Shown here: positions 1 to 51,883 of the stretch, one piece after another | Position numbering within the stretch: the first letter of the stretch is position 1 | How the letters are laid out: every line of letters begins with the position of its first letter | NCBI GenBank assembly: GCA_030648035.1 | Contig: JAUSII010000128.1 | Span: 1 to 51,883 of the forward strand | Length of the DNA stretch: 51,883 nucleotides | DNA from: Deltaproteobacteria bacterium | Lineage (GTDB): Bacteria > UBA10199 > SPLOWO2-01-44-7 | Reading direction: 5' to 3' | Position numbers and translations under genes: made by a program | Notes under the pieces: model-generated | Seen by the model: only the letters and a program-made list of their open reading frames with translations | Databases searched by the model: none | Told to the model about the DNA's origin: nothing

Positions 1-158
1 AATGTGAGCAGAGGGCGCAAACGCTTGCCTCCATTTTGAATGATATATTGCACCACCTCGGTGACCAGAGGGACCTCGGAGGTCAACTGCGCCGAAAGAA
101 ATTTCTCGACCTCTTGCAAATCGCGCGCCACCGGCATGGAAAAGGTTTCCAAAGACAT
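1..158 (-). CDS. Polyprenyl diphosphate synthase, N-terminal fragment
   Basis: Partial gene leaving the window at base 1; only the first 52 residues are visible, beginning at the ATG complementary to 156-158. Residues 43-49 read GGKRLRP, the conserved N-terminal signature of trans-isoprenyl diphosphate synthases (octaprenyl, heptaprenyl and farnesyl types), preceded by a helix with the usual VxxxxxY pattern. The enzyme condenses isopentenyl diphosphate with allylic diphosphates to make quinone or carrier-lipid side chains. The aspartate-rich motifs lie outside the window, so chain length cannot be judged. It is divergent from the esterase gene that begins at 224. Confidence 0.85.
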   Translation of the reverse strand, partial: MSLETFSMPVARDLQEVEKFLSAQLTSEVPLVTEVVQYIIQNGGKRLRPLLT

Positions 159-223
159 GCAAGGGCTTTAATCACCGCTGGCGTTTCTTGTCAAAAGGGA
201 AGTGTGATGCTACTGTCATCGCA

Positions 224-985
224 ATGACAAAAGCCAAAAAAGGTTGTCTCATTATTCACGGCCTGACCGGCACACCCGCCAATCTTTTGCCCATCACCGA
301 TGCGCTCAAAGCGAAGGGCTATCTCGTCAAAGCCCCATTGCTGGCGGGTCACGGCGTCGATTTAAAAACATTGAGCGTTACTACCTGGCAGGATTGGTAT
401 GGCTCTCTCGTGCGCGCTCACGATGAGCTCTCGCGCGAGGTTGACCAAATATTTTTTGTCGGTCTCTCCATGGGAGCCCTGCTCGGTTTGAAACTGGCGG
501 AAGATGGGGCAAACAACATCAAGGCGATGGCCCTGTTGGGACTCCCATTAAAATTGTGGCCTCTGTTTGATTGTCTGATTATTCCTCTGGTTCGCTACAC
601 CCCTTTGAGATTTTCCATCCGCTCCACCCCCAAAAATTTTGAGAAGAGCGTTCTCGACCCCAAGGGTCGTGAAATATATCGGCAGAATAGTCTCTGCAGA
701 ATGCCTGCCCCCGCTGCTTTTCAGATACAAGATCTGGCGAAAATTGTGGAGAGAGATTTGAATAAAATGAATCAGCCGCTATTGCTACTGCACGGACATC
801 ACGATCACCTGGTCGATCCAAAAGGGATGCTGACGCTTAAAAAAAAGGTGGCGTCCAAACAGGTGGAGATTGTGATGCTGGAACACTCGGGTCACGTTCT
901 TCCGCTCGATTACGATCGCGACATCGTGGTCCAAAAAATTATCAATTTTTTTGATTCTCACGCCAACGATTCACAAACTCTGTAG
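224..985 (+). CDS. Alpha/beta hydrolase, carboxylesterase type
   Basis: 253 residues from the ATG at 224; an in-frame TTG at 188 would add 12 residues without family-like sequence. Fold markers in order are HGLTG near residue 12 (oxyanion region), the nucleophile elbow GLSMG with Ser82, a lid region around 120-170, HGHHDHLVDP with the likely acid Asp near 200, and EHSGH with the catalytic His near 225. This arrangement matches small monoglyceride-lipase-like carboxylesterases. No signal peptide is seen, so it is probably cytoplasmic. The 3' end overlaps the convergent dihydroorotate dehydrogenase gene by 44 bases. The substrate is unknown. Confidence 0.82.
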   Translation: MTKAKKGCLIIHGLTGTPANLLPITDALKAKGYLVKAPLLAGHGVDLKTLSVTTWQDWYGSLVRAHDELSREVDQIFFVGLSMGALLGLKLAEDGANNIKAMALLGLPLKLWPLFDCLIIPLVRYTPLRFSIRSTPKNFEKSVLDPKGREIYRQNSLCRMPAPAAFQIQDLAKIVERDLNKMNQPLLLLHGHHDHLVDPKGMLTLKKKVASKQVEIVMLEHSGHVLPLDYDRDIVVQKIINFFDSHANDSQTL

Positions 986-1871
986 GCCGCCACGGATATT
1001 TCAAAAAAATGGAACCGAAGGCCACGGCTTTGGCCCCCAATCCGAATATTTTCTCGATGTCTTCATAGTCCCACACGCTGGCACCAATCACCGGGATATT
1101 TGTATTCGCAGCCAAATTTTCCACCATCTTCCATGTGTATATTTGCGCCGCTTTTCCGGAAACAGCCCCACCCCCAAACTTTGCGAGCGGCGATTTTTTA
1201 TCGGGGAACGCAACCGACCACGGGACCGAGTTGATGCTGATCGCCTCCACCCCACCACCTGTCCAGCCCGCAGAGCGGGCATCCTGCCCGGGGACAGGTG
1301 GTGGGGCCACCGTTTTCTCCAGAGCCTGCGCGATGTGCACGTAGTCGTGCGTGCAGGAGAGTTTTAAAATGAGCGGCAACTTGGTCACATATTTGAGCGC
1401 CTGCGCGGTATCAATCACCGTTTGCGCGTTGGCCTGCAACTCGCCCGGAGAATTGGGACACGAAGCATTGATCTCAATCGCCTTGATCGCCTCGCAATCT
1501 TTCAAGCGAATCGCCAGCTCCATATAATCTTGCAGACTCTCGCCAACAATCGAGACGATGATGTTGAGTTTCGACGCCGCAATTTTTGGATAGACATCGC
1601 GAATCCACCAATCGATGCCCGGATTCGTCAACCCCACCGCATTCACCGCACCACCGCGAATCAGCCGCACGCAACGCAGCGGATTCCACCAGCGCAAGTT
1701 TCCTTTTCTGGTTTTAAGTGTCAGCGATTTGGTGACGATGGTAAAAAGTTCCGGCTGAATGAGTTTCATCCAGCGTAGCGGACATTCCCAAGGCCATCCG
1801 CGCCCATCGTACGCGAGCGCCCCCGACGCCGCCATAAATTCAAAAGAGTGTCCGTTGGAGAGAGTGATCAT
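942..1871 (-). CDS. pyrD: Dihydroorotate dehydrogenase, class 1-like, with in-frame palindrome insert
   Basis: 309 residues of an FMN TIM-barrel of the dihydroorotate dehydrogenase family, which oxidises dihydroorotate to orotate in pyrimidine synthesis. Visible family marks are VTKSLT near 46-51 (Lys48), GLTNPG at 80-85, NASCPN at 135-140 with Cys138 as the probable class 1 base, LKLS at 169-172, SINSV at 212-216 and the C-terminal phosphate-binding GAKAVAFGS. Residues about 188-207 (proline/glycine-rich, ending GWTGGG) have no place in the family and correspond to a 57-base palindromic element. The gene is convergent with the esterase. A related dihydropyrimidine dehydrogenase-type enzyme is a less likely reading. 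Confidence 0.8.
   Translation of the reverse strand: MITLSNGHSFEFMAASGALAYDGRGWPWECPLRWMKLIQPELFTIVTKSLTLKTRKGNLRWWNPLRCVRLIRGGAVNAVGLTNPGIDWWIRDVYPKIAASKLNIIVSIVGESLQDYMELAIRLKDCEAIKAIEINASCPNSPGELQANAQTVIDTAQALKYVTKLPLILKLSCTHDYVHIAQALEKTVAPPPVPGQDARSAGWTGGGVEAISINSVPWSVAFPDKKSPLAKFGGGAVSGKAAQIYTWKMVENLAANTNIPVIGASVWDYEDIEKIFGLGAKAVAFGSIFLKYPWRPTEFVNRWRENQKN
1250..1306. repeat. Palindromic element inserted in frame in the dihydroorotate dehydrogenase gene
   Basis: The arms 1250-1264 and 1292-1306 are perfect 15-base inverted repeats (CCCCACCACCTGTCC and its complement). An inner hairpin GCCCGC/GCGGGC lies at 1266-1271 and 1275-1280. The element is 57 bases, a multiple of three, so the reading frame is kept and about 19 extra residues are added at a surface-loop position. 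It resembles dispersed palindromic elements known to sit in bacterial coding regions. Confidence 0.85.
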
Positions 1872-1929
1872 GTTTCAAATTTGTTTGCCACAAATGAGGC
1901 CAAGGGTAAAAGGAAAAGCGTATAGAGGG

Positions 1930-3108
1930 TTATTTTTTTGGGTCCTGGGGATACACGCAACGAAAGCCGACATCGCTGCGGCGATCGTCGGCAAAGCTGC
2001 CGTAGCGGGAAGCCGCGCGCAAGAAGCCCGCAAAGCTGTTGCCCCACGAGCCGCCACGAGTGTATATGATGACGTTCCCTTTGTATCTGATGACGCTCTC
2101 ATCCAACACCCATTCCAAAACGTTTCCGGTCATATCGTAAATGCCATTATCATTGGCCGGATAGCTGGCTACATCGGTAGTCGCTTGAGGAGAATCATCG
2201 CGCCAATAATTGGCTTCGTTCGGTTTCAATTCACCACTTTTCGTTCCAAAGATCTTGCCGCTGGGACCTCTGGCCGCCTTCTCCCATTGATCGTTCGTCG
2301 GAAGATCGCCCCCTTTTGCTTCGCAATACGCCTTCGCTTTGTGCCAACCCACATATACGACCGGTTTTTTCGGTCCCGCCAATTTTCCTTCGATTTTGGA
2401 ATCCAGATGAAAACCGGAAGCAACAAATGCTCCTTGAGTCACTTCGGTTTCATCGATGTAAAACGGTGGAACATCGGCTTTGAATGGCCCGCCAGAAATC
2501 AATTTTTGTCCTTCACGATATGACAATATTTTTTCTGGCGGCTTTGACGGCTCCAGAGGTTTCACCTCGTCCCAATGCAAATCGATGCCGCTCTCTTTTT
2601 CCAGGTAGAGGGCAACACCCAGAAGAATTTTTTTAATTTCCGCTTCGATCGCTTTTTTGTCGGTCAACTTTCCCGGTTCGGCGTCGGAAAGATTTTCTTC
2701 ATCGGGGTTTGCCAAGAGCGCTCCCTGAATCAAAGGAATATTGGCATAAGCAACATTGGAGAGACTGGCTTTTTTAAAAGCGGCGGAAGATTCACCCAGA
2801 TAATTTTGCGAAAGCATCATGAGTGCCGGACCGGAGAGATGTTCTTCACCGGAGGCCATCGTGTAACGGGCAAATCGGATCGCCTGAAATAATTTTTGAA
2901 TCCCCTGTGCTGAAAACTGCTTTTGTCCATCGGTCAGCTTTGTTTTACCAAATGCAGAATTTGCATCCACAAAGACCGATTTATAATCGAACACAAAACA
3001 CTGTTTGTTCTCCAGTTTTTGGCATTCAGGCGTGTCCAAAACCTGAAGCGCCTGCTCCATTCTGCCCGCTCTGTTCCCGATGTTGTTGGGGCCACCCGCC
3101 ATAATCAT
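1930..3108 (-). CDS. Formylglycine-generating-enzyme-like (SUMF1/FGE) domain protein
   Basis: 392 residues from ATG 3108; a second ATG at 3102 starts with MAGG and is better spaced from the AGAGGG ribosome site. Residues 1-200 are an unassigned, mostly helical region with two cysteines in a CQKLENKQC motif near 29-37. From about 205 to the end it is an FGE-sulfatase fold: a strand ending FYIDETEVTQGAF, a PVVYVGWHKAKAYCEAKGGDLPT-type block, a W-EKAARG block, MTGNVLEWV, RGGSW and a final VGFRCV. The paired active-site cysteines of true formylglycine-generating enzymes, expected just after GGSW, are absent, so this is probably a binding or structural member. No signal peptide is seen. A motif-type promoter lies at 3124-3150. 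Confidence 0.85.
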   Translation of the reverse strand: MIMAGGPNNIGNRAGRMEQALQVLDTPECQKLENKQCFVFDYKSVFVDANSAFGKTKLTDGQKQFSAQGIQKLFQAIRFARYTMASGEEHLSGPALMMLSQNYLGESSAAFKKASLSNVAYANIPLIQGALLANPDEENLSDAEPGKLTDKKAIEAEIKKILLGVALYLEKESGIDLHWDEVKPLEPSKPPEKILSYREGQKLISGGPFKADVPPFYIDETEVTQGAFVASGFHLDSKIEGKLAGPKKPVVYVGWHKAKAYCEAKGGDLPTNDQWEKAARGPSGKIFGTKSGELKPNEANYWRDDSPQATTDVASYPANDNGIYDMTGNVLEWVLDESVIRYKGNVIIYTRGGSWGNSFAGFLRAASRYGSFADDRRSDVGFRCVYPQDPKK

Positions 3109-3123
3109 TTCCCTCTATTATGG

Positions 3124-3150
3124 TTATCGGCAGATTTTTAGAAAAGTTGC
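3124..3150 (-). promoter_or_regulatory. Shared-motif promoter (GCAACTTT-N11-GCCGATAA) of the FGE-like gene
   Basis: Read on the minus strand, GCAACTTT (3150-3143) is followed after 11 bases by GCCGATAA (3131-3124), 15 bases before the start codon at 3108. The same two boxes at the same spacing precede five other genes in this window. The layout fits a sigma-28-type promoter (-10 GCCGATAA) or an ECF-type promoter (-35 with AAC followed by a T run). Base identity is certain; which sigma factor uses it is inference. Confidence 0.75.
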
Positions 3151-3263
3151 GTCTTGTTAAATTTAAAATATTCAAAGTTCTACTTGAAATATTTTAAAAT
3201 CAGCACAACCTATTGTTATATTTAATAGAAATGATGGGACTCTTCCGAACTTGCGCCCTGATC

Positions 3264-4001
3264 CTATAACAATTGCACCCACGCCTCGACAAATTGTGTG
3301 AGCGATTGACGCGCCTGCTGGGCGCAATATTGGATTTCTGGAAGGCGGGCAATGTCGCCCGGGGTTTTGAAAATGTGTTCCACCAGCGCGCCCGGTTTGA
3401 CATCTCCTGCCCCGTCGATGCAGGCGGCCAGGTTGGGAAGCTCCATCTCCACCGAATCGAGAATCGATTTGACCACCATGAATGGAATCTTTTTTTGCGT
3501 GGCAACCTCCGCCAAGGCGGAGGCCTCCATATCGATCGCCAAAACTCTATGGCCCGCGCCCAACGCCGCCTTCGCGTGCGCGCTGGAGACGACATCCTTC
3601 ACCGTGATCATTCCACCAACTTGGGAGGAAAATTTTTTGGCGGCACAGATTTTTTTGGCCTGATCGAGGAGATCCTTGGTCGATGTAAATTTCTTGTCAC
3701 TCTTTTCTTCCAGAAGAATGCTGGCCAAAATAAGAGACGCCTGCCCCGCGAGCGGCGTCGCCGAACCGGCGTAACCGACATATAAAATATGGCTGGGGGT
3801 CGTTTGCGTCAGTGCCTGCTCCAAACCTTGTCGCATGCGCAATGTCCCGATGCCGGTGGTGAGCAGATCGATCTTTTTGTTGAAGAGCTGTCCGCGATAC
3901 AAAACAGCCGGCTTGAAATGGATGGTGCAATCGATGGCCATTTTGTCTTTCAAATGGCGAATTTCGTCTTTTAAAGCGGCGACAATAAGAATGGGATTCA
4001 A
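3264..4001 (-). CDS. hpnG: Hopanoid-associated phosphorylase, purine-nucleoside phosphorylase family
   Basis: 245 residues of the PNP_UDP_1/MTA-SAH nucleosidase family. Visible marks are the N-terminal strand ILIVAALKDE, TTGIG at 48-52, YVGYAGS at 74-80 (phosphate and substrate loop) and DMEASALA at 157-164, matching the family's VDMEG-A purine/ribose site, followed by VKSILDS. In hopanoid producers HpnG removes adenine from adenosylhopane made by HpnH to give ribosylhopane or its phosphate. The gene lies 62 bases from, and divergent to, hpnH, which supports this specific role over generic MTA/SAH nucleosidase. Confidence 0.82.
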   Translation of the reverse strand: MNPILIVAALKDEIRHLKDKMAIDCTIHFKPAVLYRGQLFNKKIDLLTTGIGTLRMRQGLEQALTQTTPSHILYVGYAGSATPLAGQASLILASILLEEKSDKKFTSTKDLLDQAKKICAAKKFSSQVGGMITVKDVVSSAHAKAALGAGHRVLAIDMEASALAEVATQKKIPFMVVKSILDSVEMELPNLAACIDGAGDVKPGALVEHIFKTPGDIARLPEIQYCAQQARQSLTQFVEAWVQLL

Positions 4002-4063
4002 GATATCTTTCTCATAAATGATGCTTGACCCAGAGACAACAACTATGTTTCATACGCGCAACT

Positions 4064-5074
4064 ATGGCTGTTCCAATATCTCAAATGTGGCGCGTCGCCA
4101 GCTATGTGCTGGGGCAAAAAATCAAAGGCAATAAACGCTATCCTCTGGTGCTCATGCTCGAGCCTCTTTTTCGTTGCAACCTGGCCTGCGCCGGCTGTGG
4201 CAAAATCCAATACCCCGATCATATTTTAAATAAACGTCTTAGCGCCGAGCAATGTTTCGGCGCGGTTGACGAATGCGGCGCCCCGATGGTTTCCATCCCC
4301 GGCGGCGAGCCCCTCATGCACCCCGAAATTCAGCAGATCGTGGAAGGCCTGGTCGCCCGCAAAAAATATATCTATCTCTGCACCAACGCCATTCTGCTCA
4401 AACGCAAACTCGACCTCTTCAAGCCTTCGCAATTTTTGACCTTTAGCGTCCACATGGATGGCCTTAAAGAAGAGCACGACGAAGCGGTCTGCCGCGATGG
4501 CATTTTTGACCAGGCTATCGGCGGCATTAAAGAGGCGTTAAAGCGCGGCTTCCGCGTCACCACCAACACCACTCTCTTCGACGGCGCCAATCCGGAACGG
4601 GTCCGCAAATTTTTTGATGCGATGATGGAGCTGGGTGTGGAGGGGATGATGGTTTCGCCGGGTTACTCTTATGAAAAAGCACCCGACCAGACGCACTTTC
4701 TAAAGCGGAGTCGCACGCACGAATTGTTCAAAAATATTTTGACCCAACCCAAAAAAGGTTGGCGCTTTAATCAGTCACCTCTGTTTCTGGCTTTCTTGCA
4801 GGGTAAACGCGAATATCAATGCACGCCGTGGGGCAACCCGACCTTCAATGTCTTCGGCTGGCAAAAGCCCTGCTATCTTTTGCAAGATGGCTACGTCTCC
4901 TCTTTCAAAGAATTGATGACCGACACCAACTGGGACAACTACGGCACCGGCAAAAACGAAAAATGCGCCGATTGCATGGTCCATTGCGGCTACGAAGCCA
5001 CGGCCGTTGACGACACCTTCGGATCGTGGCGCGGCCTCTTCGACACCGTCCGCTTCATGATCAAACCGGCATGA
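4064..5074 (+). CDS. hpnH: Adenosyl-hopene transferase, radical SAM
   Basis: 336 residues from ATG 4064. The sequence MAVPISQMW onward is the family's conserved start, so the in-frame upstream ATG at 4025 is rejected. The radical-SAM cluster motif CxxxCxxC is Cys38, Cys42, Cys45. SPASM-like cysteines occur near the C terminus (CADCMVHC). HpnH couples the 5'-deoxyadenosyl group to diploptene, the first step in extended, side-chain-bearing hopanoids. The stop codon overlaps the start of the following barrel gene (ATGA), implying co-expression. No squalene-hopene cyclase is present in the window. Confidence 0.93.
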
Positions 5075-5682
5075 AAAATTTTCTTTTCTTAACAGCCCTT
5101 TTTCTATTCCTTTCCCAGTCAGCTTTGGCTTCAGAACGCCATTCCTTTTTTGTCGGCGCCGGTTTCAATGAAAAACTCAACAATTATAAAATCCACATGA
5201 GCGGCCCCGATCCGGTTGATGGACTCTTCCATAATGAGGGGGCCTTTCTTGATTTGGGCTATCTTTGGGAAAGATGGGGTTTTAGACTTCGCGGCTCGGC
5301 AACTTTTGGCAAAATCCATCAAACCGACGGACGAAGCACCGGAACAGCCCGGCTTGTTTCTTACGGATTCGACTGGCTTATCAATCTTTTTAAAACTCCA
5401 AATAAATGGGATCCCTATTTTTCATTAGGTTCCGGCTTTACCCACATCAGCAATATCAACATCAATTTTGCAGGCGGCTCTGGTCCGGTAGTGGCCAATG
5501 GCAGTGCACTCGTCATCGAGGTTCTGCATGCTGGAGCGGGAACCCGTTATTTTTTCAACGACCATTTCAGCGCCAATGCGGAGTTCTCCTTTCAACCTTT
5601 CATCGGCTTTGCACCCCCTGCCAACTCTTATTCTGTGGGTGAATTTTACAATTTTACCCTTGGCGGAGCGTGGCATTTCTAA
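5071..5682 (+). CDS. Small outer-membrane beta-barrel protein
   Basis: 203 residues from ATG 5071, which overlaps the hpnH stop. Residues 1-20 form a signal peptide ([13 protein letters not shown] core, cleavage after SALA). The mature part shows alternating hydrophobic/polar strands with aromatic girdles ([51 protein letters not shown]) and ends in a terminal phenylalanine (GGAWHF), typical of outer-membrane barrels of about eight strands recognised by BamA. No specific family (OmpW, PagP, LpxR) can be claimed. Its translational coupling to hpnH suggests a link between hopanoid lipids and the outer membrane, which is inference. Confidence 0.75.
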
Positions 5683-5696
5683 TAGGTTACCCGGCA

Positions 5697-5957
5697 ATGA
5701 TAAATCTCGAACAACTCATCGACAAAGCATTTGATTACCGTGGCGACGTGACGCTCGATTTGAAAAGTGGTCAGCATATTGAGGGCTACATCTTCAACCG
5801 CGACCACGCCAAACAGACGCTCACCCTTTTTATCAAAGGGGAGTCAACCCCCAAACCACTGGCCTATACCGAAATCACCGACATTCGCTTCACCGGCGAA
5901 AACACCGCCGCCGGAAAATCGTGGGAAGACTGGAAGACGAAGCACGGAAAAGAATAA
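5697..5957 (+). CDS. Small conserved-looking protein, possibly Sm/SH3-like barrel
   Basis: 86 residues from ATG 5697, 14 bases after the barrel gene. I do not recognise the family. The N-terminal helix (INLEQLIDKAFDYRG) leads into short beta strands (VTLDLKSGQHIEGYIFNRD, TLTLFIKG, LAYTEITDIRFTGE), a pattern that looks like an Sm-like or small SH3-like barrel. The end is charged (WEDWKTKHGKE). No membrane segment or signal is present. It seems to be the last gene of the hpnH unit, because a separate motif promoter follows at 5969. Function unknown. Confidence 0.6.
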   Translation: MINLEQLIDKAFDYRGDVTLDLKSGQHIEGYIFNRDHAKQTLTLFIKGESTPKPLAYTEITDIRFTGENTAAGKSWEDWKTKHGKE

Positions 5958-5968
5958 TTCATCTTGAA

Positions 5969-5996
5969 GCAACTTTCCCCTCCCTCCTGCCGATAA
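5969..5996 (+). promoter_or_regulatory. Shared-motif promoter (GCAACTTT-N12-GCCGATAA)
   Basis: GCAACTTT at 5969-5976 and GCCGATAA at 5989-5996, separated by 12 bases, 17 bases upstream of the start codon at 6014. The spacing is one base longer than in most copies. See the copy at 3124-3150 for interpretation. Confidence 0.75.
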
Positions 5997-6013
5997 TAGA
6001 ATTAGGCACTATT

Positions 6014-6610
6014 ATGGCGATTATATACGACAAGACAAAGGCTCCCGGCTATTACGACCCATTTATAGGGGTGGGGGCTATTACAGGTCCGGCGAAAGCG
6101 GCCGGAAAAAAAGTCGTCGAAACAGCAGCCAAATTTGGAAGAGTGCAGGGGCTTTTGGATGCGGCCGGTTTCGGCCTTCGCAAACTGTTGGGACGTTTTG
6201 CAAAGCCGGCCAGTCGATTTTCCAGCGTTGCTGCAAGAAGCACTTTTCCTTTCAAAGGTTCACTGTTGGAACAAAATCTTTGGCGTTTGAAAAATCAATT
6301 CAACTTAGTTGGACCTAGAAATCAAGACGCCAGATGCGTATTACAGCGATGGGCCCAAGATAAAACACAAATCACACAAATCAATATAGTGGTGGACAAT
6401 ACGGGAGCCATTGCAGGCTTTGGCCATCCGTTTTATGATACTATTGTTTCCGGCACACATAGCGTCATATTTGAACTGGATACCGTAACCGGAACTATTT
6501 TAAAATTGGAGCGCATTGAAAATCTCTCTCCTTTCGTAAAAACCCCTCCCCTCTCAGAAACGGGTCTGAAAAGTCTGCAGGAACTCGTCGGCCAAAGTAT
6601 TTTTAAGTAA
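6014..6610 (+). CDS. Hypothetical protein behind a shared-motif promoter
   Basis: 198 residues from ATG 6014; the frame extends upstream to 5921, but the motif promoter falls inside that extension. The first 80 residues are rich in Gly, Ala and Lys with an amphipathic helix (GPAKAAGKKVVETAAKFG). The second half is predicted alpha/beta, with regular strands around VDNTGAIAGFGHPFYDTIV and HSVIFELDTVTGTILKLERI. The latter resembles a short beta-hairpin with a D-x-x-x-G turn. No signal peptide, cysteine pair or known motif is seen. Function unknown; expression is probably coordinated with the other genes sharing this promoter. Confidence 0.65.
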   Translation: MAIIYDKTKAPGYYDPFIGVGAITGPAKAAGKKVVETAAKFGRVQGLLDAAGFGLRKLLGRFAKPASRFSSVAARSTFPFKGSLLEQNLWRLKNQFNLVGPRNQDARCVLQRWAQDKTQITQINIVVDNTGAIAGFGHPFYDTIVSGTHSVIFELDTVTGTILKLERIENLSPFVKTPPLSETGLKSLQELVGQSIFK

Positions 6611-6667
6611 TTTTCCTGTTGTTTTCGTTTTGACATCCCTTTCGAAACCAGTAGAACCACATACTCC

Positions 6668-7897
6668 ATGACCTTCAACCAACAACTCTTCAAAGAATCA
6701 CTCACTATTTTCCCCGGCGGGGTGAATTCACCTGTGCGCGCGTATGGTGCGGTCGGGGGGACGCCGCCGTTTATTGCGCGGGCAAAGGGGGCGAAACTTT
6801 GGGATGCTGATGGCAAAGAATATATCGATTATGTTGGGAGTTGGGGTCCCGCAATTCTGGGACACGCCGATCCAAAAGTCGTTGCCGCTGTTCAAGAAGC
6901 GGCGGCAAATGGTTTTAGTTTCGGCGCGCCGACGGAGCTTGAAACAAGATTGGGCCTGATGGTTCGCCAGATTTTTCCGTCGATGGAAAAATTGCGCTTC
7001 GTCAGCTCCGGCACCGAGGCGACCATGAGTGCCGTGCGCGTGGCGCGCGGGGCAACCGGCCGCGATAAAATCATCAAGTTTGAAGGCTGTTATCACGGCC
7101 ATGCCGATTTTCTTCTGGTGGAAGCCGGTTCGGGCGCCGCCACTTTTGGAAACCCGTCGAGTGCGGGCGTGCCGAAAGATTTTGCAAAACTGACGCTGGT
7201 CGCTCCCTATAATAATATTGATGCGGTCGAAAAATTATTTCAGCAAAATAAAAACGAAATTGCCTGTGTGATTGTGGAACCGGTGGTGGGGAACATGGGA
7301 TGCGTGCCGCCTGCCCCCGGGTTTTTACAAGGCTTGCGCGATCTCTGCACCACCCACGGCGCACTCCTCATTTTCGACGAAGTGATGACCGGCTTTCGCG
7401 TCGCACGCGGAGGAGCGCAGGAACTCTACAACATCAAACCTGACCTCACCTGCCTCGGTAAAATTATCGGCGGCGGATTGCCGGTCGGTGCTTATGGTGG
7501 CAGAAAAGATCTGATGGATCAGGTCGCCCCTCTTGGAAAAATTTATCAGGCGGGAACTCTCTCCGGAAATCCGCTGGCCATGACGGCGGGAATCAAAACT
7601 CTGGAGCAGTTGGCGCAAAAGGGAGTCTACGAAAAACTGAATGAACAATCGGCCCGCCTGACAAACGGAATAAAAAATATTCTGGAGAAGAAAAAACTCC
7701 CCTATCGTTTGCAGTCGGTCGGTTCCATGTGGACCCTCTTTATGGATAATAACGATCGATTCAAAAAATTCTTTCACACCGCATTGGACAAGGGCATCTA
7801 TCTCCCCCCCAGCCAATTTGAAGCCGCTTTTGTCAGTTTAGCCCATAAAAATGAAGAAATAGACCATACTTTGGTTGTTTTTGAGGCTATTTTATGA
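6668..7897 (+). CDS. hemL: Glutamate-1-semialdehyde 2,1-aminomutase
   Basis: 409 residues, slightly under the usual 425-430. This PLP-dependent class III aminotransferase-fold enzyme converts glutamate-1-semialdehyde to 5-aminolevulinate, the C5 route to haem. Marks are the start FPGGVNSPVRAYGAVGG, SSGTEATMSAVRVARG, KFEGCYHGHAD, IFDEVMTGFR and LGKIIGGGLPVGAYGG, with the PLP lysine near residue 265. A TTGACA at 6630-6635 is a possible -35 box with a poor -10. The stop overlaps the start of the next gene (ATGA), tying haem synthesis to the ATP synthase genes. hemE and hemH lie 25 kb away. Confidence 0.95.
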   Translation: MTFNQQLFKESLTIFPGGVNSPVRAYGAVGGTPPFIARAKGAKLWDADGKEYIDYVGSWGPAILGHADPKVVAAVQEAAANGFSFGAPTELETRLGLMVRQIFPSMEKLRFVSSGTEATMSAVRVARGATGRDKIIKFEGCYHGHADFLLVEAGSGAATFGNPSSAGVPKDFAKLTLVAPYNNIDAVEKLFQQNKNEIACVIVEPVVGNMGCVPPAPGFLQGLRDLCTTHGALLIFDEVMTGFRVARGGAQELYNIKPDLTCLGKIIGGGLPVGAYGGRKDLMDQVAPLGKIYQAGTLSGNPLAMTAGIKTLEQLAQKGVYEKLNEQSARLTNGIKNILEKKKLPYRLQSVGSMWTLFMDNNDRFKKFFHTALDKGIYLPPSQFEAAFVSLAHKNEEIDHTLVVFEAIL

Positions 7898-8124
7898 ATA
7901 ACGACGACAAAAAGAATCCCATGTGGCTGACTTTGGGGGTTTATGGTGCGGTCGGCTTTCAACTGTCCATCGCCGTGGTGGCCGGTTGGTTTCTCGGCAA
8001 CTACTTCGATCAACGCTGGAACACCTCTCCCTGGCTGGCTCTTTTGGGGCTGATAAGCGGTTTTATTGGGGGCTTTGTCAATTTGATCCGCATGCTGAGC
8101 TGGCATCAAAACCGCAAAAAATAG
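7894..8124 (+). CDS. AtpZ/AtpI-family small membrane protein of the F1Fo cluster
   Basis: 76 residues with two hydrophobic helices (about 10-32 and 43-65) separated by a short polar loop containing GNYFDQRW, the typical F0F1-ATPase accessory subunit pattern (ATPase_gene1 family). Such proteins assist c-ring assembly or Mg2+/Ca2+ transport in ATP synthase operons. The start overlaps the hemL stop by four bases. It is the first of two small accessory proteins preceding subunit a. Confidence 0.82.
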   Translation: MNNDDKKNPMWLTLGVYGAVGFQLSIAVVAGWFLGNYFDQRWNTSPWLALLGLISGFIGGFVNLIRMLSWHQNRKK

Positions 8125-8142
8125 GAAAACTTACTTGACGAA

Positions 8143-8418
8143 ATGAGCCAAACATTGCATCTGACTGCGTCCGTTGGTGTCGGACTCCTCTTGGGGTGGG
8201 TCAACTGGCTCCTCTGGAGCCGCTGGGGGAGAAGCCTTCTTCAAACAGACAAACTCAACTGGGGTCTTTTCTTTTTAAGAAGTTTCGTCAAAGTCGGTTT
8301 TCTGGGGACCACTATCTGGATCCTTTTAAGCAGACACCTTGTCGACCCGGTCTTTTTTTTAATCGGTTTTTCATGTGTCGTCATTTTTGTGATTGTGAAG
8401 GGATTTAAATGCAACTGA
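8143..8418 (+). CDS. AtpI-like ATP synthase accessory protein
   Basis: 91 residues with three or four hydrophobic segments (about 8-26, 42-62, 68-87). Composition, length and position directly before atpB match the ATP synthase I chain family (AtpI/AtpR), although no single diagnostic motif is obvious. The basic end (KGFKCN) overlaps the first codons of atpB by ten bases. The likely role is c-ring assembly; this is inferred mainly from context. Confidence 0.72.
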   Translation: MSQTLHLTASVGVGLLLGWVNWLLWSRWGRSLLQTDKLNWGLFFLRSFVKVGFLGTTIWILLSRHLVDPVFFLIGFSCVVIFVIVKGFKCN

Positions 8419-9077
8419 TTAACTTCCACGAAACCCATGTCGTCACCGCCGCCGCTGTCGGACTTTTTTTGATCGTCGTGGCCGCTATCGCCAATCGCCG
8501 GCTCAAAGCCACCGAAAAATGTCTTATTCCGCAGGCCAAATTAAGACCCTCCACTTTTTTTGAACTGGTGGTCGAAGGTTTGCTCGGTCTGATGGAAGGG
8601 GTGCTGGGTGACCGTGCTGAAAAATATTTTCCGCTGATTGGTGCCCTGTTTGTCTATGTCTTCACCTGCAATCTCGTCGGTCTGATTCCCGGTTTTGGTC
8701 CGCCGACCGACAACATCAACACCAACGCCGCCTGCGCGATTATTGTTTTTGTTTATTACAATTATCTGGGAATCAAAGAGCAGGGCATTGTGCAATATCT
8801 CAAACATTTTATGGGTCCGGTCATCTGGCTGGGCCCTTTGATGCTGATGATTGAACTGATCAGTCATGCCGTGCGACCGATCAGCTTGAGCGTTCGTCTC
8901 TTCGGCAACATGACCGGCGACCACATGGTGTTGGGGGTTTTCTCCGAGCTGACGCCCATTGTCATACCCGTCATCTTCATGTTTCTGGGACTTTTTATTT
9001 CGTTCATTCAGGCATTTGTTTTTTCACTTTTGTCGATCGTCTACATCGGTCTCGCAACCGAACCATCCCATCATTAA
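8409..9077 (+). CDS. atpB: F1Fo ATP synthase subunit a
   Basis: 222 residues, five to six membrane helices. The conserved helix-5 block SHAVRPISLSVRLFGNMTGDH carries the essential stator arginine, and the final helix FIQAFVFSLLSIVYIGLA carries the usual Gln. LVGLIPGFGPPTDNINTN is the periplasmic loop typical of the family. Subunit a provides the ion half-channels against the c-ring. It overlaps the preceding atpI-like gene and is followed after 17 bases by atpE. The remaining subunits (b, delta, alpha, gamma, beta, epsilon) are not in the window, so the operon is split. Confidence 0.95.
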   Translation: MQLINFHETHVVTAAAVGLFLIVVAAIANRRLKATEKCLIPQAKLRPSTFFELVVEGLLGLMEGVLGDRAEKYFPLIGALFVYVFTCNLVGLIPGFGPPTDNINTNAACAIIVFVYYNYLGIKEQGIVQYLKHFMGPVIWLGPLMLMIELISHAVRPISLSVRLFGNMTGDHMVLGVFSELTPIVIPVIFMFLGLFISFIQAFVFSLLSIVYIGLATEPSHH

Positions 9078-9094
9078 ACAAAGGAGGAAGTAAT

Positions 9095-9427
9095 ATGTTG
9101 AAAAAAATCACAATCGCAGTTGTAGCCGTCTTGGCCAGCCCCGCTGTCCTGATGGCCGCAGAAGGTGCCGCAATGCCCAGTGGTGAAGGAGTTTACACAT
9201 TCCTGAAAGCCGCATTGGCACTCGGTGCCGGTTTAGGGATAGCCATCGCCGCTTTTGGTGGCGCATTGGCACAAGGCAAAGCCGCCGCCGCCGCGCTGGA
9301 AGGCATCGCCAGAAACCCGGAAGCCGCCAGCAAAGTCATGACACCGATGATCATCGCCCTGGCGCTGATCGAATCGCTCGTCATCTATGCTTTGGTTATC
9401 GCTTTCATGTTGCTGGGAAAGATTTAA
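9095..9427 (+). CDS. atpE: F1Fo ATP synthase subunit c with Na+-type ligand set
   Basis: 110 residues behind a strong AGGAGG site. The first 22 residues (KKITIAVVAVLASPAVLMAA) look like a cleavable signal peptide, followed by the usual two-helix hairpin with the loop ARNPEA at 72-77. The ion-binding carboxylate is Glu93. Gln60, Glu93, Ser94 and Tyr98 have exactly the spacing of the Na+ ligands Gln32, Glu65, Ser66 and Tyr70 of Ilyobacter-type c subunits, which suggests sodium or relaxed specificity. A palindromic repeat follows immediately at 9435 and may act as terminator. Confidence 0.95.
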   Translation: MLKKITIAVVAVLASPAVLMAAEGAAMPSGEGVYTFLKAALALGAGLGIAIAAFGGALAQGKAAAAALEGIARNPEAASKVMTPMIIALALIESLVIYALVIAFMLLGKI

Positions 9428-9434
9428 TTCGTTT

Positions 9435-9512
9435 GTCATTGCGAGGAGCCAAAGGCGACGAAGCAATCCCGTTGATTCACTGGTTTGCTTCGCCCTTCGG
9501 GCTCGCAATGAC
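9435..9512. repeat. Dispersed palindromic repeat, GTCATTGCGAG family, full copy
   Basis: 78 bases bounded by the perfect inverted repeat GTCATTGCGAG / CTCGCAATGAC, with inner GACGAAGCAATCCC and GGTTTGCTTCGCC arms. It lies between atpE and tRNA-Arg. A second full copy is at 42472-42531 and a half copy at 19152-19180. No transposase is nearby. The element is of REP/MITE type. Confidence 0.88.
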
Positions 9513-9520
9513 ACAATGAC

Positions 9521-9594
9521 GCGCCCGTAGCTCAGCTGGATAGAGCATCTGACTACGAATCAGAAGGTCGGCGGTTCGACTCCGTCCGGGCGCA
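9521..9594 (+). tRNA. tRNA-Arg (anticodon ACG)
   Basis: A 74-base cloverleaf: acceptor stem GCGCCCG (9521-9527) pairs with CGGGCGC (9587-9593), discriminator A at 9594. The anticodon loop CTACGAA (9553-9559) gives ACG at 9555-9557. The D arm starts TAGCTCAGCTGGATAGAGC and the T arm contains GGTTCGACTCC. CCA is not encoded. The next start codon (ATG 9601) is only six bases beyond the discriminator. Confidence 0.97.
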
Positions 9595-9600
9595 CATTTT

Positions 9601-10431
9601 ATGGAAACAAAAATCGCGATATTCAAAGGCAACAAGATTCGGAAAACCCTTTATGAGAATGAATGGTGGTTTTCTGTCATTGATGTTGTAAGCGTGCTAA
9701 CGGGCAGCACAACCCCACGAGATTATTGGTATAAAATGAAGGTCAGAGTTCAGTCAGAAGAAGGGGCTGAGTTGTCGACAAAATGTCGACAACTGAAATT
9801 GGAGTCCAGTGACGGCAAAAAATATGAAACAGACTGCGCCGACACCGAAGGCATCTTTCGGATTATTCAATCCATTCCGTCACCCAAAGCCGAACCATTC
9901 AAACGATGGCTGGCCAAAGTCGGTTACGAGCGCATTCAAGAAATAGAGAATCCAGAACTTGCCACCAAGCGCACCCGTCTGCTTTATAAACTCAAGGGCT
10001 ATCCCGAAGATTGGATCGAAAAGCGTATGCGCGGTATTGCCATCCGTGAAGAATTGACGGACGAATGGCAAAAACGCGGCGCACAAGAACAAAAAGATTA
10101 CGAAATTTTGACAGCAGAAGTTTCAAAAGCCACCTTTGGTGTTACTCCCTCTGAGTATAAAAATCTCAAAGGCCTCAAACGGGAAAATCTTCGTGACCAC
10201 ATGGATGATTTTGAACTCATTTTTACCATGCTTGGCGAACGTTCTACGACGGAAATTCACAAAAATGAAGATTCCAAAGGTCTGGCAAAACTTAAAAGTG
10301 ACGCCAAAGCTGGTGGTGAGATTGCGGGTGGTGCCAGGCGAGAATTAGAAAAGCGGCTGGGGCGATCTGTGGTTTCCAAATCAAATTTTTTACCGAATAA
10401 GAAGATTCAAAAAGCTTTAAAGGGGAAATAA
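9601..10431 (+). CDS. BRO-N domain protein, phage antirepressor / DinD-like
   Basis: 276 residues. Residues 1-110 form a BRO-N-type domain: IAIFKGNKIRKTLYENEWWFSVIDVVSVLTGS, followed by YWYKMKVR and a TEGIFRIIQSIPSPKAEPFKRWLAKVGYERI block. These match proteins annotated as phage antirepressor/Bro proteins and the DNA-damage-inducible DinD group. Residues 115-250 are helical and basic (EKRMRGIAIREELTDEWQKRG), as in the common C-terminal extension of chromosomal Bro-N proteins. It begins six bases after tRNA-Arg with no room for a ribosome site, suggesting acquisition at the tRNA end. DNA binding is probable; its target is unknown. Confidence 0.82.
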   Translation: METKIAIFKGNKIRKTLYENEWWFSVIDVVSVLTGSTTPRDYWYKMKVRVQSEEGAELSTKCRQLKLESSDGKKYETDCADTEGIFRIIQSIPSPKAEPFKRWLAKVGYERIQEIENPELATKRTRLLYKLKGYPEDWIEKRMRGIAIREELTDEWQKRGAQEQKDYEILTAEVSKATFGVTPSEYKNLKGLKRENLRDHMDDFELIFTMLGERSTTEIHKNEDSKGLAKLKSDAKAGGEIAGGARRELEKRLGRSVVSKSNFLPNKKIQKALKGK

Positions 10432-10465
10432 AACCCTTGTCAGAGGCAATATTGGCCGCTAATAC

Positions 10466-13400
10466 ATGCCGGATATGGATTTGGCTGGATTAACAAATAC
10501 AACCCGGATAATGCCCCAGACGACCGTCCCGGCGGCGACTCTTTCAACAATCCCTGAAAATCCTATAGATACTTCCACGGTTATCGCAACACCGATACCC
10601 TCTTTGTCAACGCGTCTCGTGGCAACACTTTTTCATACGCCGATTTTTTTAAAAGAGAGACTGGCCCGATTCTTGGGGGCAAAGCCTGCCACTCTTCAAC
10701 CGCCATCTCTCATGGAACCGGTCAAAACAGAACCACCACTCTCCTTCACCCATCGACTGGAGGTGCTCCAGAAGCGAATTCCGGAAATATGGAACCTCGT
10801 CGATCATAAGCAAAAAGAAGAGGCCGAGGGTTTGTTGCGAGAACAGATTATCCAATTGGCGAGAGACATCCAGAATCAGGATGAACTGCTTCTCTTTTTG
10901 AACACAAATCCTTTTAAGCATTTTAGTTTTGGTGGAAAAAACAGTGGCCTTCGACCTGCCCTTCGAAGGGCCGTTTCAAAATATTGGAGAGAGGGGACTC
11001 TCCTGCCTTGGGGAAACGGTATTTTTCTATCTGATCTATTCAAGCTTGATGGTTCGACGGGCGAGCTGGATGACATCGATCGGAGGTGGATCAAAAAAAA
11101 TATCGGAGAAAACCAGCCCCAAGAAAAAGCATGGAAACTTTTGACAACGAAAAAACTCTCTTTTGATGAAAGGGTTTTGATAGCCATGGTGTTGTTGGAA
11201 ATAAAAAGCGGATATGGAATGCTCAAAATTGCATTTCCTCCTTCTGATTTAAAAGAATACATCGAACGCCGGGCCAGAGAAGGCACTTTTGATTCGGTGG
11301 ATCTGCTCATTCTATCCACATTTGCCGAAAAAAATAGTGTCTCCATCGACCGATACTCCAGAACGGTCCAGGAGACCTTGGTCAATACGGCTTTAGGGGC
11401 GACTCCCATGGGAGATTATTTTGGTGCAGAGAGTGTTCTCTTCCCCCTCCTTTATGAAGAGAGGAATTTTTCAAAACTTCCCAAAGATCTGCAGTGGACA
11501 ATGATTCATGGCCTCGTCCAAAATTTTATCAGGAGCAACACCTCCAGGGCGGACAGCATCTTGAACACACATATGACGGAACATCTGGACCCGGACCAGA
11601 TAAAAACACTTCTTGATTTATATGAGGCCACACCAGAGACAACTATTCTTCATGCTCATCAATATATTATGCTTCTTAAACAACTCTCGGGCGTTCAAGC
11701 TGTAGAGCCGAGACGCCTTCGAAGACTGCCCACATTGGTGGGTCCCGGTTATCTTCCGCAACACGCCAGCGAGATGAAAGCAATTCTCGAATATCTGGGT
11801 AGCTATTGGGAAAAGAAATGGACAAGAGAGAATGCGGAAACATTACTGCCTCATCTGCTGGAAACGTCCGATGCCGCCCACCGCCTTTTGGAAGCGAACC
11901 ATTGTGATCACGCCGATCAACTTACCACCACCATATGGCAAGTCTTTCAAATTCTCTCAAGCTGGGAAAAACTTTATGGAGCAGAATTTTTAAAGCCCGC
12001 TATTCCCCATGCAGAAAAATGGCTTCACGGTTCCCATCAACAGTATCACATGCTTTTGCGTCTTTTTGAAACAGTCGTTCCGTTTATTGAATACCAGACC
12101 CAAGCATTAAGGATCACGCAAAGACTTTTTGATCTACATACGCGATATCATCCCAGCGTGAATGGAGAATCTCCACCAAAGAAATTGCTTGAAGCACTTT
12201 TTTTGCGTATGGACCCGAATGAAAAAGAAAGACTTTTTAAAACATTGGCCGTTGCCTATTTTAGCGACCCATTTTCAGATGCGGCTCACCAACAAAAACA
12301 GCTTTTGGAGCTTAACGGCCCACTTCCCTCCCTTGAAGCGCTGGAAGGTCTGGCCAGAGTTCTTGAACATTCTTCGCTCGATCCGAATGTTTTGGCTAAA
12401 ATAAAATCGTTGTCTCTTAACTCCCCCCATCCATTGGCCTCTTCCCAAATTCTTGCCATCATCTTTCATGTTGTTTTGGACTCCCAAGAGGCGGAAAAAA
12501 GAAAATTTCTGGAACGAATGACGCAGGGGATTCCGGAGAGAGGGTCGATGCTGGAATGGGTGTTGCTATATAGGGATCTCGACTTGCTCCCGCAAAATGT
12601 CCAGGCCGAATTTGTAACCGAACAGAACAGGCGTTATGAGGCCATCAAAAACAAAACCCACTTCAACCCTGCAAAGATTCGCCACACACTTAAAACCTGG
12701 GTGCGCGAGCGTTTTGTGCGAGTGATCGGATTATCGCCCAAAGAAATTGCTCATTTTCAACTCCATACAAAAAAATATCCAGACGCCTGGAGCCGTCACA
12801 ATTTTCTGGCTCACCTTTCGGCGATGTCGACTTTTGCCGACACAAAAGGGTTGGCGGCCATCCGCGAGCTGGTGGTGAAACTTGTTCAAACCCCCGTTGA
12901 TAAAAACGGCGATTTCACCTGGGCCTTCCGTTATCGCGGCATGCAGAAAATATTCGGAGATACTTTCATGGCGCGCTGGCCTAAAGAGCGGCGCTACACT
13001 GTGCATACCGGAGAAGAAGAGAGCACCCTCGTTGCCAGGGAGCGCTTTCTCAAAAAAATCGGGGCCGATCTCAAAGAACACTGGACCCTTCCGAAAGAAA
13101 ACAAAATATATTTTTCAGCGCTCACCCAAGATGTTCGGGAAATCACAGACGCGCTGACACTGGGAGAAAAACCCAACGAAGAAATAGTCGAACGGACCAT
13201 GCAGTTTTTCAAAGACCACCCCAAAGAGATGGAAGATACAACACTCTCGGCCTTGAGAGAAATTCGAAACGACCTGATTCAATGGCGCCGGGGCCAAAAC
13301 AGCTCTTTCAAAAATGCGGCAAATGAAGAAGTCCTCATCACCGGCGACCCACGCTACCTTGTCATAGCAGGACTGATCGGAAAAAAATCGTGCACACGCC

Positions 13401-13774
13401 CCACCGACCCGGCTCCCGGCAACAAAAGTGGTCAACCGGCAGGCCGCGCCCTGCATGGACCTCTGCTGATCGCCATCTATATGAAAGACGGAATCGAAAC
13501 AGCACGATCTCTCATTGAAGTTACAAAAACAGAAGACGGCGTTCATTACACCATCGAACCGCTCTATGAAGAGGGGGGATTCAACCGCGCCCAAGCCTTT
13601 GCCGACATCCTTCTGACCGACGCCGCGCTTCTGGAGATTGAAGCCGACAGAGTTCACAACGCTTTTACAAAACAGAATATGCAAGAACCTCCACCTCTAT
13701 TACCTTCCCGCAATCCTCAATACAACGACGCCTTCCGTCGCCCCAATGCCCCAGCAAATTATAGTTTTTCGTGA
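10466..13774 (+). CDS. Large orphan helical protein (1102 residues)
   Basis: I do not recognise this protein as a whole. The start at 10466 (or 10475) lacks an obvious ribosome site. Residues 1-60 are Thr/Pro-rich and disordered, and 85-900 are almost entirely helical with HEAT/TPR-like spacing but no clear consensus. The last 180 residues form a more compact alpha/beta part: LITGDPRYLVIAGLIGKKSC, then HGPLLIAIYMKDG, ARSLIEVTK and IEPLYEEGGF. From memory this C-terminal pattern (GDP, Ser-Cys, ARS, EPLY) recurs at the ends of other giant uncharacterised helical proteins, but I cannot name it. No membrane segment or signal. The 3' end overlaps the convergent HExxH gene by 16 bases. Confidence 0.7.
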   Translation: MPDMDLAGLTNTTRIMPQTTVPAATLSTIPENPIDTSTVIATPIPSLSTRLVATLFHTPIFLKERLARFLGAKPATLQPPSLMEPVKTEPPLSFTHRLEVLQKRIPEIWNLVDHKQKEEAEGLLREQIIQLARDIQNQDELLLFLNTNPFKHFSFGGKNSGLRPALRRAVSKYWREGTLLPWGNGIFLSDLFKLDGSTGELDDIDRRWIKKNIGENQPQEKAWKLLTTKKLSFDERVLIAMVLLEIKSGYGMLKIAFPPSDLKEYIERRAREGTFDSVDLLILSTFAEKNSVSIDRYSRTVQETLVNTALGATPMGDYFGAESVLFPLLYEERNFSKLPKDLQWTMIHGLVQNFIRSNTSRADSILNTHMTEHLDPDQIKTLLDLYEATPETTILHAHQYIMLLKQLSGVQAVEPRRLRRLPTLVGPGYLPQHASEMKAILEYLGSYWEKKWTRENAETLLPHLLETSDAAHRLLEANHCDHADQLTTTIWQVFQILSSWEKLYGAEFLKPAIPHAEKWLHGSHQQYHMLLRLFETVVPFIEYQTQALRITQRLFDLHTRYHPSVNGESPPKKLLEALFLRMDPNEKERLFKTLAVAYFSDPFSDAAHQQKQLLELNGPLPSLEALEGLARVLEHSSLDPNVLAKIKSLSLNSPHPLASSQILAIIFHVVLDSQEAEKRKFLERMTQGIPERGSMLEWVLLYRDLDLLPQNVQAEFVTEQNRRYEAIKNKTHFNPAKIRHTLKTWVRERFVRVIGLSPKEIAHFQLHTKKYPDAWSRHNFLAHLSAMSTFADTKGLAAIRELVVKLVQTPVDKNGDFTWAFRYRGMQKIFGDTFMARWPKERRYTVHTGEEESTLVARERFLKKIGADLKEHWTLPKENKIYFSALTQDVREITDALTLGEKPNEEIVERTMQFFKDHPKEMEDTTLSALREIRNDLIQWRRGQNSSFKNAANEEVLITGDPRYLVIAGLIGKKSCTRPTDPAPGNKSGQPAGRALHGPLLIAIYMKDGIETARSLIEVTKTEDGVHYTIEPLYEEGGFNRAQAFADILLTDAALLEIEADRVHNAFTKQNMQEPPPLLPSRNPQYNDAFRRPNAPANYSFS

Positions 13775-14613
13775 TGGAAGAATTTGTTTAATACTTTTTG
13801 TCTGATGAGCGAGGCCTCTGCATAAACAGACTGATAACCGATATCCGTAAAAAATGTTTGGCGGAGTAACAATAAACTGGAATCAAAAAAATCGGCGTTA
13901 ATATGCCTGGTTAAATAAGAAAAACTTCTGGTTTGTGAAAGCTCCAGCAAACAAAAATAATAGTTTAAATGATCTATTTCACGCTGGTAAGAACACCAGG
14001 CCAACCTGTCTTGTTCACTGGCAAGATATTGACAAACAACAATTTCTTCCAGAATTTGGGCATAAGCCTCCGATATGACTTGGCGTCTTGAAAAATCAGC
14101 ACCACTCAACCGCTCCACAAGGCAATGGCCCAATTCATGAAGCAAAGAAGCTAAAGCGATAAAAACATTATCATCTGCTCCGCAAATTATCATAACTCCA
14201 TCTTTATAATCGCTCCTATACCTCGAATCACCAGGGGCAAAGACAGAGTTTTTAAAAACTTCCGCTATCAGCCCATGCAACGGGCTTGTTCCAAATAAAT
14301 CCATGATTGCAACACTCGCTTTTTTAGGAATGGTCTTTTTGAAATATTCCGGTTGCAATGGAATGGGCGCTCTTTTCGAACGAACCAGCTGATAAGCATT
14401 GGGATCTGGCATAAAATCCTTTTGCGACAAAATCGTTTCAACGAGAGCATGACAATGATCCAGATTGGCATTTGAATTCCAATTTTGAATTTTTTTCCTT
14501 CTTTCTGTATGCATTTCTTCAGACAGATCAGTTCCTGTAATGGCACTTTTTACAATGCGGGCATAACTTTCTCTATAAAGCTGAATATGTTTATGGATGG
14601 GTATTGTTTGCAT
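13759..14613 (-). CDS. HExxH protein of the RiPP-like cluster, candidate peptidase or peptide-modifying enzyme
   Basis: 284 residues from ATG 14613; an upstream in-frame ATG at 14703 would sit deep inside the oxygenase gene and is less likely. The sequence HELGH at 159-163 in a hydrophobic helix (ALASLLHELGHCL) is a zinc-type HExxH site. Glu182 in SEAYAQILEE lies 19 residues later, as expected for the third ligand of a gluzincin metallopeptidase. No signal peptide is seen, so it would act in the cytoplasm. In a peptide natural-product cluster it could be the leader peptidase. Alternatively it could belong to the HExxH peptide-hydroxylase type. It is the last gene of the minus-strand operon, overlapping the oxygenase by 23 bases. 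Confidence 0.65.
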   Translation of the reverse strand: MQTIPIHKHIQLYRESYARIVKSAITGTDLSEEMHTERRKKIQNWNSNANLDHCHALVETILSQKDFMPDPNAYQLVRSKRAPIPLQPEYFKKTIPKKASVAIMDLFGTSPLHGLIAEVFKNSVFAPGDSRYRSDYKDGVMIICGADDNVFIALASLLHELGHCLVERLSGADFSRRQVISEAYAQILEEIVVCQYLASEQDRLAWCSYQREIDHLNYYFCLLELSQTRSFSYLTRHINADFFDSSLLLLRQTFFTDIGYQSVYAEASLIRQKVLNKFFHHEKL

Positions 14614-15235
14614 GGCCACCTTCAATGAACCAATCAAAAGCAACGACTTTGCGCTCCCACCCTCCATACATATCTGAAACACTGTGGTAGGAATTTTTTG
14701 CAACCTTGAATAAAGTCAGGGTGTTTGCTTGAGGCGGAATAGTTTTAAAAACAGTTCGTTCCGGATTTTCAATATGAAAACACAACTCCCCGCCAAGGCC
14801 TGCCTGATAATGACGGGATAATTGGAGTAGCATGACAACATCAATCTCTTTTCCATAATCATTATGAATGGGTATCCCTTTACTACCTTTTGAAAAAAAA
14901 TTGTATTGCGGAACAGAAGTGGCCCGCATCTGCAATGGTTCTCCCAATAATTGGTTTAAAAAAGATCTAAAAGCCTTCCCATAAATAAACCGAAGAATAC
15001 CCGGTTCCCCAAAAGGGCCCCAATACCAATTGGCATCCTTAGACAAACCATAATCTCCACTTATTTCTGTCGGAATCTGCCTTGCATACAATTCTATTTT
15101 TTCTAGGACAGCCTCTGTAAAGAAATCCGGTAAAATGGCGTGTTTAAATGGAGATGTTTTGCAAAATATTTTCTGCAACTCCCCTTTTTCATACGCCTGA
15201 ATATAAATATCATTAATCCAGCCTTGCAAGCTCAT
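14591..15235 (-). CDS. 2-oxoglutarate/Fe(II)-dependent oxygenase, peptidyl-hydroxylase-like
   Basis: 214 residues. The double-stranded beta-helix ligands are visible as His124-x-Asp126 (PIHNDYG), His184 (SYHSVSD) and the 2-oxoglutarate-binding Arg195 (GGWERK), a spacing typical of prolyl-4-hydroxylase/Tpa1-like enzymes. An N-terminal helix bundle precedes the core (LPDFFTEAVLEKI is the usual first element). Such enzymes hydroxylate amino-acid side chains in proteins or peptides. Start and stop both overlap neighbouring genes (23 bases on each side), so it is translated as part of the cluster. The probable substrate is the 52-residue precursor; this is inference. Confidence 0.85.
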   Translation of the reverse strand: MSLQGWINDIYIQAYEKGELQKIFCKTSPFKHAILPDFFTEAVLEKIELYARQIPTEISGDYGLSKDANWYWGPFGEPGILRFIYGKAFRSFLNQLLGEPLQMRATSVPQYNFFSKGSKGIPIHNDYGKEIDVVMLLQLSRHYQAGLGGELCFHIENPERTVFKTIPPQANTLTLFKVAKNSYHSVSDMYGGWERKVVAFDWFIEGGHANNTHP

Positions 15236-16106
15236 GCTTGTCCCTCCATTTTATATGAAACTTTTTATTCTTATTTGAATATGAGACATCAAGTTGTTCT
15301 GCCCCTGGCGGACGCTTGACATAACAATGCCGCCAATGAGTGGGCGCCGCCGAAAATTTATTAGTAAGAATAATCTCTGAAAATAATGTTGCGTAAAAAT
15401 ATAAATGCACTGCGTTTGCTTCAGAAGCCGTGGGAATAAAAAGTGACGATTTAAAATCTGAAATTTTATCAACACCCAGCTGATATTCAACAAGCAAAGA
15501 CGATTCTCCTGCTGTATGAGCGTCATCAAGCACGGTGAATTGCGGTTCTCGACAGAATTCCGACAACAGTAGCTCTTTGACGCCATTAAAGTCATATGAA
15601 TCATGGGAGGCACTCAAAAAGGCACCCAGCAGGTTGTCTGTGATGCCATCCAATTGTCTTGAATAAATGGGTTGAGCAAAAAGCTGAAGAGTGGACGGTA
15701 TAACTGTTTTAACAGAAGGATATCGTCTGCAAAATTCATAACACAGCTCAACGATATTTTCCTCTGGTGCAATTGGACCTATTGTCTCGGTGACTAAAAT
15801 ATCGGGGGCAGCTTCAATGGGTCTGTTATAGGATGAATTATTGACAATAATAAGATTTGAATAACCGGAGTCTTGAGCAAGTTTTTGGCCAATGGCAGCG
15901 GCAGTTGAAAAATATTCTATTCCATAAACAGCATTTTTTGTCCGCTTGGCTGCATAACTGGCAAGGATGCCCGTTCCTGTTCCTATATCTACAACGCAAT
16001 CTTCGGGTCCCACCGCCTTTTGCAGAGCCCTTTGATAAGCATCAAGCCTGGTTTTATCTGCCAACATCGCAGCATGATGCTTCATTTCAAATAATAGGTG
16101 ACTCAC
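15213..16106 (-). CDS. PRMT-like SAM-dependent methyltransferase
   Basis: 297 residues with the protein arginine methyltransferase layout. The N-terminal helix has H-x-x-ML-x-D-x-x-R-x-x-x-Y (residues 11-24). Motif I is VVDIGTGTGILA at 38-49, followed by acidic strand end YGIEYF, double-E-like loop VTETIGPIAPEENI (105-118) and THW in the C-terminal barrel (APTHWRHCYV). This catalytic set is used for arginine N-methylation. Lone bacterial members are uncommon and in biosynthetic clusters probably modify peptides. It overlaps the exporter start by 20 bases and the oxygenase by 23. Confidence 0.8.
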   Translation of the reverse strand: MSHLLFEMKHHAAMLADKTRLDAYQRALQKAVGPEDCVVDIGTGTGILASYAAKRTKNAVYGIEYFSTAAAIGQKLAQDSGYSNLIIVNNSSYNRPIEAAPDILVTETIGPIAPEENIVELCYEFCRRYPSVKTVIPSTLQLFAQPIYSRQLDGITDNLLGAFLSASHDSYDFNGVKELLLSEFCREPQFTVLDDAHTAGESSLLVEYQLGVDKISDFKSSLFIPTASEANAVHLYFYATLFSEIILTNKFSAAPTHWRHCYVKRPPGAEQLDVSYSNKNKKFHIKWRDKHELARLD

Positions 16107-17337
16107 AAAGTGCGCTATCCTTTTTTTTATGAGATTGTTTTATTAAATTTAGAAAAGTAAGAGCGATAAAAAACATGCTGACGTAAATAACGGTAACTGT
16201 ATTAAATTTTTCAGCCACAATGCCTGCCCAGAGACCAGAAAGGCACATCGCAATAAGGCAAACCTGATAATGCCGCGCTGACACTACAGCAATGACACTC
16301 TCATCGAAATGCTTGGTAAAACTATAAGAAGCAAGAATATAGACAATATTGGATGCAATATGAGCCAGAACAATACTTAAGCACGCTATAGTCAAGTTTT
16401 TTGCGGTGTAGATAACATAGTAAAGACCCAGATAAAGCATCAGCAACGCAGTAATAATGCCATTACTCGCAAAAAGTCTGTCAAAGTTGTATCTGTTCGC
16501 CACAAAGGGTCCAATGATTTGGCCCAATGTTTTAAATAAAAGAAAAACAAGTGCCGGGGCAATAATAAAACTTCCTGCAACAATTTCTTTGCCATGTTCG
16601 GCGCCTATAGCCGGTAAAAGGGACATGGCTGGAGCACAACACAACGCCAAAAATGGAGTTAAGAGAAAAGCTCTTTTCTGAAAAACATTTAAACTTTTCC
16701 ATAAAAACACGGCCCTTTTTTCAGGATTGGTTTGAACTGGATTAAAGACATCTTTATTTTTCTTATAGGCCAGGAAAATCAGCACCGCCGCCAACAAATA
16801 GGAAAATAAATCAATGAAAAGATAAATCTTTGTCCCCACCAACGGGTAAAGAACCGTCCCCAGGGCTTCTCCAAAAATAAAATTTGCAGAAAATATATAA
16901 ACGGAACAAATACTAACCAACTTAAGCTCTTCATCCTTAAATTTTCGACGAATAAAAGTCTGATAAATGGGAGATTGGAATCCACTGACAGCGGAGGTCA
17001 TAAACAATGCAACAAGCAGGAACCAGACCACCTTTGTTGCAACGCCAATCATTGGCATCACCAAAAAAATGGCGCCACAACATTCAGCCAGAATCAAAGC
17101 CGTCGATATTTTTATTTTAGCGGACAATTTTGCAGCCAAAGCGCTGGAAAAAAGGCCCGGAAAAAGACTCAATATAAATGCAACACTATAGAAAAAAGGT
17201 TGTGCCCGAGCATTACTTAGCTCTCCATAAACAGCGATTACAGTCAGAGCAGTGCCGATACCACTAAATAGCGTGGCCAAAGAAATAATGGAGAAATCTT
17301 TGTTATTTTTAAGCAATGACAGCAGTTGAAGCAACAT
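16087..17337 (-). CDS. MFS exporter of the RiPP-like cluster
   Basis: 416 residues with about 12 hydrophobic segments, a central cytoplasmic loop rich in lysine (AYKKNKDVFNPVQTNPEKRA) and a basic C-terminal tail. The N-terminal half resembles DHA3/MefA-like drug exporters: ATLFSGIGTALTVIAVYGEL, a short LSAKIK loop between helices 2 and 3, and FQSPIYQTFIRRKF after helix 4. It overlaps the TP-methylase by 29 bases and the PRMT-like gene by 20, which places it firmly in the operon as probable exporter of the modified peptide or as self-resistance. Confidence 0.85.
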   Translation of the reverse strand: MLLQLLSLLKNNKDFSIISLATLFSGIGTALTVIAVYGELSNARAQPFFYSVAFILSLFPGLFSSALAAKLSAKIKISTALILAECCGAIFLVMPMIGVATKVVWFLLVALFMTSAVSGFQSPIYQTFIRRKFKDEELKLVSICSVYIFSANFIFGEALGTVLYPLVGTKIYLFIDLFSYLLAAVLIFLAYKKNKDVFNPVQTNPEKRAVFLWKSLNVFQKRAFLLTPFLALCCAPAMSLLPAIGAEHGKEIVAGSFIIAPALVFLLFKTLGQIIGPFVANRYNFDRLFASNGIITALLMLYLGLYYVIYTAKNLTIACLSIVLAHIASNIVYILASYSFTKHFDESVIAVVSARHYQVCLIAMCLSGLWAGIVAEKFNTVTVIYVSMFFIALTFLNLIKQSHKKKDSALCESPII

Positions 17338-18130
17338 GATCTTTTCCTTGTTTTGGTTGTAGCAAAGCCAGATAGTCCTTATTCAAATATTTTCGACGAA
17401 CTCCTGGAATAAATAGTGTCGTACCAAAATGAATGTGCGGTAGCAATTCATCCAATTTTCCAATCGATCCGGTAAAAACTTCAGAAGATACCCCACTTGA
17501 AGTGGAGGAAGAAATTAAAGTGACTGGATGTTTTGCATCATAGAACTTCAAAAGATATTTATTCAACAAGTCAATCCGATTCCCCAGAGCAGCATTTTGC
17601 ATGCTGATTTGCGATGTGCCAATGGAACATACATGATAAATATAATAATCAATCGCGGCTTCCATTTGATATTCAAAGAGCAACAGGCGGTTTGCATCAA
17701 TAATGGCGGCACCATATTCTAATGGATCCCTGTTTAGATCATTCAACATACAATCAAAACTGGATATTCCGGGAATAATAATTATTTTAAAATTTCTCTC
17801 CCTTTCTTTTGCGCGCAATCTTTGCACCAATGTAACACCGATTTGTGGATGGCCTGGCAAAAGCAGTGCCACATCATCACTTTTACAACATTCCTTCAAA
17901 ATTTTTGCCTCTAAATTATGGTAATTTGTTTCGTCTTGTTCCAAATTCCGATATAATTTTTGCAAACTTTCGGCTGAAACAACTCCGTATTGCTTCAATA
18001 ATTTTTCAACTCCTTTTGGATCTGTAGCTAGATATAAAACTTTTTTGGCACGTTTAAGCTGTTCAACACCCTCAATTGTCAAATGGGTAATATTATTAAT
18101 TCCAAGACCTATTATTCTTAATGTAGTCAT
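17309..18130 (-). CDS. TP-methylase-family methyltransferase, borosin-type peptide backbone N-methyltransferase candidate
   Basis: 273 residues of the tetrapyrrole-methylase fold. GLGI at 8-11 begins the first SAM loop, KKVLYLATDP is at 29-38, a substrate-clamp helix YRNLEQDETNYHNL spans 60-73, GHP is at 93-95 and PGISSFDCMLNDLNRDP at 120-136. The last block is far closer to fungal OphMA and bacterial SonM borosin enzymes (PGxSAEDCLxADLxxDP) than to cobalamin or sirohaem methylases. Tyr60 and Tyr70 align with OphMA active-site tyrosines 66 and 76. The position of Arg72 is Asp66 here, and YGHP has become PGHP. It stands alone, without a fused substrate, as in split borosins. It starts 44 bases after the precursor candidate. 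Function is inferred from family and context. Confidence 0.78.
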   Translation of the reverse strand: MTTLRIIGLGINNITHLTIEGVEQLKRAKKVLYLATDPKGVEKLLKQYGVVSAESLQKLYRNLEQDETNYHNLEAKILKECCKSDDVALLLPGHPQIGVTLVQRLRAKERERNFKIIIIPGISSFDCMLNDLNRDPLEYGAAIIDANRLLLFEYQMEAAIDYYIYHVCSIGTSQISMQNAALGNRIDLLNKYLLKFYDAKHPVTLISSSTSSGVSSEVFTGSIGKLDELLPHIHFGTTLFIPGVRRKYLNKDYLALLQPKQGKDHVASTAVIA

Positions 18131-18140
18131 ATAAATAATA

Positions 18141-18172
18141 AATTCCAGGTGTCAGAGCTGACACCTGGAATT
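18141..18172. repeat. Perfect 15-base inverted repeat between precursor and methyltransferase genes
   Basis: Arms 18141-18155 and 18158-18172 are perfectly complementary (AATTCCAGGTGTCAG and its reverse complement) around a two-base centre. The repeat begins three bases after the precursor stop codon on the minus strand and ends ten bases before the methyltransferase start. As RNA it would be a very stable hairpin without a T run. It could be an attenuator or a 3' stabiliser raising precursor over enzyme levels, or simply a dispersed palindrome. Confidence 0.8.
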
Positions 18173-18174
18173 AC

Positions 18175-18333
18175 TCATTTAATATTTTTCTCTTCCTCCG
18201 CTTCGATCTCTTGCAACAATTTTTCGAGATCAATCGGCACAGCACTCAAACAACGAATATGGCTTGCCAAAACTTGAGAAGAAATTGAGATTTCATTCTC
18301 TCCCTGACTCTCTATGTCATTCGGCTTGATCAT
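18175..18333 (-). CDS. Candidate RiPP precursor peptide (52 residues)
   Basis: Start ATG 18333 is chosen because AAGGGGGTGAT lies four bases upstream, matching the extended ribosome-binding consensus in all but one base; an upstream ATG at 18414 has no such site. The peptide begins MIKPNDIESQ, has a small Ser/Ile/Val/Ala-rich centre (residues 15-33, single Cys28, single His25) and ends in an acidic amphipathic helix (DLEKLLQEIEAEEEKNIK). No database family is recognised. It is the first gene of a six-gene operon with peptide-modifying enzymes, which is the main reason to call it a precursor. Leader and core cannot be told apart with certainty; an accessory or antitoxin-like protein is possible. 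Confidence 0.55.
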   Translation of the reverse strand: MIKPNDIESQGENEISISSQVLASHIRCLSAVPIDLEKLLQEIEAEEEKNIK

Positions 18334-18487
18334 GACTATCACCCCCTTTCGTTTTGGAATGGGTTGCAAGGCACATGCCATCACAGGTAAAAACAGATGA
18401 TTGATTCTATTCACTTTATTTTTACAGTAATTTAAAAACTGCTCAATTTCGCTTCAGGTGTAGCAAAAGTAGGACAATAAAAAATAA

Positions 18488-18516
18488 TTGACGTAATACA
18501 TTACGTCAAATATACT
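18488..18516 (+). promoter_or_regulatory. Sigma-70 promoter with embedded palindromic operator
   Basis: TTGACG (18488-18493) and TATACT (18511-18516) are separated by exactly 17 bases. The perfect palindrome TGACGTAAT-AC-ATTACGTCA (18489-18508) fills the -35 and spacer, an ideal repressor site for the XRE protein encoded right downstream. The expected transcription start coincides with the GTG start codon at 18523, implying a leaderless message. The divergent precursor gene starts 155 bases away and could be controlled from the same site. Confidence 0.8.
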
Positions 18517-18522
18517 GCATAG

Positions 18523-19089
18523 GTGAAAACATTAAAGAAATCAAGGGAGAGCAAGGGGCTTTCCCAGAGAAAATTGGCGAGCCTGGCTTCTATTTCTTAC
18601 AAATCTTTGCAACTGGTGGAGGGAGGCACTTCTGACCCGCGCTTGTCGACTCTTGAACACATCGCCACGGCCTTGGGCTATCCGGCTCATATTCTCAAAG
18701 AGGAAATTGAGGCGATCTTCGAACTGCCTGTCGATGCGATCAAAATGATCTCTATAAAAATCTGTAGAGAGGGAGGGGCCAGCTGGAAAATCTGGCTCTT
18801 CAATTTTGTCGATGCTTTTCGCCATCACAAAACAAAAGAATATATTGAAGTGGCGCCAATTTCCAAAACACCTGAAAAAATAAAAGCTCTCTTGGCTTCC
18901 ACCGTTGAAATGTTGTGTGAAGAGATGGAAATAAAAACCCCGGAGTGGTGCCGTGGCGTTTCTGAATTATCCGAACCGTGGTTTGTCTCCGGCGTTGAAA
19001 ATTTAAAGGCCATGGCTCTGGTGGAGAGCCCTGTTCATTTTCGCAAACGAAATATTTTTGTATTGGAGAACTTTTTAAAGAGGGCTTGA
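18523..19089 (+). CDS. XRE-family regulator with antitoxin-like C-terminal domain
   Basis: 188 residues from GTG 18523. Residues 5-65 are a helix-turn-helix of the Xre/Cro type (SRESKGLSQRKLASLASISYKSLQLVEGG). The C-terminal 60 residues run PEWCRGVSELSEPWFVSG and end ESPVHFRKRNIFVLENFLKRA. From memory, a closing pattern of this kind (SPxxFRxRNIFV...L.RA) is common in antitoxins paired with nucleotidyltransferase toxins. The promoter carries a palindrome that this protein probably binds. It is divergent from the RiPP-like operon and may be its regulator, or the survivor of a broken toxin-antitoxin pair (see 19092). Confidence 0.82.
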   Translation: MKTLKKSRESKGLSQRKLASLASISYKSLQLVEGGTSDPRLSTLEHIATALGYPAHILKEEIEAIFELPVDAIKMISIKICREGGASWKIWLFNFVDAFRHHKTKEYIEVAPISKTPEKIKALLASTVEMLCEEMEIKTPEWCRGVSELSEPWFVSGVENLKAMALVESPVHFRKRNIFVLENFLKRA

Positions 19090-19091
19090 CC

Positions 19092-19145
19092 ATGACAGGG
19101 TTTCTGATTGAAGAATTGTTTCAGCTTGATTTGTCTCTGAAATAA
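19092..19145 (+). pseudogene. Possible 17-residue remnant of a toxin gene
   Basis: Two bases after the XRE stop codon, ATG opens MTGFLIEELFQLDLSLK and stops after 17 residues, seven bases before a half copy of the GTCATTGCGAG-family repeat. The tight spacing is that of an antitoxin-toxin pair, so this may be the first codons of a toxin whose remainder was deleted with the repeat at the break point. It could equally be a chance frame. Confidence 0.3.
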
Positions 19146-19151
19146 CTTTAT

Positions 19152-19180
19152 CGGGATTGCTTCGCTACGCTCGCAATGAC
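19152..19180. repeat. Half copy of the GTCATTGCGAG-family repeat
   Basis: 29 bases identical to the reverse complement of the left half of the copy at 42472-42531 (CGGGATTGCTTCGCTACGC followed by TCGCAATGAC). Its last bases contribute the upstream ATG (19176) of the ABC transporter gene. Confidence 0.85.
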
Positions 19181-19184
19181 ACTT

Positions 19185-19976
19185 ATGACCCACGCCATTG
19201 AAATTTTTGGAATTAAAAAATCCTACGGGCCTGTGGAGGCTTTGAAAGGTATTGATCTCTCCATCCGTCAGGGAGAATTTTTTGGTTTGCTCGGCCCCAA
19301 TGGTGCTGGCAAGACGACCCTCATCAACTCTCTGTTTGGCCTGGTCAACCCGAGCCAGGGCTCGATCCAAATTCTGGGAATCAATTTCAGTCAAAATCCT
19401 TCCGCGGCAAAACAGGCCATGGGGCTCTGTCCGCAGGAATTGAGCATGAACAACTTCACACCGATCGAAAAACTGATGCAATATCAAGGTGGGTTCTACG
19501 GGCTCTCGATAAAAGCGGCGCGATCAAGAGCCGAAGAACTTTTGAAACAATTCGGTCTCTGGGAAAAACGAAAAGGGGGGCGCTTTCAACTCTCCGGCGG
19601 CATGCAAAGACGCCTGATGATCGCCCGCGCACTGATGGGAAAACCGAAGATTCTGGTTCTGGATGAGCCAACCGCCGGCATCGATGTGGAATTGCGCCAT
19701 GAACTCTGGGTGTTTCTCAAAGAACTGAATGCCTCCGGCACGACCCTGCTTTTGACCACCCACTATATTGAAGAGGCCGAAAGACTTTGTGATCGGGTCG
19801 CCATCATCCACAAGGGAAACATCGTCGCTTGCGACACACCGGCGGAACTGATCGCCCGGCATCAATCGGGCCCCGATCAAGAGCGAACCGGCATGCTCAA
19901 ATTCATCCGCCCCGGATCTTTGGAAGAGGTCTTTGTGAACATTACGGGACGACGCATCGAAGGGAATCCGACATGA
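19185..19976 (+). CDS. ABC exporter ATP-binding protein, ABC-2 type
   Basis: 263 residues from ATG 19185; an alternative ATG at 19176 lies within a repeat element and adds only MTL. Walker A GPNGAGKTT is near 38-46, followed by the Q-loop LCPQELS, signature LSGGMQRR, Walker B ILVLDEPTAGID and switch TTHYIEEAE. It is a nucleotide-binding subunit of the drug/polysaccharide ABC-2 exporter class (CcmA/DrrA-like). The stop overlaps the permease start (ATGA). The exported substrate is unknown; it is not obviously part of the neighbouring RiPP-like operon, which has its own MFS exporter and reads in the other direction. Confidence 0.92.
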   Translation: MTHAIEIFGIKKSYGPVEALKGIDLSIRQGEFFGLLGPNGAGKTTLINSLFGLVNPSQGSIQILGINFSQNPSAAKQAMGLCPQELSMNNFTPIEKLMQYQGGFYGLSIKAARSRAEELLKQFGLWEKRKGGRFQLSGGMQRRLMIARALMGKPKILVLDEPTAGIDVELRHELWVFLKELNASGTTLLLTTHYIEEAERLCDRVAIIHKGNIVACDTPAELIARHQSGPDQERTGMLKFIRPGSLEEVFVNITGRRIEGNPT

Positions 19977-20737
19977 ATCTTCCGACCCCATTTTTTGCGC
20001 TCGTCAGACAGGAACTTTTCCGCTTTTGGCGGTTGATGCGCCAGACCCTTGTCCCCCCGATCATCACGACCCTTCTTTTCATCCTGATTTTCGGTTTCTC
20101 ACTGGGGAGTCACATCACCGAAATTCACGGATTCCGCTACATCATTTTCATCATTCCGGGGCTTGCCGCCATGGGAGTGATCAACGGCTCCTTTTCCAAT
20201 ACCACCACTTCTCTTTTCATGGCGAAATTCGACCGAAGCCTTGAAAATCTTTTGTCGACCCCTCTTAAGCCGTTTCAAATCGTGACCGCCTATCTCACCG
20301 CCGGAATCATGCGGGGACTGCTTATTGGCTCGCTGATTTTGACCGTGGCCCTTCTGGCCCTTAAACAAGCCCCCCAAAATCCGGCGGTGATTCTTTATTT
20401 CTTTCTCACCTCTTCGGTCATTTTCGGATCTTGGGGGATGATCGCGGCGTTGCGCGCAAAAAATTGGGACAGCATGTCGACTCTGGAAAATTTTTGCATC
20501 ACCCCTCTGGTTTATCTGGGGGGTGTTTTCTATTCTATCGATCTTCTGCCGCCGCTCTGGAGAAAAGTTTCCATGTTCAACCCCATTTTTTATCTGGTGG
20601 ACGGGGTCCGCTTTGGGGTTTTGGGTGTGCATGCCGCCCCATTATGGCTATCCATGGGCTTTGCCGCCGCACTGGCTCTCACCCTCTTTTTGGTCTGCGT
20701 CTATCTGTTTCACAGGGGATACAAATTTGTCCGTTAG
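19973..20737 (+). CDS. ABC-2 type permease
   Basis: 254 residues from ATG 19973, which overlaps the ATP-binding gene. Six hydrophobic segments are seen, with the ABC-2 signature region PLVYLGGVFYSIDLLPPLWRKVSMFNPIFYLVDGVRFGVLG near 180-220, typical of the NodJ/DrrB group. The N-terminal amphipathic helix ALVRQELFRFWRLMRQT precedes the first membrane helix. It pairs with the preceding ATPase to make a two-gene exporter. Confidence 0.92.
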   Translation: MNLPTPFFALVRQELFRFWRLMRQTLVPPIITTLLFILIFGFSLGSHITEIHGFRYIIFIIPGLAAMGVINGSFSNTTTSLFMAKFDRSLENLLSTPLKPFQIVTAYLTAGIMRGLLIGSLILTVALLALKQAPQNPAVILYFFLTSSVIFGSWGMIAALRAKNWDSMSTLENFCITPLVYLGGVFYSIDLLPPLWRKVSMFNPIFYLVDGVRFGVLGVHAAPLWLSMGFAAALALTLFLVCVYLFHRGYKFVR

Positions 20738-20744
20738 GAAAAAA

Positions 20745-21251
20745 ATGAAAGACACAAGACCGGTGGAAGCAAAGGGGATTCTATTTCTTCTAACCAACAG
20801 AAAAGAATTGGCCGAGGATGTCATGGCCCGGTTCACTTCTCTCTTGGGAGAGGTGGAACACAAAAGTGCGTGGCATCCTTTTGAAAATAAATATTATGAA
20901 GAAGAGATGGGGCCGAATCTGGAACGGTGTCTGGTCTGTTTTGAAAATATTTTTGAACCGTGGCGATTGGCGGAGTTGAAGGAGCTGGCAAAAGAGATGG
21001 AGTCCCATCCGCGAACCATCAACATCGATCCGGGATATGTCGATTTATCGAAAGTGGTTTTGGCCTCTGGTAAAGGGGGTGGGCAAAAAATTGCGCTGGC
21101 CCAAAATATTTATGCCCACACCGTTTTGCGTTATGAAAAGGGGAAGTGGATTCCATCAGATGGAACTTTTCCCGATTTGAAGGAAGAGACTTATCACCGA
21201 GATCTGCTCAAAATTCGCGCGGCATTAAAGGAATCAGCCAACCGGCTTTAA
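20745..21251 (+). CDS. DUF4416 family protein
   Basis: 168 residues from ATG 20745, seven bases after the permease. Family marks are the opening FLLTNRKELAEDVMARF, HPFENKYYEEEMG, an arginine/cysteine block NLERCLVCFENIF, and TINIDPGYVDLSKVVLASGKGGGQKIALAQNIYAHTVLRYEKGKW. DUF4416 proteins are found mainly in deltaproteobacteria, Nitrospirae and planctomycetes and have no established function. The DPGY and AxNIYAHT blocks hint at a nucleotidyl or phosphate-binding fold, which is a guess. The 3' end overlaps the convergent deoxyhypusine-synthase-like gene by 18 bases. Confidence 0.88.
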   Translation: MKDTRPVEAKGILFLLTNRKELAEDVMARFTSLLGEVEHKSAWHPFENKYYEEEMGPNLERCLVCFENIFEPWRLAELKELAKEMESHPRTINIDPGYVDLSKVVLASGKGGGQKIALAQNIYAHTVLRYEKGKWIPSDGTFPDLKEETYHRDLLKIRAALKESANRL

Positions 21252-22394
21252 AGAAACCAGTTTGGGCGGGGCCCAGTCAAATTGCAGAGCCGGGCGGCGC
21301 CTTCCAAGACCCTTCTTCATGACATAAGCGGCCACGAGAGGAAGAGAGACAGAGGGTTCGACAAACGCCATGGCGTGACTCGCCTGTTTGGAGACTTTGC
21401 CCCACGAGGTCGCCTCGCTCAAAGTGGAACCCGACAACCCGCCCCAGTGTGGAACATCGGTCGTCAGCTGAAAGGCATAACGATGGCCGCCGGTGTCGCC
21501 GCCGAAAATGTAGCTCATCACAACAGAGTCGTTGATGAAATTTTTGGGAACCCCGCCGGCAATATAAATGGCGGCGGTGGCCGGAGACTTGACGACAATC
21601 TGTGTCAGCTCGTAGTTGTCCTGGATCGAATCGATGGTGATGCCCTCCCGACCCTCTTTGATGCAACGGTGATAATGTTCAGTCAAGCCGATGCCGATGG
21701 AAGAATCGTTGATGGCGGGAGCAAAAATGGGGACGCCTCTTTTATGTGCTGTCGCCAGAATCGATTGATCATCATCCAGCGCGCCGCCCAACTCCCACAA
21801 AAATTGCCGACTTGAATATTTTCCGGGCTTCAAGGAATTTGAAAACTGGCCGATGGTGCAATCGAGTCTCCAGAATTTTTCTTCATCAACATAGGTGTCG
21901 TAGATGCGGTCGATATAAAGATCGCGCAATAACTTGTCGTCCATCTCGGCATCACCGCGAAAATGTTTGAAGCCTTTTGCCTGATAAACATCCTGATACA
22001 TAATCGCGCCGGTGGAGACCACCACATCGACCAGACCATAATGGATCATGTCGCGAATCACCTTGCGCAAACCGGCGGCAATCAGCGGACCGGCAATACC
22101 CAACAAAATAGTGGGGCGATCCGGGTCGGAGAGCATCTGTGCCCAGACCTTGGCACAGGTTCCGATATTTCTGGCCTGAATGGAGGCCTCACCAAACGCC
22201 TCCACCAAATCTTCCACTCCGGAAATTTTTTCCAAATCAATGGCCTGCGTCGGTCTTCCCAAAATGCGTTCTTTCTGGGCCTGTTGTTCACTGTTGAGTT
22301 CATCAAAAGCGAAGTAACCTTGGGAGCGTTGATATTCAGCACTTTCCAACGCCCCTTTTTCTTCGAGTTTAGTGGATATTTTTTTGTTCTTCAT
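21234..22394 (-). CDS. Deoxyhypusine-synthase-like protein
   Basis: 386 residues from ATG 22394 (MKNKKIS); further upstream codons lie within the CsbD-like gene. Marks of the family are TILLGIAGPLIAAGLRKVIRDMI, VVVSTGA, the NAD-binding PIFAPAINDSSIGIGL and IAGGVPKNFINDS, and SWGKVS with Lys333, equivalent to the catalytic lysine (human Lys329) that carries the butylamine intermediate. Eukaryotes and archaea use this enzyme on eIF5A; bacterial members are thought to act on small amines (homospermidine-like) or unknown targets. It overlaps the upstream CsbD-like gene by 26 bases. Confidence 0.88.
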   Translation of the reverse strand: MKNKKISTKLEEKGALESAEYQRSQGYFAFDELNSEQQAQKERILGRPTQAIDLEKISGVEDLVEAFGEASIQARNIGTCAKVWAQMLSDPDRPTILLGIAGPLIAAGLRKVIRDMIHYGLVDVVVSTGAIMYQDVYQAKGFKHFRGDAEMDDKLLRDLYIDRIYDTYVDEEKFWRLDCTIGQFSNSLKPGKYSSRQFLWELGGALDDDQSILATAHKRGVPIFAPAINDSSIGIGLTEHYHRCIKEGREGITIDSIQDNYELTQIVVKSPATAAIYIAGGVPKNFINDSVVMSYIFGGDTGGHRYAFQLTTDVPHWGGLSGSTLSEATSWGKVSKQASHAMAFVEPSVSLPLVAAYVMKKGLGRRRPALQFDWAPPKLVSLKPVG

Positions 22395-22605
22395 AGAAAG
22401 AGATCCGTTCGTTGAGCCAGTCTCGAATGTCGCCTTCCAGAGACAAATGGGACCGGCCTGAAAAATAGGTTCTGCGAATGGCTTCCACAATCAGGTCATA
22501 TTGATAATCACAGGCCTGCAAATCATCGCCAGTGAGCCTGTCCCAGCGTTTCAGAATTTCGGGTTTTACAAATTTCCAGACCTTTTCGAGCCGATTGGGT
22601 TGCAT
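22369..22605 (-). CDS. CsbD-like small protein
   Basis: 78 residues from ATG 22605; a TTG start at 22644 is possible. The pattern W-x-x-x-KPEILKRWDRLTGDDLQ, then DLIVEAIRRTYF and DIRDWLNER follows the CsbD/YjbJ stress-protein family (W..fKg..k..WgkLTddDl...Lvg.iq..Y....e..v..Wl). Homologues are abundant soluble helical proteins of the general stress response, function unclear. The overlap with the deoxyhypusine-synthase-like gene indicates co-translation. Confidence 0.7.
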   Translation of the reverse strand: MQPNRLEKVWKFVKPEILKRWDRLTGDDLQACDYQYDLIVEAIRRTYFSGRSHLSLEGDIRDWLNERISFYEEQKNIH

Positions 22606-22618
22606 AACCCGGGGGAAG

Positions 22619-24856
22619 CTAGCGAATGCGACTTCTTCTGTCAAGAATCCAGAATACGCAAAAAAGAATTAAAAAAGAGGCCGCCACATTCTCAAATTTT
22701 ATTTCACGATTTTTTATCAAAGAACATCCATCCGATGCGGCATCCCCGGTCGTAGTGGTTTGCGGAATGACCGGCGCACCACTGGACCCCATCGTGGTGC
22801 AGGGACCATCATACGCCGTCACCGCTTTCATAGCGGCAAGTGCATTCACTTTTCCATAACCCCAGGTATTGTCGGGGAGAGACGTGCCAGTATCACTGTC
22901 TGTATTGGCACTGCCGGTGATGAGTGTCTTGATCTGATTGGAGGTGAGGCACTTGTTTCTCTGAAACATAAGCGCCGCGATCCCCGCCACATTCGGGGAA
23001 GCCATTGAAGTCCCCTCGTTTTTAAAATGCGTGGCATTGACAATGATCCCCGCGGCCTTGTTATTATTAAGAGAGAGAGAAGAGACCACCGCTTCACCGG
23101 GTGCCGCGATATCTGGCTTGTTCCGTGCATCTGCCGTGGGCCCCAAACTGGAAAAAAGGGAAATGGCATTGAGCGTTCCGCCGGTGGCGCCGAGCGATGT
23201 GAAATCTGTTCCCGATGTGGCTGTTTGAAAATGGGTGACGCCGGTCGAATCGACCCATGTTGCGCGATCCATAAAAGAGGCGACCGCAATCAGACCTGAT
23301 GCGGTGGCGGGAATGGTGATTGTCTTTGCGCTGTCACCATTCACATATGTATATCCAAAGCCACGATCGGTTCCGCCAAAGCGTTTACTGAAACTGTTGG
23401 TCGAATTTCTGTCAGGCCAGAGCCAGACGTTGCCACTGCAGTCTCCCCTGAAAATCAGATCGAAAGAAAGATTTTGGACTTCGGCGTTGGTCACCGCACT
23501 GTTGATGGTCATGGTTGCGACCGCATGTTTCTTGCCATTGTTGGCGTTGACCGAATCGGTGAAATCGACATTGAGAGTCACCGTTCCAGCGGTGGTCGCC
23601 GCACCGCTGGCACTCCCTGTGGCACCGGCAGAAACCGGAGACATATTGAGCAACAGGGTCGTCTTTGCAAAATCAAACGCATCCAGCTCGACTGTGCAGG
23701 TGGAAGTGGAGGAGAGCCATGTATCCAAAATCACCTGCGACCCGAGACTCTTGAGCGAACTTCCGCTCCGAACCACCATATCAAAAGCCCTGTCTACAGA
23801 ACTCTCCACAGAAACACTTCCATGGATACCTGCATACGTTGCAGAACCGGAATCGTTGGGATTAAAATTTTCGTTGCCCGCCGCGTTTGCAATCGCGCGC
23901 CCGGGAGTATCGACCACCAGATTATTGAGAGAGGTTTCCATCAGCGACGTATTGTCGTGTGCACCGATGGAGGTTCCCAAAGAAAGATTTACCACCGCGG
24001 GTTGTTTTAAAACAGAGGCCTTGGCAAAAACATATTTCACATCATCAACAATGGTGGTGGCCAGATTGCCATCGCTATCGGCATCGGTTTCGACATTGTA
24101 GACAAAAATAATGTCGGCACCGGGGGCGGAACCTGTGTAAGTCGCATCGTCTCCCGCCGCAGTTCCCCCAACGTGGGTGGAATGGCTGGTTGTATCTCCA
24201 CCCGCAGGGGCAGTGCAGGTGGAGGCGTCGATCTGCGCCTTCGTGCACTCCAAACCGGTGGAACCCGAAATTTCACTCACGCCGTTTCCGGAGGCCGCCT
24301 TGTCCCACAAAAAAAGGACTCTCGATTTGCCATTGTCATCCTGAAAATCGACATGCCCCCAGTCGGGCCGCGTGTCATCCACAATACCGACAATCACTCC
24401 GGAGCCATCGTAGCGTTTGTCCAGCCCCGTTCCCGCCTGCACGCTGTCGGTGCCCACGGTGACGCGGGAGACATCATTTTTGCGAAGCATGGGCTTGCCG
24501 CTCTCAATATATTTGACCTCGGTCCAACCGGCCACATCTTCAATGGCAACGACCGGAATAAAAGCGGTCATGACATTTCCGTTGATGGAATGAACTTCTC
24601 CCCCCAGAGATTTAATACGTTCGGCAATAAGCTCGGCCTTGGCGGAATCATAGACAGAGACGAAGCAATCGATAACCTCTTCACCCTCCGCATTGATGGA
24701 GATTGCTTTGGAGGCGATGCTGGAAGCGGAGGCGTTGATCTGTTGTGTAAAAATATGGACCAGCGGATCGATTTTGGTGACTTGGGCGTAAATAGGATTG
24801 AACGCACCGAGGACCAAAAACAAAAAGAAAATTGCCGCATATCTTTTTAGAGACAT
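22619..24856 (-). CDS. Secreted subtilisin-like serine protease with C-terminal membrane anchor
   Basis: 745 residues. A signal peptide (SLKRYAAIFFLFLVLG, cleavage after IYAQ) is followed by an inhibitor-like propeptide to about 130. The S8 catalytic triad is Asp in GIVDDTRPDWGH, His in HSTHVGGTAAG and Ser in GTSMASPNVAGIAAL. An insert of roughly 190 residues with a beta-sandwich look separates His and Ser blocks. The C terminus has DGCSLIKNRE, then a hydrophobic segment (ASFLILFCVFWIL) and RRSR: a Cys-containing tripartite sorting signal. The enzyme is therefore probably exported and held at the cell surface. It has no clear ribosome site and follows the lipoprotein gene by 65 bases. Confidence 0.9.
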   Translation of the reverse strand: MSLKRYAAIFFLFLVLGAFNPIYAQVTKIDPLVHIFTQQINASASSIASKAISINAEGEEVIDCFVSVYDSAKAELIAERIKSLGGEVHSINGNVMTAFIPVVAIEDVAGWTEVKYIESGKPMLRKNDVSRVTVGTDSVQAGTGLDKRYDGSGVIVGIVDDTRPDWGHVDFQDDNGKSRVLFLWDKAASGNGVSEISGSTGLECTKAQIDASTCTAPAGGDTTSHSTHVGGTAAGDDATYTGSAPGADIIFVYNVETDADSDGNLATTIVDDVKYVFAKASVLKQPAVVNLSLGTSIGAHDNTSLMETSLNNLVVDTPGRAIANAAGNENFNPNDSGSATYAGIHGSVSVESSVDRAFDMVVRSGSSLKSLGSQVILDTWLSSTSTCTVELDAFDFAKTTLLLNMSPVSAGATGSASGAATTAGTVTLNVDFTDSVNANNGKKHAVATMTINSAVTNAEVQNLSFDLIFRGDCSGNVWLWPDRNSTNSFSKRFGGTDRGFGYTYVNGDSAKTITIPATASGLIAVASFMDRATWVDSTGVTHFQTATSGTDFTSLGATGGTLNAISLFSSLGPTADARNKPDIAAPGEAVVSSLSLNNNKAAGIIVNATHFKNEGTSMASPNVAGIAALMFQRNKCLTSNQIKTLITGSANTDSDTGTSLPDNTWGYGKVNALAAMKAVTAYDGPCTTMGSSGAPVIPQTTTTGDAASDGCSLIKNREIKFENVAASFLILFCVFWILDRRSRIR

Positions 24857-24885
24857 GCGGCAATTGTATTCAATTCAGTTCTATT

Positions 24886-24915
24886 TGTCATCCTGAACGT
24901 GGTGTTCGGGCGACA
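24886..24915. repeat. Degenerate fragment of a TGTCATyCTGA-type repeat
   Basis: TGTCATCCTGAACG with a partly matching GGGCGACA end, between the lipoprotein and subtilase genes. The beginning matches the end arms of the longer element at 31037-31128. Too short and degraded to define borders. Confidence 0.45.
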
Positions 24916-24921
24916 ATATTC

Positions 24922-27600
24922 TTACTGCGTTACCGACGCCGTGGCAGAAGCGTTTGCGGCCGGCGGCTGACAACCCATCGGCGTTGCTTCCATAGCCGAC
25001 ATCCCTCCCTGAAATTTAAAGCCGGGAATGGCGGCGCTCATCACGCCCGATTCGGTGGCCAGATAGATTGAATAATCTGCCGTCGCCTTGCGCGGATCAC
25101 CATCATAACTGACACTGACAGAGCGAACCACGGGACGACTGTCGCCTGCCGGAGTGGCATCGACAAAGCTCTGTCCAAAATCTCGGCTCACATAGAGGCC
25201 GCTTGCGGCGGCGACATACACCGTGCCGAAAGTATCGGTTGTAATATTATAGACTCTCTTGTCGGTTGCCGAAGCGGGAAGAGGCAACGGTTTGGAAACC
25301 CACGTTCCATTTTGATAAACCGAAACACCGGTATCGGTGGCGGCAAACAGAACAATGGAATCGCTCGCACATGGCACTTGAGAATCAATGGCACTCACAC
25401 CATAGACAGTGCCGTTCAAGGCACCACCACTGACGGCAGTCCAGGTCGATCCACCGTTTTCACTCTTGTAGACTCCCTTGGAACCTGCGGCAAAGATCAA
25501 CGTCTTGCCGCCAGTCTTCAACACTTCGATGTCGTTGACGACACTGCCGTAGAGAGGATTGTCGGCTTCGAATCCCTTCCATGGAGAATCTTTATAATTA
25601 ACAATATGCTTTTCAACATCATCCACGGTGTAAACCCCACCATCATTGGCGACAATCAGCTTGCCATCTTCAGTGGCAACCATGTCGCAGACTTGGCTCA
25701 TGCCGACGATCTTGCCCTTTGTGTTTCCAGATTGTGTCTGGCCAAAACAGGTCGGGTGTGAACCGGAATATTCTTCTTCGTCCTCGGTCAACAAAATAGG
25801 AGTCAAAGTTTTCCAACCCTCTCCTTCCTGATAAAAAACGCCTCCTGTTGTTGCTACAAACAGGCGCTTATTGTTGGAAGGTTCCATTGTAATAGCATTC
25901 ACGGGATAAGTTTGAATGACATTCTCCATGAAACGCTCTGTAAGCAGGGCAGTCACCTTGTCAAAAGACTGCAACGTCTCGAAGAAAGGAATGCTCATAT
26001 CGCTGGCGCTGGGATCATATTTCACAACCTTGACCACGCCATCGGCAAAACCATCCTGAACGGTTCCAACATAAACCCCTTTTCCACCGGCAGAGACAAC
26101 ACGCACCGCTTTGTCTTTGCTGACGGAAGTAATGTTGGCCACCGGCACATTCACAACTTTGGAACAATAATCTTTATTTTGAGAAAGGAATGACACGGTG
26201 TAACCACCCGACTTGGCCGGAACTTCGACAAAGCCTGTCGCCACAGCCGATTCTGTCACTTCACTCGCACTGTTCACAACGCGAACAGTGTCAAACATGG
26301 AAGCGGCCGCCTGCGGAACACTCCAAGCGATCTTCACCGCTTCACCGGTAAAGGCCGGAGTTGAAATCGCGGCATAAGCCCCAAACTGCGAGCAGTCGAG
26401 ACCCCCCATTTGACTTTTCACAGTAGCCTGTGCCACAGCAGAAGCTTCACCACCGACGGTGGCGGCGATAGAAAAGGTGGTATCTTGTGTCACCGTCACC
26501 GAGATCATTCCTTCATAACCATCGGCATCTTGCGGCAATTGCGCGCCGCTCAAAGCGGGATTGGCAACGATGGTGACCTTGGCATTTTTGGGAGAGACTT
26601 TCCAATTCAACTGAATCTGTTGCGGATAGGAAGAGACACTCAAATCTTTCACGCCATTGACTGTCAATTCGGCGGAGGCCTCTTTGTCAACAGAGACAGA
26701 GAGGGTCTCGGTAACCGTTTCATCGCCCAATTTTGCTTCGAGAGTATAAGTTGTATTTTCAGACGGCACCACAGTGGCACAACCTGCGGCAGGATATTCA
26801 CTCGTCACTTCTCCTTCGTCTTCCATCGCTTCGCTGGTGGAAGCGGTGCAATCGACCACCACCGGCTGTTCGCCTGTGGAAGCCGTCAATGTAATTTTGG
26901 CTTCGGCCGGAACGACAGACCATTGCAAGACAACGGTGTCACCTGCTTCGGCACTATAATTCCCCGTTTCAATACCGACATCCGCATCGGCATAAAAACG
27001 TTCAATACTCAAAGCCTGCTTGGCGCCTCTCACTGTCACCGTCACCGATTTTTGGACCGGTAGCACAGCGGGGAGAGTTTCGGGCGTTGTCGGAGTTGTA
27101 GTCTCGCCATCTTCACCTGTTGGTGCCGGAGCGGGTGCAGGTGTCGGTTCTGGAGTAGGCACAGGTGCAGGCGTCGGAGTCGGTTCGGGACTGGGTGTCG
27201 GCGTTACCGCCTTGCCAACCACCATCGCGGCCGGAGTCTCTTCAACCGCAACTTCTGCAACTTTTTCTTTGGGATAAGCGGACAAAATAAAAGTAGTTGT
27301 CTCTTTAAGATTTTCAATCGTGGTCGTCCCCTTGAACTCTTTGTCAGTGGAATAGCTGAAACGATTGCCGGTGTCGCTGGAGACAATCTCCACCTTACTC
27401 GCATTGGAAACGTCCCAAGAGAGAGTCACGGAGCCACCATTATCAATGGTCAGCGGATCGGCCGAAAAATCGACGATCTCTGCCGGCGGTGGAGGCGTGG
27501 TCGAGAGCGATGGGCCGCTTTCCGGCATCACACCGTCACTGCAACCCCAGGTGAACAACAGCAATCCCATTAAAGCTATTTTCGTTTTCATATTTCTCAT
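24922..27600 (-). CDS. Large lipoprotein with Ig-like repeats and BNR/Asp-box propeller
   Basis: 892 residues. The signal KTKIALMGLLLFTWGC ends in a lipobox-like TWGC (Cys20 from the first ATG; a second ATG at 27591 is equally possible). Residues 40-130 and 200-430 are repeated immunoglobulin-like strands (GGSVTLSWDVSNASKVEI, AGDTVVLQWSVVPAEAKITL, QIQLNWKVSPKNAKVTI). Between them is a Pro/Thr linker (about 133-180) of PTPAP-type repeats. From about 520 on, BNR/Asp-box motifs (ENGGSTWTA, SRDFGQSFVDA) and repeated GVY/GVF strands indicate a beta-propeller. It is probably a surface-exposed binding protein. It follows the 787-residue barrel-like gene by 29 bases in one operon. Confidence 0.8.
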   Translation of the reverse strand: MRNMKTKIALMGLLLFTWGCSDGVMPESGPSLSTTPPPPAEIVDFSADPLTIDNGGSVTLSWDVSNASKVEIVSSDTGNRFSYSTDKEFKGTTTIENLKETTTFILSAYPKEKVAEVAVEETPAAMVVGKAVTPTPSPEPTPTPAPVPTPEPTPAPAPAPTGEDGETTTPTTPETLPAVLPVQKSVTVTVRGAKQALSIERFYADADVGIETGNYSAEAGDTVVLQWSVVPAEAKITLTASTGEQPVVVDCTASTSEAMEDEGEVTSEYPAAGCATVVPSENTTYTLEAKLGDETVTETLSVSVDKEASAELTVNGVKDLSVSSYPQQIQLNWKVSPKNAKVTIVANPALSGAQLPQDADGYEGMISVTVTQDTTFSIAATVGGEASAVAQATVKSQMGGLDCSQFGAYAAISTPAFTGEAVKIAWSVPQAAASMFDTVRVVNSASEVTESAVATGFVEVPAKSGGYTVSFLSQNKDYCSKVVNVPVANITSVSKDKAVRVVSAGGKGVYVGTVQDGFADGVVKVVKYDPSASDMSIPFFETLQSFDKVTALLTERFMENVIQTYPVNAITMEPSNNKRLFVATTGGVFYQEGEGWKTLTPILLTEDEEEYSGSHPTCFGQTQSGNTKGKIVGMSQVCDMVATEDGKLIVANDGGVYTVDDVEKHIVNYKDSPWKGFEADNPLYGSVVNDIEVLKTGGKTLIFAAGSKGVYKSENGGSTWTAVSGGALNGTVYGVSAIDSQVPCASDSIVLFAATDTGVSVYQNGTWVSKPLPLPASATDKRVYNITTDTFGTVYVAAASGLYVSRDFGQSFVDATPAGDSRPVVRSVSVSYDGDPRKATADYSIYLATESGVMSAAIPGFKFQGGMSAMEATPMGCQPPAANASATASVTQ

Positions 27601-27629
27601 CCCTTCCTTTGATCTGATTTTTCAGATCT

Positions 27630-29993
27630 TTAAAATTTGAACTCACCTTTCACGACAAAAGAATTAAATACATGCCCGTCGTCCGTTAAAGAATTGCTGG
27701 CGCTGATTCTGTTATATCCAGCGCCTAATCTGACTCCGTCTTTCCACTGATAGCCACCCACAATAGCCGCTTCCCATTGCAGAATACCGATATCTTGCAA
27801 GGTAATGGCGCGGTTTCCCGAAGGGGCGGTCGAACCAACAGGTCTGCTCAATGTTCCGGGTGCTCCGATTACATCCCCAAGCTCCCCATCATCGATCCCC
27901 CAACTGCGGGTCAGGCTGTTGTCGAGATAGTAATGTCCTCCCACCAGAAAGTTGAGAGAAGGAGTCAAAAAATGTCTGGAAGTTGTTGCACTGCCGTCTG
28001 GGAAATTCCAAAGAGGGGTGTAGTTCAGTTTCGGTGTGATATTTACAGAAACCTCTTTAATTTCTGTGCTCAAAGCTCCTTCGACGGTCGCGTCCAGCGT
28101 CAACACAGAACCACCGGATTCACCGATGATATTCTTTTTGCCGGAGGCATAGGTGGCACCGCCACTAACGCCAAGCCCGCGGAACACACCCAAACCTGAT
28201 TCGTAGACAGGATAGCTACCATTGGAACCAAGGCCCCAAGCCATTCCGCCATCCGTACACGCGTCCACTTTCAAATCGCCGCCAGGGTTGCAAGCCGGTG
28301 TGCCGAGATAGAGACTCAAACCGAGTTTTCCAATCTCTTTTCCATTCTCAAAAAATTTTCTGTAAATTTCATCCGAAACTCCCAGACCCGGACGCGGAGC
28401 TCCATACATCTGGTTACCGACTTTTATTTCGTTAAACCATTTTGCAGAGACGTGTAATTTGCTATACTCTTGCATGAAATTATTCAGACGACTTTGCGCC
28501 ATCCAGGGATTGCTCGAATCTTTTACAGTCTCTTTAAGCTCCTTTGAAGAATCCTCATCCACTGTAGCCATTTGGGATTCCAACGCGTCGGTGTTAATGA
28601 ATTTTAATACCCTCGCGAATAGGGCCAAAGTGGAGGGATCTTCTTTAGAATCATACTCCTCGGGCAACTCAAATGTCTTTTCAACCTCGGCCTCATTAAC
28701 GGCAGTAATCAGAACTTCGAAATTTTCCTCGGAAACATCCCCTATAAACTCTTCAAACTTGACTCCTTCGTCTTGCAGAGCTTTCTGAACAGCTTCGTCT
28801 TTCTGTCCGGTCACCAAGGCAATCAGTTGAACCATACCCGCCGGATCATAGGCGAAAAGATTGGCCCATTGAGAGGCGTCATGTCCATCTAATGTGCCGT
28901 CTGAAAGATAATTCTCCACCAGGGCACTTCCTTCTTTAATAACAAGATTCCATACTTTCCTAAAATCTTCCGGCTGTGCATTGGCAAACTGGGGTCGCAA
29001 AACAGAGGAAAGATAAATCTCGGCCGCATCTGCACCCCACCTGGCTTTGAAAGTTTTTTCAACTTTTCTGGCCAGATCATTATGGGAAATGAAATCGGCT
29101 ATAGTCTTCGGAGCTTCAGTAGAACCATCCAAAGCGATGGTTGTTTTTACATCGAGCATTAGTTTGTTGCTTGATGGCACGCGAGGGTATTCACCTCTGC
29201 TAACAGCATCATTGCTATGCAAATCCAAAGCAGGGGCGCCCAAACGTCTCCAAGATCCCTCTGCAATCACTGTCACTCTGTCATCGGCATAGACCTTCTG
29301 ACTCAACGAGGCTTTGATTTGGCCATTGGCTTCATAAACTTTTTCATCTTTTTTTGTTTCGGGATTCTGCTTGGGGACATTGCTCCAGTTCCCTTCAGCA
29401 AGCACCGAACCGTGCGGAGTTTCAACTTCATCTTCTTTCTTCTTTGGAACAAACGCTGTTACAACTCTTTTTCCATCGTTGTCATATTCCGGCATGCCGG
29501 TGGTAGTGATGGCTTCACCAGACTCTGAATCTGACGAGTCAGCCGCATCCGGATCGGGCATTCCCTTTCCGCGGATGAGATCAAAATAACCGAAGGGACC
29601 GTTGGTGGTCAAACCTTTGAACAGGGTTCTTTGAAAACGTTTACCGTCCCGAAAATCATCTACCAATTTACTGATATCTTCGGAGGCTTTAAAAGAATTC
29701 ATTTCATCAGAGGTTCTGATCTCTCCATCCAGAAAAAGATCTTCGCAGGCTTCCTGCTTGGCGGGATCCGAAACAACTATACCGGCAAGTGAGCCACCCT
29801 CACTGTCTACATTTCCCGGAAGGGGATGATCTTCATCTCCATAATAGGTGTCGCAGATGATGAGCATCTTTTTGGCATATTCTTCAACAGCACGCTGTTG
29901 ATCGTCTTCTGGAACATCTTTTCCGTCAAAAAAGAGTTCCTGCGCCGTCTCAAGAATTTTTGCTGTATCTACCTCTTTGCCTAGTATCTTCAT
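27630..29993 (-). CDS. 787-residue protein with barrel-like C-terminal half, no signal peptide
   Basis: Start ATG 29993 has AAGGAG eight bases upstream. The N-terminal 540 residues are acidic and soluble-looking (helices, several DxDxD patches such as PDPDAADSSDSESGE). From about 560 the sequence turns into long Gly/aromatic beta strands (GKLGLSLYLGTPAC, AWGLGSNGSYPVYESGLGVFRGLGVSGGATY, LTPSLNFLVGGHYY, AAIVGGYQWKDGVRLGAGYNRI) and closes with VKGEFKF. That is the look of an outer-membrane barrel with a terminal Phe, yet there is no N-terminal export signal. Family unknown. It lies between the Fn3 protein and the lipoprotein genes in one operon. Confidence 0.7.
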   Translation of the reverse strand: MKILGKEVDTAKILETAQELFFDGKDVPEDDQQRAVEEYAKKMLIICDTYYGDEDHPLPGNVDSEGGSLAGIVVSDPAKQEACEDLFLDGEIRTSDEMNSFKASEDISKLVDDFRDGKRFQRTLFKGLTTNGPFGYFDLIRGKGMPDPDAADSSDSESGEAITTTGMPEYDNDGKRVVTAFVPKKKEDEVETPHGSVLAEGNWSNVPKQNPETKKDEKVYEANGQIKASLSQKVYADDRVTVIAEGSWRRLGAPALDLHSNDAVSRGEYPRVPSSNKLMLDVKTTIALDGSTEAPKTIADFISHNDLARKVEKTFKARWGADAAEIYLSSVLRPQFANAQPEDFRKVWNLVIKEGSALVENYLSDGTLDGHDASQWANLFAYDPAGMVQLIALVTGQKDEAVQKALQDEGVKFEEFIGDVSEENFEVLITAVNEAEVEKTFELPEEYDSKEDPSTLALFARVLKFINTDALESQMATVDEDSSKELKETVKDSSNPWMAQSRLNNFMQEYSKLHVSAKWFNEIKVGNQMYGAPRPGLGVSDEIYRKFFENGKEIGKLGLSLYLGTPACNPGGDLKVDACTDGGMAWGLGSNGSYPVYESGLGVFRGLGVSGGATYASGKKNIIGESGGSVLTLDATVEGALSTEIKEVSVNITPKLNYTPLWNFPDGSATTSRHFLTPSLNFLVGGHYYLDNSLTRSWGIDDGELGDVIGAPGTLSRPVGSTAPSGNRAITLQDIGILQWEAAIVGGYQWKDGVRLGAGYNRISASNSLTDDGHVFNSFVVKGEFKF

Positions 29994-30033
29994 TTGTTCA
30001 CTCCTTGTCTTAAATTCGTTTTTCTACTCATTT

Positions 30034-30897
30034 CTATTCAAATATTATTGGCAACTCACGTTTCTTTTTTGGTGGTGCTGAAGGTTCTGCCGGTGCCGGT
30101 GCCGCTTCTACTGCAGCGGCTGCTGCAGGAGCAGGGGCTGGTGCTGCAAGTCTCGGCAACGGTTTTGCGGCCGCTCTCGGTTTGGCCGCGACTTTTGCAA
30201 CGGGTGCTGAAGGCGTTGTTACCTGAACGCTATTGGACTTGGCCGATTCTGTTCCCGCCGCATTCACGGCAGAGACGGTGTAAAAGTAGATGGTTCCGGG
30301 CTTCAGATCACTATCCGTATACACCGTATACAGGTCGGTGGTGGCGCCAATTGATGCAATTTCTTTATTGTCTCTGAATATCTTGTAGCTTAAGACATTG
30401 TCACCCGCAGCGGCGCCATCCCAGGTGAGTTCGATGCTCTTGTCATCCACAGATTTTGCCTCCAAATTACCCGGAGCGGCAGGGACTGCCAGGGTTTTCT
30501 CTTTTACTGCCGTAGGATCTTCGCAATCTCCAGCCCGCATGCAACCATCATATTTCATGTGCATAATCTGAAGGACGGTGTTGCCAGCGATGGTGAAATC
30601 CCCATCCCAGGCGTTAAACGTGGCAATACGAAGTTGTTCAACATTGTGCGCGAAACGAGTATAATTTGAAGAAATATGTTTGAAGGTTTCTGGCTTAACC
30701 AAATCAAAGGCGGCCTTGCTCCATTCTTTTTCGGAAGGCCACCACCAACTATCCAAAGTTTTAAAATCATCGCAGATTCTTTTTTCGGTTCCTTCCAAAC
30801 CGCTACATACATCCGGTTGACCGGCCCCATCGAAGGCTTCTGCCGAATCCGTTACCAGCCTTGCCGCAACTTTCAGAGAATCTCCACCTGCAACCAT
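30034..30897 (-). CDS. Fibronectin type III protein with Pro/Ala-rich tail
   Basis: 287 residues behind GAGGAGG. It starts MVAGGD, with no signal peptide. Residues 1-140 are helical with a C-x-x-LE-x(5)-C motif near 31-41 and a later Cys pair (CMRAGDC). Residues 143-231 form one Fn3 domain (APGNLEAKSVDDKSIELTWD, SYKIFRDNKEI, YTDSDLKPGTIYFYTVSAVNAAGTES). The tail (232-287) is Pro/Ala/Lys low complexity ending KKKRELPIIFE. It is the first gene of a surface operon with a motif promoter at 30938-30964. The role is unknown; Fn3 suggests protein-protein or glycan contact. Confidence 0.78.
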   Translation of the reverse strand: MVAGGDSLKVAARLVTDSAEAFDGAGQPDVCSGLEGTEKRICDDFKTLDSWWWPSEKEWSKAAFDLVKPETFKHISSNYTRFAHNVEQLRIATFNAWDGDFTIAGNTVLQIMHMKYDGCMRAGDCEDPTAVKEKTLAVPAAPGNLEAKSVDDKSIELTWDGAAAGDNVLSYKIFRDNKEIASIGATTDLYTVYTDSDLKPGTIYFYTVSAVNAAGTESAKSNSVQVTTPSAPVAKVAAKPRAAAKPLPRLAAPAPAPAAAAAVEAAPAPAEPSAPPKKKRELPIIFE

Positions 30898-30937
30898 GAT
30901 GCCTCCTCAAATTTAAAATTCATTCCCTTCAATAGTG

Positions 30938-30964
30938 GTATCGGCCCTGCTCAAAAAAAGTTGC
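30938..30964 (-). promoter_or_regulatory. Shared-motif promoter (GCAACTTT-N11-GCCGATA) of the Fn3/barrel/lipoprotein operon
   Basis: On the minus strand GCAACTTT (30964-30957) and GCCGATAC (30945-30938) are 11 bases apart, 41 bases upstream of the start codon at 30897. AAC is followed by seven T, as in several ECF promoters, while the -10 box is of sigma-28 type. Confidence 0.75.
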
Positions 30965-31036
30965 TTACTTTTTTCACTTTTTTTCATATTTTTCATATCA
31001 CGCCGTAAACGTATGAAAATAAAGCGTTTTCTTAAG

Positions 31037-31128
31037 TGTCATTCTGAGCCACAGGCGAAGAATCCAGTGGATCAGCGGGATCCTTCACGGAGCTTGTCCT
31101 GAGCGAAGTCGAAGGGTTCAGGATGACA
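31037..31128. repeat. Dispersed palindromic repeat, TGTCATTCTGAG family
   Basis: 92 bases with terminal TGTCAT / ATGACA and partly complementary arms (GTCATTCTGAGCC ... GTTCAGGATGAC), plus internal GTCCTGAGCGAAGTCGAAGG. It is related in layout to, but different in sequence from, the GTCATTGCGAG family. Of REP/MITE type, it lies between two divergent promoters. Confidence 0.8.
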
Positions 31129-31236
31129 AACGGGGTTTTTTAAAGACACGCTTAATTTTGATGAGTTTGAATTGCCCTATACTTAAGGATGCAAGTTGAG
31201 ATTAAAAATTTGAAAAAAAATCTAAAAAAATAATTA

Positions 31237-31263
31237 GCAACTTTTTTAGAGAAGTGCCGACAA
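31237..31263 (+). promoter_or_regulatory. Shared-motif promoter (GCAACTTT-N11-GCCGACAA)
   Basis: GCAACTTT at 31237-31244 and GCCGACAA at 31256-31263, 11 bases apart; the -10 box has C instead of T at position six. The start codon is 78 bases downstream, the longest leader among the six copies. Confidence 0.7.
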
Positions 31264-31340
31264 TGAAAATAAGAAGGTTATTTAACTAAAATTGTCGGTA
31301 ATTGTTCCGATACTTTTGGAAAAACAAACAAGGAGGATTT

Positions 31341-32303
31341 ATGGGAGAAGCGACAAAAGTGAATTTGGGATATTATCTCAAAGCACTACAGCAGTTCAAA
31401 ATAGGGGAAGCACTACAAAAGGAGTTTCCGCAGGATCAAAAAGTGCTGGCGGAAGCGGGATACACGTATCAGGAAGAAATTGATGGGGGATGGCAAAGAG
31501 AGACTGTCACCTTTATTTTAAAAAATGTTCCCAAAGAAACAACATGTGTCTCTATCACCAGCAATGGACGATTTGCGGTGAAAGACAACTTTTGTTCACA
31601 AATTGCTCGAACCGGATCTACCGGTGCTAGTGAAGCAAGGGTTGTTATGAATGCACTTCCGGGAATGCCCAAAACAGAAGAAAAACCAAATCCAGAAACA
31701 GCCATGCTGATTGAAGGCGTTCAAAAGCTCTATGCCTGCTATACACAAACAAAGGGAAGTGATAGTTGTGCTAAAACAACAGGAGTTGAAAAAACACTGA
31801 CCACTATAAAAGATCGCATTGCCAAACAGGAAAAAGAGTATGCTACAAAAACAGCGGCAAAAGAAAAACAGGAGCAAAAAGAAAAGCTGGAAGGCTATCG
31901 CGAATCTGTTGATCAAACTTGGAAATGGACCGAGTCCCTGATGAAAGAAGCCAAAGAAAGAGCTGGAGGATGGTTTAGCGATGTGAAGCCGGATGAAATT
32001 CAGACCATTCTGGATAGGTATCGCGCCAACCCCTATGAAGGAGGCTCGCTAGAAGAAACCTTGAAGGGGAGAGCCGATAAAGCAAAAGAGATGAAAAAGA
32101 GCATAGTGGGCACGGCCAGCTATAATGCCATTGTGAAAGAAAGAGCCGATGAACAAAAAACAAAAGCAGAACAGGAAGTAGCTGAAAAAAATTATCGTGA
32201 GCGTCCCGAGTGTGTCGCAGGTGAACATTGGGTTCCTCACCAGGGTAGTGGAGGTCGTTGTGTTGAGGATCTTAAAACGAAATGGCCCGGCTGGAATAAA
32301 TAA
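31341..32303 (+). CDS. Hypothetical coiled-coil protein
   Basis: 320 residues from ATG 31341 with AGGAGGATTT just upstream, which decides the start over an earlier in-frame codon at 31302. Residues 1-110 look globular (LGYYLKALQQFKIGEALQKEF, YQEEIDGGWQRETVTFILKN, with Cys residues). Residues 150-220 and 270-300 are Lys/Glu-rich long helices (KEKQEQKEKLEGYRESVDQ) expected to form coiled coils. The C-terminal 20 residues (CVAGEHWVPHQGSGGRCVED) hold two cysteines. No signal peptide or known family. It is divergent from the Fn3 operon, with which it shares the promoter motif. Confidence 0.68.
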   Translation: MGEATKVNLGYYLKALQQFKIGEALQKEFPQDQKVLAEAGYTYQEEIDGGWQRETVTFILKNVPKETTCVSITSNGRFAVKDNFCSQIARTGSTGASEARVVMNALPGMPKTEEKPNPETAMLIEGVQKLYACYTQTKGSDSCAKTTGVEKTLTTIKDRIAKQEKEYATKTAAKEKQEQKEKLEGYRESVDQTWKWTESLMKEAKERAGGWFSDVKPDEIQTILDRYRANPYEGGSLEETLKGRADKAKEMKKSIVGTASYNAIVKERADEQKTKAEQEVAEKNYRERPECVAGEHWVPHQGSGGRCVEDLKTKWPGWNK

Positions 32304-32330
32304 GTTAACCCAGTGAAAATCTGAATCACT

Positions 32331-32359
32331 CTCCCGCTTGGTTCGTCACCAGGCGGGAG
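32331..32359 (+). terminator. GC-rich hairpin, probable transcription end
   Basis: Arms CTCCCGCTTGGT and ACCAGGCGGGAG (12 pairs with one G-T type mismatch) around a five-base loop, 28 bases after the coiled-coil gene. No strong T run follows, so termination efficiency is uncertain. Confidence 0.5.
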
Positions 32360-32415
32360 GGGCGATTCGCATGTGTCCTTGCTTCTTCTGGAGCACTTTG
32401 GTTTAAGTCTGCCGC

Positions 32416-33444
32416 ATGCAATCCAGGGATCGATTTTTAAAAGCCGCGCGTTGCCAGAATAATGATCGTCCTCCTGTCTGGCTCATGCGCCAGGCGGGCC
32501 GGTCGCTTCCCGAATATCGCGCACTACGGGAACAGCACGATTTTCTGGAGATGCTCACCACCGAAAAACTTATCACCGAAATTTCGCTTCAGCCGTGGCG
32601 GCGCTTTCATATGGATGCGGTGATTGTTTTTGCCGACATTCTGCTTCTGCCGTGGAAGATGGGGATGGATTTGCAATTTATAGATGGCGTGGGGCCAAAA
32701 TTTTCTCATCTTATAGAATCAGAAGAAGATCTGAATAAACTTAAAAATATTGAACCCGAAAAAGATCTCCCTTTTTTATTGAATGCACTGCGGATGATTC
32801 GACAAGAAACGGAGAAACCCCTCACCCCAACCCTCTCCCACAAGGGGAGAGGGAGAGAAGATGGAAATCCGGCGCTTCTCGGTTTTGCGGGGAGTCCGTG
32901 GACGGTGGCTTCGTATATTATGAGCGATGCCCGCGATGACAGCGTTGTAAAACAGGTGCTCGAGCGACTGACAGAGGAAACCATTGTCTATCTTAACGCC
33001 CAGGTCGAAGCGGGTGTCGATGCCCTGCAGATTTTTGACAGTTGGGGGGGGAATTTGTCGCCGCAGGATTACGCCCTCTGGTCTGCTCCTTATATAAAGG
33101 AGATTATTTCTGCGCTCAAACCTACGGGCGTTCCCGTCATTCTTTATGTCAAAGAGAGCGGGCCCCTGCTGGAGCAAATGGTTTCAACTGGTTGTGATGT
33201 TTTGTCGGTGGGGTGGGAAACGCCGTTGGCTGAGGTAAAAAAATTTAAAAAAGTAATTCAGGGAAACTTGGACCCGGACATTTTACTGAAGGCCACACCC
33301 GAAGAGATTCGCAGTGCCACAAAAAAAATGCTGGAAGAGATGCAAGACTACCCGGGCTACATTGCCAATCTGGGCCATGGGGTGTTACCCAAAACGCCGG
33401 TGGAAAATATTGCGGCGTTTGTGGAAACGGTAAAAACAAAATGA
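32416..33444 (+). CDS. hemE: Uroporphyrinogen decarboxylase with in-frame repeat insert
   Basis: 342 residues. This enzyme removes four acetate carboxyls from uroporphyrinogen III to give coproporphyrinogen III. Marks are RPPVWLMRQAGRSLPEYR (signature 1, near 17-34), FADILLLPWKMGM, GFAGSPWTVASY (signature 2), IFDSWGG and NLGHGVLPKTP. Between MIRQETEK and LLGFAGSPWT about 15 extra residues (TPTLSHKGRGRED and flanks) are encoded by a known type of dispersed palindrome (32821-32860). The stop overlaps the hemH start (ATGA). Confidence 0.95.
   Translation: MQSRDRFLKAARCQNNDRPPVWLMRQAGRSLPEYRALREQHDFLEMLTTEKLITEISLQPWRRFHMDAVIVFADILLLPWKMGMDLQFIDGVGPKFSHLIESEEDLNKLKNIEPEKDLPFLLNALRMIRQETEKPLTPTLSHKGRGREDGNPALLGFAGSPWTVASYIMSDARDDSVVKQVLERLTEETIVYLNAQVEAGVDALQIFDSWGGNLSPQDYALWSAPYIKEIISALKPTGVPVILYVKESGPLLEQMVSTGCDVLSVGWETPLAEVKKFKKVIQGNLDPDILLKATPEEIRSATKKMLEEMQDYPGYIANLGHGVLPKTPVENIAAFVETVKTK
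32821..32860. repeat. CTCACCCCAACCCTCTCCC-type palindrome inside hemE
   Basis: The core hairpin is CCCTCTCCC (32831-32839) and GGGAGAGGG (32845-32853) with a five-base loop. The translated form LTPTLSHKGRGR is the same peptide that this repeat family gives in other proteobacterial proteins. Here it keeps the hemE frame. Confidence 0.85.
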
Positions 33445-34409
33445 TCGCTGTCTTTCTTCTTGATTTTGGCGGGCCGGAAACGTTGGACGATGTTCAGCCG
33501 TTTCTGGAAAATCTTTTTTCTGACCGCTCCATTTTTCCGTTTCCGTTCGGCCAGGAAATTTTTGCCAAGGTTATTTCCAAATTGCGAGCACCCAAACTGG
33601 CCAGACAATATGCGTTGATCGGTGGCGGTTCTCCTCTCCCCAAACAATCGCGCGACATTGCCGCCCAACTCCAAACCGCTTTCACCACCGCCAATCTCGA
33701 TATAAAAGTTTTTGTCGGCATGCGCTACTTCACGCCGACCATCGATGCAACGCTTGCACAAATAGCCGCCACAAATCCAAAGGGGATGGTGGTTATCCCG
33801 ATGTTCCCGCACTATTCGACTGCAACGACCCTTTCGGTCTTTGAAGAATTTAACAAGGCCTATGACCGTCAGAAATTAAAAATTCCATTTCAACTGGTGG
33901 AATGGTGGCACGACCATCCACAATTTATTGCGGCGTGGTGTTACAGCATCACACGCGCGCTCGATTCTTTTGATGAAACCATCCGCAAACAAATCCCCAT
34001 TCTTTTTACAGCGCACGGTCTGCCCCTTTCTTTCATCACCGAGCGCAAAGACCCATACCCCAAACAGATCAAAACCTGTTGTGAAACAATCACCACCTAT
34101 CTGGGCGGCGAGCATCCGGCCTACATTTCTTATCAGAGCCGGGTCGGCGTGCAGGAGTGGCTGAAACCGGCCACCATCAATTTTGTGAAAGAGCTGGGAG
34201 AGCGCGGAATAAAAAATCTGGTGGTGGTGCCGATCAGCTTTATCACCGATCACATTGAAACACTTTTTGAGATCGACCACGAAATCATCCCGGTTGCAAA
34301 AAAAGCCGGCATCGAAAAAATAATCCGTTGCGAGGCCCTCTACTACACCCCCTATTTAAAAAAGACGCTGGAAGATCTGGTTCTGCGGCGATTGCCCGCC
34401 CTGCTTTGA
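33441..34409 (+). CDS. hemH: Ferrochelatase
   Basis: 322 residues. It inserts Fe2+ into protoporphyrin IX, the last haem step. Marks are the N-terminal VFLLDFGGPETLDDVQPFLENLFSD, YALIGGGSPLPKQSR, GMRYFTPTI, VVIPMFPHYSTATT, the metal-binding His in FTAHGLPLS, and the acidic FITDHIETLFEID. It overlaps hemE by four bases. hemL sits 26 kb upstream; hemG/hemY-type and hemN genes are not in the window. Confidence 0.95.
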   Translation: MIAVFLLDFGGPETLDDVQPFLENLFSDRSIFPFPFGQEIFAKVISKLRAPKLARQYALIGGGSPLPKQSRDIAAQLQTAFTTANLDIKVFVGMRYFTPTIDATLAQIAATNPKGMVVIPMFPHYSTATTLSVFEEFNKAYDRQKLKIPFQLVEWWHDHPQFIAAWCYSITRALDSFDETIRKQIPILFTAHGLPLSFITERKDPYPKQIKTCCETITTYLGGEHPAYISYQSRVGVQEWLKPATINFVKELGERGIKNLVVVPISFITDHIETLFEIDHEIIPVAKKAGIEKIIRCEALYYTPYLKKTLEDLVLRRLPALL

Positions 34410-34460
34410 CACCGATTCTTGTCTTGCACTCACAATGCCAACCTTTATATAAAGGTGCCC

Positions 34461-35603
34461 ATGTACGAACTCTCCGAAGAACAAAATCTTCTGCGCAAAA
34501 CAATTCGCGAATTTGCCGAGGGCGAAATCAAGCCGAAGGTTTTTGAACTCGATCAAAAAGAGATGTTCTCATCCGACCTCACAAAAAAGATGGGGGAGAT
34601 GGGCCTTTTGGGAATGACGGTCGATCCCAAATACGGCGGACAGGGGATGTGCACTCTCTCTTATGTGATCGCGGTGGAAGAGATTTCGCGCGTCGATGCC
34701 TCACAGGCCGCCACCGTTGCCGCCCATAACGGGCTGGGGGTGAACCCGATTTATAATTTTGGAACTGAAGCACAGAAACAAAAATATCTCCCCGATCTTT
34801 GCAGTGGCAAAAAACTCTGGTCGTTTGGTCTGACAGAACCCGAAGCCGGCTCCGATGCAGGCGGTTCCAAAACAACGGCGGAACTTAAAAATGGCCAGTG
34901 GATTATCAACGGCTCCAAAATTTTCATCACCAATGGTGCGACAGACATGACAGGTGGATGCACGGTGCAGGCGATCACAGGAAAAAAAGAGATATCGTGC
35001 ATCCTGGTTGATCAGAATACGCCCGGCTTCACGGCCAAAGAGATGCATCACAAAATGGTCTGGCGTGCCTCCAACACCGCAGAACTTTATTTCGATAATG
35101 TGAAAGTCCCCGAAGAAAATCTTTTGGGAAAACGGGGCGACGGTTTTCGCCAGATGCTGACCACGCTCGACTCCGGCAGATTGGGAATTGCCGCGATGGG
35201 TTTGGGCGGCGCACAGGGGGCGTTTGAAGCGGCGCTGAAATATGCGAAAGAGCGCAAGGCCTTTGGAAAACCGATTGCCTCTTTTCAGGTCAACGCCTTC
35301 AAGCTGGCCGATTGCGCCACAGAGATCGAGGCGGCCAGAGCGCTTCTCTACAAAGCCTGCTGGATGAAGGACAACGGAAAAGATTTTAAAACCATCGCCT
35401 CGCAAGCCAAACTCTTCTGCTCCGAAGTGATGCACCGCGTGGTCAATCACGCCGTTCAAATTCATGGCGGTTACGGATTGATGGAAGAATTTCCTGTCGC
35501 GAGATTCTATCGTGATCAAAAATTGTTGGAGATTGGAGAGGGAACAAGCGAGGTTCAGCGCATCGTCATTTCAAGAAGTCTGGGGTGTTACCAGGATCTC
35601 TAA
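34461..35603 (+). CDS. Acyl-CoA dehydrogenase
   Basis: 380 residues from ATG 34461 with AAGGTG upstream; the in-frame ATG at 34419 is rejected. FAD enzyme introducing the alpha-beta double bond of acyl-CoA. Marks are SFGLTEPEAGSDAGGSKTTA, the substrate/FAD region KIFITNGA, RLGIAAMGLGGAQGAFEAALKYAKERKAFGKPI, QIHGGYG and the catalytic glutamate in LLEIGEGTSEVQRI. The sequence is closest in feel to short-chain/butyryl-CoA dehydrogenases. The 3' end overlaps the convergent small secreted protein gene by 33 bases. Confidence 0.94.
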   Translation: MYELSEEQNLLRKTIREFAEGEIKPKVFELDQKEMFSSDLTKKMGEMGLLGMTVDPKYGGQGMCTLSYVIAVEEISRVDASQAATVAAHNGLGVNPIYNFGTEAQKQKYLPDLCSGKKLWSFGLTEPEAGSDAGGSKTTAELKNGQWIINGSKIFITNGATDMTGGCTVQAITGKKEISCILVDQNTPGFTAKEMHHKMVWRASNTAELYFDNVKVPEENLLGKRGDGFRQMLTTLDSGRLGIAAMGLGGAQGAFEAALKYAKERKAFGKPIASFQVNAFKLADCATEIEAARALLYKACWMKDNGKDFKTIASQAKLFCSEVMHRVVNHAVQIHGGYGLMEEFPVARFYRDQKLLEIGEGTSEVQRIVISRSLGCYQDL

Positions 35604-35921
35604 CCCATCGCCTTTCGGCTTGGATTCCACCTTGAATTTTTCCTGCACCGCCTGCTGAAGCGCATCCATCAAGGTAGAGCTCTCACCAAAGAAACGCCCC
35701 TCATATTCAATCAATCCTCTCTGGGCACGCTTCATCACAAACGGATCGACCCGCTTGCTCTGCTTCAGCGTCTGCACCACCAATTGAAACTGATCCTGCC
35801 GAGTGATATTTTTAAAAACAACCGTCAACGGCAAAGTCGGCACATCCGGGAGGGCAATAGATGGAGACTCCGCAAAAACCGGACTGCAAACCAGAAGCAC
35901 CAGCAAAAAAAACTTTTTCAT
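35571..35921 (-). CDS. Small exported protein of unknown function
   Basis: 116 residues. The signal peptide KKFFLLVLLVCSPVFA is cleaved after residue 17. The mature 99-residue part shows VFKNITRQDQFQLVVQTLKQS, RAQRGLIEYEGRFFGESSTLMDALQQAVQEKF and LEILVTP. This beta-alpha-beta pattern, with a GESSTLMDALQQ helix, recalls secretin-like or STN-like short domains and other small periplasmic proteins; I cannot name the family. Its start overlaps the gpsA stop, so it is co-translated with gpsA, while its end lies antisense to the acyl-CoA dehydrogenase. Confidence 0.72.
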   Translation of the reverse strand: MKKFFLLVLLVCSPVFAESPSIALPDVPTLPLTVVFKNITRQDQFQLVVQTLKQSKRVDPFVMKRAQRGLIEYEGRFFGESSTLMDALQQAVQEKFKVESKPKGDGLEILVTPQTS

Positions 35922-36928
35922 AACAATCCCCCAAGTTCTTCTTTCAAATCGATTGCCAGCAGATCTTTGAGTGCCTGCCGGGGTGGTTTATTTTCATACA
36001 GCATCCGATAAATTTCCACACAGACCGGATTGTTGATTTTGTATTTAAGGATCAGGTCATAAACAACTTTGGATGTTTTTACACCTTCGGCCACCATTTT
36101 CATATCCTTTAAAATATCTTCCAGTTTTTCTCCGCGGCCCAATCTCAAACCGAGCGTCCGATTTCTGGAGAGATCGCCGGTGCAGGTCAAAATGAGATCT
36201 CCCATTCCGGAAAGACCCGCAAACGTGAGAGGATTGGCCCCCATCGCTTTTCCCAATTTTGTCATTTCGTAGAGTCCGCGCGTGATAAGCGCCGCACGGG
36301 TATTGAACCCCAAACCCATCCCTTCGCAAATGCCACAAGCCACCGCGATGACATTTTTGACCGCCCCGCCCACCTCCACACCGATCACGTCATCGTTAAG
36401 ATAGGTCAAAAACCAGTCGCGTCGGAACAGATGCTGAATTTTTTCCATGATCGTCTTGTCGGTGCCCGCAATCACCACTGTGCTTGGCTGATGATGCAAA
36501 ACCTCTCTGGCAAAACTGGGGCCGGATAAAGTGACAAGATGTTCCTTCGGCAAATCGGGCAAGGTTTCCAGCAAAACCTGCGAGAGACGCAGGCCTGTCG
36601 AGAGTTCAAAGCCCTTGGAGGCATTCACCAGAGTGGCGGTCGGCTTGACAAAAGCCTCCGCATTTTCCCAGACACTCCGAACCAGATGGGAGGGAACAGC
36701 GTTGACCAGCACATCGGCCCCATCGACAACCTTCCCCAAATCGGAGGAACACTTCAATCGGGCCGGAAGCAAGTCTTCGGGAAAATAAACGATATTTCTA
36801 TGTTTTTGGGTGATGCTTTCGGCAATCTCGGGCTCATAGGCCCACAGGGTTGTCTCCCCCGTCCCTTCCGAAAGGAGTGCGGCCAGTGCCGTCCCCCAAC
36901 TCCCTGCTCCGATAACCCCGATTTTCAT
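35918..36928 (-). CDS. gpsA: Glycerol-3-phosphate dehydrogenase [NAD(P)+]
   Basis: 336 residues. It reduces dihydroxyacetone phosphate to sn-glycerol-3-phosphate for phospholipid synthesis. Marks are the Rossmann opening IGVIGAGSWGTALAALLSEG, VNAVPSHLVR, SGPSFAREV, the catalytic Lys in GGAVKNVIAVACGICEGMGLGFNTRAALITRGL and GLSGMGDLILTCTGDLSRNRTLGLRLG. It is divergent from the PilZ gene and overlaps the following small exported protein gene by four bases. Confidence 0.96.
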   Translation of the reverse strand: MKIGVIGAGSWGTALAALLSEGTGETTLWAYEPEIAESITQKHRNIVYFPEDLLPARLKCSSDLGKVVDGADVLVNAVPSHLVRSVWENAEAFVKPTATLVNASKGFELSTGLRLSQVLLETLPDLPKEHLVTLSGPSFAREVLHHQPSTVVIAGTDKTIMEKIQHLFRRDWFLTYLNDDVIGVEVGGAVKNVIAVACGICEGMGLGFNTRAALITRGLYEMTKLGKAMGANPLTFAGLSGMGDLILTCTGDLSRNRTLGLRLGRGEKLEDILKDMKMVAEGVKTSKVVYDLILKYKINNPVCVEIYRMLYENKPPRQALKDLLAIDLKEELGGLL

Positions 36929-36959
36929 TTGCCCATGTTAGGAAAGTTTTATTTTATAA

Positions 36960-36986
36960 GCAACTTTTTTTGCTGGTAGCCGATAC
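36960..36986 (+). promoter_or_regulatory. Shared-motif promoter (GCAACTTT-N11-GCCGATAC) of the PilZ gene
   Basis: GCAACTTT at 36960-36967 and GCCGATAC at 36979-36986, 11 bases apart, 38 bases upstream of the start codon at 37025. The box is followed by a run of T after AAC. This copy, in front of a c-di-GMP effector, is the best functional hint for the regulon. Confidence 0.75.
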
Positions 36987-37024
36987 CCTATTTGAGATAG
37001 ATATCCACAGGTAGAAAGGGTCCG

Positions 37025-37345
37025 ATGAAAGAAAGAAGAGAATACCCCCGATACGAAATCGAAGTTCCCGTCACTCTCCGCACAAACGGCAAACTTATCC
37101 CTGCAGCCACACTCGATTTGAGTCTGGGTGGCATTTCTGTTCTGACCGACTTCAACGAAGAGATTGCAGAAGGGGATGTGGAGATTGTTATGGATCTCTC
37201 GAATGAACTAAAAGATATTTCCATACGTGGAAATATTTTGCGGTTTAAAAAAGGAATCGCCCAAAAAGTGGCGATACAATTTGTCCCGGATGCTTCCAAA
37301 GGCTTTCGCCACCTAGAAAACTTTCTCGTTTCGCGTTATAACTAA
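37025..37345 (+). CDS. PilZ domain protein, c-di-GMP binding
   Basis: 106 residues, a stand-alone PilZ domain. The ligand motif RxxxR is Arg5-Glu-Tyr-Pro-Arg9 and the second motif D/NxSxxG is Asp31-Leu-Ser33-Leu-Gly-Gly36, both intact. The remaining strands follow the six-stranded barrel (EIVMDLS, DISIRGNILRFKK, KVAIQFV). It is a cytoplasmic effector likely linking c-di-GMP to motility or surface behaviour. Preceded by the shared promoter motif and convergent with the ferredoxin-NADP reductase gene, whose stop abuts it directly. Confidence 0.92.
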   Translation: MKERREYPRYEIEVPVTLRTNGKLIPAATLDLSLGGISVLTDFNEEIAEGDVEIVMDLSNELKDISIRGNILRFKKGIAQKVAIQFVPDASKGFRHLENFLVSRYN

Positions 37346-38254
37346 CTACCAATACGCTTCAAAGTGGATGTTGCCCGGTTTTGTCGGGAGCGACATCGAG
37401 AATCCTTTTTTCTCCAGAATTTCGATGATTCCTTCGGGCTTCGGATATATTTTCACGCCCTCTTTTTCTTCGGGGCGGCCGATCATCGAGGGATTGCCGC
37501 AGAGATAGACGTGGGTATTGGAAGGGTCGAGTTGAATGCCGGCCTTTTTCTCCAGAAGATTTTGGCGAATCAGATCCTGACAATAGAGTTTGGGTTCGTC
37601 CTCTTCGCGCGTGGCCATATAGATGACGTGATAATTGGGATAACGTTTCTCCAGTTTTTCATGCACCGCGCGATAGGCCTGATCGGCGCGATGGCGTGTG
37701 CAGACCGAGGAGACAATTTTTCCCTTATGACCTTCCGACAGCAGTTGCCAAACCATCGCGTTATGCGGCGCCTCGCCGGTTCCCGTTGCAAAGAAAACCA
37801 CATCGCTCTCCGGCTTCAAACCATCGAGATTATAGTGGCCCGTCATTTTGGGACCATAAGCCAGACGGCTTCCTGCTTTGAGAGCGAACAGGCGCGGCGT
37901 CAAACGTGGCGGTGTAGTGACAGGAGCGCTGTGCAAAACGAGAGCGACATAAAATTCGTAAAAATCGAGCTCGGCGTTGGTATATAAATTTCCGGTTTTG
38001 GCATTCACCATCGGATGGGAAACAGAATAGGCCCGGCGCAACAACTGTTTTTCCTGCCCTGGTTTCAAAACCTCCGGTCCATTGCCTTCCACGCAAGGCT
38101 CCCAAATTCCCAGTCCCAGAGTGGTATATTGTCCCGGCTTGTAATCCGACATCCCCTTGTCGGGTTTGACGCGAAAAATCCACAGGCCCTTTTCCACCTC
38201 GAAAAGTTCCGTCAGTGTGGCGTTATAATATTTGTCTGCAAGAAGCGTTGTCAT
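37346..38254 (-). CDS. fpr: Ferredoxin/flavodoxin-NADP+ reductase
   Basis: 302 residues. FAD domain with RRAYSVSHP (FAD contact RxYS), followed by the FAD pyrophosphate/stack region GSRLAYGPKMTGHY. The NADP domain has FFATGTGEAPHNAMVWQLL, SSVCTRHRAD and HVYLCGNPSMIGRPEE. The C terminus (PGNIHFEAYW) ends in an aromatic residue covering the flavin, as in the bacterial subclass. It supplies or collects electrons for ferredoxin. Divergent from pntAA, consistent with a shared NADPH theme. About 40 residues longer than E. coli Fpr. Confidence 0.88.
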   Translation of the reverse strand: MTTLLADKYYNATLTELFEVEKGLWIFRVKPDKGMSDYKPGQYTTLGLGIWEPCVEGNGPEVLKPGQEKQLLRRAYSVSHPMVNAKTGNLYTNAELDFYEFYVALVLHSAPVTTPPRLTPRLFALKAGSRLAYGPKMTGHYNLDGLKPESDVVFFATGTGEAPHNAMVWQLLSEGHKGKIVSSVCTRHRADQAYRAVHEKLEKRYPNYHVIYMATREEDEPKLYCQDLIRQNLLEKKAGIQLDPSNTHVYLCGNPSMIGRPEEKEGVKIYPKPEGIIEILEKKGFSMSLPTKPGNIHFEAYW

Positions 38255-38292
38255 TTTTCCTCTTTAAAAGATTGCGGCGGTCCTAACAAAGG

Positions 38293-38321
38293 TTGCAATA
38301 AAGTCAAGTGTGCTATATACC
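38293..38321 (+). promoter_or_regulatory. Probable sigma-70 promoter of the pnt operon
   Basis: TTGCAA (38293-38298) and TATACC (38316-38321) with a 17-base spacer; an overlapping TATATA at 38314-38319 gives spacing of 15. The start codon of pntAA follows at 38345. Confidence 0.5.
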
Positions 38322-38344
38322 CCTCGCGGCTTTGGAGAAAAACC

Positions 38345-39442
38345 ATGGCAATTCGCCTCGCAGTTCCGAAAGAACATGAACAAAATGAAAAACGGGTCGC
38401 TCTCGTGCCCGATGTCGCTTTGCGTTTGATTCAAAAGGGTTTTGAAATCTGTTTGGAATCAAACGCGGGTTTGAATGCCGGTTTTCCCGATGCCCTCTAT
38501 GAAAAAGCCGGCGTCAAAATTGAAAAAGATCGCGGGGCCCTTTTTAAAAATGCCCAGGTTATTTTAACGGTTCAAACACCTGGTGAAGAAGAGATCGCCG
38601 CATTCTCCACAGGGCAAATCGTCATCGGTTTTATTTCCGAACATCGCCATCCCAAACGCGTCGCCAAAATGCGCGAGAAAAAAATTGTTTCGTTCGCCAT
38701 GGAGTTGATTCCCAGAGTCACGCGCGCACAATCGATGGATGCCCTCTCTTCGCAATCGACCGTCGCCGGATATAAAGCCGCACTCATTGCCGCCAATTTA
38801 AGCGGGCGTTTTTTTCCGATGCTCACCACCGCCGCTGGCACCATCCGCCCGGTAAAGGCGCTGATCTTCGGCGCGGGCGTGGCGGGCCTTCAGGCCATTG
38901 CCACCGCCAAACGTCTGGGCGCGGTTGTCGAAGCCTATGATGTGCGGCGCGCGGTGAAAGAACAGGTGCAATCTCTGGGTGCCCGCTTTCTGGAAATCGC
39001 CGTCGATGCCGAATCGCAAGGGGGCTATGCGCGCGAGCTGACTCCCGAAGAAAAAAAATTGGAACAGGAGATGGTCTCACAACATGTGGGCCAGGCCGAT
39101 GTCGTCATCACCACCGCACAAATTCCGGGCCGTCCCGCACCGCGCCTGATTACCGAAGAGATGGTGGCCCAGATGAAACCGGGTTCCGTCATCATCGACA
39201 TGGCGGCGGAGAGCGGTGGCAATTGCTCACTGACCAAGCCGGGCGAAACCATCGACAAAAACGGCGTGACTATTTTTGGGCCGATTAATCTTCCGAGCCT
39301 GCTCCCCTTTCATGCGAGTGAAATGTATTCCAAAAATATTTTTAATTTTTTGAACCTTCTAACGAAAGAGGGGAAATCGCTCGAACCAGACTGGAAGGAT
39401 GAAATTATTGCCAAGTCTGTTTTGACAGGAGGTCCGGCATGA
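38345..39442 (+). CDS. pntAA: NAD(P) transhydrogenase subunit alpha, part 1
   Basis: 365 residues from ATG 38345. The open frame reaches back to 38015, but only the sequence from MAIRLAVPKEHEQNEKRVALVPDVA is family-like. Domain I binds NAD(H): GFISEHRHPKRV, IPRVTRAQSMDALSSQST, the dinucleotide loop ALIFGAGVAGLQAIATAKRLGA and VVITTAQIPGRPAPRLI. The membrane part is a separate gene, so this is the split alpha1/alpha2/beta form found in many alpha- and deltaproteobacteria. The complex uses proton-motive force to make NADPH from NADH. The stop overlaps pntAB. Confidence 0.95.
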   Translation: MAIRLAVPKEHEQNEKRVALVPDVALRLIQKGFEICLESNAGLNAGFPDALYEKAGVKIEKDRGALFKNAQVILTVQTPGEEEIAAFSTGQIVIGFISEHRHPKRVAKMREKKIVSFAMELIPRVTRAQSMDALSSQSTVAGYKAALIAANLSGRFFPMLTTAAGTIRPVKALIFGAGVAGLQAIATAKRLGAVVEAYDVRRAVKEQVQSLGARFLEIAVDAESQGGYARELTPEEKKLEQEMVSQHVGQADVVITTAQIPGRPAPRLITEEMVAQMKPGSVIIDMAAESGGNCSLTKPGETIDKNGVTIFGPINLPSLLPFHASEMYSKNIFNFLNLLTKEGKSLEPDWKDEIIAKSVLTGGPA

Positions 39443-39726
39443 CAGAAGGTATCTGGGCGGCACTCTATATTTTATTACTCGCGGCCTTCACCGGTTATGA
39501 AGTGATCGCACGCGTGCCGGTTATTCTGCACACCCCATTGATGTCGGGCTCCAACTTTATTCACGGCATTGTGGTGGTCGGCGCGATGGTGGCGCTCGGT
39601 CACGCACACACGCCGACCGAAAAAATCATCGGTTTTCTGGGTGTGTTGCTCGGCGCGATGAATGCCGCCGGTGGTTATGCCGTCACGGAGAGAATGCTCG
39701 TGATGTTTGAAAAGAAAAAAAGATAA
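39439..39726 (+). CDS. pntAB: NAD(P) transhydrogenase subunit alpha, part 2 (membrane)
   Basis: 95 residues with three membrane helices and the family block ARVPVILHTPLMSGSNFIHGIVVVGAMVALG, followed by the FLGVLLGAMNAAGGYAVTERML helix. It forms the alpha-side proton channel helices. It overlaps pntAA by four bases, and pntB starts directly after its stop codon. Confidence 0.94.
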   Translation: MTEGIWAALYILLLAAFTGYEVIARVPVILHTPLMSGSNFIHGIVVVGAMVALGHAHTPTEKIIGFLGVLLGAMNAAGGYAVTERMLVMFEKKKR

Positions 39727-41091
39727 ATGGAAACAATAATTCAAATTGCTTATTTTGCCGCCGCATTTTTATTCATCGTCGGATTAAAGAGGATGAGCTC
39801 CCCCTTAACCGCCCGCAACGGAATCGTCTGGGCGGGTGGTGCCATGTTGCTCGCGGTGATCGTCACCCTTTTCTGGCCCGGCCTTGAGAATTATGCCCTC
39901 ATCATCATCGCGGTGGTTGTGGGAAGCAGTATCGCGTGGATTCTCGCCAAAAAAGTGGCCATGACCGACATGCCGCAGATGATCGCCATTTATAACGGCA
40001 TGGGTGGCGGTGCGGCGGCGGCGATTGCCGCAGTCGAATTGCTTCAGGGACAAATTCCAAATGCAGGATTGATGACCCTCGCTGTTTTGGGCGGACTCAT
40101 CGGCTCCATCGCTTTCAGCGGAAGTCTCGTCGCCTTTGCCAAATTGCAACGGCTCATGGGAGATCGCCCCATCACCTTTCCCTTTCAGCAATATATTAAT
40201 CTGGGAACTTTTGCCCTGGCGTTCCTTGCCGGAATTTTTCTCATTCTAAATCCGGCCCACTGGATTCTGGCTCTCTTCTTTTTTCTGGCCTTGGGGTTTG
40301 GCGTGATGATGACTCTGCCGATCGGTGGCGGAGACATGCCGGTGGTGATTTCTCTTTTTAATGCGCTGACCGGATTGGCGGTCGGCTTTGAAGGTTTTGC
40401 GATGGGGAACGCCGCGATGATCATCGCCGGAACCGTTGTCGGCGCGGCGGGAACACTGCTGACCATTTTGATGGCGACCGCAATGAACCGCTCCATCACC
40501 AATGTTTTGTTCAGCGCCTTCGGTCAGGAAGATACCAATCCGCAAAGTTGCGTGGTGGGAAGTTTGAAGCCGATGGATATCGACGACGCGGCCATACTGC
40601 TCGCCTATTCTGACAAGGTGGTGATCGTGACCGGCTATGGCATGGCGGTGGCGCAGGCCCAGCACAAAGTGCGGGAGTTGATGGATGCGCTGGAAAAACG
40701 GAGCATCACCGTCAAGTTCGCCGTTCATCCGGTGGCGGGCCGCATGCCGGGCCATATGAATGTGCTGTTGGCGGAGGCTGGCGTTCCTTATGAAAAGCTC
40801 TGCGATCTGGAAGATATCAATCCCGAATTTTCAAACACCAATGTCAGTCTGGTGATCGGCGCCAACGATGTTGTCAACCCGGCGGCCCGCACCAACACCA
40901 CCAGCCCCATCTACGGCATGCCCATCCTCGATGTCGACAAATCGGCCAACGTGCTGGTGATCAAACGCGGCGCCGGCAAAGGTTTTGCCGGTGTCGAAAA
41001 CGAACTCTTCTTCGCCGACAACACCCGCATGCTCTACGGCGACGCGCAAGATGTCGTCAACAAACTGGTGCAGGCGCTCAAAAAATTGTAA
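39727..41091 (+). CDS. pntB: NAD(P) transhydrogenase subunit beta
   Basis: 454 residues. About nine membrane helices fill residues 1-265, including the conserved MPQMIAIYNGMGGGAAAAIAAVEL and MPVVISLFNALTGLAVGFEGFA. The soluble NADP(H)-binding domain III contains VVIVTGYGMAVAQAQHKVRELMDAL, FAVHPVAGRMPGHMNVLLAEAGVPY, LVIGANDVVNPAA and NVLVIKRGAGKGFAGVENELFF, all intact. It is the last gene of the pnt operon. The motif promoter of the next gene begins at 41092, immediately after its stop. Confidence 0.96.
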   Translation: METIIQIAYFAAAFLFIVGLKRMSSPLTARNGIVWAGGAMLLAVIVTLFWPGLENYALIIIAVVVGSSIAWILAKKVAMTDMPQMIAIYNGMGGGAAAAIAAVELLQGQIPNAGLMTLAVLGGLIGSIAFSGSLVAFAKLQRLMGDRPITFPFQQYINLGTFALAFLAGIFLILNPAHWILALFFFLALGFGVMMTLPIGGGDMPVVISLFNALTGLAVGFEGFAMGNAAMIIAGTVVGAAGTLLTILMATAMNRSITNVLFSAFGQEDTNPQSCVVGSLKPMDIDDAAILLAYSDKVVIVTGYGMAVAQAQHKVRELMDALEKRSITVKFAVHPVAGRMPGHMNVLLAEAGVPYEKLCDLEDINPEFSNTNVSLVIGANDVVNPAARTNTTSPIYGMPILDVDKSANVLVIKRGAGKGFAGVENELFFADNTRMLYGDAQDVVNKLVQALKKL

Positions 41092-41119
41092 GCAACTTTG
41101 CCCCTTTCCCCGCCGATAA
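41092..41119 (+). promoter_or_regulatory. Shared-motif promoter (GCAACTTT-N12-GCCGATAA) of the M48-like peptidase gene
   Basis: GCAACTTT (41092-41099) and GCCGATAA (41112-41119), 12 bases apart, 21 bases upstream of the start codon at 41141. The spacer (GCCCCTTTCCCC) resembles that of the copy at 5969. Confidence 0.75.
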
Positions 41120-41140
41120 TAATATAGAGGTTCTATTCCT

Positions 41141-41836
41141 ATGGTTGATCGCATCGACTCCAAAATGACCACCCTGCCACCGTTGTGGATGAGCCGGATC
41201 ACGCAAGGGTCTGGTAATATTGGCAATTCCGAGGAGATTCGGAAACTTCTGGGCGAGCCTTTGCCCAAACTGGCCAACCTGACCAAAATAAAAGCTGAAA
41301 TCGCGGCGATGTTTGCGGCAAACGGTGTTCTGGAAAGATTGGCCAAAAAACTGGGCCATTTGAGCAAACGAAAACACAAAAAAATTGTCGCGGCCCACAA
41401 CACGATTGCCTGCGTGGATGACGAAAACATCCTCTATGTCGGCGTTGAATTTCTCGAGCAGTATGGCGAAGACCACGACCTGTTGGCCGGCATCTTCGCA
41501 CACGAGTGGGGCCACATGATCTCCACACTTCCCAGAGACAAAGACTGGTCACATCTGACTTGGGACGAGTTGCACGCCATTCGCCGGGACGAAGAGGCCT
41601 ATGCCGACGGCTACGCCGGCAGAGCCCTCTATCTGATGGGATACAAACCGCAACCGATGATGGAATTTTTGAAAAAATTGAATCGCAAGCGCAATCCCAA
41701 ACTCCCCTCGCACAAATATCACAACACCGCCACGCGCGTGGCCATTCTTGAGGCTTCCTTTGAAGCGCAGGAGAGGGCCTTCGAAACCGCCAAAAAAATT
41801 CTACTCCATCCCAAAAAATTGATTGGACAGGGTTGA
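41141..41836 (+). CDS. M48-like zinc metallopeptidase, soluble
   Basis: 231 residues with no signal or membrane helix. HEWGH at 121-125 within [15 protein letters not shown] is the zinc site, and the acidic helix [16 protein letters not shown] (148-163) supplies the third ligand, as in the M48 family (E-x-x-AD). The strand [14 protein letters not shown] before the helix matches the M48 edge strand. The N terminus ([15 protein letters not shown]) and a Lys-rich C terminus are unique. It may degrade misfolded or secreted proteins; the substrate is unknown. Confidence 0.78.
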
Positions 41837-41859
41837 CACCCAGTGCCCGCCACTATATG
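41833..41859 (+). promoter_or_regulatory. Possible sigma-70 promoter of the peroxiredoxin gene
   Basis: TTGACA at 41833-41838 with TATATG at 41854-41859 (15-base spacer) or TATGTC two bases further (17-base spacer). A strong ribosome site AAGGAGG at 41874-41880 follows before the start codon at 41886. Confidence 0.45.
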
Positions 41860-41885
41860 TCACGCCTCTAACCAAGGAGGCTTTC

Positions 41886-42464
41886 ATGACACTCGTTCAA
41901 AAAAATGCGCCCGACTTCACAGCCGATGCCGTTGTGGGCGGCGATTTTAAAACCATCAAACTTTCGGACTATCGCGGCAAGTGGGTTGTTCTGTTTTTCT
42001 ATCCGCTCGATTTTACTTTTGTCTGTCCGACAGAGATCACCGCTTTTTCAGATCAGATCGAGGCCTTCAAAAAATTGGGGGCAGAAGTTTTGGGTTGTTC
42101 CGTCGATAGCAAGTTCAGCCACCTGGCCTGGGTCAACACCCCGCGAAACCGTGGGGGTTTGGGAAATATTCAATACCCGATTCTGGCCGATATCAAAAAA
42201 ACCATCTGCGCAGAATATGGCGTATTGCTCGACTCCGGCATCGCCTTGAGAGGTCTCTTCATCATCAATCCCGAAGGGAAAGTGGTTTACCAGGTGGTTC
42301 ACGATCTGGGAGTGGGCCGCAGTATCGAAGAGACACTCCGCGTTCTGCAGGCATTCCAGTTCGTCGCCAAAAATGGCGAGGTCTGTCCCATGGATTGGAA
42401 GCCGGGCAAAGCAGGCATGAAACCCGACCCCAAAGGCTCGCAGGAATATTTTTCGAAGGTGTAG
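41886..42464 (+). CDS. Typical 2-Cys peroxiredoxin (AhpC/Prx1 type)
   Basis: 192 residues from ATG 41886, preceded by AAGGAGG. The peroxidatic Cys47 lies in DFTFVCPTE; the resolving Cys167 in [11 protein letters not shown]. The [13 protein letters not shown] loop is the GGLG motif that, with a C-terminal YF motif (QEYFSKV), is associated with sensitivity to overoxidation. The enzyme reduces H2O2 and alkyl hydroperoxides using thioredoxin or AhpF-like donors, which are not in the window. A palindromic repeat follows at 42472. Confidence 0.95.
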
Positions 42465-42471
42465 GCGTGGT

Positions 42472-42531
42472 GTCATTGCGAGCGTAGCGAAGCAATCCCG
42501 GGATTGCCACGGCCTCCGGCCTCGCAATGAC
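42472..42531. repeat. Dispersed palindromic repeat, GTCATTGCGAG family, full copy
   Basis: 60 bases bounded by GTCATTGCGAG and CTCGCAATGAC, with inner CGAAGCAATCCCGGGATTGC. It sits between the convergent peroxiredoxin and cutA genes, where its hairpin may work as a bidirectional terminator. Confidence 0.88.
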
Positions 42532-42536
42532 AGTCA

Positions 42537-42854
42537 TTATTTCGTATTTTTGAAAATCCATCCCAGATAATCGGGGAGGCCGTCGGTGATGGGGAGGACG
42601 ATCAGCTCGGGAACATCGTAGGGGTGGAGGGCTTCGAGGGTCTCTTTAATTTCGTTCAAACGACCCTTCTGGGTTTTGATAACCAGAAGGAGTTCTTCTT
42701 CTTCGCACACTTCGCCCTTCCATTCATAAACAGAAGTCACTTTGGGAACGATATTCACACACGCGGCCAGATGCGTTTCGATGAGGGCACGGGCGATTTT
42801 TAAACCCTCTTCTTCAGAATCGATGGTGGAGAGGGCAACAATGGCGTCAGTCAT
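42537..42854 (-). CDS. cutA: Divalent-ion tolerance protein CutA
   Basis: 105 residues, the normal size for this trimeric PII-like protein. Marks are ALIETHLAACVNIVPKVTSVYEWKGEVCEEEELLLVIKT, then ALHPYDVPELIVLPITDGLPDYLGWI. CutA was linked to copper tolerance in E. coli, but its biochemical role is unsettled. It starts three bases after the stop of the cobalamin adenosyltransferase gene, with which it forms a short operon. Confidence 0.93.
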   Translation of the reverse strand: MTDAIVALSTIDSEEEGLKIARALIETHLAACVNIVPKVTSVYEWKGEVCEEEELLLVIKTQKGRLNEIKETLEALHPYDVPELIVLPITDGLPDYLGWIFKNTK

Positions 42855-42856
42855 AA

Positions 42857-43396
42857 TTATACCGGTTCGTAATCAACGTTGCCTTTTTTCTGTTCGTATC
42901 GCGCAAAAATAAAAAGCAAATCGGACAAACGGTTTATATATTTCAATGCGTCCCGGTTGTCATAAATTTTTTCTTCGATCAGCCCCACCACTTTTCTCTC
43001 CACACGCCTCGCCCCCGTGCGCGCAATGTCGAGTGCGGCAGAGCACGGGGTTCCCCCCGGCAGAACAAATGAGCGGGGCAAATCCAGCTTCGGTTCAAAT
43101 TCTTTCACCCAGATTTCCAGCTGCTCCAAATCCTGAATGTTGATGGGCGTCACTTTCCAGCGCGGATCGAGATTCGTGGAGGCCAGCTCTGCTCCCAGCC
43201 GGAAGAGATCAGTCTGAATCTTTTTTAAATGCGGTGCCATTTCGGCAGTGGGCCCAAGACTCCTCACCCAACCCAATTGCGAAACGAGTTCATCGAGCGC
43301 GCCATAGGCCTTCACGCGTCTGTCTGTTTTGGAAACCCTCTCTCCCGAGAGAAGCCCCGTTTCACCTTTGTCGCCTGTTTTTGTAACAACGCTCAT
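42857..43396 (-). CDS. Cob(I)alamin adenosyltransferase, PduO type
   Basis: 179 residues. The N-terminal TKTGDKGETGLLSGERVSKTDRRVKAYGALDELVSQLGWVRS is the ATP-binding signature of PduO/MMAB-type enzymes. The C-terminal helices contain ARTGARRVERKVVGL and YINRLSDLLFIFARYEQ. The enzyme attaches the adenosyl group of ATP to cob(I)alamin to make coenzyme B12. Only ten bases separate it from the upstream lipoprotein gene, and no cobalamin riboswitch is visible there. Confidence 0.93.
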   Translation of the reverse strand: MSVVTKTGDKGETGLLSGERVSKTDRRVKAYGALDELVSQLGWVRSLGPTAEMAPHLKKIQTDLFRLGAELASTNLDPRWKVTPINIQDLEQLEIWVKEFEPKLDLPRSFVLPGGTPCSAALDIARTGARRVERKVVGLIEEKIYDNRDALKYINRLSDLLFIFARYEQKKGNVDYEPV

Positions 43397-43406
43397 ATAA
43401 ATTTAT

Positions 43407-43934
43407 TTAATAATAACCCACATCAGCCGATGGAGGTTTTTGTTCTTCCGGAGGATTGGCTCTCAGTTCCTCGACCATCACCTTCAACCGCAACACCTCT
43501 CCCATCCAGTCGGGATTGCTCCCCAATAAAACTTCCGCACGATCGAGTACACCCAGGGCTTCATCACAAGATCCCTTCTGATACAAGGCCTTTGCGAAAA
43601 AATAATAGGCGACGCCATTTTCAGAATCGATATTGATCGCCTCCTGAAAAGTCTGCGTCGCTTTGTCGAGATCATTATTCTCGAGATACGCCTCCCCCAT
43701 TTGAACCATTTTTTGCGAAGCATCCCTCCGAGGATTCAGAGAAGGGGGCATCGGGGGAACTGGAGGGGGAACCGGCTTTGCCACTGGCGGTTTTTTCGGA
43801 GGATATTTTTGTTTTGAAGGGGGTTGTTTGGCGCAGCCGACACCGACCACCAGAAAAAGCATCAGCAGAATTAAAAGTCTTCGCTTCGCGCGGGAACCGA
43901 AGAGGGAAGAGTTTTCCCTCCGCCGTGACCACAT
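43407..43934 (-). CDS. TPR lipoprotein
   Basis: 175 residues from ATG 43934, although an earlier ATG at 43988 is in frame. A basic n-region (RRRENSSLFGSRAKRR) and hydrophobic core LLILLMLFLVVG end in lipobox GVGC with Cys34. A Pro/Lys-rich linker (KQKYPPKKPPVAKPVPPPVPP) follows. From about 75 are two TPR units (MGEAYLENNDLDKATQTFQEAINIDSENG; AYYFFAKALYQKGSCDEALGVLDRA). It is probably an outer-membrane or periplasmic-face scaffold, perhaps for cell-wall synthesis, because it overlaps the PBP1b gene by 64 bases. Confidence 0.8.
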   Translation of the reverse strand: MWSRRRENSSLFGSRAKRRLLILLMLFLVVGVGCAKQPPSKQKYPPKKPPVAKPVPPPVPPMPPSLNPRRDASQKMVQMGEAYLENNDLDKATQTFQEAINIDSENGVAYYFFAKALYQKGSCDEALGVLDRAEVLLGSNPDWMGEVLRLKVMVEELRANPPEEQKPPSADVGYY

Positions 43935-46249
43935 TTCTGGGTCGGTTCGGTCCCCTGTATAAAATATTCTGTGAAGGTGCGCGGACATTGTTTGGTGGCC
44001 AACTCCCCCGTCTTGGGATCTATATCTACTTGAACAATCTCTTTCGGGAAAGTGAAATCTTGTGCCAATTCAAGAGTCTGTTTTTTCATGAAGTCGACCC
44101 AGATCGGAAGCGCCGCCCTCGACCCACTCATCTGCACCGAAGCATTATCGTCAAATCCGGTCCAGACAAGCCCCAGAAGCTCGGGCGTAAAACCGACAAA
44201 CCAGGCATCTTTATAATTGGAAGTCGTCCCGGTTTTGCCGGCGGCGATCCACCGGAACCCCAACGCACGGGCGGCCGCCGCGGTTCCCCTCTCCATAACC
44301 CCTTTCATCAGACTGGTGGTCAGCGCCACCGGGGCCGGATCAAACGCGCGCTTTATTTTAAGATTCTTTTTTTCCAGCACCTGTCCATCGGCCGTCATCA
44401 CATTCATAATCGACAACGCCTCGGGCCGCATTCCCAGATTTGGAAAAACAGTATAGGCCATCGCCATTTCAAGCGGTGTCACCTCAAAAGAGCCCAAAGC
44501 CAGAGAGGGAACAGCCGTCAAAGGACTGGTGATGCCAGCATCGCGCGCCGTTTGTACAATCTCCTCCAACCCCACAGCCATCGCGAGCTTGGCCGTGGCG
44601 ATGTTGTAACTGTTTTCGAGGGCGGTGCGCAGCGTCACCAACCCATGCTCCTGGTGATCATAATTTTCTGGCGACCACGGGCCCTGCACCGTCTTGACCG
44701 TGAAGCTTTTGTCTTCTATCTGCGTTGCCGGAGTGAAAGCTTTTTTCGAGCGCGACGGATCGAAGGCGGTCAGATAGACAAACGGTTTGAATGTGGAACC
44801 GGGCTGACGCAGACCCTGTGTGCAACGGTTGAACTGGCTGACGCCATAATTTCTTCCGCCGACCATCGCGCGCACATAACCGTTTTGCGGAGAGACGGCG
44901 ATCAGACAACCCTGCAGAAGACCGGCATGATCCTTGGGAAGAACAGAGGCATATTTCTTTTCGAGTTCCTCAAGTCCATGGGTCAGTCCCTCTTCGGCCG
45001 TCAACTGCATCGACATGTCGAGAGTGGTAAAAATTTTCAATCCCTCCCTTTCCAGAACATCCTGCGGATAGAGATCGCCCAACTGTTGCTTCACGAAATC
45101 GATAAAATAGGGGGCAAAGACCGGCTTGATTTTGGATTTGGGAGTAATGATCTCTTCGTGCAGAGCTGCCTGATACATTTTTTGATCGATGACATTTCCC
45201 TCCAGCATTTTTTTCAAAACCAGGTCCCGTCTCTCCTTTGCTTTTTCTTTGTTGCGAAGCGGGGAATATTCACTCGGGTTTCTGATCATTCCAGCCAGCA
45301 GGGCCGCCTCGCCGACACTAATTTGTCGGATCTCCTTTGCAAAATAATGTTTGGAGGCCTCTGCCACACCAGTGACGCTGGAGGGCCCGCGCTGTCCCAG
45401 ATAAATCTCATTCAGATAGGCCTCGAGAATTTCACCCTTGGTGTGTTTTCGCTCAAGGATGATCGCCATCATCGCCTCGTTTATTTTTCGGCTTAACGAT
45501 TTTTTGGAGGTGAGAAAAAAATTCTTCACCAACTGTTGCGTCAGAGTGGAACCCCCTTGCACCAGCCTCAAGTGAAGCAAATCGGCCAGCCCCGCGCGCA
45601 AGATGGCGATCGGGTCGACCCCGTGATGGCTGAAAAAACGCTCATCCTCCACAACGATGATCGCCTCCAGAAGATGCTGGGGACATTCCTTCAAAGTCAC
45701 CAGAGTTCTATCTTCCATCTTTGCATCAAAGAGTGTGGCAATCTCTTCGGGTTCCAGTTTTACCAGAGGGAGTTCTTCGTTTGATTCAAGATCAACGAGG
45801 CGTGCAATGGTATTTTGCTTTAATTCAACGCGAACCGGATAGCCGGTAAATTTTTCCAGGGGATACCCAAAATCATGCAGATAAATATCGATGTGCGCGG
45901 GGTTGAGAGAAAAATCGCCCGGGCCCTTCACATCCCCCGACACCTGACGATAGCCCAGGCGCTCCAATTTTGAAACCAACCCGCGTCTGGCGGTATCAAT
46001 GCCGGGATAGAGATATTCGGTGTCAGAAAAAACGCGGGATGGGATATTCCAACGACGGCTGTGGGTGAATTTTTCTTCGACTGTTTTTTCCAACTTATAA
46101 AACTGCCATCCCATAACAACGGCCACGACTCCAAAAAACCCCAGAAAGACAAGCAACCACCGCATGATCCGACGCACGATCCGACGCCTCTTTTTGTGGA
46201 TGGGGTGAAATCTTTTTCGAAGATCTTCTTTTTGAAGTTTCCTTGGCAT
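43871..46249 (-). CDS. mrcB: Bifunctional penicillin-binding protein, PBP1b type
   Basis: 792 residues. A basic cytoplasmic tail (1-30) and one membrane helix (31-50) are followed by a UB2H-like region (about 80-145, LVSKLERLGYRQV). The GT51 glycosyltransferase has catalytic Glu201 in EDERFFSHHGVD and then GGSTLTQQLVKN. The transpeptidase has active Ser485 in PGSTFKPF, SxN at 547-549 and GKTGTTSNYKDAWFVGF near 690. It polymerises and cross-links peptidoglycan at the inner membrane. The UB2H-like part would bind a lipoprotein activator. The downstream TPR lipoprotein is a candidate partner by position; that is inference. Confidence 0.94.
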   Translation of the reverse strand: MPRKLQKEDLRKRFHPIHKKRRRIVRRIMRWLLVFLGFFGVVAVVMGWQFYKLEKTVEEKFTHSRRWNIPSRVFSDTEYLYPGIDTARRGLVSKLERLGYRQVSGDVKGPGDFSLNPAHIDIYLHDFGYPLEKFTGYPVRVELKQNTIARLVDLESNEELPLVKLEPEEIATLFDAKMEDRTLVTLKECPQHLLEAIIVVEDERFFSHHGVDPIAILRAGLADLLHLRLVQGGSTLTQQLVKNFFLTSKKSLSRKINEAMMAIILERKHTKGEILEAYLNEIYLGQRGPSSVTGVAEASKHYFAKEIRQISVGEAALLAGMIRNPSEYSPLRNKEKAKERRDLVLKKMLEGNVIDQKMYQAALHEEIITPKSKIKPVFAPYFIDFVKQQLGDLYPQDVLEREGLKIFTTLDMSMQLTAEEGLTHGLEELEKKYASVLPKDHAGLLQGCLIAVSPQNGYVRAMVGGRNYGVSQFNRCTQGLRQPGSTFKPFVYLTAFDPSRSKKAFTPATQIEDKSFTVKTVQGPWSPENYDHQEHGLVTLRTALENSYNIATAKLAMAVGLEEIVQTARDAGITSPLTAVPSLALGSFEVTPLEMAMAYTVFPNLGMRPEALSIMNVMTADGQVLEKKNLKIKRAFDPAPVALTTSLMKGVMERGTAAAARALGFRWIAAGKTGTTSNYKDAWFVGFTPELLGLVWTGFDDNASVQMSGSRAALPIWVDFMKKQTLELAQDFTFPKEIVQVDIDPKTGELATKQCPRTFTEYFIQGTEPTQKCGHGGGKTLPSSVPARSEDF

Positions 46250-47209
46250 TTATATCCGTTTCACCAGCGCACCTATTATATTCCGCTCCACTTGCAACCC
46301 ATAGAGGACGTTCACTTCGCGAATGCCCATGGGGCTGGTCACATTAATTTCAGTCAGATGCCGACCAATCACATCGAGCCCCACGAAGTAAAGTCCCTCT
46401 TTTTTGGCCCATTTTCCAACCCAGGTCGCAATTTTTTTGTCATACGATGTCAAAACCGTTTTCACAAAGTGCCCCCCCTGATGCAGGTTGGCGCGAAATT
46501 CCCCGGCACGGGGGATTCTCAAAAAACCCCCCAGAATTTTTCCATCCCAGAGAAGTATTCTTTTGTCACCGATCTTCGCCGCCGAAAGATATTCCTGCGC
46601 GATGACAGGCTCTGTTTCATCGGCAGTCATTTGTTTGATTTTTTTTTCGATGTCCGATGTCCGATGTCCGATGTCCGTTTTTTTAAACCAACAGATCCCC
46701 AACCCTCCGCTCAAGTTCAGCGGCTTCAAAACAATCCCTTTCGAAAATTTTCGGCTCCACTCTAGAATCTGCGCCGCACAGGAGCTGACAAGAGTGTTTG
46801 GAGCAAAAGGGAAATCGAGCGAAGAGAGTTTCTCATTAAAACGTATGATTGCGGAGGGACGGTTGACCATCAAAACTTTTTTCTCCAGTTTCTCGAGTAG
46901 CCAGAGATGCTTCAGATAGGCCATGTCAAAGGGAGGGTCCTTGCGAAGAAACAGGCAATCCAATGTTTTCAGGTTGAGAGGGGTTTCTTTGAGAATGCGA
47001 TAAAAACAGTGTTTGTTCTCTGTCATCTCAATCTTTTTGACGCGACCCCACACCTCATTCTGTTTCAAAAAAAGGTCCTTCGCTTCGCAAACAAAAATGG
47101 AACCCCCAAGCCTTGCCACCTCGCGCATCAAAAAGAGGGTCGTCTCTGCTTCACGATCAAAACTATCAAGGGGATCGGCCACAAAACCGAAGGAAAGTTT
47201 TTTGAGCAT
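46250..47209 (-). CDS. gshB: Glutathione synthetase (ATP-grasp) with heptamer tract
   Basis: 319 residues. It ligates glycine to gamma-glutamylcysteine. Marks are SFGFVADPLDSFDREAETTLFLMREV, LFLRKDPPFDMAYL, VNRPSAIIRFNEKL, VLKPLNLSGGLGI, GDKRILLWDGKILGGFLRIP, RANLHQGG and GLDVIGRHLTEINVTSPMGIREV. Residues around DIGHRTSDIEKK replace a variable loop in the grasp domain and are encoded by a CGATGTC tandem repeat at 46648-46677. It starts six bases after the pyrF stop and its own stop abuts the PBP1b start. gshA is not in the window. Confidence 0.93.
   Translation of the reverse strand: MLKKLSFGFVADPLDSFDREAETTLFLMREVARLGGSIFVCEAKDLFLKQNEVWGRVKKIEMTENKHCFYRILKETPLNLKTLDCLFLRKDPPFDMAYLKHLWLLEKLEKKVLMVNRPSAIIRFNEKLSSLDFPFAPNTLVSSCAAQILEWSRKFSKGIVLKPLNLSGGLGICWFKKTDIGHRTSDIEKKIKQMTADETEPVIAQEYLSAAKIGDKRILLWDGKILGGFLRIPRAGEFRANLHQGGHFVKTVLTSYDKKIATWVGKWAKKEGLYFVGLDVIGRHLTEINVTSPMGIREVNVLYGLQVERNIIGALVKRI
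46648..46677. repeat. Heptamer tandem repeat (CGATGTC)4 within gshB
   Basis: Four perfect 7-base units plus CG, directly next to a run of eight T (46640-46647). Because seven is not a multiple of three, gain or loss of one unit would shift the gshB frame. Confidence 0.9.
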
Positions 47210-47214
47210 GCATT

Positions 47215-48024
47215 CTATGTAGCGTTTTGAAGTGGCCGAAGCAACGACAGGATTTTTTCACGGGCGGCCTGTGCAAAATCGTGGCCGCTGGAGGCAAAGA
47301 GAACACTGCGGGAGAGGTTGATCAACAAGCCGGCACCATTGGAATCGGAGCCATTTTGAAGTGTCGCATTCAGATCACCGCCCTGCTCCCCCACACCGGG
47401 AACCAGAAAGGGAAGATTACCCACCACCTCACGCACTTTTTTCAACTCTTCCGGATAGGTGGCTCCCATCACCAATCCGCAATTTTTATTTTTGTTCCAC
47501 TTTCCTGAGACTTGCCTTGCCACCCGCACATAAAGCGGCTCTCCACCAACATCGAGATCCTGAAACTCTTTTCCACCGAGGTTGGAGGTGCGACACAAAA
47601 TAAAACAGCCTTTGTCTTTGTAATCCAAAAAAGGCTGGAGCGCTTCCCCACCCAGATAGGGGTTCAAGGTCACTGCATCGGCACCAATATCTTCAAAGGC
47701 CGCCTGGGCATAGGCCCTGCTAGTGTTACCGATGTCTCCGCGCTTGGCGTCCAGAATCACCAAGGCTTGCGGCGCTTTTTCATGAATAAACCGGATCGTT
47801 TTTTGCAACGCCTCCAACCCGGCAAGACCTTCAGCTTCATAAAAAGCGCTGTTGGGTTTGAAAGCGGCGACCTGGTCGAACGTCGCCTCGACAATAGCCT
47901 GATTAAAAGAGAGTTGGGTCTGACCCCTTGGAAGTTTGGAAATATCACTATCCAGACCGATACAGAGAATTTTTTTCTGCCGGGAATTGTTTTTTAAAAT
48001 CTCCTGAAAAATCCGCAAAGACAT
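47215..48024 (-). CDS. pyrF: Orotidine-5'-phosphate decarboxylase, subfamily 2
   Basis: 269 residues, longer than the 230-residue subfamily 1 as expected for this type. ILCIGLDSDISKLP is the substrate phosphate strand. The catalytic D-x-K-x-x-D is LDAKRGDIGNTSRAYA with Lys94. VTLNPYLGGEALQPFLDY, ILCRTSNLGG and FLVPGVGEQGGD complete the set. It makes UMP from OMP. A dihydroorotate dehydrogenase gene lies at 942-1871. The operon order is pyrF-gshB-PBP1b-TPR lipoprotein-adenosyltransferase-cutA, all on the minus strand with short gaps. Confidence 0.95.
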   Translation of the reverse strand: MSLRIFQEILKNNSRQKKILCIGLDSDISKLPRGQTQLSFNQAIVEATFDQVAAFKPNSAFYEAEGLAGLEALQKTIRFIHEKAPQALVILDAKRGDIGNTSRAYAQAAFEDIGADAVTLNPYLGGEALQPFLDYKDKGCFILCRTSNLGGKEFQDLDVGGEPLYVRVARQVSGKWNKNKNCGLVMGATYPEELKKVREVVGNLPFLVPGVGEQGGDLNATLQNGSDSNGAGLLINLSRSVLFASSGHDFAQAAREKILSLLRPLQNAT

Positions 48025-48124
48025 GCCAAGTGTCTACCTGCACTGACACAGCTTGTCAAAAAATCTTTTTGAGAACTATTGACAAACATTACCACTTCCC
48101 TTAGAAGGCCGCTCGACTTGGAGT

Positions 48125-48151
48125 TGAAGTTGCTAGCGAAGTGGCCGAACC
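48125..48151 (+). promoter_or_regulatory. Weak sigma-28-like promoter candidate
   Basis: TGAAGTTG (48125-48132) and GCCGAACC (48144-48151) are 11 bases apart. The -35 fits the general sigma-28 consensus (TAAAGTTT) but not the window's own GCAACTTT, and the -10 box is degraded, so it is listed with low confidence. The gene starts 58 bases downstream. Confidence 0.25.
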
Positions 48152-48209
48152 TGACCGTTTAGTGCCCTTATTTTCTAGCCTTTAAAAAATAATCTTACGG
48201 AGAATTCTT

Positions 48210-48770
48210 ATGGGAAACTGCGTCACCGTCCATTCTATTGCGCACGACCAGGTCACCGGCTTTTCGATCATAGCGGAAGTCGACCCGGTCCCCTGTAATT
48301 TCGGCACTCTGAAATTCAACGCCGAAAATTCTGGTCTTAAGAGCCTCTGGAACGACATCTTTGTCCTCGATCTCGAAAACGGAGAAAACGTCAAAACAGC
48401 TCTGCAAGCCATTGATAGAAATTTGTTGCGATCGCGACTGGGCAAAAACGAGGAAATCCGCACCAGCGGAGACCGTATCTATCGCCAATTCCGAATAAAA
48501 GATTACACCGGAACAATCGTGACCTATCGTTTCAATGACGGGAACAATGTCTGCGATGCCGTGACGGTCCAGATCATGAAAGGCGGTAGAGAGATTTTTA
48601 AAATCACCCTTGGCGCCGAAAACGGCGTCAACGCCTTCACCGAAAGTGCGATGGCCTATCTTAGCATCCAACCGGAAGCAGACCCCACCAGCCCGGTTGC
48701 CATTCCGAACGACAAAAAACCTTCCCGCCCCTCAAAAATTACCGGCGACAAAGTTGCGTTAAATCGCTAA
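48210..48770 (+). CDS. Hypothetical protein, 186 residues
   Basis: I do not recognise a family. It begins MGNCVTVHSIAHDQVTGFSIIAEVDPVPCNF with two early cysteines and no signal peptide. The middle (residues 40-135) looks like an alternating beta-strand domain with a helix DLENGENVKTALQAIDRNLL and strands RIYRQFRIKDYTGTIVTYRF and AVTVQIMKGGREIFKITLG. The last 30 residues are a Pro/Lys-rich disordered tail (PEADPTSPVAIPNDKKPSRPSK). The start is preceded by ACGGAGAATTCTT. It ends 13 bases before tRNA-Ser. Its signal-less, disordered-tail design resembles the motif-promoter genes elsewhere in the window. Confidence 0.65.
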   Translation: MGNCVTVHSIAHDQVTGFSIIAEVDPVPCNFGTLKFNAENSGLKSLWNDIFVLDLENGENVKTALQAIDRNLLRSRLGKNEEIRTSGDRIYRQFRIKDYTGTIVTYRFNDGNNVCDAVTVQIMKGGREIFKITLGAENGVNAFTESAMAYLSIQPEADPTSPVAIPNDKKPSRPSKITGDKVALNR

Positions 48771-48783
48771 GATACCCCCTGTT

Positions 48784-48873
48784 GGAGGGGTGTCTGAGCG
48801 GTTGAAAGAGCCGGTCTTGAAAACCGGTGAACCTTTACGGGTTCCGTGAGTTCGAATCTCACCCCCTCCGCCA
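48784..48873 (+). tRNA. tRNA-Ser (anticodon TGA)
   Basis: Acceptor GGAGGGG (48784-48790) pairs with CCCCTCC (48863-48869); discriminator G 48870 and encoded CCA to 48873. Anticodon loop CTTGAAA gives TGA at 48818-48820. A long variable arm (GAACCTTTACGGGTTC) marks it as class II, and the T loop is GTTCGAATC. Confidence 0.97.
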
Positions 48874-48893
48874 AGTTTTAACAAGGAGGCAAC

Positions 48894-49079
48894 ATGACAA
48901 AAACGGCGTTGAAAGTGGCGGGGTCTGTTTTTCTGCTGGTGGCACTGGCTCATTTGAGCCGGATTGTTTTGAATTTTGACTTCGTCGTTGACGGTTATCT
49001 GGTTCCACTATGGGTCAACTGGATCGGCCTTTTTGTCTCTGGCGGGCTCTCCCTCTGGATGTTCGACACCCAAAGATAG
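48894..49079 (+). CDS. Small two-helix membrane protein
   Basis: 61 residues behind AAGGAGG. Two hydrophobic segments (about 8-27 and 40-57) are separated by NFDFVVDGYLVPLW; the end is DTQR. It is of the kind often annotated as a conserved small membrane protein, and I can assign no function. It is transcribed downstream of tRNA-Ser, and its last 72 bases are antisense to the trmB 3' end. The strong ribosome site argues that it is real. Confidence 0.62.
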   Translation: MTKTALKVAGSVFLLVALAHLSRIVLNFDFVVDGYLVPLWVNWIGLFVSGGLSLWMFDTQR

Positions 49080-49670
49080 AGGGTCTTTTTTTATTTGCAG
49101 ATGACAGATATTGCGCCCGGCCCGCATCCACTTTTGTTCAAAGTAGGTGGGCTTGGCGCGTATCTCTGTCTTCGATGTCTCCGGCAGAAGTTTCCAACCG
49201 GCAATTTTCCGAATTTCTTTCAAAACCGCATCGGCGTAGGGCTTTTCATCGGTGGCAAACAACAACTCGCCTTCCGGTTTTAAAAAACCCTGAAGCACTT
49301 GCAAAAAATCTCCCGACAACAATCGCCACAGGGCATGCCGTGTTTTTGGCCACGGATCGGGGAATAAAATATAAATTTTTTCAAAGGACTCCTTTTTAAA
49401 ATATTGCGGTAATAAAATGCGCGCATCGCCCCAGAGAAGTGTCACATTTTTTGCAAGATTTCTTTCCAGACGCCTGCCGATCTGGCGAAACCGTTTTTCA
49501 CGGAGCTCGATGGCCGCAATTTTTTTGCCCGAAAACTCTTTGGACAAGGAAAGCAGAAAGTCGCCGTTGCCAGGGCCTATCTCCAGAATATCAGTTTCAA
49601 AGACCTCCGGCCTGACCGGATAAAAGAGGGTCTCTTTTTTCTGCACATGTTCAATGGGAAATGTTTTCAT
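49008..49670 (-). CDS. trmB: tRNA (guanine-N7-)-methyltransferase
   Basis: 220 residues. Methylates G46 of tRNA with SAM. Marks are the SAM loop LEIGPGNGDFLLSLS, IAAIELREKRF, the diagnostic YILFPDPWPKTRH and LLFATDEKPYADAVL with TYFEQKW near the end. The C terminus carries an extra basic/acidic tail of about 30 residues (from KKDPLSLGVEHPEGEPARDKK), which coincides with the overlap on the opposite small gene. The stop codon may therefore have drifted. Confidence 0.93.
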   Translation of the reverse strand: MKTFPIEHVQKKETLFYPVRPEVFETDILEIGPGNGDFLLSLSKEFSGKKIAAIELREKRFRQIGRRLERNLAKNVTLLWGDARILLPQYFKKESFEKIYILFPDPWPKTRHALWRLLSGDFLQVLQGFLKPEGELLFATDEKPYADAVLKEIRKIAGWKLLPETSKTEIRAKPTYFEQKWMRAGRNICHLQIKKDPLSLGVEHPEGEPARDKKADPVDP

Positions 49671-49715
49671 TTAAATTGCCACAGCCGCCTATTTCAGGTT
49701 AAACACCGGGTGTCA

Positions 49716-51224
49716 ATGGCCGACCCCGTCAAAATCCCATTTCCCTCTAGTCCCAGACTTTTTCGCCACCCGGATTCAGGCCAGTGGATGGAGCAGTCCA
49801 TTACAATGGAAGCTCTGGATAAAATGTGCCCCCAAAAAGATTTTCTTCCGCTGGCCAATGAAAAAAACGAAGCGGCGGCGACCGTATTTATCGAAGCCGA
49901 TTTCAACAGGGATGGCATTGAAGATTATCTTTTTGGCTATCGCCCTCCTTCCATCCCCTCCATTTTGCGATTATTTTTGGTCGATGGCCGTGAAGGCATG
50001 CCCGAACTTTCAAAATATCTGTTGGCAGAGGAAGCCGAAGCAATACTGGACCCGAATTATTTTGGCGACTTGTCCTCTAAAGTCGTCCGTTTGTGCGTGT
50101 ATGACGGCAATATCTACAAAGTCACTGTTGGCAAAGACGAACAATTTTCTTCTGCGGCCCTTCTCAATCAACTGGATACCTGGCAGGCGGCGCCTTTTTA
50201 TCCGGAGTTTTGGACACAACCCACTATCAGAAGATCGGTGGCGCAGTTTAAAAATGATTGGGAAAAATTCAAAAAAGATATCGAAGAATTTTCAGCAAAA
50301 TATGACAAAGAGGTTTCTCCCGAATTAACGGTGAAAGGGAACAATGGAGAAACGGAATGGGAATTAAAACTGGTTGTAACGGAAAAAATATTCAATCCCA
50401 TCCCATTGCCGACAACGACCACTGTTATTGACGTGGCTGATTTTGCCGACCCCACTCTTGGAAAATATGAGCAAGATGATCTGACCGGAGGCAAAGATAT
50501 CCAGAGACTCCTGAACGAAAAACTCTCTCCCGGAGAATGGAATCTCATGTATCGATTTAATCCCGGAAGAAACCCCATTCTCTATCAGATTGCCGAAGTC
50601 GACAGTCCCATTGCCTTTATGTTCATGCACGGAGCCACACTGGTGCACGATCGCAAGCGCTTCGGCCTTTCGCTCGAATATTATTATGGAGAACTTTATC
50701 TCTTGCCGGTCGATTTAAGCGATGTCAGCTCTGGCGATTCAGTCAGCGAGCTTCCTTTTCAGCAGAATATTCCGCTTCGGGTGGAACTGCACAATTTTTC
50801 GGTGAATGCGCTGACCCACTGGACCCATTTTGATTCGTGGGGAAATATTCAGGCCACCTTTGGCCTGGGGGTATTCTATGAATCTGGAACCATCTTTTAT
50901 AGCCGTTACGGCATCAAGATTCCGCCACTCCGAGAGCTGACCGATATCACACCCACGGAACTCGAAACGGATGAAGGCCAGGAGAAAGTTCTCAAACGAC
51001 TCAAGCTGACCGCAAAAAATGAAGAGGCCACCTACAATGCAGGTGGCCTCCGTCTTCAATTCAACCCTTATTACGAACGGGATATTTTTATCACAGGGCT
51101 CAATGTTGTGCTCGATACCGGCGTTCCCCTCAACGCCCACATGTTCGACCGGGACCGTTACGCGTGGCGATTTCTCATCACCGCCAACGCCGGATTGCGG
51201 TTTACCGTGCCAATCACGCGCTGA
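49716..51224 (+). CDS. Hypothetical 502-residue protein with Ca-loop motif and beta-rich C-terminal half
   Basis: Start chosen at ATG 49716 (MADPVKIPF) with GGGTG upstream; an in-frame ATG at 49647 is possible. There is no signal peptide. Residues 58-74 (FIEADFNRDGIEDYLFG) match the DxNxDGxxD calcium loop of FG-GAP/dockerin-like repeats. From about 280 to the end the sequence is beta-rich with aromatic girdles (RFGLSLEYYYGELYLLPVDLS, NIQATFGLGVFYESGTIFYSRYGI, WRFLITANAGLRFTVPITR), giving an outer-membrane-like feel, yet the export route is unclear. Family unknown. It is divergent from trmB. Confidence 0.68.
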   Translation: MADPVKIPFPSSPRLFRHPDSGQWMEQSITMEALDKMCPQKDFLPLANEKNEAAATVFIEADFNRDGIEDYLFGYRPPSIPSILRLFLVDGREGMPELSKYLLAEEAEAILDPNYFGDLSSKVVRLCVYDGNIYKVTVGKDEQFSSAALLNQLDTWQAAPFYPEFWTQPTIRRSVAQFKNDWEKFKKDIEEFSAKYDKEVSPELTVKGNNGETEWELKLVVTEKIFNPIPLPTTTTVIDVADFADPTLGKYEQDDLTGGKDIQRLLNEKLSPGEWNLMYRFNPGRNPILYQIAEVDSPIAFMFMHGATLVHDRKRFGLSLEYYYGELYLLPVDLSDVSSGDSVSELPFQQNIPLRVELHNFSVNALTHWTHFDSWGNIQATFGLGVFYESGTIFYSRYGIKIPPLRELTDITPTELETDEGQEKVLKRLKLTAKNEEATYNAGGLRLQFNPYYERDIFITGLNVVLDTGVPLNAHMFDRDRYAWRFLITANAGLRFTVPITR

Positions 51225-51233
51225 TTGCCCAAA

Positions 51234-51782
51234 TTAGCGGGCTGGTTCAACGTTACTATTGGGCCAATCTTGAAAAACCTCGTTGCTCACAAGCAACTGC
51301 CTTGGGGGCAATTCCCTTTCCGAACGATTATGATTGGGTGTATCGGTTGTGGGTGCCAGTTTCATATAGACCTTGATCCCCCACCATCTTCCGAGAAGCT
51401 CCGTCGTTTCAAACTTGCCCTCATCACCGACTTTATAAGCGTTAGCTCTGGCCTCCTCCGGTTTTACCCCAAACGAGACAATCTTTCGCGGCACATCGAC
51501 CTCATCGGTAATATAAGAGCCATCCACCTTTTTTGTCCTTTTGGGAACAATATCTCCCACCTTGAAAGTCTTGTTCCAATACTCAAGGGTTTTCAACTCT
51601 CCAACATCGACAAAAACATCTTCACAGACAAAAGTGCCATCTGGTGCAGAAACTTTTGTTGCAATTTCAACCTTAAGATCCGTGGGTTTCCAATAGGCCA
51701 CGGCTGATTGGTCATACTCCCAATCCCAGCTCACTTTGTCTTTACAACCATCATGATTAACATCCAAAGGCGTTGTTCCCAT
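51234..51782 (-). CDS. Hypothetical 182-residue protein with N-terminal Ca-loop motif
   Basis: Start ATG 51782 behind AAGGAGAAGAAC. It opens MGTTPLDVNHDGCKDKVSWDWEYD, a DxNxDGxxD-type loop as in FG-GAP proteins. It continues with beta strands (DLKVEIATKVSAPDGTFVCEDVFVDVG, KIVSFGVKPEEARANAYKVGDEG, RWWGIKVYMKLAPTTDT). The C terminus (SERELPPRQLLVSNEVFQDWPNSN) is disordered. No signal peptide. Convergent with the 502-residue gene, with which it shares the calcium-loop idea. A GCCGATAT sits in the upstream region (about 51838-51845), but its partner box is poorly spaced. Confidence 0.65.
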   Translation of the reverse strand: MGTTPLDVNHDGCKDKVSWDWEYDQSAVAYWKPTDLKVEIATKVSAPDGTFVCEDVFVDVGELKTLEYWNKTFKVGDIVPKRTKKVDGSYITDEVDVPRKIVSFGVKPEEARANAYKVGDEGKFETTELLGRWWGIKVYMKLAPTTDTPNHNRSERELPPRQLLVSNEVFQDWPNSNVEPAR

Positions 51783-51883
51783 GTTCTTCTCCTTAAGTTT
51801 TTATTTAAATTCCACTGCGCCTTTTACGGTTTGGCATATCGGCCGGACTGAAGAGCTTGCAAAAAATCTCTTCTAAGCCTGCA

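What the first reader, a model, noticed from the sequence alone, without database searches (positions are those of the whole stretch)
13759..18333. Undescribed RiPP-like biosynthetic operon built around a borosin-type TP-methylase
Sequence shows six minus-strand genes: a 52-codon gene with a near-perfect ribosome site, TP-methylase, MFS exporter, PRMT-like methyltransferase, 2OG-Fe(II) oxygenase and HExxH protein. From the methyltransferase on, each overlaps the next by 20-29 bases. The stretch is clearly more A+T-rich than its flanks and ends against an orphan gene. TP-methylases of this subtype are known to N-methylate peptide backbones (borosins), PRMTs and 2OG oxygenases modify peptide side chains, and HExxH enzymes can cleave leaders. 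I know of no described family combining this set. Inference: a horizontally acquired peptide natural product with backbone and side-chain methylation plus hydroxylation.
Basis: partly seen in the sequence, partly recalled or inferred. Interest (0 to 1): 0.92.

Follow-up and report, generated by a model that had tools for sequence, protein, structure and literature searches.

The report
Peptide-modifying operon with altered borosin-like methylase
A horizontally acquired bacterial gene set appears to make, modify and export a small peptide, using a methylating enzyme related to the known peptide-backbone methylators but changed at its active centre, so its chemistry may be new and can be tested directly.

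Summary
The six-gene minus-strand operon (13759-18333) is real. It sits on an A+T-rich insert beside a tRNA-Arg gene that is missing from the five same-family genomes compared. The RiPP reading is well supported: related operons in Serratia and Rouxiella have a small gene, a hairpin, a TP-methylase, an HExxH protein, a 2OG oxygenase and a homologous MFS transporter. Their small genes are two or three tandem 25-residue units; in S. liquefaciens all 39 differing codon comparisons are synonymous. The window peptide carries one similar stretch by shuffle test but not by BLASTP or profile. The borosin label is not supported: the methylase falls outside a 12-row borosin-type group (AU p 0.0024), its catalytic Arg position holds Asp, surrounding active-site residues are replaced, and no borosin binding domain was found. 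Backbone N-methylation cannot be assumed. A PRMT-like enzyme with its Arg-binding loops kept faces a peptide with a single Arg (R27). New variant of a known kind; the chemistry is untested.

The parts
18175..18333 (-). small gene, 52 aa, likely precursor peptide; stretch HIRCLSAVPIDLEKLLQEI at residues 25-43; single Arg (R27), single Cys (C28)
   Evidence: similarity to Serratia/Rouxiella repeat units by shuffle test, not by BLASTP or profile
18141..18172 (-). 14-pair hairpin between small gene and methylase, probably damping downstream expression
   Evidence: (53-nt stretch folds at -26.7 kcal/mol, z -8.4); hairpins in the same place in L005, L013, L014
17309..18130 (-). TP-methylase of a group sister to borosin enzymes; D66, P92, G98, D145, N147, R148, Y165, H166
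16087..17337 (-). MFS transporter, probable exporter
   Evidence: PF07690; 30% identical to the Serratia operon's MFS over 385 columns, E 2e-47
15213..16106 (-). PRMT-like methyltransferase with double-E stretch (ETIGPIAPEE, from 107) and THW (256)
14591..15235 (-). 2OG-Fe(II) oxygenase, HxD at 124-126, H184, R195
13759..14613 (-). HExxH protein, HELGH at 159, SEAYA at 181; peptidase or oxygenase
   Evidence: no family match
18488..18509 (.). 22-base palindrome TTGACGTAATGTATTACGTCAA between divergent genes, candidate operator
18523..19089 (+). XRE-type (HTH_3) regulator, divergent, part of the insert
   Evidence: absent from the same-family loci fetched
9521..9595 (+). tRNA-Arg(acg) beside which the variable region lies

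Best explanation
A RiPP pathway of a group sister to, not inside, the borosins. The divergent XRE regulator probably controls the operon at the palindrome. The strongly translated 52-aa precursor is made in excess because a hairpin damps the downstream genes. The TP-methylase methylates the precursor with SAM at a site set by its altered active site and recognises the HxRxxxAxPx[ND]Lx[KR] stretch itself, not a borosin binding domain. The PRMT-like enzyme N-methylates the single Arg (R27), the 2OG oxygenase hydroxylates a residue of the stretch, the HExxH protein trims or oxidises the peptide, and the MFS protein exports the product. Shown here: gene content, related operons with a precursor-like small gene, hairpins, clade position, active-site substitutions, insertion. 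Inferred: every catalytic step, its site and order, export, and the operator.
For: Operon anatomy. Related operons with a repeat-type small gene in S. liquefaciens, S. marcescens and R. aceris; units held by purifying selection, 39 synonymous and 0 non-synonymous differing codon comparisons in S. liquefaciens, 15 and 0 in S. marcescens. MFS homologous. Hairpin after the small gene in 4 of 4 loci folded (two of the four are near-copies). Window stretch matches the units better than all but 9 of 100,000 shuffles. Double-E and THW loops kept in the PRMT-like protein and one Arg in the peptide.
Against: The window peptide and the Serratia/Rouxiella units are not linked by BLASTP or by a profile of the units (not listed down to E about 41, where the printout was cut). 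In R. aceris the units differ at 14 non-synonymous as well as 18 synonymous comparisons. The HExxH and 2OG proteins show no detectable homology to Serratia's, and the PRMT-like gene has no counterpart there. The relation of G197_B is unresolved. The best NCBIfam match of the methylase is YabN, far below its cut-off. No expression or mass data.
Confidence: 0.68

Rival explanations
1. A divergent split borosin: the TP-methylase still N-methylates the peptide backbone, the paired exchange (Arg to Asp at 66, acidic residue to Arg at 148) restoring the same lock with reversed charges.
For: Borosin enzymes are the closest solved relatives by sequence and by fold search (weak model, pLDDT 60, TM about 0.4). 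Y70 (SonM Y71) is kept in all rows. A borosin class without a binding domain is listed in PMC11395268 (figure legend).
Against: Outside the borosin-type group, AU p 0.0024 (the group was named after an earlier tree was seen). Tyr93, Phe99, Trp166 and Gln167 of SonM are also replaced in the four closest rows. SonM R67A is inactive (PMC8429565).
Confidence: 0.3
2. Not a peptide pathway: the TP-methylase and partners act on a small molecule or a host protein, and the 52-codon gene is a small regulator or an unrelated peptide.
For: TP-methylases in general act on porphyrins, diphthamide and unknown substrates (recalled); the window peptide is not linked to the Serratia units by standard searches.
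Against: A small gene precedes the methylase in all four D-type loci of the Serratia/window group, with conserved repeats and a hairpin; a TIGR03975 RiPP enzyme stands beside G197_B.
Confidence: 0.14
3. A decaying or silent operon whose gene order survives without a product.
For: One of 46 genomes held for the phylum has it. A broken copy of the Serratia operon exists (S. marcescens pE17, methylase frame cut short).
Against: All six window genes are open and closely coupled, and the 2OG, PRMT and HExxH motifs are intact.
Confidence: 0.06

Closest known systems
Split (type IV) borosins, SonM/SonA of Shewanella
   Same: Separate small gene beside a TP-methylase; sequence and fold relation
   Different: SonM R67 position is Asp, lock residues replaced, outside the clade; no binding domain found in the peptide
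Fused fungal borosins (OphMA, dbOphMA, MroMA)
   Same: Best-scoring solved relatives of the methylase (MroMA 5e-17)
   Different: Separate peptide and enzyme here; MroMA has R, Y, F, W, Q where the window has D, P, G, Y, H
Borosin class 4 of PMC11395268 (separate enzyme and core, no binding domain)
   Same: Separate enzyme and peptide, no binding domain found
   Different: Only the figure legend was seen; members and active sites could not be compared
Alpha-ketoglutarate HExxH peptide hydroxylases (TIGR04267)
   Same: HExxH motif in a peptide operon
   Different: No match of the window protein; the related Serratia protein does not match either, only its Streptomyces relatives do, below cut-off
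Protein arginine methyltransferases
   Same: SAM motif, double-E and THW loops
   Different: Bacterial, in a small-peptide operon; weak overall similarity (best E 8e-9)
YabN (methylase with pyrophosphohydrolase domain)
   Same: Best NCBIfam match of the methylase; shares the PGHP and Asp145 positions
   Different: No pyrophosphohydrolase domain; 79.6 bits against a cut-off of 525; separate branch

Membership tests
Borosin | TP-methylase (PF00590) enzyme | tested here: met
   PF00590 56.4 bits, cut-off 27.8
Borosin | Catalytic Arg (SonM R67 / OphMA R72) | tested here: not met
   Asp66 in the window; Arg in 12 of 12 borosin-type rows
Borosin | Groups with known borosin enzymes | tested here: not met
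   AU p 0.0024 against; group of window, Serratia and Rouxiella 96/95
Borosin | Borosin binding domain in the precursor (type IV) | tested here: not met
   LigA-like match at E up to 1 in 0 of 5 D-type small genes; in 5 of 6 R-type small genes, one of them above Pfam's cut-off. Other borosin classes lack the domain
Borosin | Alpha-N-methylated backbone in the product | not testable with these tools
   Needs mass spectrometry
RiPP pathway | Short precursor gene next to modifying enzymes | tested here: met
   recurs in 3 related operons
RiPP pathway | Precursor peptide modified by the enzymes | not testable with these tools
   Needs co-expression and mass spectrometry
Protein arginine methyltransferase | Double-E and THW loops with a PRMT-like SAM domain | tested here: met
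   Alignment to PDB PRMT 6dnz, positions; the loop names are recalled
Alpha-ketoglutarate HExxH peptide hydroxylase (TIGR04267) | Match to the family model | tested here: not met
   No match for the window protein at E up to 5

The most novel reading that the evidence does not exclude
A new RiPP class: a borosin-sister TP-methylase with its active-site charges reversed (Arg to Asp at 66, acidic residue to Arg at 148) carries out a methylation other than backbone N-methylation on leaderless, repeatable core units, and a bacterial PRMT-like enzyme methylates the core's single arginine.
Probability: 0.35. Interest if true: 0.85.

Novelty: new variant of a known kind. Interest (0 to 1): 0.7.

Why it matters
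TP-methylases acting on peptides are so far known for backbone N-methylation. A sister clade with that active site rewired, tied to precursors without a binding domain, would show which residues decide where the methyl goes and would give new enzymes for peptide tailoring. A PRMT-like enzyme facing a one-arginine peptide is a simple, decisive test of arginine methylation in a bacterial peptide pathway.

Tried and rejected
Leader protease as the settled role of the HExxH protein: unproven; its single-sequence model was too poor to use (pLDDT 39) and was not searched. Orthology of the 2OG and HExxH proteins with Serratia's: tested and not found. Link between the G197 repeat (YQPAAVRCAPAVDPS) and the window peptide: weak, 244 of 20,000 shuffles as good; not relied on. 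Viral contigs: 145 pattern matches, none a relative. E. coli genomes: no match for the S. liquefaciens operon. Plasmids: no match for the window's HExxH (E up to 0.1) or 2OG protein; 5 distant records for the PRMT-like protein. Copy of the tRNA-Arg end as attachment site: none of 12 bases or more. Rfam at gathering threshold, 12000-21000: none.

Reach of the searches. The one genome-contig scan used two short peptide patterns: 49 stretches matched, 2 were relatives, so intermediate members may be missed. Of 12 plasmid records with a methylase match I opened 8 (H1, H2, H3, H5 as H25, H6, H7, H8 as H24, H9); H4, H10, H11 and H12 were not opened. Of the 14 records found with G197_B I opened only three in addition to those already read or fetched with it (H23, H24, H25, H26 fetched; the other Bradyrhizobium records were not). 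Whole-genome searches with the methylase, genomes with a hit of genomes searched: 4 of 99 (own; two in long frames that I read as YabN-like; one weak hit in G085 not resolved), 1 of 46 own phylum, 3 of 195, 0 of 3, 0 of 7, 0 of 3, 6 of 386 (five read as R-type and one as YabN-like), 0 of 9, 0 of 398 at E 1e-27; limits differ between calls. I found no Pseudomonadota genome to use as a centre (rpoB identities).

Rows left out of the final tree and residue count: G197_A (neither pattern), Bradyrhizobium guangxiense (R-type by eye), G657 (R-type by eye), Azospirillum (not read through that region); L034, L036 were read but never put in. The 'borosin-type' group is thus all remaining rows other than D-type and YabN-like ones, chosen after seeing the residues and a first tree, so the residue counts describe the groups and do not test them independently.

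Literature. The papers that define split borosin types V-X and type 0 were not read: one (Imani 2022) is not held, the others did not turn up in my searches, so I cannot exclude that one of their types contains this clade. A search for PRMT with RiPP terms gave 0 papers. Seen: PMC8429565 passages; PMC11395268 passages including a figure legend, and its introduction; PMC11285071 passages; PMC12636437 passages. Other papers were seen as search listings only.
Full report
What is there. The small gene has AAAGGGGGTGAT ahead of its ATG; the methylase gene shows no such site and follows a 14-pair hairpin (the 53-nt stretch folds at -26.7 kcal/mol, z -8.4). An XRE-type regulator diverges at 18523-19089, with a 22-base palindrome between.

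The stretch is an insert. G+C of 13775-19089 is 0.394, against at least 0.459 in 180 overlapping windows of that size outside. In four same-family genomes (L045-L048) the ATP-synthase c gene and a tRNA-Arg are followed by the ABC transporter that the window carries at 19176, and no window gene of 9601-19089 has a match between them. In the fifth (L049; its contig ends inside the 9601 gene, so the tRNA is not seen) a 34% relative of the 1102-aa gene is followed directly by the ABC transporter, the junction lying just after that gene's stop codon. So the operon and its regulator were added at a variable site beside tRNA-Arg (9521-9595). No attachment repeat was found. The flanking ATP-synthase genes and the ABC transporter, 65-71% identical in all five same-family genomes, argue against a foreign contig.

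Related operons. tblastn of plasmids gave a 36.7% identical methylase in Serratia liquefaciens; the single genome-contig scan gave Rouxiella aceris and Serratia marcescens. All three loci read: small gene, methylase, HExxH protein, 2OG oxygenase, then an MFS gene on the other strand. The MFS is homologous to the window's (30% over 385 columns). The HExxH and 2OG proteins are the same kinds of enzyme, but no homology to the window's was found, and no PRMT-like gene was seen there. Streptomyces relatives of the Serratia HExxH protein match the alpha-ketoglutarate HExxH peptide hydroxylase model below its cut-off. A hairpin follows the small gene in all three (-15.2 to -17.8 kcal/mol, z -2.2 to -4.9; the two Serratia loci are near-copies). 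In S. marcescens pE17 the copy is broken.

The precursor. The Enterobacterales small genes consist of two or three tandem 25-residue units, HPRLQAAAPMNLAKVIGGF plus linker, with hardly any leader. Comparing units codon by codon over 19 codons, the differing comparisons are 39 synonymous and 0 non-synonymous in S. liquefaciens, 15 and 0 in S. marcescens, 18 and 14 in R. aceris. The window peptide has one similar stretch, HIRCLSAVPIDLEKLLQEI. Scored against the units, 9 of 100,000 shuffles do as well, and it ranks second of 58,556 six-frame 20-mers of the window. The pattern HxRxxxAxPx[ND]Lx[KR] has 15 matches in 977,728 translated residues of the DNA held: 11 in Enterobacterales units and 4 that are the window gene and its copies in overlapping loci; but it was read off these sequences. 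Against: BLASTP finds no alignment and a profile of the units does not list the peptide. I take the relation as likely, not proven.

The methylase. Borosin enzymes are its nearest solved relatives by sequence (MroMA 5e-17) and fill the 50 listed places of a fold search with a weak model (pLDDT 60, TM about 0.4). The nearest NCBIfam model is YabN, far below cut-off. In a 20-row tree the window groups with Serratia and Rouxiella (96/95), apart from 12 borosin-type rows including MroMA (94/93), and placing it inside that group is rejected (AU p 0.0024); an earlier 21-row tree gave 93/73 for the window group. At the position of the catalytic Arg, 12 of 12 borosin-type rows have Arg and 5 of 5 D-type rows Asp; at window position 148 D-type rows have Arg 5 of 5 and borosin-type rows Asp, Glu or Asn 12 of 12; borosin-type rows also have Glu145, Trp165 and Gln166 12 of 12, Tyr92 11 of 12 and Phe98 10 of 12. 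In the four closest rows Tyr93, Phe99, Trp166 and Gln167 of SonM correspond to Pro, Gly, Tyr and His; this mapping to SonM numbers rests on spacing, since SonM is not in the alignment. SonM R67A is inactive, and R67, Q167, W166 and F99 form the two locks of that enzyme (PMC8429565). Backbone methylation is therefore not to be assumed. Its locus has a tandem-repeat peptide joined to pentapeptide repeats at a contig end, a second methylase, an Asp hydroxylase and a radical SAM protein at 379.5 bits against the 281.85 cut-off of TIGR03975.

Binding domain. A LigA-like match, which I take as the sign of a borosin binding domain (my reading), appears at E up to 1 in 5 of 6 small genes beside R-type methylases, once above Pfam's cut-off, and in 0 of 5 beside D-type ones.

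The other enzymes. The PRMT-like protein keeps the SAM motif, the double-E stretch ETIGPIAPEE and PTHW (loop names recalled); the peptide has exactly one Arg, R27. The 2OG oxygenase has HxD at 124-126, H184 and R195 and resembles the peptide oxygenase YhhC (5.1e-13, below cut-off). The HExxH protein has HELGH at 159 and SEAYA at 181, a spacing that I recall from zinc proteases, but PMC12636437 (passages) shows that HExxH enzymes in peptide pathways can be oxygenases that hydroxylate and even cleave.

Standing. The RiPP reading is well supported; the borosin label fails on tested features; the chemistry is open. A borosin class lacking the binding domain is already listed in print (PMC11395268, figure legend), and the main split-borosin papers could not be read, so I rate this a new variant of a known kind, with a real chance of being more.

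Noticed in passing
   Followed up: partly
L009:4253-9471: Pantoea dispersa plasmid operon: iron-containing redox enzyme, Rieske protein, a 25% identical relative of the PRMT-like protein, MFS and ATP-grasp.
   Followed up: no
L006:3757-8769 and L007:5722-8873: R-type methylase with a small gene and a prolyl oligopeptidase, in Bradyrhizobium and in the archaeon Haloarcula: split-borosin-like clusters.
   Followed up: partly
9601-10431: BRO-N gene, 97.5% identical over 159 aa to one in a same-family genome of another genus (L049) whose neighbouring genes are 34-57% identical: recent transfer.
   Followed up: no
19150-19180: GGGATTGCTTCGCTACGCTCGCAATGAC, a short inverted-repeat-like element beside the insert, with a near copy at the same junction in L049.
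   Followed up: no
L017:3899-5744 and L018:3842-5720: Streptomyces plasmids: three small genes followed by an HExxH protein related to the Serratia one.
   Followed up: no
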